From contig CAOKRC010000021.1 of NCBI GenBank assembly GCA_948471035.1, positions 1 to 34,461 of the forward strand: 34,461 nt of DNA. The letters are read 5' to 3'. The position numbers and the translations under genes were made by a program. The notes below the pieces were generated by a model. The model was not told where the DNA came from, searched no databases, and saw nothing but the letters and a program-made list of their open reading frames with translations. The stretch is from an uncultured Clostridium sp. (GTDB taxonomy: Bacteria; Bacillota; Clostridia; TANB77; CAG-508). Within the stretch, counting starts at the first letter, position 1, and every line of letters starts with the position of its first letter. This document shows positions 1 to 34,461 of the stretch, piece after piece.

Positions 1-252
1 ATGAAAGTTGATAAATACTCAACACTATCAGCATTTGTATATTATTTAATAGTTCCTTTTGTTATCTTTGGGATTAATTGGTTTGAAAATTTGTGGTGGT
101 TAAGAGGTGGAGTTGTTTCTATACTTATGGCTATTCCAATAATTATTCTAGTAGCAAAAGAAGATAAAAAAAGCCCAATAGCAATGACAATTATGTCTAT
201 CATTTTAGGAAGTATTATTGGAGTTGTAGGGCATTTCTTGAACCTAATGTAA
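1..252 (+). CDS. Small membrane protein, possibly 5'-truncated
   Basis: 83 residues, unrecognised. Three hydrophobic stretches (about residues 10-26, 35-51 and 60-82) separated by a short KEDKK loop suggest a small integral membrane protein. The reading frame begins on the first base of the window with ATG, so it cannot be told whether this is the true start or an internal methionine. It lies 31 bases upstream of the next gene in the same direction. No catalytic motif is visible. Confidence 0.6.
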   Translation: MKVDKYSTLSAFVYYLIVPFVIFGINWFENLWWLRGGVVSILMAIPIIILVAKEDKKSPIAMTIMSIILGSIIGVVGHFLNLM

Positions 253-283
253 TTGATAACTTACAATTCGTAAAGGAGGAAAA

Positions 284-703
284 ATGGGATTATATGTAGG
301 ATTAAGAGTTAAGGGAGTAGTAAAAAAAGAGTTTAGAGATGAAATAAAAAAGATAGAAGAATATGGCGAATGGAAAAAGTCAAAGGATATAAAATTTAAA
401 GAGTTTTCTAAAATCGAAAGAGCAAATTTTATTCCAAATGGTGCATATGCTGATTGCGAAAGTTATTCAAAGTATAATAAAGATACAGGAGAATGGGATT
501 TTAAGTGTTACATTAATTATGGATTAGAAACAATTAATGCTTTTATTAAGTTAATACCTTATTTTATGGAAAAGATAGAGATACTTAAATCAGGATTTAC
601 TGGAGATGTAGATAATGTAGTCGACGAATATAATATGATTGACGGAAGAATTTGTTTATCTAAAAGTTATGAGGAACGAGAAAACTTTGAGGGGAATATC
701 TAA
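284..703 (+). CDS. Hypothetical protein (139 aa)
   Basis: Unrecognised soluble protein with no membrane segment or signal peptide. The start is set by AAAGGAGGAAAA directly before the ATG, a strong ribosome binding site. The N-terminal half is rich in Lys and Glu with alternating helix-like charge; the middle contains Trp/Tyr/Cys residues (around 65-80). It is followed by 60 non-coding bases before the DUF6194-like gene and may be cotranscribed with it. Confidence 0.7.
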   Translation: MGLYVGLRVKGVVKKEFRDEIKKIEEYGEWKKSKDIKFKEFSKIERANFIPNGAYADCESYSKYNKDTGEWDFKCYINYGLETINAFIKLIPYFMEKIEILKSGFTGDVDNVVDEYNMIDGRICLSKSYEERENFEGNI

Positions 704-763
704 ATCTGACAATTTAATGAATATATTTTAAGTAAAAAATTACAATTTTGAAAGGTAACAATT

Positions 764-1213
764 ATGGAAGCAGAAGAAATATTAAAGTATTGTCTTGAAA
801 ATTTAAAAGATACAATTTTAGTAGAGAGTTGGGGAGAAAAAGGAATATTTTACAATCCAAATAATGTCTTAAAAAGAGGAGTATATGTACTCACAATAAA
901 AGAAAAAGATGGAGATAATGATAAAGGCTCAAAATTAGATAGAGAAAATGTATATAGAGTCAATTTAGGTATTCGCAAGAAAAGTTTTATTGAATTATTT
1001 AATGAAGTGCCTAAAAGACCAAATGCAGGTGGAATAGTAGATATGAATTATGATTTTACAGAATTAGATAAGATAATTCCTCATCCTGTGTATGCTTGGA
1101 TGGGATGGATTTCAGTATTAAATCCATCAAATGAAACTTTTGCAGAACTAAAACCATTTATTCAAGAATCTTATGAATATGCAGTAGAAAAATTTAAGAA
1201 AAGAAAAGTATAA
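764..1213 (+). CDS. DUF6194-like protein
   Basis: 149 residues. The order of motifs matches what I know of the DUF6194 family: an N-terminal helix, a GIFYNP strand near residue 27, a KEKDGDNDKGSKLDRE segment leading to a VYRVNLGI strand (about residues 63-71), and the C-terminal HPVYAWMGWISVLNPS block (about 107-122). The family has no established biochemical role; it resembles small YjbR/MmcQ-like proteins in size. AAAGGTAACAATT precedes the ATG. A hairpin follows the stop, so it is probably the last gene of its transcript. Confidence 0.7.
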   Translation: MEAEEILKYCLENLKDTILVESWGEKGIFYNPNNVLKRGVYVLTIKEKDGDNDKGSKLDRENVYRVNLGIRKKSFIELFNEVPKRPNAGGIVDMNYDFTELDKIIPHPVYAWMGWISVLNPSNETFAELKPFIQESYEYAVEKFKKRKV

Positions 1214-1232
1214 ATTACAATTTCTAAAATAT

Positions 1233-1268
1233 ATTAAGAGATGTTTCAAAATCGAATCATCTCTTAAT
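1233..1268 (+). terminator. Hairpin terminator after the DUF6194-like gene
   Basis: Perfect 11-bp inverted repeat ATTAAGAGATG / CATCTCTTAAT with a 14-nt loop, 20 bases after the stop at 1213. The following bases are T-rich but interrupted (AATTTGAAATTTTCT), so termination may be weak. It also faces the convergent minus-strand genes. Confidence 0.55.
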
Positions 1269-1314
1269 TTGAAATTTTCTCTGATAATCTTTTATTTTAA
1301 GAGAACTAATTATT

Positions 1315-1521
1315 TTAAATATCTTTTAAACCATTTCTTCTATATTCTTCCATTAGAAAATAAAATATACTAAGTTTAGTAGTTTTTATTATTCTTGCAG
1401 CAGAATTCTTTTCTTTTTTTTCTGTTAAATAGTAGTGATTATTAGGCTTTTTTAGTATTTCAAAAATTGTATTCTCATTATTTTTAAATTTCCTTATTGA
1501 TTTATCATATATTATACCCAT
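1315..1521 (-). CDS. Small hypothetical protein (68 aa)
   Basis: Unrecognised basic protein on the minus strand. AGAAAGGAATTAAA precedes the ATG, a good ribosome binding site. Its start overlaps the stop (1512-1514) of the alternate-frame continuation of the upstream 164-residue gene, an arrangement typical of translational coupling. This supports both frames being real. No membrane segment or known motif is visible. Confidence 0.5.
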   Translation of the reverse strand: MGIIYDKSIRKFKNNENTIFEILKKPNNHYYLTEKKEKNSAARIIKTTKLSIFYFLMEEYRRNGLKDI

Positions 1522-1730
1522 TTTAATTCCTTTCTATTAATATCTTGTTTTAATTTAGATATTAGATTATTATAAAATATTTCTATATCACCTACAAAAT
1601 CTTCTATATTCCAATGATAGAAGGAACAAATTTTTTTAGATAATCTCCACTCAATATTGAAATCTTCTATATATAGTAACAAATTTCTAATACAAAGCCA
1701 TCCTTCACCTCTTAAAACAATAGGGCATAG
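1512..1730 (-). pseudogene. Alternate-frame continuation of the 164-aa gene (likely frameshift)
   Basis: Directly after the stop of the upstream minus-strand gene, another frame stays open for about 70 codons (reading PIVLRGEGWLCIRNLLLYIE near its start) and ends exactly over the ATG of the 68-residue gene. It has no start codon or ribosome binding site of its own. One extra G in the GGG run at 1723-1725 (plus strand) would join the two frames into a protein of about 230 residues. So it is probably the C-terminal part of a gene broken by a one-base deletion or a sequencing error. Confidence 0.5.
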
Positions 1731-2206
1731 TTGTCATTATATACAAATTTTTTTTTAAGATTAAATTCTAAGTCAAGCTTTTTTGCTTTTTCTGGTGATA
1801 AATGAACACTAAAATAGTCATTATCCTTTATCCAAACATCATTATTTTTTATAAAAATTTGTTTTTTTCTAATACCATTAATCATAGAATATGTATGTTT
1901 TAAACCTTTTAATTCAATAGGTTTAATTAATTTAGGTTCTCCATATCTTCTACTAGAAACTTCTTGATATTCTAAAAAATCATTAATATGTACAATATAA
2001 TGTTTATAAAAATTATCTATAGTATCTATTTTCCAACAAACAGAATTTAAAGCATAGTCCATATACTGACAATATTGCTTTCCTATAAATTGAAAAATAA
2101 CAGAAATATCCTTGTCTTTTTTTATTAAATAAAGAGTTTTATTTCCTAATTCTCTATGGGCTATACTTGATTCTTTTATTCTCTTTATCATATCTAAATT
2201 TTCCAC
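1712..2206 (-). CDS. Hypothetical protein (164 aa), probably frameshifted at its 3' end
   Basis: Unrecognised soluble protein, minus strand, downstream of the intact integrase. Start codon is GTG, preceded by AAAGGAAG nine bases upstream; the next ATG is five codons in. It contains many aromatic and charged residues and no membrane segment. The reading frame appears to end early: a neighbouring frame continues without a stop for a further 70 codons. As part of the int-proximal minus-strand block it could be accessory to integration or unrelated flanking cargo. Confidence 0.55.
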   Translation of the reverse strand: MENLDMIKRIKESSIAHRELGNKTLYLIKKDKDISVIFQFIGKQYCQYMDYALNSVCWKIDTIDNFYKHYIVHINDFLEYQEVSSRRYGEPKLIKPIELKGLKHTYSMINGIRKKQIFIKNNDVWIKDNDYFSVHLSPEKAKKLDLEFNLKKKFVYNDNYALLF

Positions 2207-2246
2207 TTTAATAATCTTCCTTTCTTTATTTTTCTATAATAGTAGG

Positions 2247-3485
2247 CTATTTCAATTTGCTTAATTTAATTTTTGATTTATATCTTTTACTAGAAATAGT
2301 ATAAGGACTAGAAGGAATAATTTCATCTTCAGGATCTTCATACAAACATTTTTCTATTGTATCAGAAGCTAATCTGTCAACATTTGTAAGAGCATGAGAA
2401 TATACATTTAATGTTGTATCAACATTAGAATGTCCAAGTCTGCTACTTACATTTTTTATATTAATTCCTTCAGCAATAAGAATAGTAGCACTTGTATGTC
2501 TTAATCCGTGCAATGGTACTTCAGGAGGAAGATCAATTTTTTTCCTAAATAATCTAAACCACCTAGTTACTGTTGCAGGACACAATCTTTTTCCTTTTCT
2601 AACACCTCGATTGTTTACAAATACTAAATTATTATCCGTATTAGGAGTAATTTCATGATAATGTTTTAGTAATTCCATAGTAGTAGGTGGCATATAGATA
2701 CTTCGATGAGAAGTAGGGGTTTTCAAATCACCTTCAACATAACCAAGATTCGGAACTTGTAAACTTGATTTTGAAAGTTTTATAATATTTGAATTGAAAT
2801 CAACATTAGACCATTTTATACCAAGAATTTCACTCCTACGAAGTCCACCAGCAATTGCAAAATGTACAATTAGTTGATATTTTAAATCAACCTTTTCTAC
2901 GGCATCTATTAATTTAAATGCTTCTTGATATGATAAACATCTCTCCTGGACATGAGCTTTTTTAGCTTTTTTATGTTTTTTATTTGATAAATCAGACCTA
3001 GATTGTTTTACAGAATTTGATTTTACATATTGCCATTTTTTTGCACAAGTGAACACAGAGCATAATACCGCAAAGATTCTATCAATTGTACCAATTGACA
3101 GTAAATTACCAGTTTGTGTACTTACTTGTTTAGATAACCAAGAAAAATATTCAGACCAGATATAAGGTGTAAAGTCAGCCATTTTATAATTTCCTAGTTT
3201 TGGAAATACCCAAGATCTAAGTTCTTGCATATGTTTATAAATAGTTTCACCAGCAAGATTATGAAAAGCATAATAGTCTAAATATCTTCTTGTCACAAAA
3301 TTTTCAAGTGTCATTTTACAGGGTTTAACATAAGTACCATTATTAATATCAGTAACAAAAGAAGCTAAAAATACTTCAGCTTCTTGATAAGAAGCACAAG
3401 TAACAGTTTTTATATATCGTTCATGATCTTTCATATACCAAAGTTTATATTTATTATTACCTTTGACTGTAATAGAACCAGCCAT
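2247..3485 (-). CDS. int: Tyrosine recombinase / integrase (intact)
   Basis: 412 residues, Tn916/phage-type tyrosine recombinase that cuts and rejoins attachment sites to integrate or excise the element. Domains in order: N-terminal arm-type DNA-binding domain (about 1-55), SAM-like core-binding domain (about 58-160), catalytic domain (about 180-390). The catalytic set is complete: Arg216 in GGLRRSE, Lys255, His326 and Arg329 in HGLRH, His352 in LGHS and nucleophile Tyr362 in VYSHAL. TTAAGGAGG precedes the ATG, just after an 18-nt palindrome. It lies 51 bases downstream of its XRE repressor gene and is about half identical by eye to the second, broken integrase at 4238-5435. Confidence 0.95.
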   Translation of the reverse strand: MAGSITVKGNNKYKLWYMKDHERYIKTVTCASYQEAEVFLASFVTDINNGTYVKPCKMTLENFVTRRYLDYYAFHNLAGETIYKHMQELRSWVFPKLGNYKMADFTPYIWSEYFSWLSKQVSTQTGNLLSIGTIDRIFAVLCSVFTCAKKWQYVKSNSVKQSRSDLSNKKHKKAKKAHVQERCLSYQEAFKLIDAVEKVDLKYQLIVHFAIAGGLRRSEILGIKWSNVDFNSNIIKLSKSSLQVPNLGYVEGDLKTPTSHRSIYMPPTTMELLKHYHEITPNTDNNLVFVNNRGVRKGKRLCPATVTRWFRLFRKKIDLPPEVPLHGLRHTSATILIAEGINIKNVSSRLGHSNVDTTLNVYSHALTNVDRLASDTIEKCLYEDPEDEIIPSSPYTISSKRYKSKIKLSKLK

Positions 3486-3497
3486 AAAAGAACCTCC

Positions 3498-3515
3498 TTA
3501 ATAATTGATTATTAA
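3498..3515 (-). promoter_or_regulatory. Palindrome abutting the integrase ribosome binding site
   Basis: Perfect 8-bp inverted repeat TTAATAAT-TG-ATTATTAA immediately upstream of the AAGGAGG of the integrase. A related AATAAT/ATTATT repeat sits at the same place before the second integrase (5451-5466). Conservation of position suggests a regulatory leader hairpin, but the stem is all A-T and weak. Confidence 0.4.
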
Positions 3516-3536
3516 AGAGGAAACAGTAAAATAATA

Positions 3537-3974
3537 TTAATCTTCATTCTCATTATCAGATTCATTAGTTTCTGGTTCATTAGGCAAATGAGATATTTGT
3601 TTTAAAAATGGTTTATTTGCTTTTATAATATCTCTAAACAATTTCAATTGTTGCTTAGAAATGTCATCACCTTCTTTTATAATACCAAGTTTAACAAATT
3701 CGTTTTTTAAAAGAATTGCATCATTAACATATTCTTCTGCATTCTTTATATTACTTAGACCTCTTAAATAATCAATAGAGCAAGAAAAGTAGTTTGCGAT
3801 TGCTTCTTCAACCATAGGATCAATATTATTAACAAAACCAGTTTCATAATTACTAATTGTTTGTTGAGAACAACCTACAAGTTCAGCAAGTTCTGATTGT
3901 TTCAAACCTGCTGCTACTCTTAGCTCATTTAATTTATTTTTTACTTCGTTTTTTGCTTTGTTTTCTTTTTTCAT
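3537..3974 (-). CDS. XRE-family repressor, module 1
   Basis: 145 residues. Residues about 13-70 form a helix-turn-helix of the Cro/CI type (LRVAAGLKQSELAELVGCSQ, then ISNYETG), followed by a helical dimerisation region and an acidic tail (ESDNENED). It probably represses its own promoter and the early genes of the element. Immediately upstream lies a promoter with a 9-bp inverted repeat in its spacer. It is closely similar to the second XRE repressor (5646-6017), including the YLRGLSNIKN / YLKGLTDIKN segment, so the two int-XRE modules are related. Confidence 0.88.
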   Translation of the reverse strand: MKKENKAKNEVKNKLNELRVAAGLKQSELAELVGCSQQTISNYETGFVNNIDPMVEEAIANYFSCSIDYLRGLSNIKNAEEYVNDAILLKNEFVKLGIIKEGDDISKQQLKLFRDIIKANKPFLKQISHLPNEPETNESDNENED

Positions 3975-4012
3975 ATAATTCTCACTCCTAAATATTTAAT
4001 AAGGCTACCTTA

Positions 4013-4042
4013 ATTATACAAGTATAATTTGTATAATGTCAA
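4013..4042 (-). promoter_or_regulatory. Promoter and operator of XRE repressor 1
   Basis: On the minus strand TTGACA (4042-4037), an 18-nt spacer and TATAAT (4018-4013). The spacer and -10 are covered by the inverted repeat ATTATACAA-n7-TTGTATAAT (4013-4037), a likely autoregulatory operator. The same TACAA/TTGTA half-sites occur at the second repressor and at the Cro promoter. Confidence 0.7.
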
Positions 4043-4110
4043 TAGTAATACTATAAAAAACTATAATTTACCAATTGTATAAGTATGTAAATTATATTAT
4101 GCAAAAATTA

Positions 4111-4139
4111 TTTACATATTCATGAAACTAGTATATAAT
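4111..4139 (+). promoter_or_regulatory. Orphan plus-strand promoter facing the broken integrase
   Basis: TTTACA (4111-4116), 17-nt spacer, TATAAT (4134-4139). It is placed where the early (Cro/Xis) promoter of int-XRE module 1 would be, divergent from repressor 1. No plus-strand gene follows; it reads antisense into the second integrase. Probably a relic of a lost early operon. Confidence 0.45.
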
Positions 4140-4171
4140 TTAAATAGTTTTAATAAATATTTAAGAGTTAA

Positions 4172-4202
4172 TTTATAGAAGAAGTACCAATTCTTCTATA
4201 AA
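4172..4202. repeat. Perfect 12-bp inverted repeat between the two integrase modules
   Basis: TTTATAGAAGAA / TTCTTCTATAAA with a 7-nt loop (GTACCAA). It lies 36 bases beyond the reconstructed 3' end of the second integrase frame. There is no clear T-run on either side, so it could be a weak terminator of the minus-strand transcript, or part of a recombination site. The junction position between modules makes the latter worth considering. Confidence 0.45.
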
Positions 4203-4237
4203 ACATTTTAAATATATTAAGATTTGAGAAAGAGGGC

Positions 4238-5435
4238 TTATACAAGGGCTTCTTCTTTCTTTTTTTTCTGTATTCTAAATGTATGTTTTCGTTTAAATAA
4301 AATCTTGTCTAAAGTATCTCCAGCTACTTTATCAATAGATGTTAAAGCATGCGAATAAATATTTAATGTAGTTGATGTATTAGAATGACCGAAGTCTGCT
4401 ACTTACATTCTTTACATTGATTCCCTTTGAAATCAAGATAGTAGCATTTGTATGTCTTAATCCGTGCAATGGAACTTCTGGAGGAAGTTCTATTTTATCT
4501 CTAAATGCTTTAAACCAATTTGTGACAGAAACTGGATTCATTCTTAAACCTCTTCGCCTTCCTTTATCATTAATAAAAACGAAATCATTATCATAGTCAA
4601 CTGTTTGCATTTTATAATCTAATAGCATAAGCATTGTTAAATGGGGAAGGGCTATTGTTCTTTCAGAAGAGTCATTTTTTAAATCACCCTCAACATATCC
4701 TTTTTTAGGAACATATTGAATAGACTGTTGCAATGTTAAAGTTTTATTAACAAAATCAATATTTTTCCATTTAATTCCCATTATTTCACTTCTACGAAGT
4801 CCACCTATAATTGCAAAATGTACAATGATTTTATATTTTAGATCAACAGTTTCTAATGCTTTTATTAGTTTTCTGCTTTCTTCCATAGTTAAACATCTTT
4901 CTTGTATATGAGAAATATTATTTTTTGAATTCTTTTTAAAATCATCAGGTCTTGCAGCATATAAAGGATTTACAGTAAATAATTTCCAAGTAACAGCACA
5001 GCTAAAAACAGATGATATAATTCCAAATATTTTTTCTCTGCTTCCTACTGATAAAACTTTATTTGTTTTTGGACTAATTTGTTTAGCAAGCCAATTGAAA
5101 TAATCAATAAAAAATGGAGTGGTACATTTAGCAAGTACAGTATTTCCTATTTTTGGTAGTACCCAATTTTTTAATGCTCTATAATAGTTATAGATACATT
5201 CTTCAGCAAGCATATCATAAGCATAGTTTTCAAAATATAAATCAACAAACTCTGATAATGTGCAAGTATTCTTATCAATTTGAGACATTTTATCAATTTG
5301 TGAAACAAACTTTTCTAAAAGCTCATCTGCTTCAGCATCATTAGTAGCAATAACTGTTGTATTATATCTTTCTCTATTTTTCATATAACTTAATTTATAT
5401 TTTCCGTTAGCTCTTTTAATTTTAGTTCCAGCCAT
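4238..5435 (-). pseudogene. Second tyrosine recombinase, frameshifted before the catalytic Tyr
   Basis: Open for 351 residues with N-terminal arm domain, core-binding domain and catalytic Arg (GGLRRSEIMG), Lys and HGLRH box, then ends abnormally as SSRLRSF. An extra base at 4391 (plus strand G) shifts the frame. Removing it restores SSRLGHSNTSTTLNIYSHAL, including the nucleophilic Tyr, and continues to a stop at 4238-4240 with a Lys/Glu-rich tail. The ribosome binding site AGAAAGGAG is intact. It is related to the intact integrase at 2247-3485 and paired with its own XRE repressor. As read, the product would be catalytically dead; a sequencing error is the alternative. Confidence 0.85.
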
Positions 5436-5450
5436 AAAAACTCCTTTCTA

Positions 5451-5466
5451 AATAATTTGTATTATT
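5451..5466 (-). promoter_or_regulatory. Leader inverted repeat before the second integrase
   Basis: AATAAT-TTGT-ATTATT lies immediately upstream of the ribosome binding site of the broken integrase, matching the palindrome at 3498-3515 upstream of the intact one. The shared placement suggests a conserved leader feature of this integrase family. Confidence 0.35.
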
Positions 5467-5524
5467 AAACTCTTTTTGCTAAATGGCACAATATCAATAG
5501 TTATAAAAAACACTTTACATAAGA

Positions 5525-5554
5525 TTGCCATTTTCTGTAAGTTGTGGTATAATT
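5525..5554 (+). promoter_or_regulatory. Putative plus-strand promoter for a 34-aa ORF
   Basis: TTGCCA at 5525-5530 and TATAAT at 5549-5554, spacer 18 nt. It directs transcription toward the small ORF at 5576 and against the 3' end of repressor 2. Confidence 0.4.
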
Positions 5555-5575
5555 ATAACAAAAAGGGCTTTAACA

Positions 5576-5680
5576 ATGTCGAATTTTGTAGAATTGGCGA
5601 AAATGCTTAAAGAAAATAGTATAGATGTGGAGGACTTTATTATTCTTATACAACTTCTACTAGATTTGTCTGAAGAATAG
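5576..5680 (+). CDS. Possible 34-aa peptide, convergent with repressor 2
   Basis: Short ORF beginning MSNFVELAKMLKENS and ending in an amphipathic LLLDLSEE segment. It has a plausible promoter but only a weak AAAGGG ribosome binding site, and its last 35 bases overlap the 3' end of the minus-strand repressor. It could be a small regulatory peptide, a relic of a larger gene, or chance. No homologue is recognised. Confidence 0.3.
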   Translation: MSNFVELAKMLKENSIDVEDFIILIQLLLDLSEE

Positions 5681-6017
5681 GTGAAAGTCTAATAAAGAGT
5701 CCTCTATTAACATCTATTAAATGCCTAAGAAGGGTAATCTGTCCATTAGAAAGAGATTGTCCTTCTTTTAATATGCCTAATTTTTTAAATTCTGAAGTTA
5801 AAATAATACTTCTTTCTGGATTTTTTATATCTGTTAATCCTTTTAAATAATCTACTGAACAATCAAAATAGTTCGCAGCTATTTCTTCTATCATACCATT
5901 TAAATTTGTACGACCTTGCTCATATTTACTAATCATTTGTTGACTGCAACCAAGTATTTCTGCTAAATCTGATTGCTTCAAATTTTTTTCTAATCGTAAT
6001 TCTTTCAAACGATTCAT
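5646..6017 (-). CDS. XRE-family repressor, module 2 (CI-like)
   Basis: Start placed at the ATG giving MNRLKELRLEKN because AAAGGAG lies just upstream; a longer in-frame extension to 6068 would run through the promoter. About 123 residues: helix-turn-helix (LKQSDLAEILGCSQQMISKY, residues about 13-32) then YFDCSVDYLKGLTDIKN and a helical C-terminus. It is divergent from the Cro-like gene at 6185 and separated from it by a switch region with TACAA/TTGTA palindromes. Likely role: maintaining quiescence of the excision and replication operon. Confidence 0.88.
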   Translation of the reverse strand: MNRLKELRLEKNLKQSDLAEILGCSQQMISKYEQGRTNLNGMIEEIAANYFDCSVDYLKGLTDIKNPERSIILTSEFKKLGILKEGQSLSNGQITLLRHLIDVNRGLFIRLSPILQTNLVEVV

Positions 6018-6039
6018 GTATATCAACTCCTTTTGATAT

Positions 6040-6068
6040 ATTATACAAATCAAGTTTGTACAAGTCAA
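6040..6068 (-). promoter_or_regulatory. Promoter and operator of repressor 2
   Basis: Minus strand TTGACT (6068-6063), 17-nt spacer, TATAAT (6045-6040). The spacer carries the inverted repeat TACAAA-n5-TTTGTA (6044-6060), which uses the same half-sites as the operator in the Cro promoter. Confidence 0.65.
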
Positions 6069-6099
6069 TAGTTTTTTGAAAAAAATTCATAAAAATTTA

Positions 6100-6128
6100 T
6101 TGACATACAAATTGTATTGGTATATAAT
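6100..6128 (+). promoter_or_regulatory. Early-operon promoter with central operator
   Basis: Near-consensus TTGACA (6100-6105), 17-nt spacer, TATAAT (6123-6128). The spacer contains a perfect 13-mer palindrome ATACAA-A-TTGTAT (6105-6117), so bound repressor would directly block RNA polymerase. A further imperfect copy (CATACAATT...GTTGTGTA) follows at about 6133-6152. It drives the Cro/Xis/DnaD/DnaC operon. Confidence 0.8.
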
Positions 6129-6184
6129 CGCACCATACAATTATGAGTTGTGTAAAAAAAGTAGAAAGGAGGAAAGATATTTGA

Positions 6185-6391
6185 ATGAAAAATAATATAA
6201 AAAAAATACGAAAGAAACAAAACATCAGTCAAAAACAATTAGCGGAATACTTAGATGTATCTCAACAGGCAGTATCATACATAGAAAATGGAGTAACTAA
6301 TATATCATCAGAAAAAATGAAAAGAATATGTGAATTTCTAAAAAGTGATTTATTAGAAGTTTTTCCAGAAATGAATGTTATGAACAAGTGA
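6185..6391 (+). CDS. Cro-like XRE regulator
   Basis: 68 residues, essentially one helix-turn-helix (IRKKQNISQKQLAEYLDVSQ, then AVSYIENG). First gene of the plus-strand operon, divergent from repressor 2, so a Cro-type counter-regulator is the natural reading. A GGAGG about 14 bases upstream serves the ATG. Length and composition are typical of compact phage or ICE Cro proteins. Confidence 0.85.
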   Translation: MKNNIKKIRKKQNISQKQLAEYLDVSQQAVSYIENGVTNISSEKMKRICEFLKSDLLEVFPEMNVMNK

Positions 6392-6421
6392 TTTTTTTAT
6401 ATTAAGATTGGAGATGATAAA

Positions 6422-6733
6422 ATGGCTGAACAAATTTTAACAACTAAAGAAGCCTGTGATTATCTTGGGGTAAGCTATTGGACATTAATCCATAAATTAG
6501 TTAAAGAAATTCCTCATATAAGGATAGGAAAAAGAGGCAATATTAAATTTAAAAAAAGCACATTAGATAAATATTTAGAAGAACAAGAAGAAAAAAGTAA
6601 AAGTGTATTACAACAGGATTTAACTCCACATAAAAAAGAAGCCAGTATAACTGAATTAAGAGAAAGATACAATAAAAAGAATAATGGAAAATCTATAGAA
6701 GAAATAATGCAAAAAGTAAGGTCTATTCGATAG
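6422..6733 (+). CDS. Excisionase-like helix-turn-helix protein
   Basis: 103 residues. Residues about 4-55 (LTTKEACDYLGVSYWTLIHK, then RIGKRGNIKFKKSTLDKYLE) are a MerR/excisionase-type HTH_17 domain; the rest is a charged helical tail. In integrative elements such proteins bend attachment-site DNA and steer the tyrosine recombinase to excision. The start follows AAGATTGGAGATGATAAA, a leader motif repeated before the DnaD-like gene (7125-7142). Being next to a Cro-like gene and under the operator-controlled promoter fits that role. Confidence 0.8.
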   Translation: MAEQILTTKEACDYLGVSYWTLIHKLVKEIPHIRIGKRGNIKFKKSTLDKYLEEQEEKSKSVLQQDLTPHKKEASITELRERYNKKNNGKSIEEIMQKVRSIR

Positions 6734-6744
6734 TGGAGGTAAGT

Positions 6745-7041
6745 ATGGATTGTTATACACAAATAGAATTATTAAAATATTCAAAATTCTTTATAGAAAG
6801 AGGAAAAATAGAAATAGCGAAAAATTTTATTATCCAAATTATAAGGAAAACAAAAAACAAAAGATTATTAATTTCTTTAAATGAAATGTTAAATTGTTTA
6901 AACAATAAAAACCAAATATATCACCAATTAGTATTAGACCATATAAACGAAATAGTAAAAAATGAAAAAGAATTATCCAAGTTTTTCAGCACACAGGATA
7001 ATCCTCATATCAAATATGATATTCAAAAACATATTGTTTAA
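6745..7041 (+). CDS. Hypothetical helical protein (98 aa)
   Basis: Start set at ATG 6745 because TGGAGG ends a few bases upstream; an in-frame GTG at 6733 overlaps the previous stop and is less likely. The protein is Lys/Ile/Asn-rich and predicted all-helical, with no recognised domain. It sits between the excisionase-like gene and the DnaD-like gene in the early operon. Confidence 0.65.
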   Translation: MDCYTQIELLKYSKFFIERGKIEIAKNFIIQIIRKTKNKRLLISLNEMLNCLNNKNQIYHQLVLDHINEIVKNEKELSKFFSTQDNPHIKYDIQKHIV

Positions 7042-7081
7042 ATTATAACACAGAATTTGAAAATGTAAATAGAAATAAAAC

Positions 7082-7119
7082 AATTAAACCAGTTTAAAAT
7101 AGAATTTAACTGTTTAATT
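7082..7119 (+). promoter_or_regulatory. Long A-T hairpin before the DnaD-like gene
   Basis: AATTAAAC-AGTT-AAAT on the left (with single bulged C and T) pairs with ATTTAACTGTTTAATT on the right around a 3-nt loop, about 16 bp. It lies in the 101-base gap between 7041 and 7143. No T-run follows, so a regulatory or RNA-processing hairpin is more likely than a terminator. Confidence 0.4.
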
Positions 7120-7142
7120 ACAAAGATTGGAGATATTAGAAA

Positions 7143-8075
7143 ATGGCTAATAGGAGAATGTTTAGCAAAAAAATATGTAGATCAGCTAAATTCTTGAAAA
7201 TGCCTTCAGAATCTCACAAACTTTATTTGCATTTAATATTAGATGCAGATGATGATGGTGTTGTAGAAGCATATAGTGTTATGCAAGCAGTTGGAGTAGA
7301 GGAACAATACTTTGATATATTAGTAGAAAAAGGATATGTTAAAGTTTTAAATGATGATTTAGTCTCTTACATAATAGACTGGAGAGAGCATAATGTTATT
7401 AGAGCAGATAGAAAAGTAGATAGCATTTATAAGGATTTGCTATTAAAAGCAATACCAGGAATAAAATTGGTTGAACCAAAAAAGAGAGCAACTAGTAAAA
7501 AGAAAGAATCTTCAGAACAAGAAGGACAGTCAAATGACAGCCAAATGGAAGTCAATGGACAGACAAATGACAGTCCAAAGGCAGACAATCGACAGACAGA
7601 TGACAGACAAATGACTGACATTGGACAGCATAAGATAAGTCAAGACAATATAAGTCAAGATAAGTTAGAAAAAGAAAATTTAAAAAAAGAAAATATAGAA
7701 GAAGATAATACAAGTGAAATTAGTATAGAACAAATAGAAAAAACTGAAAAAGATTATAAAAAAATAAAAATAATATTTGAAAACTCTTTAGAAGATATAA
7801 CGGAAGAAAATATTAATGAATGTATTAACTATCTTAAATGTTTTCCAATAGAACTAGTTGAGTATGCACTTATTAGAACTGGTATGATAAAAAATCCAAC
7901 ATGGCAGTACACTAAAAAAATCCTGAATAGCTGGTTAGCAAAAGGAATCAATACACTTCAACAAGTCAAGCAAGATGAAAAGGAATTTAAGAAGAATAAC
8001 AACAATAGTGAAGCAGATTCAAGTGATCCTAATGGCTTTAAAAGGAAGGGAGAAGAACTATTGAATGAAGAATGA
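7143..8075 (+). CDS. DnaD-like replisome organiser
   Basis: 310 residues. N-terminal winged-helix region (about 1-100) resembles phage replisome-organiser proteins (FSKKICRSAKFLKMPSESHK, then DADDDGVVEA). A low-complexity Gln/Asp/Ser linker (about 120-200) follows, then a DnaD C-terminal domain (about 205-275) with the signature YTKKILNSWLAKGI. DnaD proteins bind origin DNA and, with a DnaC-type loader, recruit the replicative helicase. The overlapping downstream DnaC-like gene completes the pair, so the element probably initiates its own replication. Leader AAGATTGGAGATATTAGAAA supplies the ribosome binding site. Confidence 0.85.
   Translation: MANRRMFSKKICRSAKFLKMPSESHKLYLHLILDADDDGVVEAYSVMQAVGVEEQYFDILVEKGYVKVLNDDLVSYIIDWREHNVIRADRKVDSIYKDLLLKAIPGIKLVEPKKRATSKKKESSEQEGQSNDSQMEVNGQTNDSPKADNRQTDDRQMTDIGQHKISQDNISQDKLEKENLKKENIEEDNTSEISIEQIEKTEKDYKKIKIIFENSLEDITEENINECINYLKCFPIELVEYALIRTGMIKNPTWQYTKKILNSWLAKGINTLQQVKQDEKEFKKNNNNSEADSSDPNGFKRKGEELLNEE
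7525..7650 (+). repeat. Low-complexity GACAGACAAATGACAG-type repeats in the DnaD linker
   Basis: Imperfect repeats of GGACAG / GACAGACAAATGACAG encode the Q-T-N-D-S/Q-T-D-D-R linker between the two domains. They are degenerate and coding, typical of replisome-organiser linkers that drift by slippage. Confidence 0.6.
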
Positions 8076-8961
8076 AGATAGCGATATTACAAAAGAATAT
8101 TTCATAGATAGTCAAGATACTGAAAAACTAAAAAACTATCAGTACCCAACCATTCCAGATGCACAATATTGTCCATTTTGCAAAAAAAAATTAGGATGGA
8201 AAGGTCTTATAAATCCTTTTGACCAAACTAGAATTTTTAATTGGTTTTCAGTTATAGATTGTGACTGTAAGGAGTATTTAGAAGATAAAGAATTTAAGAG
8301 GCTTCGTGAAGCAGAAGAAGAAAAAAAGAAAGAAGAAGCAGAAAGAAAAATAGCATACCAAAGAAAAATAGAAAAATTATTTCAACAAAGTAATATTAGC
8401 AAAAGAGGAATGAAGAGGACTTTTGAAAACTACAAAACTAATGATGAAAATAAAAAAGTTTTTGCTATGGCCAAAAGATATGCAGACTGTTGGCAAAAGT
8501 ATAAGGAGGATGGAACAGGACTAATTTTTATTGGAAGATATGGAACAGGAAAAACACACTTAGCATTTGCAATAGCCAATTCATTATTAATACAAGGAAT
8601 ACCAGTTATTTATGAGACATTTATTAATTTAATGGAGAAGTTAAAAGAATCCTATAATAACAATAATTTAGATTACTATGAAATTATTAGACTGTATTGT
8701 AAATGTGACCTTTTAATTATTGATGATCTTGGAAAAGAAAGACTAAGTGAATGGGTATTAGAGAAATTGTTCCAAATAATTAACAGTCGATATGAAAATA
8801 TGCTACCTATAATTATTACAACAAACTATACAGAGCAAGAACTTGTAAAAAGATTAAGTCTTGGAAATGATGGGAAAACAGCAGAATCATTAGTAAGCAG
8901 ACTGAATGAAATTTGTATAGAAATAGACACAAATTTTCAAGATTATAGAAAAAATAAATGA
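8065..8961 (+). CDS. DnaC/DnaI-like helicase loader (AAA+ ATPase)
   Basis: 298 residues. An N-terminal cysteine cluster (C36, C39, C66, C68) probably binds zinc, a charged helix spans about 75-105, and the AAA+ domain follows: Walker A GRYGTGKTH (about 157-165), Walker B LLIIDDLG (about 212-219) and TTNY sensor-like segment. This is the DnaC/IstB helicase-loader family, delivering DnaB-type helicase to the origin. The start overlaps the DnaD-like gene by 11 bases with AAGGGAG upstream, showing translational coupling and joint function. Confidence 0.88.
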   Translation: MKNEDSDITKEYFIDSQDTEKLKNYQYPTIPDAQYCPFCKKKLGWKGLINPFDQTRIFNWFSVIDCDCKEYLEDKEFKRLREAEEEKKKEEAERKIAYQRKIEKLFQQSNISKRGMKRTFENYKTNDENKKVFAMAKRYADCWQKYKEDGTGLIFIGRYGTGKTHLAFAIANSLLIQGIPVIYETFINLMEKLKESYNNNNLDYYEIIRLYCKCDLLIIDDLGKERLSEWVLEKLFQIINSRYENMLPIIITTNYTEQELVKRLSLGNDGKTAESLVSRLNEICIEIDTNFQDYRKNK

Positions 8962-8978
8962 AGTAAGGAGATATATTT

Positions 8979-9419
8979 ATGGCTGAATATTCAATTGTAG
9001 AATGTGCAAAAGCATTAAATTACAATAGTGTACAAGCTATTTATAATCAGAGTAAAGAACTAGAAAATTTAGGATATTTAAAAACTAACGATTCAGGGAA
9101 AAAAGTAATAACTGAAGAAGGACTTCAATATTTGAAAATAAAAAGAGCAGCAAATTATAGAAATGCAGAATTAAATGAAAATAATATTGAAGAAAAATTG
9201 ATGATTTCTGAATCAGAAATAGAAAATAGATTTCTAAAGGAGCAAAATAAGTATCTTAAAGAGCAGGTAGACTATTTTAAAAACAAATATGAAGAAATGG
9301 AAAAAGACAATAAACTATGGAAAGAAATGTACAGGCAGCGAGATGAAATAATCTTAGAAAAAGAAAGAAGTATGTTGCTTCCAGTAGTACCAAAAAGGAA
9401 GAAGTTTTGGAAAGGATAA
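8979..9419 (+). CDS. Winged-helix plus coiled-coil protein
   Basis: 146 residues. Residues about 1-55 (SIVECAKALNYNSVQAIYNQ, then LENLGYLKT and ITEEGLQYL) look like a winged helix-turn-helix; residues about 75-125 form a coiled coil (KEQNKYLKEQVDYFKNKYEE). The C-terminus is basic (PKRKKFWKG). This shape recalls plasmid and ICE replication-associated regulators. TAAGGAGATATATTT precedes the ATG. Function is not established. Confidence 0.65.
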   Translation: MAEYSIVECAKALNYNSVQAIYNQSKELENLGYLKTNDSGKKVITEEGLQYLKIKRAANYRNAELNENNIEEKLMISESEIENRFLKEQNKYLKEQVDYFKNKYEEMEKDNKLWKEMYRQRDEIILEKERSMLLPVVPKRKKFWKG

Positions 9420-9423
9420 TTTT

Positions 9424-9867
9424 ATGGAATATGATGAGATTGATGAATTTATATGTAGAAAATTATATTATGTAATCAATAGTGTAAAAACATACTATAA
9501 ATTTAGAATATTTGATTTAGGAGCAAAAAGAGAAGTAGGAATACTAACAGAAAATGAATATGAAAAACAGTTAAGAAAAGATGATTATTTAGAAGATGTA
9601 AAAAAATACTTTAATTCATTATGTACTGATGAATTAAAAAAAATTGAATTAACATCTAATATTAGTTCTTTTGAAACAATATTTAGTTTTGATACAAGGC
9701 TATTTTTAGAAATGGATAAAAAGAAAAGTTTTAAAGAGTTAGTTCCATATTTTACAGAGAATCTTATATCAAAACAAAGATATAATGAAATAAAACAAAA
9801 TTTAAAAGATATGATAGAACAGAATAATCAAACTGAAGAAACAGAGGAGAATGAATTGGAAAATTAA
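9424..9867 (+). CDS. Hypothetical protein (147 aa)
   Basis: Unrecognised, Asp/Glu/Lys-rich protein with a strongly acidic C-terminal tail (QTEETEENELEN). It starts 4 bases after the previous stop with AAAGGATAATTTT as ribosome binding site, so is tightly cotranscribed with the winged-helix gene. No membrane segment or catalytic motif is seen. Confidence 0.6.
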   Translation: MEYDEIDEFICRKLYYVINSVKTYYKFRIFDLGAKREVGILTENEYEKQLRKDDYLEDVKKYFNSLCTDELKKIELTSNISSFETIFSFDTRLFLEMDKKKSFKELVPYFTENLISKQRYNEIKQNLKDMIEQNNQTEETEENELEN

Positions 9868-9893
9868 TAAAATAGATGAAAAGGAGAAGAAAA

Positions 9894-10214
9894 ATGCAAG
9901 AAATTAATACCTATAATGTTAATAGTAATTTGAATAAACTTGATAATATGTCAGAACATGACTTTAAAACAAAGAGTATGGAAATATGTAAAACAATAAT
10001 TATGGACCAAAAAATGATAGAAGATATGTACTTAACTAAAAGACATAAATTTGAAGAATTAAATAACAAAATGCTTGAAGAAATGGAGAAAAAATATAAT
10101 TCAAAAACGATAGACAAATTTGCTTTTCAAACATTAGATAGTTATTTTGAATTAATAAGACAAGAAGCAAGGAGAGAATACAGTAGAAGACTACTAAAAA
10201 TAATATTGGGATAA
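9894..10214 (+). CDS. Hypothetical helical protein (106 aa)
   Basis: Start placed at the ATG giving MQEINTYNVNS because AAGGAGAAGAAAA is directly upstream; an in-frame ATG at 9876 lacks one. The protein is mostly helical with many Lys, Glu and Met, ending in a basic segment (REYSRRLLKIILG). Unrecognised. It lies in the replication-gene operon. Confidence 0.6.
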   Translation: MQEINTYNVNSNLNKLDNMSEHDFKTKSMEICKTIIMDQKMIEDMYLTKRHKFEELNNKMLEEMEKKYNSKTIDKFAFQTLDSYFELIRQEARREYSRRLLKIILG

Positions 10215-10236
10215 ATTCATTTAAGGAGGCTTTAAT

Positions 10237-10788
10237 ATGGAGCTTGATAAAGAATTTATTCAAGAAATTAAGAAAATAGTAGAAGAAACACTAGAAAGAA
10301 AACAAACTTTAATATCAAAGAAAACACTAGAAGAAATTAAAAATAAATGGAATGAAGAAAGGTTACAAAAGACAGAGGCTATTTTAAATAGTTATAAAAG
10401 TTTAAATGACTTTATAAAAACAATAAACTTTACTAACAAAGAATTTAAAACGATGGAAAGACAACAAATTAAAGACATAATGAAAAACAATTTTACAGAA
10501 AATGAAACTTTCCTTGAAAGAGTATATAAAAGTAAAGTAAATACAGAAATATTAGTTGGATTTTTAACAGATATTTTTAATGATTACATAGATGAAAAAA
10601 CAGATTCAAGGGTAATTGCAGACATAAGAAAAGCACAATTACTTAAAGAAATGTACATGGAGGGAGTAAAACCTTCAGAAGTAAAAGTTGGTTACTCTAG
10701 TCCAAAAACCTTTTATAAAGATCGAGATGAGCTTTTTGAAGAACTTGCACCAAGATTACTAGGAATGTATGGGATTAAATTCGACTAA
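10237..10788 (+). CDS. ArpU/sigma-like helical regulator (tentative)
   Basis: 183 residues. The last 50 residues (AQLLKEMYMEGVKPSEVKVG, then SPKTFYKDRDELFEELAPRL) have the helix-turn-helix pattern of sigma region 4 and ArpU-like phage regulators, where a YYRDR-type motif in the recognition helix is common. The N-terminal two thirds are helical and unrecognised. TAAGGAGG provides a strong start. It is the last gene before a 360-base non-coding region with palindromic repeats, which may be its target. The family assignment is by pattern only. Confidence 0.5.
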   Translation: MELDKEFIQEIKKIVEETLERKQTLISKKTLEEIKNKWNEERLQKTEAILNSYKSLNDFIKTINFTNKEFKTMERQQIKDIMKNNFTENETFLERVYKSKVNTEILVGFLTDIFNDYIDEKTDSRVIADIRKAQLLKEMYMEGVKPSEVKVGYSSPKTFYKDRDELFEELAPRLLGMYGIKFD

Positions 10789-10791
10789 AGG

Positions 10792-11131
10792 CTAACTAAG
10801 TGAACTGCTGTGAACTGGGAATAAAAGAGCTATGAAACCATAGCTTATAAAAAATCCCTCATTAAAATGAGGGCAGGAAAGCGAGTATTAACATATCGCC
10901 TACACACATTGAAGGACAAGCCTTCAAGATTTAATAAAAGAACAAAAATTTTAAGCAAATATGATGTAAAAATTCACTAAATGAATGGAGAAAAAATGCC
11001 TTTGAGAGTGCGAAAGTACACCAGGTGAACGATAAAACTGCAAAAGATTCACTAAATGAACTGGAAAATATAATTTAAGTTCATTAAGTGAATAGAGAGA
11101 TACAAAGAAGTTCAACAATACACTTAATGAA
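10792..11131. repeat. Five palindromic 13-mer repeats (TTCAYTAARTGAA)
   Basis: Copies: CTAACTAAGTGAA (10792-10804), TTCACTAAATGAA (10973-10985), TTCACTAAATGAA (11048-11060), TTCATTAAGTGAA (11080-11092) and TACACTTAATGAA (11119-11131). Extra half-sites occur at about 10810 (GTGAACTGG) and 11024 (GGTGAACG). The sites are near-perfect dyads, as expected for a dimeric DNA-binding protein. Spacing tightens toward the gene at 11149. Confidence 0.65.
10828..10927 (+). ncRNA. Four consecutive hairpins: candidate structured RNA or origin element
   Basis: AGCTATG/CATAGCT (10828-10845, loop AAAC); CCCTCATT/AATGAGGG (10856-10873); GCGA(G)TAT/ATATCGC (10881-10899, one bulged G, loop TAAC); TTGAAGG/CCTTCAA (10909-10927, loop ACAAG). 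Each is perfect or has a single bulge. The second could act as a terminator on the minus strand, where a T-run follows it. Packed hairpins of this kind are seen in single-strand and double-strand origins, oriT regions and structured RNAs; the sequence alone does not decide. Confidence 0.45.
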
Positions 11132-11148
11132 CTTGGAAGGATTAAATA

Positions 11149-11346
11149 ATGAAAAAATTTTTAAATGTAAAGAAAACAGAAGAAAGAGATTGTTTGTTTA
11201 TAAAAAAATCAAATTGCTCAATATTAAAAACAAAAGAGTGCAAAAATTGCAAATTCTATGTTAAGGATACCCCTGAAAATTATCAGAAGTATATTCAGAA
11301 CGTAAAAGTAGATATAAAAAACTATGCTTTAAAACATAATCAATAA
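11149..11346 (+). CDS. Small cysteine-containing protein (65 aa)
   Basis: Contains four cysteines (C15, C23, C31 and C34, the last pair as CKNC), suggesting a small metal-binding fold. Highly basic. ACTTGGAAGGATTAAATA precedes the ATG, the binding site overlapping the last palindromic repeat at 11119-11131. Unrecognised; first gene after the non-coding repeat region and possibly controlled by it. Confidence 0.6.
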   Translation: MKKFLNVKKTEERDCLFIKKSNCSILKTKECKNCKFYVKDTPENYQKYIQNVKVDIKNYALKHNQ

Positions 11347-11365
11347 CATTATAAAGGAGATAAAA

Positions 11366-11602
11366 ATGATTTTAAGAATACTAATCATAATATCAGTAAT
11401 AATATCTGTGTTATTTTACTTATTAATCAGAGGAGCTAGTTTAAGCAAGACGGATGAAGAAAGAGTAGAAGAGGATATGCAGCAATTATTATTTTTGAAA
11501 AGTTTAAAGGAGAAAGAGAAATATGAAAAAATTAATAATAGCAGAGAAACCGAGTGTAGCGAAAGAATTATCCAAAACCTTAAAAGGATGTACGAAGACT
11601 AA
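11366..11602 (+). CDS. Small single-span membrane protein overlapping topB
   Basis: 78 residues: one N-terminal membrane span (about 3-22, ILRILIIISVIISVLFYLLI) followed by a charged cytoplasmic helix. TAAAGGAGATAAAA precedes the ATG. Its last 80 bases overlap the start of the topoisomerase-like gene in another frame, and the ribosome binding site of that gene lies within it. Such a long overlap suggests tight coupling, or that the 3' part of the frame has been extended by chance. Confidence 0.55.
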   Translation: MILRILIIISVIISVLFYLLIRGASLSKTDEERVEEDMQQLLFLKSLKEKEKYEKINNSRETECSERIIQNLKRMYED

Positions 11603-12995
11603 AGAATACTATGAAAATGAAGAATATATTATAACATCATTATATGGTCATCTATTAGAATTATATCAAATGGAAGATTATAATAAAGAATTGAAAATTT
11701 GGAATATTGAAGATTTACCATATTTCCCAAATGGATTTAGATGGAAAATAAAAAAACAAAAGGGCATCAAAGAAAGATATAAATTAATAGAAAAGCTAAT
11801 ACTCAAAAAAGAGGTTGATATAATTATTAATTGTGGCGACAATGATAGAGAAGGAGAAGTTTTAGTAAATAACTTGATCTATGATATTTTTAGAAAAAAT
11901 AAAATTCAGAAAACAGTAAAAAGAATTCTATTACCAGATTTAGCAGAAAGCACAGTAAGAACAGAACTTAATAATTTAAGAAATATAAAAGATACAGAAA
12001 ACTGGTACAAAGAAGGATTAGCGAGAACTTATATAGATTGGATTTATGGAATTAACTTTTCAAGGTTTGTTAGTATAAAAGCTAAAGATAAATTTCCTGT
12101 AGGAAGAGTTATTGTTCCAACAGTTAAGTTTATATATGATAGAGAGCAAGAGATAACTAACTTTAAAGAAGAAAAATATATACAACTTGAAGGCATAATA
12201 ACTAAAGATAATAAAGAAATAAAAATAGAACTTGGGGATAAAGTAAAATTAGAAAAAGGAGAAGAAGTTGATATTAAACTTAAAGTTGTAGAAAAAACAA
12301 CAAATCCTCCAAACAGAGTTACAGAAGCGGAACTTAATAACTTCTATGAAAATCCATTTAAAAAGGAAAAGAAAGAAAATGAAGATGAAACTACAGATGA
12401 AGATTACATAGCAATTATGGAAGGATGCGAAATAGGAACTGCTGCAACTCGTGCTGGAATAATTGAAAAAGTAAAACAAGATGGATATATTGTAGAAAAC
12501 AAAAATAACTTAGCGATTACAGACAAGGGAATTAAACTAATTGAAATATTAGAAGAATTAGGAATAAATCTATACAAAGAAAAAACAGTAGAAATAAGTA
12601 AAGATTTGAAAGCAATTTATAACAACAAAAGTAGTGTAGATAAGGTATTAGAAAAAGTAAAAGAAGAGGTTAAACAAGGGATAAACAAAAAAGCAGAAAT
12701 AACACAATTTAAAAAAGCAGCAATAGGGAAATGTCCTATATGTGGCAAAGACATTATAGAAAATAACAAAAGCTATTATTGTGAGGATTGGCAAAATTGT
12801 GGTTTTAGTATATGGAAACAGATTTGTGGTAAAAAAATAAACGATACAATAATTAGAGAATTGTTAGAAAAAGGAAAAACAAAAGAAATAAAAGGTTTTA
12901 AATCTAAACAAGGTAAGACATTTTCAGCTAGTTTAGTAATTGAAGAAAATAAAGTAAAACTAAATTATGGAAATAGTAAAGGGGCTAAAAGATGA
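11523..12995 (+). CDS. Topoisomerase III-like protein lacking the active-site Tyr segment
   Basis: 490 residues, type IA topoisomerase (TopB) family. Visible: N-terminal Toprim start AEKPSVAKEL (7-16), acidic motif GDNDREGE (105-112), GRVIVPTVKFIYDRE (194-208), GTAATRAGIIEK (305-316), and a C-terminal zinc ribbon (CPICG...CEDWQNCGF) with the TopB tail. TopB enzymes usually have about 650-700 residues. Between the strand ending VVEKTTNPP (residue 263) and RVTEAEL the expected block with the TYPRT nucleophile motif is absent, and no YPRT occurs elsewhere. So strand cleavage is unlikely; it may be a DNA-binding accessory or a degenerate copy. Such genes are common in ICEs. AAAGGAGAAAGAGAAAT sets the start. 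Confidence 0.85.
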   Translation: MKKLIIAEKPSVAKELSKTLKGCTKTKEYYENEEYIITSLYGHLLELYQMEDYNKELKIWNIEDLPYFPNGFRWKIKKQKGIKERYKLIEKLILKKEVDIIINCGDNDREGEVLVNNLIYDIFRKNKIQKTVKRILLPDLAESTVRTELNNLRNIKDTENWYKEGLARTYIDWIYGINFSRFVSIKAKDKFPVGRVIVPTVKFIYDREQEITNFKEEKYIQLEGIITKDNKEIKIELGDKVKLEKGEEVDIKLKVVEKTTNPPNRVTEAELNNFYENPFKKEKKENEDETTDEDYIAIMEGCEIGTAATRAGIIEKVKQDGYIVENKNNLAITDKGIKLIEILEELGINLYKEKTVEISKDLKAIYNNKSSVDKVLEKVKEEVKQGINKKAEITQFKKAAIGKCPICGKDIIENNKSYYCEDWQNCGFSIWKQICGKKINDTIIRELLEKGKTKEIKGFKSKQGKTFSASLVIEENKVKLNYGNSKGAKR

Positions 12996-13210
12996 AATTA
13001 TTAGATAGAATAAAGATTAAAATAATAAATATTTTAGATCCAAATTTAGCTGAAGATTATGAACAATTACAAAACAAACATCAAATATTAGAACAAGAAT
13101 ATTCAAAATTAGGAGAAAATCATTATAAATTAGAAGACAATTATGAATATGCTTTATACTCTAGTGATGAAAAAACGCAAACTATAAAAAAAATTAGAAG
13201 AAACAAATGA
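12992..13210 (+). CDS. Small coiled-coil protein (72 aa)
   Basis: Overlaps the topoisomerase-like gene by 4 bases (ATGA), indicating coupled translation. A coiled coil spans about residues 20-50 (YEQLQNKHQILEQEYSKLGE). Unrecognised; probably a structural or regulatory partner of neighbouring element proteins. Confidence 0.55.
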   Translation: MKLLDRIKIKIINILDPNLAEDYEQLQNKHQILEQEYSKLGENHYKLEDNYEYALYSSDEKTQTIKKIRRNK

Positions 13211-13214
13211 AGGA

Positions 13215-13832
13215 TTGAAAACTAATATAGCAAATAAAATCTTACAAACATTAGAGCCAAAATTGAAAGAAATGACTTTAGGTAAATTAGAATTTTTGTA
13301 TAAAGAATTAAATTATGAAGATGTGCAACTAAAGGAAATATATTATTCAAAAAGCCAAGACTGTGAAGAAATATATCTTTCAAAAGGAGAACTTATAGAT
13401 AAAGTTTCAGAGGAAATTCTTGGAGATGAAGAATTGTGGGATTTATTTCCAGAGGAAGATGCACGAGGAACTTTTGAGTTTATAAACGGATATGAATCAG
13501 CTAGATGGAGAGAAAAATATCATTTTGGAAAAATTGTTGGTGCAGAATATATTAGTTGCTATGAGTTTTGTAAATATAAACTTGACTATTCTAACAAAGA
13601 ATATGTAGAGTATAAGAAAAAGTTATACAGAGAAGTAATTCCTAGAGAATTGAAAAAATACATGACATATATACTAAAAGATAATCCAAATATATTAAGC
13701 AACACAGAAGAATACTTAGAAAAACTAGAAGAAAAATTTATGCAAGAAAAAATAGAGCAAAAAGAAGAAAAAACAAATAAAATAGAGTATAATAAAGTAG
13801 AAGAAACAGAAGATGAGGAAGAAGAGATGTAA
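13215..13832 (+). CDS. Hypothetical protein with acidic tail (205 aa), TTG start uncertain
   Basis: Unrecognised. The only start that keeps the conserved-looking N-terminus is TTG at 13215, but AAGG lies too close and the binding site is poor; the next ATG is at codon 19. The body mixes aromatic and acidic residues (ELWDLFPEEDARGTFEF), and the C-terminus is Glu-rich (EETEDEEEEM). It lies between the coiled-coil gene and the SprT-like gene with short spacers. Confidence 0.55.
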   Translation: MKTNIANKILQTLEPKLKEMTLGKLEFLYKELNYEDVQLKEIYYSKSQDCEEIYLSKGELIDKVSEEILGDEELWDLFPEEDARGTFEFINGYESARWREKYHFGKIVGAEYISCYEFCKYKLDYSNKEYVEYKKKLYREVIPRELKKYMTYILKDNPNILSNTEEYLEKLEEKFMQEKIEQKEEKTNKIEYNKVEETEDEEEEM

Positions 13833-13854
13833 AAACTAATAAAAAGAGGTTAAG

Positions 13855-14430
13855 ATGCAAGATAAATTAAAAAGATTATATAATGATTGTATTGAAGAAC
13901 TTAAAAGTATAAAAATAGATATTACAAATCCATTAGTTGGAGATATTGATATAAAATTTTCAAAAGGAAATCCAAAAAGATATGGGTGTTGTAAACAAGA
14001 AGAACCAGATAAAAATTGCTATCATATTGTGCGAAAAGGAAAAAATATATCTATCAGATACGAAAGATTTAAAAAACACCATATTGAGATTAGCAAGTGG
14101 GTAATGAGTCTAAATGATGAAATTATAAAAAATACAATCATACATGAAATTATACATTGCTTTCCAGGATGTAATAATCATGGAGCAACATTTAAAAGTT
14201 ATGCAAATTATATAAATAAAAAGCTAGGATATGATATATCAAGAGTAGGGAACAAAGAAGCGGATTATATAAAGAGCAATGTAGAATATAATAGGAATAC
14301 AGCAATTTATAAGTATAAAATTATATGTCAAAAATGTGGACAAGTATTTTATAGACAAAGGATGAAGAAGGACTTAATAAGAAAATACTGTTGTAGCAAA
14401 TGTGGTGGGCGATTAAGACTTAATAAATAA
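13855..14430 (+). CDS. SprT-like zinc metalloprotease
   Basis: 191 residues. The catalytic HEIIH motif lies at 97-101 with the third-ligand region NNHGATFK at 107-114, as in SprT/Spartan-like domains; a C-terminal zinc ribbon follows (CQKCG about 158-162 and CSKCGG about 179-184). Spartan relatives degrade proteins crosslinked to DNA; bacterial SprT-like proteins on mobile elements are less studied. Placement next to replication and topoisomerase genes would suit removal of protein adducts during element replication or transfer, which is inference. AAAAAGAGGTTAAG is the ribosome binding site. Confidence 0.8.
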   Translation: MQDKLKRLYNDCIEELKSIKIDITNPLVGDIDIKFSKGNPKRYGCCKQEEPDKNCYHIVRKGKNISIRYERFKKHHIEISKWVMSLNDEIIKNTIIHEIIHCFPGCNNHGATFKSYANYINKKLGYDISRVGNKEADYIKSNVEYNRNTAIYKYKIICQKCGQVFYRQRMKKDLIRKYCCSKCGGRLRLNK

Positions 14431-14481
14431 GAAAAATCCATAAAACTCTTATTATTACTGTGAAAAAATGTTTGCAAATAC

Positions 14482-14510
14482 TTGACTTTGTAAATATTTT
14501 ATTGTAAAAT
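14482..14510 (+). promoter_or_regulatory. Promoter of the structured leader and PBECR4 gene
   Basis: TTGACT (14482-14487), 17-nt spacer, TAAAAT (14505-14510), about 50 bases after the SprT-like gene. A transcript starting near 14517 would begin just before the first leader hairpin and run through both tandem repeats into the gene at 14751. Confidence 0.75.
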
Positions 14511-14567
14511 GAATATAATAATGATAGTTGCAATTTATCTTGCATAGCAGGTGCGACTGCCACAATA

Positions 14568-14620
14568 ACCTAAAATTCAAGAAAAGGTATAGCCTTTTAG
14601 GTTGGTTAGGCAACGGAAAA
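14568..14620 (+). repeat. Structured RNA repeat, copy 1
   Basis: Stem arms AAAAGG (14582-14587) and CCTTTT (14593-14598) around loop TATAG; outer stem AACCT (14567-14571) with AGGTT (14599-14603). 45 of 53 positions are identical to copy 2, with no indels. Confidence 0.85.
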
Positions 14621-14673
14621 ACCTAAAATTCAGGCAAGAGTATAGCTCTTGGGGTTGGTTAGGCAACGGAAAA
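14621..14673 (+). repeat. Structured RNA repeat, copy 2
   Basis: Stem arms CAAGAG (14635-14640) and CTCTTG (14646-14651) around loop TATAG; outer stem AACCT (14620-14624) with GGGTT (14652-14656). Three stem pairs differ from copy 1 by changes on both arms. Confidence 0.85.
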
Positions 14674-14682
14674 ATCGCACAT

Positions 14683-14729
14683 TAAAGAGGAGGGATTATG
14701 GTACTGCGGTACGAAAATACTCCTCTTTA
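14683..14729 (+). promoter_or_regulatory. 10-bp attenuator-like hairpin before the PBECR4 gene
   Basis: TAAAGAGGAG (14683-14692) pairs perfectly with CTCCTCTTTA (14720-14729); a small GTAC/GTAC hairpin sits in the loop. It lies between the tandem repeats and the coding region. The downstream TTTATAAGTTTT is only partly U-rich, so partial termination or translational control of the AGGAGG inside the stem are both possible. Confidence 0.65.
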
Positions 14730-14739
14730 TAAGTTTTAA
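14698..14739 (+). CDS. Possible 13-codon leader peptide
   Basis: ATG at 14698 follows a full AGGAGGG binding site with 4-base spacing and reads MVLRYENTPLYKF before a TAA that overlaps the AAGGAGG of the next gene. Its own binding site is one arm of the 10-bp hairpin. Translation would open the hairpin and could couple to the downstream gene. It may be a real leader ORF or a by-product of purine-rich sequence. Confidence 0.45.
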   Translation: MVLRYENTPLYKF

Positions 14740-14750
14740 GGAGGAAAATA

Positions 14751-15470
14751 ATGAAAGGAATATCAAGACCTATAGATATATTTAATACAGTTTCTAAATG
14801 CTTAAAAGAATATGATAAGAATTTAAAAAATACAAAAGTAATGTTTGTTATAGAAAATAAAGATAGAACACTTTCAAAAGAAGAAGTTTATTTTCCTAGA
14901 TCAAGTTATAAACATTTAACTGGTGTATCAATAATAGAAAAATCAACTGGAAAAAGTTTAAATGCTTATGAATTTTATGATATTTTGAAGGATGAAAGAT
15001 TAAATTTAAAAGAATATATAATAAAAGAAAAAGATTCAACTACAGACTTGAAGCTCCAAGTATTACCTCAACTTATGAGAATAGATAGGATGGCCAATAT
15101 GTTTGGAGAGTTTTCTAACTTTAATATTTTTTTACAGACAGAGAAAATTGCAGGAAATATAAATGCTTGTATGGGATTTATAAAAGATAATGAATCAAAT
15201 ACATATATTCCTAATACATCTTTAAAAAAAGATATTAGAAATATAACAAATAATAGAAATAAGATTGTAGCAATTTTCAAAAAAGACATTACTGAAAAAT
15301 TGTATAAAAACATTACATATTTAAAACAAAGTTATCAAATTACTGATATATTGAAAAACAAAGAAATAAGTAAGACTATAGACACAAAAAACATATATTC
15401 AGCAGATAGAAATACAGATAAAAAAATATATGATTTTATTTATAAAACAAAAAAAGATGATAGTGAATGA
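14751..15470 (+). CDS. PBECR4-family nuclease-like protein
   Basis: 239 residues. The motif order matches PBECR4 (phage Barnase-EndoU-ColicinE5/D-RelE-like nuclease 4) proteins of Firmicute mobile elements: YFPRSSYKHLTGV (about 47-59, with His55), KIAGNINACMGFIKD (132-146) and YIPNTSLKKDIRN (152-164), then IVAIFKKDITEKLY (172-185). Family members are proposed metal-independent RNases, partly by computational prediction. Its own promoter, structured tandem-repeat leader and terminator make it a self-contained unit. TTTTAAGGAGGAAAATA gives a strong start. It could be the toxin of a type III-like toxin-antitoxin pair or a riboregulated nuclease. The C-terminal 50 residues are unassigned. Confidence 0.78.
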   Translation: MKGISRPIDIFNTVSKCLKEYDKNLKNTKVMFVIENKDRTLSKEEVYFPRSSYKHLTGVSIIEKSTGKSLNAYEFYDILKDERLNLKEYIIKEKDSTTDLKLQVLPQLMRIDRMANMFGEFSNFNIFLQTEKIAGNINACMGFIKDNESNTYIPNTSLKKDIRNITNNRNKIVAIFKKDITEKLYKNITYLKQSYQITDILKNKEISKTIDTKNIYSADRNTDKKIYDFIYKTKKDDSE

Positions 15471-15511
15471 ATATTTGATTAAATTAAAATTTTGTTATAT
15501 TTTTTGTCAAT

Positions 15512-15547
15512 AAAGGCAACTAACCGATAAATGTGCTAGTTGCCTTT
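15512..15547 (+). terminator. Rho-independent terminator after the PBECR4 gene
   Basis: Perfect 11-bp stem AAAGGCAACTA / TAGTTGCCTTT with a 14-nt loop, followed by GTTTATT. It closes the PBECR4 unit. Confidence 0.8.
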
Positions 15548-15569
15548 GTTTATTATAAAAAGAAAAGAC

Positions 15570-15618
15570 AAATCAATGTTTTTCTCGGCATAAATTTATT
15601 CCAATTCCACATTGATTT
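15570..15618. repeat. 10-bp inverted repeat in the 15471-15731 gap
   Basis: AAATCAATGT (15570-15579) and ACATTGATTT (15609-15618) separated by 29 bases, between the PBECR4 terminator and the next promoter. Its role is unknown; it could be an operator pair or weak hairpin. Confidence 0.4.
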
Positions 15619-15681
15619 CTAACAAAAATACCCTTAAAAATACAAAAAAACTTTTAATAACTTTTATTTTTAGAAAAAATG

Positions 15682-15690
15682 TGGTATGAT
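15682..15690 (+). promoter_or_regulatory. Extended -10 promoter for the 15732 gene
   Basis: TGG-TATGAT, an extended -10 without a good -35, 42 bases upstream of the next ATG. It would restart transcription after the PBECR4 terminator. Confidence 0.4.
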
Positions 15691-15731
15691 TGCATTGAAA
15701 TTAAAGATTTACAAAGTGTAAGGTGATAGAA

Positions 15732-15986
15732 ATGACAGTAAAGTTTGTAGAAGACTATTTAGATAATAAATTAAAAGAAAATGAAGAATATATCGTTTGT
15801 ACTTTTTATGAACTTAGAGTAAAATACAATTTATCTGAAGAAGATGTAGACCAGTTTTTGGAATGGGGAAGAAATAAATTACAAAATATGGGGTACAAAG
15901 TCTATTTTACAGGTACGAGGTTTGTTTACCAAAATGTAAATAGAATAGTAGAAGACAATCAATATATGATAGCAATAAAAGAATAA
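15732..15986 (+). CDS. Small winged-helix-like protein (84 aa)
   Basis: Start at ATG 15732 because AAGGTGATAGAA is correctly spaced; an in-frame GTG at 15723 falls inside that site. Residues about 18-60 (YIVCTFYELRVKYNLSEEDV, then FLEWGRNKLQNMGYKVYFTG) suggest a small winged-helix or similar alpha/beta fold. Unrecognised. Possibly a regulator of the genes that follow. Confidence 0.6.
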   Translation: MTVKFVEDYLDNKLKENEEYIVCTFYELRVKYNLSEEDVDQFLEWGRNKLQNMGYKVYFTGTRFVYQNVNRIVEDNQYMIAIKE

Positions 15987-16013
15987 TAACAAAAATTAAA
16001 AGGAGAGAAAAAG

Positions 16014-16223
16014 ATGAATCCATATGAAGTATTTGACACAGAAGAAATCAAGAAAATTGAAAATGTAGTAGGTTCTATTGATAATAGAGAATATACAAAG
16101 GAAGAATGCAATAAATTCGTACATAGTATATCAGAAGATATTATGAGTAAAAGCTATAAAAATGGGGATATGGATAAAGCAAGACAAGAATTTAGTGAAA
16201 TATTAAGAAAATTTGGAGCTTAG
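16014..16223 (+). CDS. Hypothetical protein (69 aa)
   Basis: Small helical protein, unrecognised, ending EFSEILRKFGA. AAAAGGAGAGAAAAAG precedes the ATG. It is part of a run of short genes between the PBECR4 unit and the HD hydrolase. Confidence 0.6.
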   Translation: MNPYEVFDTEEIKKIENVVGSIDNREYTKEECNKFVHSISEDIMSKSYKNGDMDKARQEFSEILRKFGA

Positions 16224-16267
16224 TATAGAAAATAAGATATATGATAATATAAAATAAGGAGAAATGA

Positions 16268-16441
16268 ATGCGATACAAAATTTTTGATGTAGTTTTATTA
16301 AATAATGGAAATAAAGCAACTATATTAGAAGAAGTTAATAAAAGCCATTATAAAGCAGAAATAGTAAATAATGATGGAAAAACAGAAGGAATTATGCAAA
16401 TAACAGATAACGATGTAAAAGATTGTATATTCAAAAAATAA
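16268..16441 (+). CDS. Small KOW/DUF4926-like protein (57 aa)
   Basis: Begins MRYKIFDVVLLNNGNKATIL and ends DVKDCIFKK. The pattern YKIFDVVLLNNG-x-KATIL, then KAEIVNNDGKTE, recalls DUF4926/KOW-like mini beta-barrels. AAGGAG lies six bases upstream; the out-of-frame ATG at 16264 leads to an early stop. The gene is short but well delimited and colinear with its neighbours. Confidence 0.6.
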   Translation: MRYKIFDVVLLNNGNKATILEEVNKSHYKAEIVNNDGKTEGIMQITDNDVKDCIFKK

Positions 16442-16491
16442 CATTTACAGAAGATAAAAATAATTAAATGTGGCAGAAATAGAGGAATGTT

Positions 16492-16728
16492 ATGAAGGAG
16501 AAAATATATAAAGAACCGATAAAAGAAGAAACCGAGACAACAATTAATGTACTATATCATGAAAATAAATTAGTAGTTTATACTAATAAAGTATCGCTGC
16601 AAAGACAACTTAATAAATTAATTGGAGAACCAACTAAAGAATTAAAAATAAAAAGATCCATTGTAGGTAGTATATGGGAAATACCACTAGAAGAAAAGAG
16701 TAAAATACAAAGAATTATAATAATATGA
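16492..16728 (+). CDS. Conserved mobile-element hypothetical protein (78 aa)
   Basis: The segment TETTINVLYHENKLVVYTNK followed by VSLQRQLNKLIGEPTKE and IVGSIWEIPLEEKSKI resembles small proteins I have seen annotated as hypothetical in Clostridia mobile elements; no function is known. The ribosome binding site is weak (AGAGGAATGTT), suggesting modest expression. It lies 12 bases before the HD-domain gene. Confidence 0.6.
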   Translation: MKEKIYKEPIKEETETTINVLYHENKLVVYTNKVSLQRQLNKLIGEPTKELKIKRSIVGSIWEIPLEEKSKIQRIIII

Positions 16729-16740
16729 AAAGGAAAATGT

Positions 16741-17232
16741 ATGAAATTAGATAATTATATTGAATTTATAAAAGAAAAACATAAAGGTCAAACAAGAATA
16801 CAAGGAACACCATATTATATGCATCCACTAGAAGTAAGTAATATTTTATATGAAAAAGGTTTTTCAATAGAATATCAAATAGCAGGTTTGTTTCATGATT
16901 TATTAGAAGATACTAATACAACTTATGAAGAAATAGTTGCAATTTCAAATAAAGAAATTGCAGATGTAGTAAAATTGGTAACAAAAGAAAATGGATATGT
17001 AATGTCAGAATACATTGATAGAATCATGAAAAATGATATGGCAAGAATGGTGAAATTAGCAGATAGATTACACAATTTATCAGAAACACATTTAGCTTCA
17101 GAAAGATTCAAAGAAAGATATATTAAAGAAACAGAAGAATGGTTTATAGATTTAGCTGCTGGAACAGTTTTTGAAGAAGATATAAAAAACACATTAAATA
17201 ACTTGAAACAAGAATTTTATGAGGAAATATAA
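16741..17232 (+). CDS. HD-domain phosphohydrolase, RelA/SpoT-hydrolase-like
   Basis: 163 residues. Metal-ligand set: His28 in YMHP, His52-Asp53, the ED pair at 56-57 and Asp108 in KLADRLHN. This arrangement (HP, HDLLED, KLADRLHNL) is that of small (p)ppGpp hydrolases of the SpoT/MESH type within the HD superfamily. It lacks synthetase and regulatory domains. An element-borne alarmone or nucleotide hydrolase could dampen host stress or defence signalling; that is inference. AAAAGGAAAATGT is the ribosome binding site. Confidence 0.82.
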   Translation: MKLDNYIEFIKEKHKGQTRIQGTPYYMHPLEVSNILYEKGFSIEYQIAGLFHDLLEDTNTTYEEIVAISNKEIADVVKLVTKENGYVMSEYIDRIMKNDMARMVKLADRLHNLSETHLASERFKERYIKETEEWFIDLAAGTVFEEDIKNTLNNLKQEFYEEI

Positions 17233-17259
17233 GAAAAAAATTAAAGGAGAAATTTGATT

Positions 17260-17463
17260 ATGTCAGAATGGAAATGTATAAAATGTGGAAATACAGAATT
17301 TGAAAAAGATCAATTCCAAGCAACAGGAGGAAATTTTGCAAAGATGTTTGATGTTCAAAATAAAAAGTTTATTACAGTAAGTTGTACGAAATGTGGCTAT
17401 ACTGAAATGTATAAAACAGGTACTGAGGCAGGAATGAATATATTAGACTTTTTAATGAATTAG
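17260..17463 (+). CDS. Zinc-ribbon protein (67 aa)
   Basis: Two CxxC pairs, KCIKCGNTEF at the start and SCTKCGYTEMYK near residue 45, form a zinc ribbon of the kind in small nucleic-acid-binding proteins (zinc_ribbon_13-like). The ATG at 17260 is preferred to the in-frame TTG at 17254, with AAAGGAG upstream of both. Partner unknown; it directly follows the HD gene. Confidence 0.75.
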   Translation: MSEWKCIKCGNTEFEKDQFQATGGNFAKMFDVQNKKFITVSCTKCGYTEMYKTGTEAGMNILDFLMN

Positions 17464-17552
17464 AAGACTAACTAGAACAATAACTAGTAAGTTGTAGGGG
17501 AGATTATAGTTGCAAATTATTAGTGCTATTTTATAAGAGGAGGTAAAAATTT

Positions 17553-18833
17553 ATGAAATTTGAAGAAGCAAAAAAAATTATATTAGAAGACAAAAAACTA
17601 AATGATAATTTTAGACCCATAGATGAAGGAAATATTTTAATTTATTACTTTGGAGAAAAGATTTTTGAGATAAAAAAAGAAGAAGAAAAAATAGTAATTC
17701 CAAAAGGTATATTCAATATTACAGGTAATAGAGCTATATTAAATAAATGCAAAAATTATATTCAAGATATTTTTACATATGAAAAAGAGGACTTAATCCA
17801 AAATTTAAATCCATATGTCATGGTTAGTTTGAAAGGTTTTACAGTTAATCATGGTAGGAAAGGTGAATTAACTCAGTTTGAGCAAGAAAGAATAGAAAAG
17901 TTAGAAAAGGAACTTAAATGTGAAAAAATAAAAAAAGCAAAACCTACATACAAACTTAATATAGAAGGATTAAAAGAAACATGTAAAATAGAACATAAAA
18001 TTGTAAATACTTTATCAAGTATTGGAACAATGAGTAAGCCTACAATTTATAAAAGTGATTATTTATTAAATTATGAAAAATTAGATACTGTTACATTAAG
18101 AAAAGTAATAGATTGGATAGAAAAAGAAGTTATACTACATGCAATCCATATAGGTGGACAAAAAGAAAAAATATTTCAAGAAAAACTGCTATCTAATTTT
18201 TATTATACTTCAATTAATAAAGCAGTAAAAAAATATTGGGACAATATTAATCTAATAGCATTAGAAGAAGAGTTAAATATAAATAGAAAAGATGACAAAT
18301 ATAAAGGTAGAGTAGATAATCTTTATATGGACAAAAATACTAATTCCGTTATATTTGCAGAAGTTAAATATAATAGTGGAGTGATAAGTACAACTCCAAA
18401 ACAGCCTGGATTATATAAGCATTCAATAGATTTACAATACTTTTTAAATGACAATAAACAAAAAGAAGATATAGAAGGTGAATTGAAAAATCGCTTAAAA
18501 ATTTCAAAAAAATTAGGAAAAAATAGAATCAATAATATAAATATAGATAAATTAAATATTAACAGTAATAAATTTGTTATAATTTGTGGGTATACTAAAG
18601 AGAAAAAAGTGAATGTTTTAAATAAAATAAAGAATGAATTAGATAAATTTGAACATAATAATTTTCTAAATGACATAGATATAGTATTAATAACCACACT
18701 AGTTGATGACATACTACTAGATCCGTTAAAAAATATAGATAATGGTTTAAAAGAAATTTGTACATTTGAAATTAAAACAGATGATAACAGTATTAATGAG
18801 TTAAAGAATAAGATTGATGAATTAAAAAAGTAA
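17553..18833 (+). CDS. Lone PD-(D/E)XK-like nuclease of unknown role
   Basis: 426 residues. The second half holds a PD-(D/E)XK signature: GRVDNLYMD with Asp255, then IFAEVKYN with Glu270 and Lys272, 15 residues on, followed by helices. The first 200 residues show no known domain. No methylase, ATPase or helicase partner adjoins it. It is set off from its neighbours by an 89-base gap upstream and a terminator downstream, like an individually acquired cargo gene. Candidates: solitary restriction-like defence nuclease, anti-mobile-element effector or repair nuclease. AAGAGGAGGTAAAAATTT precedes the ATG. Confidence 0.65.
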   Translation: MKFEEAKKIILEDKKLNDNFRPIDEGNILIYYFGEKIFEIKKEEEKIVIPKGIFNITGNRAILNKCKNYIQDIFTYEKEDLIQNLNPYVMVSLKGFTVNHGRKGELTQFEQERIEKLEKELKCEKIKKAKPTYKLNIEGLKETCKIEHKIVNTLSSIGTMSKPTIYKSDYLLNYEKLDTVTLRKVIDWIEKEVILHAIHIGGQKEKIFQEKLLSNFYYTSINKAVKKYWDNINLIALEEELNINRKDDKYKGRVDNLYMDKNTNSVIFAEVKYNSGVISTTPKQPGLYKHSIDLQYFLNDNKQKEDIEGELKNRLKISKKLGKNRINNINIDKLNINSNKFVIICGYTKEKKVNVLNKIKNELDKFEHNNFLNDIDIVLITTLVDDILLDPLKNIDNGLKEICTFEIKTDDNSINELKNKIDELKK

Positions 18834-18849
18834 ATGATAATTAGAATGA

Positions 18850-18886
18850 TAAAAATGTAGAGAATTTCTTTACGTTTTTATTTTTT
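18850..18886 (+). terminator. Rho-independent terminator
   Basis: 10-bp stem TAAAAATGTA / TACGTTTTTA (one G-U pair), loop about 11 nt, followed by TTTTTT at 18881-18886. It ends the nuclease transcript. Confidence 0.75.
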
Positions 18887-18936
18887 GTGCAGTAAAATCC
18901 TACAGTCACAACACATTTCCTGGTTTTCGTTTTCTG

Positions 18937-18966
18937 ATAACATTTTAAAAATTAATATGTTATAAT
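18937..18966 (+). promoter_or_regulatory. Extended -10 promoter with overlapping inverted repeat
   Basis: TGT-TATAAT (18958-18966). A 7-bp inverted repeat ATAACAT (18937-18943) / ATGTTAT (18957-18963) covers the -35 to -10 region, a likely operator. It starts the long operon beginning at 19010. Confidence 0.6.
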
Positions 18967-19009
18967 AGTATTGTAATAAAAAACGAAATAATGAATAGGA
19001 GGAAAGAAT

Positions 19010-19834
19010 ATGAAAACAAAATTAAAAGAAATAACAATTAATAAAGCACACGAGCTATATGGAAATCCGTTACCAAAAGAAATACAAGAAAGAATGGAGC
19101 TAGAATTAAACTGGATTATGGAACATGATGCAGATATAGTATATCTTTTGGCAAAAGAATTAGTAAAAAAAGCCAATGAAAAAGGATATTTAGTAGGGTA
19201 TAGAGGAAATATCGGTAGCTCATATATTGCATATATATTAGGAATAACAAAAATTAATCCATTACCAAAACAATATGAAGGATTTAATATTATGTTTGAG
19301 AATGTAACAGATATAAAATTATGTGTAGCTTCTGAACATTATGATGAGATTTGCAAGGAATGTTCAAATATTTTGAAAAATGAAGATGAAATAATTATAA
19401 AAGAACAAAAGCAAGGTATAATTAAAAAAAATTTGATACAAACAAAAGAAGGAAAGCAAATAGGAAATATTGAAATACAGACAAGAAGTTTACTTAGTAT
19501 ATTAGAAGAATTAGAAAAAGTAACCAGCTTTTCACAAAATCAAATTAAGATAGAAGATGACATTACAAGTATAGGAGAGTTTCTAATAAAACACGAATTA
19601 TTTACAGGTGTAGACATAATAAAGTTTGTCGATGTATTACAAACAGCACAATTATACACATTTGAAGATTTAGTAGTATTTTTAGAAGTGCTTTATTACC
19701 AAAAAGATTGTGTATTTTCAATAGCACATTTTATAGACCAGGCATTGCTTATTTATAAAATAGGTTGGTATGGAGTAAAATATCCCAAAGAATATGAAAA
19801 AGTAGAGAAACAAATTATTAAAAATGAGGTTTAA
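19010..19834 (+). CDS. Catalytically degenerate PolC-like protein
   Basis: 274 residues. Residues about 12-85 (HELYGNPLPKEIQERMELEL, then DGY/KGYLVGYRGNIGSS-type segment) match the PolC palm and fingers start, and align with the mini-PolC at 23600-25901 (YNIYGNPLPIEVEERLNIEL and GYIVGNRGSVASS). Later segments also align by eye: TDIKLCVASEHY against PDIDLNFAREYQ, SILEELEKVTS against TILHKLKILTG, YTFEDLV against TTFNDLI, and IGWYGVKYPKEY against the FKVHYP region. The second catalytic Asp is Lys here and the body is shortened, so it should not polymerise DNA. It may regulate or partner the second copy, or be a remnant. GAATAGGAGGAAAGAAT sets the start. Confidence 0.65.
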   Translation: MKTKLKEITINKAHELYGNPLPKEIQERMELELNWIMEHDADIVYLLAKELVKKANEKGYLVGYRGNIGSSYIAYILGITKINPLPKQYEGFNIMFENVTDIKLCVASEHYDEICKECSNILKNEDEIIIKEQKQGIIKKNLIQTKEGKQIGNIEIQTRSLLSILEELEKVTSFSQNQIKIEDDITSIGEFLIKHELFTGVDIIKFVDVLQTAQLYTFEDLVVFLEVLYYQKDCVFSIAHFIDQALLIYKIGWYGVKYPKEYEKVEKQIIKNEV

Positions 19835-19835
19835 A

Positions 19836-20171
19836 ATGGACGATTTTGAAGAAGAAGTACAATACTTTATAGAATTAGTAAATAAAAATATTCAACTTTT
19901 GAAAACTAATAAGCCAATAAATATGTCAAAAGAAGAAATGATATTTTTTAATGTTAATATAAGAATAGATAGGCAAGAAATAGTAGTTTATAACCAAGAA
20001 AAAGATTTAGTTTATGATATATTTGTAAAAGACATACAAAATTTTAAGTTTAAAAATATTAATAAAAGTTATGTATTAAATACTATATCAATATTAGCAA
20101 AATATCTAAATAAAGAAATGAGCTTTAAAGAATTTATGAAAATATTTAAACAAGAATATTCAATAGTATAA
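19836..20171 (+). CDS. Hypothetical protein (111 aa)
   Basis: Start at ATG 19836 with GAGG five bases upstream; the in-frame ATG at 19824 lies inside the previous gene and lacks a site. Mixed alpha/beta, Lys/Asn/Ile-rich, no recognised motif. Begins one base after the PolC-like gene ends, so is translationally coupled to it. Confidence 0.6.
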   Translation: MDDFEEEVQYFIELVNKNIQLLKTNKPINMSKEEMIFFNVNIRIDRQEIVVYNQEKDLVYDIFVKDIQNFKFKNINKSYVLNTISILAKYLNKEMSFKEFMKIFKQEYSIV

Positions 20172-20199
20172 TTAGATAAAAATAGAAAGGTAAAATTAT

Positions 20200-20643
20200 A
20201 TGGATATTAAAGACTATGAAAAAATAGAAATACATTTTGAAGATGTTGTAATAACATTCCCAAATAGTGTTATAGAGAAATTTCAAGTTCAAAAGGTAGA
20301 ACAATTTATTGAGAAAAAATATAACCCAGAAGATGAATATAATATATATATTGTTATTAATAGAATATTAGCAGAAAAAATATGGAAAGAAGAGAAGGTA
20401 AAAAAATTTGAAGGAATTGCAACAGAGTGGGTAGGATTTAGATTGCTAAATAAAGATGGTACAGCAAAATATAATACTTTAGCAGAATTTATTAATAATG
20501 ACTATATATATAAAATCGTAACGTATAATGGAGAAGAAAAGAAAGAGTACAACCCTGTATGGACTTATACTCAATTTGTTAATGGATACCAAAGAATAGG
20601 AATTACTGATGATAAAATTATGATTCATATAAAAGAAATGTAA
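20200..20643 (+). CDS. Hypothetical protein (147 aa)
   Basis: Unrecognised, with many Tyr, Trp and Glu residues and beta-rich C-terminus (VWTYTQFVNGYQRIGITDDK). AGAAAGGTAAAATTAT precedes the ATG. Colinear with the operon; no membrane segment. Confidence 0.6.
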   Translation: MDIKDYEKIEIHFEDVVITFPNSVIEKFQVQKVEQFIEKKYNPEDEYNIYIVINRILAEKIWKEEKVKKFEGIATEWVGFRLLNKDGTAKYNTLAEFINNDYIYKIVTYNGEEKKEYNPVWTYTQFVNGYQRIGITDDKIMIHIKEM

Positions 20644-20663
20644 ATAAATTTGGAGGAGCTAAT

Positions 20664-21842
20664 ATGTTAAAGATTAAAACTTATGGTGGAAATAAAATTG
20701 GAGGCTGCATAACAGAGATAAGTAGTAGTAATGCAAAAATAATATTTGATTATGGAACTAACCTAGATGATACAAAACAAATAGATATTGAGGGGCTAAC
20801 AAAGGGAAAGCCACAATATAGTGCAGTATTTATATCACATTATCATTTAGACCATATAGGAGAAATAAACAAGATACTAGATGGAATACCAATATACATA
20901 GAAGAAACAACAAAAAAACTATATGATATTATATGTGATTTTAGCAGTAAACCAAGAATAAATGCAAAGCCTTTTAAATTTGGAGAAGATATACCAATAA
21001 AAGACTTAAAAATAAAATCTTACAGAGTAGACCATTCAGCATACAATTCAGCAATGTTTGTTGTAACAGATGGCGAAGAAAAAGCACTTTATACAGGAGA
21101 TTTTAGAGATAATGGGTATACAGGAGATAAATTAATTTCTACAATTAAAGAAATAGGACAAGTAGATTACTTAATTACAGAAGGAACCAATATTGGTAAT
21201 AATACACACATTCTTAAAAAAGAAGAAAGCTTGGTAAATGAATTTACAGATATATGCAAGCAATATGACCAAGTATTTGTATTAATGTCAGCATCTAATA
21301 TAGATAGGATAACAACAATGCTAAAAGCTAGTGCAAAAACGAAACATATATTAATACAAGATATATACATGGCACACTTAACAAGTTTAATACAAAAAGA
21401 AGATAAAAAAAATATACCAAATCCAGTAACATTTGATAATGTAATGGTATATATACCAAGATACTTTAGAAATAAAGATGAAGAATTTAAAGAAAAATAT
21501 TTATATGATTTTAGTGATAAAAATAAAAGTTCTATTCTATATAAACCATTTGTAATGAATGTTAGGACAAGTATGTCAAGAGATTTAGAAATGTTTGAAT
21601 TTAAAGGAAACATACTCACAAATAGCTGTTTAATCTATTCAATGTGGGGAGGATATAAGGAAAAAGAAAATATAAAAGCATTTATACAAAAAGCACAGGA
21701 ACTAGGAATTACATTAATTGAAAAAGACATACATACATCAGGACATGCAAGTGAAGAATTAATTGAGAAAGTAAAGGAAATAGTAGAACCAAAAGAAGTT
21801 TTTACAATACATACAGAAAGTAAAGAAAGGAAAGAAGAATAA
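20664..21842 (+). CDS. RNase J-like MBL-fold (beta-CASP) hydrolase
   Basis: 392 residues. Zinc-binding SHYHLDH (58-64), a second-ligand region VDHSAYNSAMF (about 115), TGDFRDNGY (about 140-150), beta-CASP Ser/Asn-rich region, and C-terminal HTSGHAS (about 358) and FTIHTES. This is the RNase J / beta-CASP pattern, though RNase J itself is about 550 residues with an extra C-terminal domain. It probably hydrolyses RNA or DNA phosphodiesters. Similar MBL proteins are frequent in Clostridia mobile elements. TTGGAGGAGCTAAT sets the start. Confidence 0.85.
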   Translation: MLKIKTYGGNKIGGCITEISSSNAKIIFDYGTNLDDTKQIDIEGLTKGKPQYSAVFISHYHLDHIGEINKILDGIPIYIEETTKKLYDIICDFSSKPRINAKPFKFGEDIPIKDLKIKSYRVDHSAYNSAMFVVTDGEEKALYTGDFRDNGYTGDKLISTIKEIGQVDYLITEGTNIGNNTHILKKEESLVNEFTDICKQYDQVFVLMSASNIDRITTMLKASAKTKHILIQDIYMAHLTSLIQKEDKKNIPNPVTFDNVMVYIPRYFRNKDEEFKEKYLYDFSDKNKSSILYKPFVMNVRTSMSRDLEMFEFKGNILTNSCLIYSMWGGYKEKENIKAFIQKAQELGITLIEKDIHTSGHASEELIEKVKEIVEPKEVFTIHTESKERKEE

Positions 21843-21843
21843 A

Positions 21844-23034
21844 ATGAAATTATATTTGTTACAAGTTGATATGTATGACTATGATTCTGAACTTCTTGAT
21901 GCAAACTCATATTGCAATGTATATAGTAGTTTTGAAAAAGCAAAAGAACAAGGCATAAACAATTTAGAAAAAAGAATAAAACAAGTAGAAGAAGATGAAA
22001 ACATGACACTAGATGAAATGATAGAAAAAGAAAAACTAGATTATTCATTTACAATAACACAAATAAATGATTTAGAATATGCAGAAAATTTTGATATAGA
22101 TTATGATAGCTTGCATAGAAAAGAGTATAATAAATTAGAGCCTACACATAAGGAATATGAATTAGATTATAAAGGCAATATTATTAGAATTAATTATGAA
22201 TATAGATATAAAAATGCACTTACAGATGTTGAGAAAATGATTACACTATATCCAGAAGATTTAGAAGAAGGAGCAAGTGAAAAATTTAAAATTGGGGATA
22301 TAGTAAAGTTAAAACATGAATTAGAATGTGGAAAAGGCTACATAGACGACAATTTGGATAGAATATATGTCGTAAGATGGCTACCAAGAAAATTTAAAGG
22401 AGAGAAATATTTTGAGAATACATATGCTCTAATATCATTTTATGAGATGAAGAATAATGAATGGGGAAATAAAGACTTATTTACATATGAATATTGGGAA
22501 AAAGACATAGAAAAATATACAGGAGTTATAGAAAAAGACTCTGAATATGATTTATTAAGTAGAATTGTAAAAGGAGATTTAGAAATACCAAGATGGGGTT
22601 ATTGGAATGACATCAAAATTGGAAAGAAACCATTAAATATAAAAACTTTCGAGAAGGCAACTTTAGATGATTGTGATAATTGGGGATGGTATTCGGCAAC
22701 GCTTACACCAAAAGAGACAGGATTAAAAGCTAGCATATATCCAGAAAAGAATAGGTTTTCAAGTGGGGTTCGTGTGCATAATGATTTACCTAGAATTAGA
22801 ATTGCAAATACTGAAATTAAGTATGAAGATACGTTTAGTGTTACTTTAGAAGAAAATCCAAGAGTTATTATAGGAGAAAATAAATTGCCAAAAGAAGATT
22901 ACAAAGAGATATGTGATTTTATAAGAAAAAATTTAGAAGTTTTAATAAAGCACTTTGAGCCTGATAACGAATTTGATGATGATGAATTATGGGAGGCTTT
23001 AAAAGAAAATGGTGCAATAAAAAAGAAAATATGA
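21844..23034 (+). CDS. Hypothetical multidomain protein (396 aa)
   Basis: Unrecognised. N-terminal about 70 residues begin MKLYLLQVDMYDYDSELLDA, followed by a long acidic helix, then a KIGDIVKLKHELECGKGYID strand pattern (about 150-170) like a small barrel, then a C-terminal WGYWNDIKIGKKP...SATLTPKETG region. No catalytic motif is evident. Starts one base after the MBL gene stop, so the two are coupled. Such modular proteins are common as large accessory proteins of ICEs and phages. Confidence 0.6.
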   Translation: MKLYLLQVDMYDYDSELLDANSYCNVYSSFEKAKEQGINNLEKRIKQVEEDENMTLDEMIEKEKLDYSFTITQINDLEYAENFDIDYDSLHRKEYNKLEPTHKEYELDYKGNIIRINYEYRYKNALTDVEKMITLYPEDLEEGASEKFKIGDIVKLKHELECGKGYIDDNLDRIYVVRWLPRKFKGEKYFENTYALISFYEMKNNEWGNKDLFTYEYWEKDIEKYTGVIEKDSEYDLLSRIVKGDLEIPRWGYWNDIKIGKKPLNIKTFEKATLDDCDNWGWYSATLTPKETGLKASIYPEKNRFSSGVRVHNDLPRIRIANTEIKYEDTFSVTLEENPRVIIGENKLPKEDYKEICDFIRKNLEVLIKHFEPDNEFDDDELWEALKENGAIKKKI

Positions 23035-23080
23035 AAGGAGAAAAAAAGGCAAAGAAACAAAGTGAGGGAAAGAAGGAAAA

Positions 23081-23584
23081 ATGAAAAATTTGATATTAGT
23101 AAGTGGAGATATAATAGAAAATTCAAATAAATATAATGTTGAGGCTATTGTGAATACAGCAAATAAATATATGGACTATGGCGGTGGTGTATGTGGTGCA
23201 ATATATGATAAAGTTGGAATAGATAAATTAGAAACATATTGTCATAGTAAGTGGAATAAGGATATGGAAGTAAATGAGATTAGAATAACAACAGGATTTT
23301 CACTACGCAAAGATATTATACATATATATTGTCCTAGATACTATGAAGAACAACAACCATTAGAAAAACTAAAAGAAAGTTACCAGAATTTATTTGACAC
23401 AATATTAAGAGAGAAATACACAAGTGTAATAGTCCCATCTTTAGCAACAGGTTTTCATGGTTATGAACATCAAGATGTAGCACAAATGGTAATAGAATTA
23501 TTAACTGAATTTTGCAGTAATAATGATGTTAAAATTATATTTAATTTATTTGATGAAGATACTCTACAGATTTATGAAAAATAA
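23081..23584 (+). CDS. Macro-domain protein
   Basis: 167 residues, whole length one macro domain: GDIIENSN (9-16), VNTANKYMDYGGGVCGAI (24-41, the ADP-ribose-binding loop with conserved Asn and GGGV), and PSLATGFHGYEHQDVA (about 124-139, second loop). Macro domains bind or remove ADP-ribose from protein or nucleic acid. On a mobile element it could counter ADP-ribosylating host defences or act in NAD-derived metabolism; the choice is inference. GAAAGAAGGAAAA precedes the ATG. Confidence 0.88.
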   Translation: MKNLILVSGDIIENSNKYNVEAIVNTANKYMDYGGGVCGAIYDKVGIDKLETYCHSKWNKDMEVNEIRITTGFSLRKDIIHIYCPRYYEEQQPLEKLKESYQNLFDTILREKYTSVIVPSLATGFHGYEHQDVAQMVIELLTEFCSNNDVKIIFNLFDEDTLQIYEK

Positions 23585-23599
23585 TAAGGAGGAATAAAA

Positions 23600-25901
23600 A
23601 TGGAAAGAATTGAATTACATTTACATACAAATATGAGCAAAATGGATGGAGTTACAAAATGCAAAGGTTATATAGAAAAAGCAAAAGAATATAAAATGAC
23701 AGCATTAGCAATAACTGATCATCGGAGCAGTACAAGCATTTCCAGAAACACAAAAATATTTAGAAAAAATTGGAGATAATGAATTTAAGATATTGTATGG
23801 AATGGAAGGATATTATGCACCTAGTAATGATATAATGGGAAAAATATACCATATAAGTATTTTAGTAAAAAATAAAACTGGACTTAAAAACTTATATAAA
23901 ATAGTTTCTATTTCAAATTTAGATTATTTCTATAAAAAACCTATAATTTTAAAAAAAGTGTTAGAAGAAAACAGTGAAGGATTACTTATAGGAAGTGCTT
24001 GCAATAAGGGAGAACTATATCAAGCTATGATTGAAAATAAAGTGGATGAAGAACTTGAACAAATTGCAAAAGAATATGATTATTTAGAAATACAACCAAT
24101 AGGCAATAATTATGATTTAATTAGAAATGGCAAGGTAAAAGATGAAAAAGCATTACAAGATATAAATATTAAAATAGAGGAATTAGGAACAAAGTTAAAT
24201 AAATTAGTTGTTGCAACATCAGATGTTCACTTTATGAATAAAGAAGATGCAGTATATAGAAGAATATTACAAGCAGAAATAGGTTATGAAGATGTAGATG
24301 AACAACCACCATTATATTTTAGAACCACAGAAGAAATGCTAAAAGAATTTGAATATTTAGGGAAAGACAAGGCATATGAGGTAGTAGTAACTAATACCAA
24401 TAAAATAGCAAATATATGTGAAAAGGTTAAACCAATATCAAATGAGAAATGTTATCCATATATTGAAAATAGTGAACTGGAGATTAAAGAACTAGCTTAT
24501 AAAGGTGCATATAATATATATGGAAATCCCTTACCAATAGAAGTAGAAGAAAGATTAAATATAGAATTAAACTCAATAACAGAAAATAATTTTTCTACAC
24601 TATATATGATAGCTCAAAAATTAGTACAAAAATCAAATTCAGATGGATATATTGTAGGAAATAGAGGTTCAGTTGCTTCATCACTTGTAGCATATTGTAT
24701 TGGAATAACAGAAGTAGATCCTATTAAATATAATATACCATTTGAAACATTTGCAGGTTTTAATGGAGAAAAAGAACCAGACATTGATTTGAATTTTGCA
24801 AGAGAATATCAAGCTAAAGCACAAGAAACCGTAAAGGAAATATTAGAAGGAAGTGTAGTAGTTAAGGCTGGAACAATTGGAACAATAGCAGAAAAAACAG
24901 CTTATGAATATGTAAAACAATATTACGAAGATAAAGATATAAAACCTAGTAAAGAAGAAATACAAAGACTTACAGAAGGGCTTGTAGGAATTAAAAGAAC
25001 AACAGGGCAACATCCAGGAAGAGTTATAGTAGTTACAAAAAATAGAGAAATATATGAATTTTGCCCAATACAATATTTATCAGATGACCAAAATTCTGAT
25101 ATTATAACAACACATTTTGATTATCATTCAATAGATAAAAATTTACTAAATTTAGATATATTAGCACATGATACTCCAACTATATTACATAAATTAAAGA
25201 TATTAACAGGAATTGAACCAATAACGATAGATTTAGAAGATAAAGATACAATGGAAATGATATGTACAGCAAACACACTAGCAATTCCTGAATTTGGCAC
25301 AAAATTTGTTAGAAATATAATTTTAGAAACTAAACCTACTACATTTAATGACTTAATAAAAATATCTGGATTAGCACATGGTACAAATGTATGGAAAAAT
25401 AATGCAGAAGATTTAATAAAAAGTGGAATAGCAACATTAAAAGAAATAATTGCTTTTAGAGATGATATAATGAATGATTTAATACAAGTTGGAATTGAAT
25501 CTAAAATAGCATTTGAAATTATGGAAAAAGTACGTAGAGGAAAAGGACTAAGTAAGGAACAAGAAGATTTAATGAGAAAAAATAATATACCTGATTGGTA
25601 TATAGAATCTTGTAAAAAAATCATGTATATGTTTCCAAAAGCACATGCTACATCCTACGTAATAAATGATTTCAGAATGGCTTGGTACAAAGTACATTAT
25701 TCAGAAGCATTTTATAAAGTATATTTTGAAACGATAGATGATATAGATAAAACAATATTAAATAGTAAAGAAAAGGTATTAGATAAGTTACAAAAATTAG
25801 AAGAAATATTAAATAAAGAAACAGATAATTATAAGATAAAAGAAAAAATAGAAGATTATAAAATTGCCTTAGAAATGCTTGATAGGAATATAAGTATTTG
25901 A
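23600..25901 (+). pseudogene. Mini-PolC (PHP plus palm/fingers, no exonuclease), frameshifted
   Basis: An extra C at 23723 breaks the frame after ALAITDH; removing it gives DHGAVQAFPETQKYLEKIG and one frame to 25901 (766 residues). The part after the shift is open from about 23760. PolC features: PHP start ELHLHTNMS (residue 5 on), YHISILVKNKTGLKNLYK, SACNKGEL, ATSDVHF, GNRGSVASS, catalytic PDIDLNF, GTIGTIAEKTAY, TTGQHPG, LNLDILAHD, IPEFGT, SGLAHGT, YMFPKAHA. Missing: the N-terminal OB region, the exonuclease inserted in the PHP domain, the cysteine zinc module before DIPFETF, and about 100 C-terminal residues. Normal PolC has about 1440 residues. If the frameshift is a sequencing error, it is a complete minimal, proofreading-less polymerase. 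AATAAGGAGGAATAAAA sets the start. Confidence 0.85.
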
Positions 25902-26022
25902 TGAAGAAAAAAAGAAAATGGAACAATAAAAAGATGAAAAGAAAAGAGATATAATTGTATACTTAATAGTATAATGAGAAAAATGATAAATAAAAATAAG
26001 TATAATAAAGGGGAAAAAAGAT

Positions 26023-27543
26023 ATGAGTAAAGATGGACAAATAGGAAAAACGGAAAATATGGAAATGTTAGGAAAGTTAAGATTAAAACAACTTCCAAAA
26101 TGCTTACTATTAATATTATTAACAGGTATACTTTCTATAGCATTTATTTATACATTGCCAACAATTACGATTATAATTTTTATTATAGGAATGCCTATAT
26201 CTATAATATATGGTATGAAAATTCCTAAATATGCTAAAATAATAATAAAATCTGGATTTCAGGAATTGTTAATACATAACGATATTCATAATCAAGATCG
26301 AATGACAGGGCAAATGTTTACTTTTAGTGATAGACATGTGCTAAAACGAAAATATTTAGAGAATAACGAAAATGTTTTACTTAATGAAAAAATAACTAAA
26401 TTAGAAAAATTAAAAATTGATTTAGAACAAGAAAAATTTTCTGAAAATGAAAAAAATAGAATAATGGAAACAATAAATTATCTAATTTCAGTTGCTAGTA
26501 ATTTAGTGAAAAATAGTAAATATTTTGGTCACGGATATTTATTAGGATATGATGTAGATGACAAAAAAGCTCGTGTTATAATAAATGATGGGAATATATA
26601 CTTCTTTGATGATGATACATACGAAATGTTTGAAGATGAAACTATTATGAATAATGAAATTAGTCATATTGAAGTATATACAACAGAAGAAAATGCACCA
26701 ACATATAACCCTAAATATCAAAATAAGCCAACTGCACCTAGTAGTGTTTCAGCAAATTTACATTGGGATAATGAATGGATGCAAAAAAATGTAGAACATG
26801 AATATCAAAGAAAGTTAGTAGAATATCAAGCAAATTTAATTAATACACAAATGCATAATCAAAATGAAGAGAGAAAATATCAAGAATCCTTAGGCAAAAC
26901 TAGAGAAGTCAAATATATTGACATTTGTTTTAAGGATTCCAATATTGAAAAATTAAGCTGGAAATATTCAGAAGGGTATTCTTATATAAAGGGGCAACTA
27001 CCAACAGTAGATATAGTTGACTTAGATACAGGAAAAACGCAAAAAGGAGAAACTACAAAAGAAGAAAAAATTATAGAAAAAATAAAAATTGGAGATGAAG
27101 AATTGTGCTATATTGAATTAGCAAAACACTTATATATTAGCCATAATATAAAAGATAATGTATTAGAATTAAATGTATCTAATGGAAATCATATTGTTAT
27201 TACCAAATATACAAATGCAGATTTTAAACAAATGGCAAAAAAATTAAAGAGTGAGAGTAGAACAGGAGAAAATGGTGAAAAGGCTTTTAAAAAGGCAGAA
27301 TTAAATGATGGTGCAACAAGATTTTGGGGAATGGTAGATGATTCAAAAGCTTCAGATACCGATGTTCTGTATTTTCTAATGGAATATCAAAATATTGTAT
27401 ATGAAATCAAAAGAACCTATAAAAAAGAAGATGATCAATATATTGATTATGATGAAGAAATAGATGGAAAATTAGAAATAGATGAAAAATATTTTGATGC
27501 GTTAGAAGCTAGTATGTCTATTATAAAAAATATTAAGTCATGA
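26023..27543 (+). CDS. Two-TM membrane protein with large cytoplasmic part (506 aa)
   Basis: Two adjacent membrane spans at about residues 28-45 and 48-66 (TIIIFIIGMPISIIYGMKIP) are followed by about 440 soluble residues. These include a coiled coil (about 125-165), a YFGHGYLLGYDVDDKKARVI strand region and an ELCYIELAKHLYIS region. No known domain is recognised. ATAAAGGGGAAAAAAGAT precedes the ATG. A 121-base gap separates it from the mini-PolC. Could be a membrane-anchored accessory protein of the element. Confidence 0.65.
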   Translation: MSKDGQIGKTENMEMLGKLRLKQLPKCLLLILLTGILSIAFIYTLPTITIIIFIIGMPISIIYGMKIPKYAKIIIKSGFQELLIHNDIHNQDRMTGQMFTFSDRHVLKRKYLENNENVLLNEKITKLEKLKIDLEQEKFSENEKNRIMETINYLISVASNLVKNSKYFGHGYLLGYDVDDKKARVIINDGNIYFFDDDTYEMFEDETIMNNEISHIEVYTTEENAPTYNPKYQNKPTAPSSVSANLHWDNEWMQKNVEHEYQRKLVEYQANLINTQMHNQNEERKYQESLGKTREVKYIDICFKDSNIEKLSWKYSEGYSYIKGQLPTVDIVDLDTGKTQKGETTKEEKIIEKIKIGDEELCYIELAKHLYISHNIKDNVLELNVSNGNHIVITKYTNADFKQMAKKLKSESRTGENGEKAFKKAELNDGATRFWGMVDDSKASDTDVLYFLMEYQNIVYEIKRTYKKEDDQYIDYDEEIDGKLEIDEKYFDALEASMSIIKNIKS

Positions 27544-27605
27544 TATTATATTTGACGAGATAAGATTTATATAGTATTATAAATGTAAAAAAGGAGGAAT
27601 GAATA

Positions 27606-27752
27606 ATGTACACTTATGAAGCAACAATAGTTTTAAATGGAAAACAATTCAATGTTACCGTTAAAGCAAACAATGATCATGATGCTAAAGTATTGGTAAA
27701 TGCTCAGTATTCTGGATGTCAGATAAGAAATATGCGTTGTTTAGGTAAATAA
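27606..27752 (+). CDS. Small conserved-type protein (48 aa)
   Basis: Reads MYTYEATIVLNGKQFNVTVK then ANNDHDAKVLVNAQYSG. This beta-strand plus helix pattern (TYEATI-x-NGK-x-xxVTV-A-x-x-x-xxA...AQY) is seen in short phage and ICE proteins of unknown role. AAAGGAGGAATGAATA supplies the binding site; the out-of-frame ATG at 27599 stops early. A terminator follows. Confidence 0.65.
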   Translation: MYTYEATIVLNGKQFNVTVKANNDHDAKVLVNAQYSGCQIRNMRCLGK

Positions 27753-27778
27753 GACATTACATATTACAGAAAAGTTCC

Positions 27779-27814
27779 AAAGAAGATTGCATTTACTTGC
27801 TATCTTCTTTTTCA
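27779..27814 (+). terminator. Rho-independent terminator
   Basis: 9-bp stem AAAGAAGAT / ATCTTCTTT with a 14-nt loop and a T-run (TTTTTC) after it, 26 bases after the 48-codon gene. Confidence 0.7.
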
Positions 27815-27834
27815 ATAAGAATAGAAAAGGAGAA

Positions 27835-28308
27835 ATGATGAAAAAAGATTTTAAAGTTAAAGTAGGCTTTTCAACAAAAGTAGCAATGAGAAAATTTACA
27901 GATTGCTTGAATAAAGCAGAAATTTTTAATGAAAAAATATCATACCTAGTTATACATCAAGGTGAAAAGTATTATAGTAGTAAGTTAGAATTAAAATTAA
28001 CATTTAGAGATAATGTTAAAAATATATGTACATCAAAAAATAAAAAAGAAATAGACAAACAATTGATGGAGTATATTCTAAACAAATTAAATGAAATACC
28101 AAATTTTCAGTTTTCTATAGATAAATTTTTTGTTATACTAATGATAGAGAAAACAGATAAAGAAATTTATAAACAATATGCAATATTTACTTTATTTAAA
28201 GTCTTTAATCAAATGCATGACGAAAGGGAACCAATTACTAATAATTGTACTTTAATAGTAAGACCTGTTAATAAATATAGAATATCATCTGAAATATATG
28301 GAGATTAA
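27835..28308 (+). CDS. Hypothetical protein (157 aa)
   Basis: Start at one of the tandem ATGs at 27835/27838, since AAAAGGAG lies directly upstream; an in-frame ATG at 27787 is inside the terminator hairpin. Unrecognised Lys/Phe/Ile-rich protein with alternating strands and helices (FKVKVGFSTKVAMRKFTDCL). Followed at once by a group II intron, which sits just downstream of its stop rather than inside it. Confidence 0.6.
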   Translation: MMKKDFKVKVGFSTKVAMRKFTDCLNKAEIFNEKISYLVIHQGEKYYSSKLELKLTFRDNVKNICTSKNKKEIDKQLMEYILNKLNEIPNFQFSIDKFFVILMIEKTDKEIYKQYAIFTLFKVFNQMHDEREPITNNCTLIVRPVNKYRISSEIYGD

Positions 28309-28348
28309 GAAAAATTTTTAATAACAACCTGAGCGATAAATTACAATA

Positions 28349-29195
28349 GTGCGCCCAGCTAAGGGTAAACAGTCTAGCAAGTGGAAATCTTGCTTAGTCA
28401 AGGTCTAACCAACCAACTAATAGCGAGTCTTGTGCTTATGATAGTAATATTATGAGTAAAGCGTAGACAGCAAGAAGACAGGGTTAAAAGGCAGTTCAGC
28501 CCCGAAATGTTGTACGAATTAGAAGGCAGATGTATTTATTGTTGCAGAATGCAATATTTGAATATTCGTTAAGGTGAGAATATTCAAACTTCTACGGGGT
28601 CTATAGTGCCAATCATGTTTTACACAGAGTGTTTGTCAACTGGGGAGAGCCTAATATTTCTTGTAAAATACAAGTATGGTAAACAACAATAAAACGAAGA
28701 ATACCAAAAGAATGTTAGGCAGTCGGATAAGTTCGTAGTAGTGATGAAGTTTCTGTAATGGAAATGGAGCGAAGGGACTTACATAATAACGGTCTTACTG
28801 AGGAAACATTATCTGTACTCAGGGACAGGAGGAATAATGGAAACAAAATTAGAAAGAATAGCAGACAAATCAAGAAATGAAAAACGACCAATATTTACAT
28901 CATTGTATCACTTAATCAACGAAGAACTGCTAAAAGAGTGTCATAAAGAATTAGACGGGAGTAAAGCAGTTGGAATTGATAATGTAAGCAAGAAAGAATA
29001 TGCAGAAAATCTAGACGAAAATATTAGAGACCTAGTAGTAAGATTAAAGAATAAAGCATATAAACCAGCACCATCTCTTAGAGTATATATACCAAAAGGG
29101 AATGGTAAAATGCGACCACTAGGAATATCGATATACGAAGACAAAATAGTACAATTAGCATTAAAGAAAATATTAGAAGCAATATATGAGCCAAA
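28349..29195 (+). mobile_element. Group II intron, 3'-truncated
   Basis: The 5' end is GTGCGCCCAGCTAAGGG, the standard bacterial group II start, and 488 bases of structured RNA (domains I-III) precede the maturase/RT start at 28837. The RT is cut within its early RT motifs; the rest of the RT, domain V/VI and the 3' splice site are absent downstream. The intron therefore cannot splice or move on its own. The right junction, near 29190-29200, is where RT homology stops. Confidence 0.85.
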
Positions 29196-29577
29196 TCTTG
29201 ATAAAAATCGTTATGCTTTTACTATAAAACCAAAGTCAAAAGAATTAAGCGAATACACAGCTTTAGAATTAGAATTTCTAGTAGAACAAAATATTTTAAA
29301 ACAAAAAGGTATAAAAGATCCAGTTTTTACACTAGAACAAAAATATCTTGATAAGTATTTAGAGAAAAAATGGGAACAATTAGAAGATATTCCATTTAAA
29401 GAAAAAAATGGCCAACAAATATTAGATGACAATTATTGGGATTTTGAAAAAGGTTATGTTAGCAATGAAGATATATGGCACTATTTTGATGAAAATCATT
29501 CTAAAGGAGTACACTATTTATTATATGAAATGGAAGAAAATAACAGTAACACAGTTGAGGAAGAAGAAACTCTATAA
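28837..29577 (+). CDS. Chimeric ORF: group II RT N-terminus fused to a cargo-gene tail
   Basis: 246 residues. Residues 1-118 are a group II intron reverse transcriptase N-terminus (SLYHLINEELL, ELDGSKAVGIDNV, VYIPKGNGKMRPLGIS, IVQLALKKILEAIYEP), in the style of bacterial class D-type enzymes. From about residue 119 (NLDKNRYAFTIKP) the sequence is unrelated to RT: no YGFRP, YADD or maturase motif follows. The tail (WDFEKGYVSNEDIWHYFDEN, then KGVHYLLYE and a Glu-rich end) looks like the C-terminus of an element accessory protein. A deletion fused the two in frame. GACAGGAGGAATA precedes the ATG. RT activity is not possible. Confidence 0.85.
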   Translation: METKLERIADKSRNEKRPIFTSLYHLINEELLKECHKELDGSKAVGIDNVSKKEYAENLDENIRDLVVRLKNKAYKPAPSLRVYIPKGNGKMRPLGISIYEDKIVQLALKKILEAIYEPNLDKNRYAFTIKPKSKELSEYTALELEFLVEQNILKQKGIKDPVFTLEQKYLDKYLEKKWEQLEDIPFKEKNGQQILDDNYWDFEKGYVSNEDIWHYFDENHSKGVHYLLYEMEENNSNTVEEEETL

Positions 29578-29642
29578 TAAAAAAACTAGGGAATAAAAAG
29601 GGAATTGAAAGCTCAAATACAAGAATTTATAATAATATTATG

Positions 29643-29689
29643 AAGTTATAGGTTTGTATATTGCAAATACACGAACTTATAACTTTTTT
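29643..29689 (+). terminator. Strong Rho-independent terminator
   Basis: 19-bp hairpin (arms 29643-29661 and 29667-29685, one A-C mismatch and two G-U pairs, loop TGCAA) ending in TTTTTT. It closes the transcript of the chimeric RT ORF. Confidence 0.85.
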
Positions 29690-29714
29690 AATTTTGTATA
29701 AAGAGGAATTTTAA

Positions 29715-30680
29715 ATGATATTTGTATTAGGAAATAAAGATTTATTAGTAAAATCAAAATATTATAAACCAGAAATAAACTGGGATTATCCATTGGAAGA
29801 GTTAGACCATGTAATAAATGAAAACACTAACAATGATATGATATATGTTGTCGCAAACAATAAAAGAATCTATGAAACATCTTGTAAAAGGGAAAATTTA
29901 CAAAAATTGTATAAAGATTTAAAACAAGAAATAAAGTTAAGAGATTTTGAAATGGCTGCTTTAAGTGTTTCTATTAAATATTATGTTAAAGCTGGAATTG
30001 ATGTTGCAAAAGCAAAATTAAATAAATGGCAAGAAGAAATGTCAGGTTATAATCCTAATGTTGATGAAGTTTTAAAAAATTTTAAAACAATAATAGAACC
30101 TATTGAAACATATAAAAGTAAAAAAAGAAAATTTGATGTAAGGATTACAGAAGAAGCGAGTACAGTTGTTACAGTAAATGCAGCATCTAAAGAAGAAGCA
30201 GTAGATAAAGTTATACAACTATATAATGATAGAAAAGTAGTATTTGAACACGATAACTATAAAGATATAGGTGTAAAGGCAATTGAAAAAATTGAAATAA
30301 ATATACCAGAAGCTAATTTATCAGGCAATTTAGATTTTTCATTTGATGGAATAAGAGATTTAGAAACATTAAAAAAATCTAATATAAGAGATTTAGAAAC
30401 TGATGGGGAACTTATAACAATGCAAATGGAACAAATTGAAGAAAATCCATTAAATATTGCACTAATTGCAGAAGAAGGTAAGCTATGCCTTATATCGTAT
30501 TTGTATGATAATAAAAATTTTAAATCAGATAACTTAACATTTGAACCTATTGATATTGAAAAAATAAAAACTGAAGAAGAATTAAGAAATTATATGAAGA
30601 ATTATTTTATAAATGTTTATATAGAAAATATGGAATGTATTAATAATTTTAGCAGTCAGGAAGAGGAGGAAGAAATATAG
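29715..30680 (+). CDS. Protein with DpnD/PcfM-like C-terminal-type domain
   Basis: 321 residues. Residues about 139-195 (KKRKFDVRITEEASTVVTVN, then AASKEEAVDKVIQLYND and VVFEHDNYKD) match the DpnD/PcfM-C domain pattern found in proteins of conjugative plasmids and ICEs, function unknown. The first 130 residues are helical; the last 100 include an LDFSFDG and ALIAEEGKLCLISYL strand region. The C-terminus is Glu-rich (SSQEEEEEI) because it encodes the AGGAGG site of the next gene. Confidence 0.7.
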   Translation: MIFVLGNKDLLVKSKYYKPEINWDYPLEELDHVINENTNNDMIYVVANNKRIYETSCKRENLQKLYKDLKQEIKLRDFEMAALSVSIKYYVKAGIDVAKAKLNKWQEEMSGYNPNVDEVLKNFKTIIEPIETYKSKKRKFDVRITEEASTVVTVNAASKEEAVDKVIQLYNDRKVVFEHDNYKDIGVKAIEKIEINIPEANLSGNLDFSFDGIRDLETLKKSNIRDLETDGELITMQMEQIEENPLNIALIAEEGKLCLISYLYDNKNFKSDNLTFEPIDIEKIKTEEELRNYMKNYFINVYIENMECINNFSSQEEEEEI

Positions 30681-30929
30681 ATGGAAGATGATAGAGATTA
30701 TATAATGTTTGTTTTAGGATATGATTTATTAAATAAGGATTTTTCCAATAGTTCAAACCCAGAATGTGACATTGTTTACCATAAATGCAAACAAATAGCA
30801 GAAGACTTTTTAAAATCTGATTACAATTTAACAACAGAAAGTCTATATGAAGCCTTAGTTGTATATATAGATGAAAAGAATCATCTTAAATTTTTTGAAA
30901 ATGAAGAAGAAAACGAAATAGAAACATAG
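30681..30929 (+). CDS. Hypothetical acidic protein (82 aa)
   Basis: ATG follows the previous TAG with no gap; the ribosome binding site GAAGAGGAGGAAG is inside the upstream gene. Unrecognised, acidic, with a C-terminal NEEENEIET-type tail. Part of a closely packed run of unknown genes. Confidence 0.6.
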   Translation: MEDDRDYIMFVLGYDLLNKDFSNSSNPECDIVYHKCKQIAEDFLKSDYNLTTESLYEALVVYIDEKNHLKFFENEEENEIET

Positions 30930-30941
30930 GAGGTTGTATAT

Positions 30942-31358
30942 TTGAATACATTAGAGAATTTAAAATTAAATGAAGTAGATATAGAAGATAGTGAAGTTGA
31001 AATACCAGGATGTTGTTTTTCTATTGACTATGATAATTTAAATAAAGATGATTCTTATAATATGCTTTTAAAAATTATTGCTGAAAAGGTTGAAGTAGTT
31101 AATTATAATGCAAAAACTAATGTAGCAACTTTAGACTTATCTGGCTTTGTGTATGAAAATTTTGATGTACTCGATAATATAATTGATATTCCTTGTTATG
31201 ATCCACAAGATGAATATCTTAATATTATAGTTGCGATGATTAATGGATATGAAGGAAAGCCATATTACGATGCTTTTTTAGAAGCATATCAAGAAAATAA
31301 ATTTGTAGATTCAAATACAGGTAATAAAGAAAAAAATAATAACGAAGTTGAAATTTAA
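30942..31358 (+). CDS. Hypothetical acidic protein (138 aa)
   Basis: TTG start preceded by ATAGGAGGTTGTATAT. Strongly acidic, beta-rich, with CCFSIDYDNLN and IDIPCYDPQDEYLNIIVAMI segments; unrecognised. Colinear with its neighbours. Confidence 0.6.
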   Translation: MNTLENLKLNEVDIEDSEVEIPGCCFSIDYDNLNKDDSYNMLLKIIAEKVEVVNYNAKTNVATLDLSGFVYENFDVLDNIIDIPCYDPQDEYLNIIVAMINGYEGKPYYDAFLEAYQENKFVDSNTGNKEKNNNEVEI

Positions 31359-31406
31359 CTAACAAAAAAATCTAATAGATATTTATATTATAGAGGAGGA
31401 AAGTCT

Positions 31407-32450
31407 ATGAAATTACATTCATATTATAATCATATTGATGAAATATGGGAAGATTTTGAAAAATGCAAGAATGAAGAGGATATACAATTAGTAATAGATA
31501 ATATTCCTCATAAATTTGGAGATTTCTATTATGAAATTTCAGAAGATAAAAAAACTTTCAGAATTACTAATAATTATGAAGAATGGGGGAATTTCCAAAC
31601 TACTACCATAGATTTTGATTTTTTAGATTTTGAAGAAACTAATATGAAAAAAATACAAAACATAGAAGTAAAGACTTTTTTTAATGGTTGGCAAAAAGTA
31701 TCCTATGAACAAGCAAAAAAATGTGTTGAAAATTTTATATCAGGTATTTCAGGTATGCGTGAACAAGAAAAAATAAATTATATTAATACAGAAAAACTGA
31801 ATGGAATTACAGTAAATGAAATAATAAAATATGAAGAACAACAAGATATAATATTTAAAAGGAATCTAACTTTATGGCAAGATGGAATTGATTTTGCAAA
31901 AGATAGAATTAAAACATTTTATAATAAACAGAAAGAGTCTAAAAATATAAAGTACATAACTATAAGAGAAGTTGGAGAAAACTATTCAAAAAGATTAGCA
32001 AATTTGATGTTTGAACTGGGCTATGGCGAATGGGTATTTAGAGATTATAAAGAATTAGATAAGATGCAACAACAAATGATTGAAGTTTTAAAAGAAGATG
32101 ATGGCATTGATGAGAATTTTTTTAAGAAAAAAGGAATAACAAAAGAAATTCTGTTTGAACAAATAAATGGTAACATTTTAGAAAATGAAATTAATGACTG
32201 TATTAATAATAAAGCAAACTATGACGAATTTATTAGGAACAAACTAGATGAACTTTTAATAAATGGTTGGTTAAAACAAGATGAATTTAATTTCTTAAAT
32301 AGTAATTTAATCAAACTATCTGAAAAATGTTTTATAGAATTAGAACCTAATATGAGCTTAGAAGAAGAATTAAATATGGTAGATAGAAATATAAAATTAA
32401 TGTTAGATGGAATAACAGAAAATATGGAAGACGAACCAGAAAGAAGTTAA
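31407..32450 (+). CDS. Hypothetical protein (347 aa)
   Basis: Unrecognised, soluble, helical. Segments FFNGWQKVSYEQAKKCVENF (about 91-110) and LANLMFELGYGEWVFRDYKE (about 196-215) are the most distinctive. No catalytic motif. TAGAGGAGGAAAGTCT precedes the ATG. Likely an element accessory protein. Confidence 0.6.
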   Translation: MKLHSYYNHIDEIWEDFEKCKNEEDIQLVIDNIPHKFGDFYYEISEDKKTFRITNNYEEWGNFQTTTIDFDFLDFEETNMKKIQNIEVKTFFNGWQKVSYEQAKKCVENFISGISGMREQEKINYINTEKLNGITVNEIIKYEEQQDIIFKRNLTLWQDGIDFAKDRIKTFYNKQKESKNIKYITIREVGENYSKRLANLMFELGYGEWVFRDYKELDKMQQQMIEVLKEDDGIDENFFKKKGITKEILFEQINGNILENEINDCINNKANYDEFIRNKLDELLINGWLKQDEFNFLNSNLIKLSEKCFIELEPNMSLEEELNMVDRNIKLMLDGITENMEDEPERS

Positions 32451-32452
32451 AA

Positions 32453-32788
32453 ATGAAACTAGAAAATATATTAAAGAGATTACAAGTATATACTAATATT
32501 CCAAGATTACAATTTCAGTTTGAAACAGATGAATATGTATATATTGCAGATACAATGGATCAAGTTAATTATATTTTAAAAAATTTAGAACTTATAGAAT
32601 TAGCAAAACAAAATTTGAAAACATATAAGGATGATAAAGAAACAATAAAAAACATAAAAGAAATGATGAAATATTATGAAGAAACTATAAATGCTTCTAT
32701 GGAAAAACTAGAAGAAAATTATCAAGAACATTGTATAAAATTAAGTAGATTAGCAGAAACAGAGGAGGAAGAAAATGGATTATTATAA
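32453..32788 (+). CDS. Small coiled-coil protein (111 aa)
   Basis: Starts two bases after the previous stop. A helical, coiled-coil-like region spans about residues 45-105 (Glu/Lys-rich). The 3' end encodes the next gene's GGAGGAAG site, giving an ETEEEENGLL tail. Overlaps the next gene by 14 bases. Unrecognised. Confidence 0.55.
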   Translation: MKLENILKRLQVYTNIPRLQFQFETDEYVYIADTMDQVNYILKNLELIELAKQNLKTYKDDKETIKNIKEMMKYYEETINASMEKLEENYQEHCIKLSRLAETEEEENGLL

Positions 32789-33413
32789 ATACATAGAATT
32801 AGATGAAAATGATTTTAAAAGAGAAATAGCATCAATATTCAAATTAGATTTAGAAAGAGACCTTTTTGACATACAAGAAGATGTTTTTAATATATTACAG
32901 AATCGTGAAATATTAGAATTAGAAGAAAACAAAGATATAACATTAAATAAATTAAAAATAGAAGAAACTATATGCTTTTATATCTCTAAAAAAGAAAATG
33001 ATGACCAATACTACTTTCGTATATTTGATAGTTATGACAAAGCTAAAAAAGAATATGACTTATATGTTAAGACAAAAACAATGGAAGATTGGCATAATTC
33101 AAATACTACATATTTTGATGAGTTTTTCAAAGCAGGAGACCTTGTAAGTGAAGAAATAGTAAATAATTTTTTAAATTCAGTACCACCAATAACACATCAT
33201 GAAAAATTTATACAGGCAGGAGAACCTTATGCAGAAAGATTCGATGTCGAAGATAATAGATATAAAGAAACCTATACAACATTTGAAAAAGAGGTAGCAC
33301 ATTGGGTTTATAAAGGGAACTGTTTTAAAAATAAAAATGTAGATCAAACATATATAAATAAACCACCATATATGTGTGATAATGAAAAGGATGAGGAAGA
33401 AGAAATATTATAA
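32775..33413 (+). CDS. Hypothetical protein (212 aa)
   Basis: GAGGAGGAAGAAA precedes the ATG. Unrecognised acidic protein with mixed alpha/beta pattern; FYISKKENDDQYYFRIFDSY (about 72-91) and PPITHHEKFIQAGEPYAERF (about 137-156) stand out. Glu-rich end (EKDEEEEIL). Coupled by overlap to the gene before it. Confidence 0.6.
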   Translation: MDYYKYIELDENDFKREIASIFKLDLERDLFDIQEDVFNILQNREILELEENKDITLNKLKIEETICFYISKKENDDQYYFRIFDSYDKAKKEYDLYVKTKTMEDWHNSNTTYFDEFFKAGDLVSEEIVNNFLNSVPPITHHEKFIQAGEPYAERFDVEDNRYKETYTTFEKEVAHWVYKGNCFKNKNVDQTYINKPPYMCDNEKDEEEEIL

Positions 33414-33426
33414 AAAGGTGAAATAA

Positions 33427-33861
33427 ATGGAAAATGGCAAAGAAATTTTTAAGATAGTAGATAATTTAGAAGATTATATAGGCGATAAACTTTTATTAAA
33501 GGATAATGAAATAATTTCAAGTTTTAGAAAAAGTGGATATTTAATAACTATTGAAGTCAATGGGGAAGTAGAAATAGAAAATAAGAAAGGTAAAGAAATA
33601 TCTTTATATGATGACAAATTGAAAAAAGCTATTCAAGAGGGAACATTTCAAAAAAAGTATAATGTTATTCATAATAATTGGCTTGAAATATGTTATTATC
33701 AGGAAAATGAAAAAGGCGAAGATGAGTACATGTATTGTGATAGTGAAGTATATTATGGAATTGATGAAATAGGAGAAGATAAAGAAGAAATAAAACAAGT
33801 TTTAAAAGAGTGGTTAGAAGATAATATAAACGAAAATCAAGAAGATAAAGAAATGGAATAA
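33427..33861 (+). CDS. Hypothetical acidic protein (144 aa)
   Basis: AAAAAGGTGAAATA precedes the ATG. Beta-rich N-terminal half with alternating charged strands, acidic C-terminal helix (ENQEDKEME). Unrecognised. Last complete gene of the window. Confidence 0.6.
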   Translation: MENGKEIFKIVDNLEDYIGDKLLLKDNEIISSFRKSGYLITIEVNGEVEIENKKGKEISLYDDKLKKAIQEGTFQKKYNVIHNNWLEICYYQENEKGEDEYMYCDSEVYYGIDEIGEDKEEIKQVLKEWLEDNINENQEDKEME

Positions 33862-33885
33862 ATTTATGATAACGAAGTGAGTAGA

Positions 33886-34461
33886 ATGAAAAAAGAATAT
33901 ATTATTAAATTTAAAAATTCACAAGCATATATAAAGAGCTTTGAAAACAAAAATGATATGTACACTTTTGATATAAAAAATGCTAAAAGATATGATAAAG
34001 AAGATGCAGAAAATATTATGCAAGGTAAAAATGAATTAGAAGTTGTAAAGTATCAAAAAGAGTTGTACAAATCTAAAAATGAAGGATTTAAGCTATTTGC
34101 AAAAGCACTTATAACACAGGATGATGAAGATATTTTAAATGAGGATATTGAAATATTTGAAAGAGAATTAAAAACTAATGGAATTTCCGTTGCGTGTAAT
34201 AATTTAAAGAATAAATATCCTCAAAATATCTTAGTAAATGAAATGGATAGAATAGCACAAAAAGTCCAATTAAAACCTGATTGTGATAAAAAAACAGAAA
34301 TATGTAAGACTTATAAAGAATTAAGTAAAGAGTATGACTATGATGATGAAAGACAATTAGAAATCTTAAAGCTAACATTTTATGAAAAATATATTACAAG
34401 AGATATAATATTATTGTCAATACCAAAATGTACAATTTGGGTAAAATATTTTTGTACAAAA
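33886..34461 (+). CDS. Hypothetical protein, cut by the window end (192 codons visible)
   Basis: Open from an ATG reading MKKEYIIKFKNSQAYIKSFE to the last base, with no stop. Helical, Lys-rich, with LFAKALITQDDEDILNEDIE (about 71-90) and YDDERQLEILKLTFYEKYIT (about 158-177). The binding site is weak (GAAGTGAGTAGA). Colinear with upstream genes; unrecognised. Confidence 0.55.
   Translation, partial: MKKEYIIKFKNSQAYIKSFENKNDMYTFDIKNAKRYDKEDAENIMQGKNELEVVKYQKELYKSKNEGFKLFAKALITQDDEDILNEDIEIFERELKTNGISVACNNLKNKYPQNILVNEMDRIAQKVQLKPDCDKKTEICKTYKELSKEYDYDDERQLEILKLTFYEKYITRDIILLSIPKCTIWVKYFCTK

Follow-up and report, generated by a model that had tools for sequence, protein, structure and literature searches.

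Tandem RNA repeats in front of a PBECR4-family nuclease gene from an uncultured Clostridium: a candidate type III-like toxin–antitoxin operon

Analysis of a 34,461-nucleotide stretch of DNA from an uncultured Clostridium sp. (contig CAOKRC010000021.1, hereafter the window) reveals a unit in which two 53-nt tandem RNA repeats and a hairpin precede the gene of a predicted RNase of the PBECR4 family (Table 1). We consider that this unit is probably a type III-like toxin–antitoxin operon, combining a new toxin family with one of several RNA antitoxin designs. Judged from sequence comparison, a type III-like system is the best reading of the layout, the repeats, the pseudoknots, the co-divergence of RNA and protein, and the pattern of gene loss. 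The original prediction, made from the window alone, had proposed such a candidate with PBECR4 in the toxin position, and comparison supports it: diverged homologues are preceded by the same succession of promoter-like site, repeats and hairpin, and further support comes from covarying pseudoknots, from an RNA type that tracks the protein tree, and from RNA that persists where the PBECR4 gene is broken. The architecture, the covariation, the linkage of RNA and gene, and their co-divergence were established by comparing sequences.

Table 1. Features of the PBECR4 unit, in window coordinates
Feature	Position	Strand	Basis or remark
Promoter-like site TTGACT-17-TAAAAT	14482–14510	+	consensus scan, 10/12 matches
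Leader module 0: stem GCAG/CTGC, loop L0 GTGCGA (14551–14556)	14547–14560	+	L0 complementary to x3
Repeat 1, 53 nt	14568–14620	+	unit-model match 22.8 bits, E 0.012; covariation in relatives
Repeat 1: strand x1 CCTAA; hairpin	14569–14573; 14582–14587/14593–14598	+	
Repeat 1: stem GTTG/CAAC; loop L1 TTAGG; A-rich linker	14601–14604/14611–14614; 14606–14610	+	
Repeat 2, 53 nt	14621–14673	+	unit-model match 29.4 bits, E 0.00029
Repeat 2: strand x2 CCTAA; hairpin	14622–14626; 14635–14640/14646–14651	+	
Repeat 2: stem GTTG/CAAC; loop L2 TTAGG; A-rich linker	14654–14657/14664–14667; 14659–14663	+	
Strand x3 TCGCAC	14675–14680	+	complementary to L0; would close the RNA around both repeats
RNA-to-gene hairpin with an outer stem of 10 bp and a UGCG loop, presumed to attenuate transcription	14683–14729	+	
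Ribosome-binding site AAGGAGG	14738–14744	+	read from sequence
Gene of the presumed toxin, a predicted RNase of the PBECR4 family with 239 aa	14751–15470	+	PF18813, E 3.6e-29
Terminator-like hairpin 3' of gene, 11 pairs (15512–15522/15537–15547)	15512–15549	+	by eye

As predicted, the two repeats align without insertions or deletions (45 of 53 positions identical), and their tandem score at a period of 53 is 38.4; 1000 shuffles that preserve dinucleotides average 8.8 (sd 1.3) and reach 17.2 at most. A chance origin is unlikely. Among 224 other stretches of the window, one place scores slightly above the leader (39.0, period 33, two overlapping stretches at 7351–7800), and this repeat lies inside an open reading frame (7143–8075). 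Six of the eight differences between the repeats form three compensated pairs in one stem (14582/14598, A-U to C-G; 14585/14595, A-U to G-C; 14586/14594, G-C to A-U), and the complementarity of L0 and x3, which flank both repeats, was likewise recovered as originally described; the further claim that one difference keeps a G-U pair found no confirmation in the remaining two (14580 and 14599). The predicted promoter stands as far as its match to the consensus goes, but such sites are no commoner in the window than in shuffles (5 vs. 9.3 by the consensus scan); AT-rich sites resembling it were seen by eye in relatives. The predicted 10-bp hairpin ahead of the gene is stable (folding energy −20.3 kcal/mol, z −4.1), but its U-run is weak and the terminator scan gives no call; terminator-like hairpins in the same place in relatives, for example L015, look better by eye. 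The predicted terminator behind the gene is present as a hairpin whose loop of 14 exceeds the limit of the terminator scan. A short open reading frame, MVLRYENTPLYKF (14698–14739), lies in the attenuator hairpin, is preceded by GAGGAGG and ends at the ribosome-binding site of PBECR4; the idea that it encodes a leader peptide was dropped, relatives keeping the hairpin and not the peptide (by eye). Frames loosely similar to it occur in loci L001, L020 and L025, and in L066 the corresponding frame continues into PBECR4. None of 4227 Rfam families, the AbiF RNA RF03085 included, matches the window leader at gathering score; the match to a known riboswitch class that the original prediction had named as counting against it was thus not found. 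At E-values up to 10 the sole Rfam match near the leader is RAGATH-30, on the opposite strand (13.7 bits vs. 59.5), and the covariance model of the drum RNA (RF02958) leaves the window RNA unmatched at both levels.

Comparison with relatives gives insight into the fold. Over 13 units, all five pairs of the hairpin are changed on both sides (98.5% paired), with a covariation score of 0.533 vs. 0.163 after shuffling, and sliding the partners abolishes the signal. The stem S1 (GTTG/CAAC) is invariant in these units, and reads GATTG/CAATC, GTCG/CGAC, GTCT/AGAC or GCTG/CAGC elsewhere. Covariation, which is the evidence here, predicts that the unit folds as an H-type pseudoknot. One correction to the original prediction is that selection does not point to a self-contained 53-nt unit, since the conserved pseudoknot pairs link neighbouring units in swapped order. 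Whereas plain tandem pseudoknots would pair L0 with x1, L1 with x2 and L2 with x3, here the middle module alone does so, and the first and last modules exchange strands (L0–x3 and L2–x1). The elements compared were delimited by eye, because whole-leader MAFFT alignments misplace some strands, and the same elements served every rival pairing; the three-repeat locus L001, near-duplicates of parsed loci, and the too diverged L099, L101 and L103 were excluded. In 21 loci, the L0–x3 complementarity sums to 115.5, vs. a permutation mean of 77.8 (sd 3.9, maximum 93 in 2000 permutations), and the 16 informative loci all prefer L1–x2 plus L2–x1 over pairing within the unit. Eight further loci, of which seven lack PBECR4 and one retains a remnant of it, show the swapped pairing in seven of seven informative cases. 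When all six arrangements are compared in the 29 two-repeat loci, which are not independent and comprise 19 distinct L1/x2/L2/x1 sets and 20 distinct L0/x3 pairs, a unique best arrangement exists in 23 and is L0–x3, L1–x2, L2–x1 in every one; in the remaining six, this arrangement ties with one other. The window is among the ties because its two repeats have identical loop and strand. The L1–x2 pairing is accompanied by flanking S1 in all 23 informative loci, with one S1 mismatch (L098), and the middle module is composed of S1 (4–5 bp), a one-base pseudoknot loop L1, S2 (4–5 bp) and an A-rich pseudoknot loop L2.

The description of the gene as PBECR4-like was borne out, as the window protein matches PF18813 over residues 14–193 with 102.9 bits (cut-off 27). 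Its His55 and Thr156 fall in family-conserved columns, occupied, among PBECR4 alignment rows with a letter, by His in 37 of 37 and by Thr or Ser in 36 of 37. The available part of PMC5512222 describes a His and a C-terminal Thr/Ser as the active site of PBECR domains, and we infer that these are the columns meant there; the domain match and the His plus Thr/Ser pair are what the window protein has in common with the PBECR4/phage-BECR nucleases. A Pfam scan of nine members found PF18813 in all nine and no other family better than E 0.03, and identity to the window protein ranges from 27 to 46% among eight PBECR4 proteins compared. Aligned with hhalign, the two PBECR4 groups give a probability of 96 with each other, and 0.2 and 0.3 with seven ToxN proteins, a set that covers ToxN and neither CptN nor TenpN; no solved structure matches either group below E 0.06. 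By toxin homology, the system is not a member of the ToxIN family. In the parts of the literature available, PMC5512222 presents PBECR proteins as polyvalent and solo and mentions no RNA partner, PMC8040213 reports candidate RNAs before ToxN and none before PBECR, and the open-access texts searched mention PBECR in PMC5512222 and a PBECR3 study, without the name PBECR4.

Seven of 55 genomes, that of the window among them, contain PF18813, and the same seven are 7 of 22 within the genus. In the class, PF18813 occurs in 29 of 391 genomes, at 31 places, one of which (G069:C39) had its upstream sequence outside the leader comparison. All nine distinct PBECR4 places of the genus carry two or three tandem repeats upstream, different in sequence and alike in layout. 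A genome scan yielded 18 loci, eight of them already in the set, and the other ten also have tandem repeats (L070 and L080 included). The same leader architecture precedes diverged PBECR4 genes in the genus, in Lachnospiraceae, Butyrivibrio and other Clostridia, and at two PBECR4 copies of the Erysipelothrix phage phi1605, one of them with an internal stop. Among phages, the window protein matches one record and a drum-type PBECR4 protein none; among plasmids neither the window DNA nor the window protein has a match; in viral contigs an exact 17-base pattern gave nothing and a protein scan gave 15 pattern matches, with no relative among them.

Within the class sample, the 52-nt tandem leader stands at eight places (window included) and drum at gathering score at 11. 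Four more places have borderline or sub-threshold drum (L037, 43 vs. 43; L040, 41.6; L031, 34.4; L032, 34.2), and the leader of L033 resembles that of L032 by eye, the drum model being silent even at E-values up to 10. Five places have other leaders: two repeats of about 33 nt each, foldable as H-type pseudoknots by eye, in L034 and L035, and leaders of unassigned type with terminator-like hairpins (by eye) in L021, L036 and L038. The 33-nt repeats look by eye like minimal ToxI-sized H-type pseudoknots, and L035 has a sub-threshold GP20-b match. No leader was seen at L023, whose gene is 5'-truncated and lacks the first 15 profile positions. With full length judged from open reading frames, all 27 apparently full-length PBECR4 genes of the class sample have a leader: tandem in seven, drum in 11, borderline or lower-scoring drum in three (L037, L031, L032), that of L033, and another leader in five, including the three of unassigned type. 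The leader type of the window is one of at least three in the PBECR4 family. A refuting condition named in the original prediction, PBECR4 genes lacking this leader together with the leader before unrelated genes, was not borne out in the form given. PBECR4 genes without this leader exist, but they have other leaders, mostly drum. On a tree of 38 PBECR4 proteins (18 tandem, 16 drum including L031–L033 and L037 scored as such, and 4 other, with L034 absent and several long branches unsure), the leader type changes twice each for tandem and for drum, compared with means of 12.9 and 12.4 after shuffling (none of 500 as low). On these proteins, the RNA type follows the PBECR4 tree.

Drum characterizes the other main PBECR4 branch, where it takes the leader position with a terminator-like hairpin ahead of the gene. 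Both RNAs occupy the same position ahead of PBECR4, but drum is not tandem, and the tandem-unit model found no match in the drum loci searched. PBECR4 also occurs on 20 Enterococcus and Streptococcus plasmid records, with drum upstream in three of three loci checked; on the Enterococcus faecalis plasmid pEFM9-2 (L134), drum, PBECR4 and an AbiH gene follow in a row. Of 381 genomes of the class sample, 18 contain drum, at 23 places in total, with PBECR4 directly downstream at 12 (that of G219 partial), a remnant start at two (by eye), the contig end at one and no PBECR4 at eight, four of these eight in genome G271. In the available parts of the respective papers, drum appears as the carrier of a k-turn (PMC8191799) and with a helix extension (PMC7657543); a function for it was not found stated in the open-access literature as far as available, which does not cover its presumed first description, where a link to the gene may be given.

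The tandem-unit model matched 22 times in the 381 class genomes, at 16 loci of 14 genomes. It misses diverged copies, as is seen from the repeats of the window itself, which fall under both whole-genome search thresholds. Downstream of these 16 loci, PBECR4 is intact in five, has an internal stop in one, is a remnant start in one, and was not recognised in nine; in the genus, six of seven loci have PBECR4 (two broken) and one does not. Tandem repeats are retained beside a broken or remnant PBECR4 in five loci (L008, L009, L039, L075, L096), a broken-gene count that draft-assembly frameshifts may inflate. As for the other half of the refuting condition, the leader before unrelated genes, copies without PBECR4 do exist, but the 11 tandem loci without intact PBECR4 that were looked at have no common downstream gene. 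Genome G280 has three tandem RNAs (L107, L113 and L115, the first two 478 bases apart) that keep the swapped pairing, have terminator-like hairpins and are not followed by PBECR4. Since copies without PBECR4 occur (9 of 16 tandem, 8 of 23 drum), the RNAs may work in trans or serve some other purpose.

Among known systems, CptIN of Eubacterium rectale likewise has two repeats ahead of a toxin gene. According to the available part of PMC4627078, CptI is an H-type pseudoknot whose L1 is a single base (G) and whose L2 is A-rich, in a complex of two RNAs and two toxins, and the middle module of the window-type RNA fits this description (PMC4627078 and PMC5086642, as far as available). The CptI repeat, however, has 45 nt in that text vs. 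about 49–65 nt with an extra hairpin in the PBECR4 tandem RNA; the latter exchanges strands between two modules, unlike CptI, a topology not described for antitoxins in the available type III literature searched; and its toxin is a PBECR4 protein, for which profile comparison with seven ToxN proteins shows no relation. AbiF-RCd22 resembles the window system in that a two-copy ncRNA and a terminator precede the gene of a toxin that does not belong to the ToxN family; its RNA neutralises the toxin by direct binding, and it is a precedent for an RNA antitoxin paired with a non-ToxN toxin (available part of PMC12373285), although both protein family (Abi_2) and RNA differ from those described here. 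As a yardstick, the tandem test was applied to 10 of 16 ToxN loci, and seven of the ten score over 16, with periods of 36–39. The genome of the window has three ToxN matches (G000:C9, C5, C12); its ToxN loci L117 and L129 have 36–39 nt tandem repeats upstream, and the frame of L129 reaches 359 aa.

If the type III-like reading is right, one promoter would give a structured RNA in which the leader and the two repeats make up three pseudoknot modules, and read-through of the hairpin would give a smaller amount of mRNA for the PBECR4 endoribonuclease, which the RNA would bind and block until it runs short, for example when the element is lost or a phage takes over. L1 would pair with x2 just after it in an H-type pseudoknot whose first loop is a single base and whose second is A-rich, and the exchanges L0–x3 and L2–x1 would close the RNA on itself. 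Toxicity of PBECR4, direct RNA binding, attenuation, and a role in element maintenance or phage defence are the inferred parts of this scheme.

The leader position, the attenuator-like hairpin and the aptamer-like tandem units would also suit a tandem riboswitch or another cis-regulatory leader, in which a ligand or stress controls read-through and the RNA does not bind the protein. We regard this as unlikely, since 52-nt tandem, 33-nt tandem and drum leaders all serve one protein family, tandem and drum split along its tree, copies without intact PBECR4 retain the swapped pairing (seven of seven informative) and, at the 11 loci looked at, share no downstream gene, and Rfam yields no match at gathering score. 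The same copies bear on autogenous control, by which PBECR4 would be a phage or element RNase, not a toxin, that binds or cuts its own leader and so limits its expression. A predicted RNase does adjoin a conserved RNA, and type III toxins likewise cleave their own RNA (PMC5086642, available part); nevertheless, repeats kept beside broken or remnant genes, and RNA copies lacking any PBECR4, are unexpected if the RNA serves the gene only, and such control seems quite improbable to us. Very doubtful is an RNA that, instead of inhibiting PBECR4, activates it or directs it against invading RNA: AbiF, a family of RNA-neutralised toxins, has been linked to the origin of Cas13 (available part of PMC12373285) and one plasmid PBECR4 adjoins an AbiH gene, but the repeats contain no variable spacer-like stretch (by eye) and many of their varying bases are self-paired.

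The type III-like reading would, if true, enlarge the small set of RNA-neutralised toxins by one family and offer a testable function for drum, which the available literature searched treats only as carrying a k-turn and as an instance of covariation. The exchange of strands, observed in 23 informative loci (all 29 loci comprise 19 distinct element sets), would be a novel way of building an RNA inhibitor, and PBECR4 on Enterococcus plasmids, in phage and in mobile DNA of Clostridia would be a candidate maintenance or phage-defence module. A broader proposal, to which we give slightly better than an even chance, is that PBECR4 represents a new superfamily of RNA-leashed toxins, without sequence relation to ToxN and with several separate antitoxin RNAs, namely drum, whose function would thereby be explained, the 33-nt pseudoknot repeats, and the strand-swapped tandem RNA, which would pre-build a closed complex, and that the nuclease-less copies are anti-addiction or anti-defence RNAs against incoming elements.

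Elsewhere in the window, positions 28384–28610 match Group II intron D1-D4-6 (157 bits), and the open reading frame at 28837–29577, without a Pfam match, starts by eye like a group II intron reverse transcriptase and then changes. Moreover, two open reading frames match DNA polymerase III alpha, one (19010–19834) with a short NTPase piece and the other (23793–25901) with a PHP-NTPase-finger piece.
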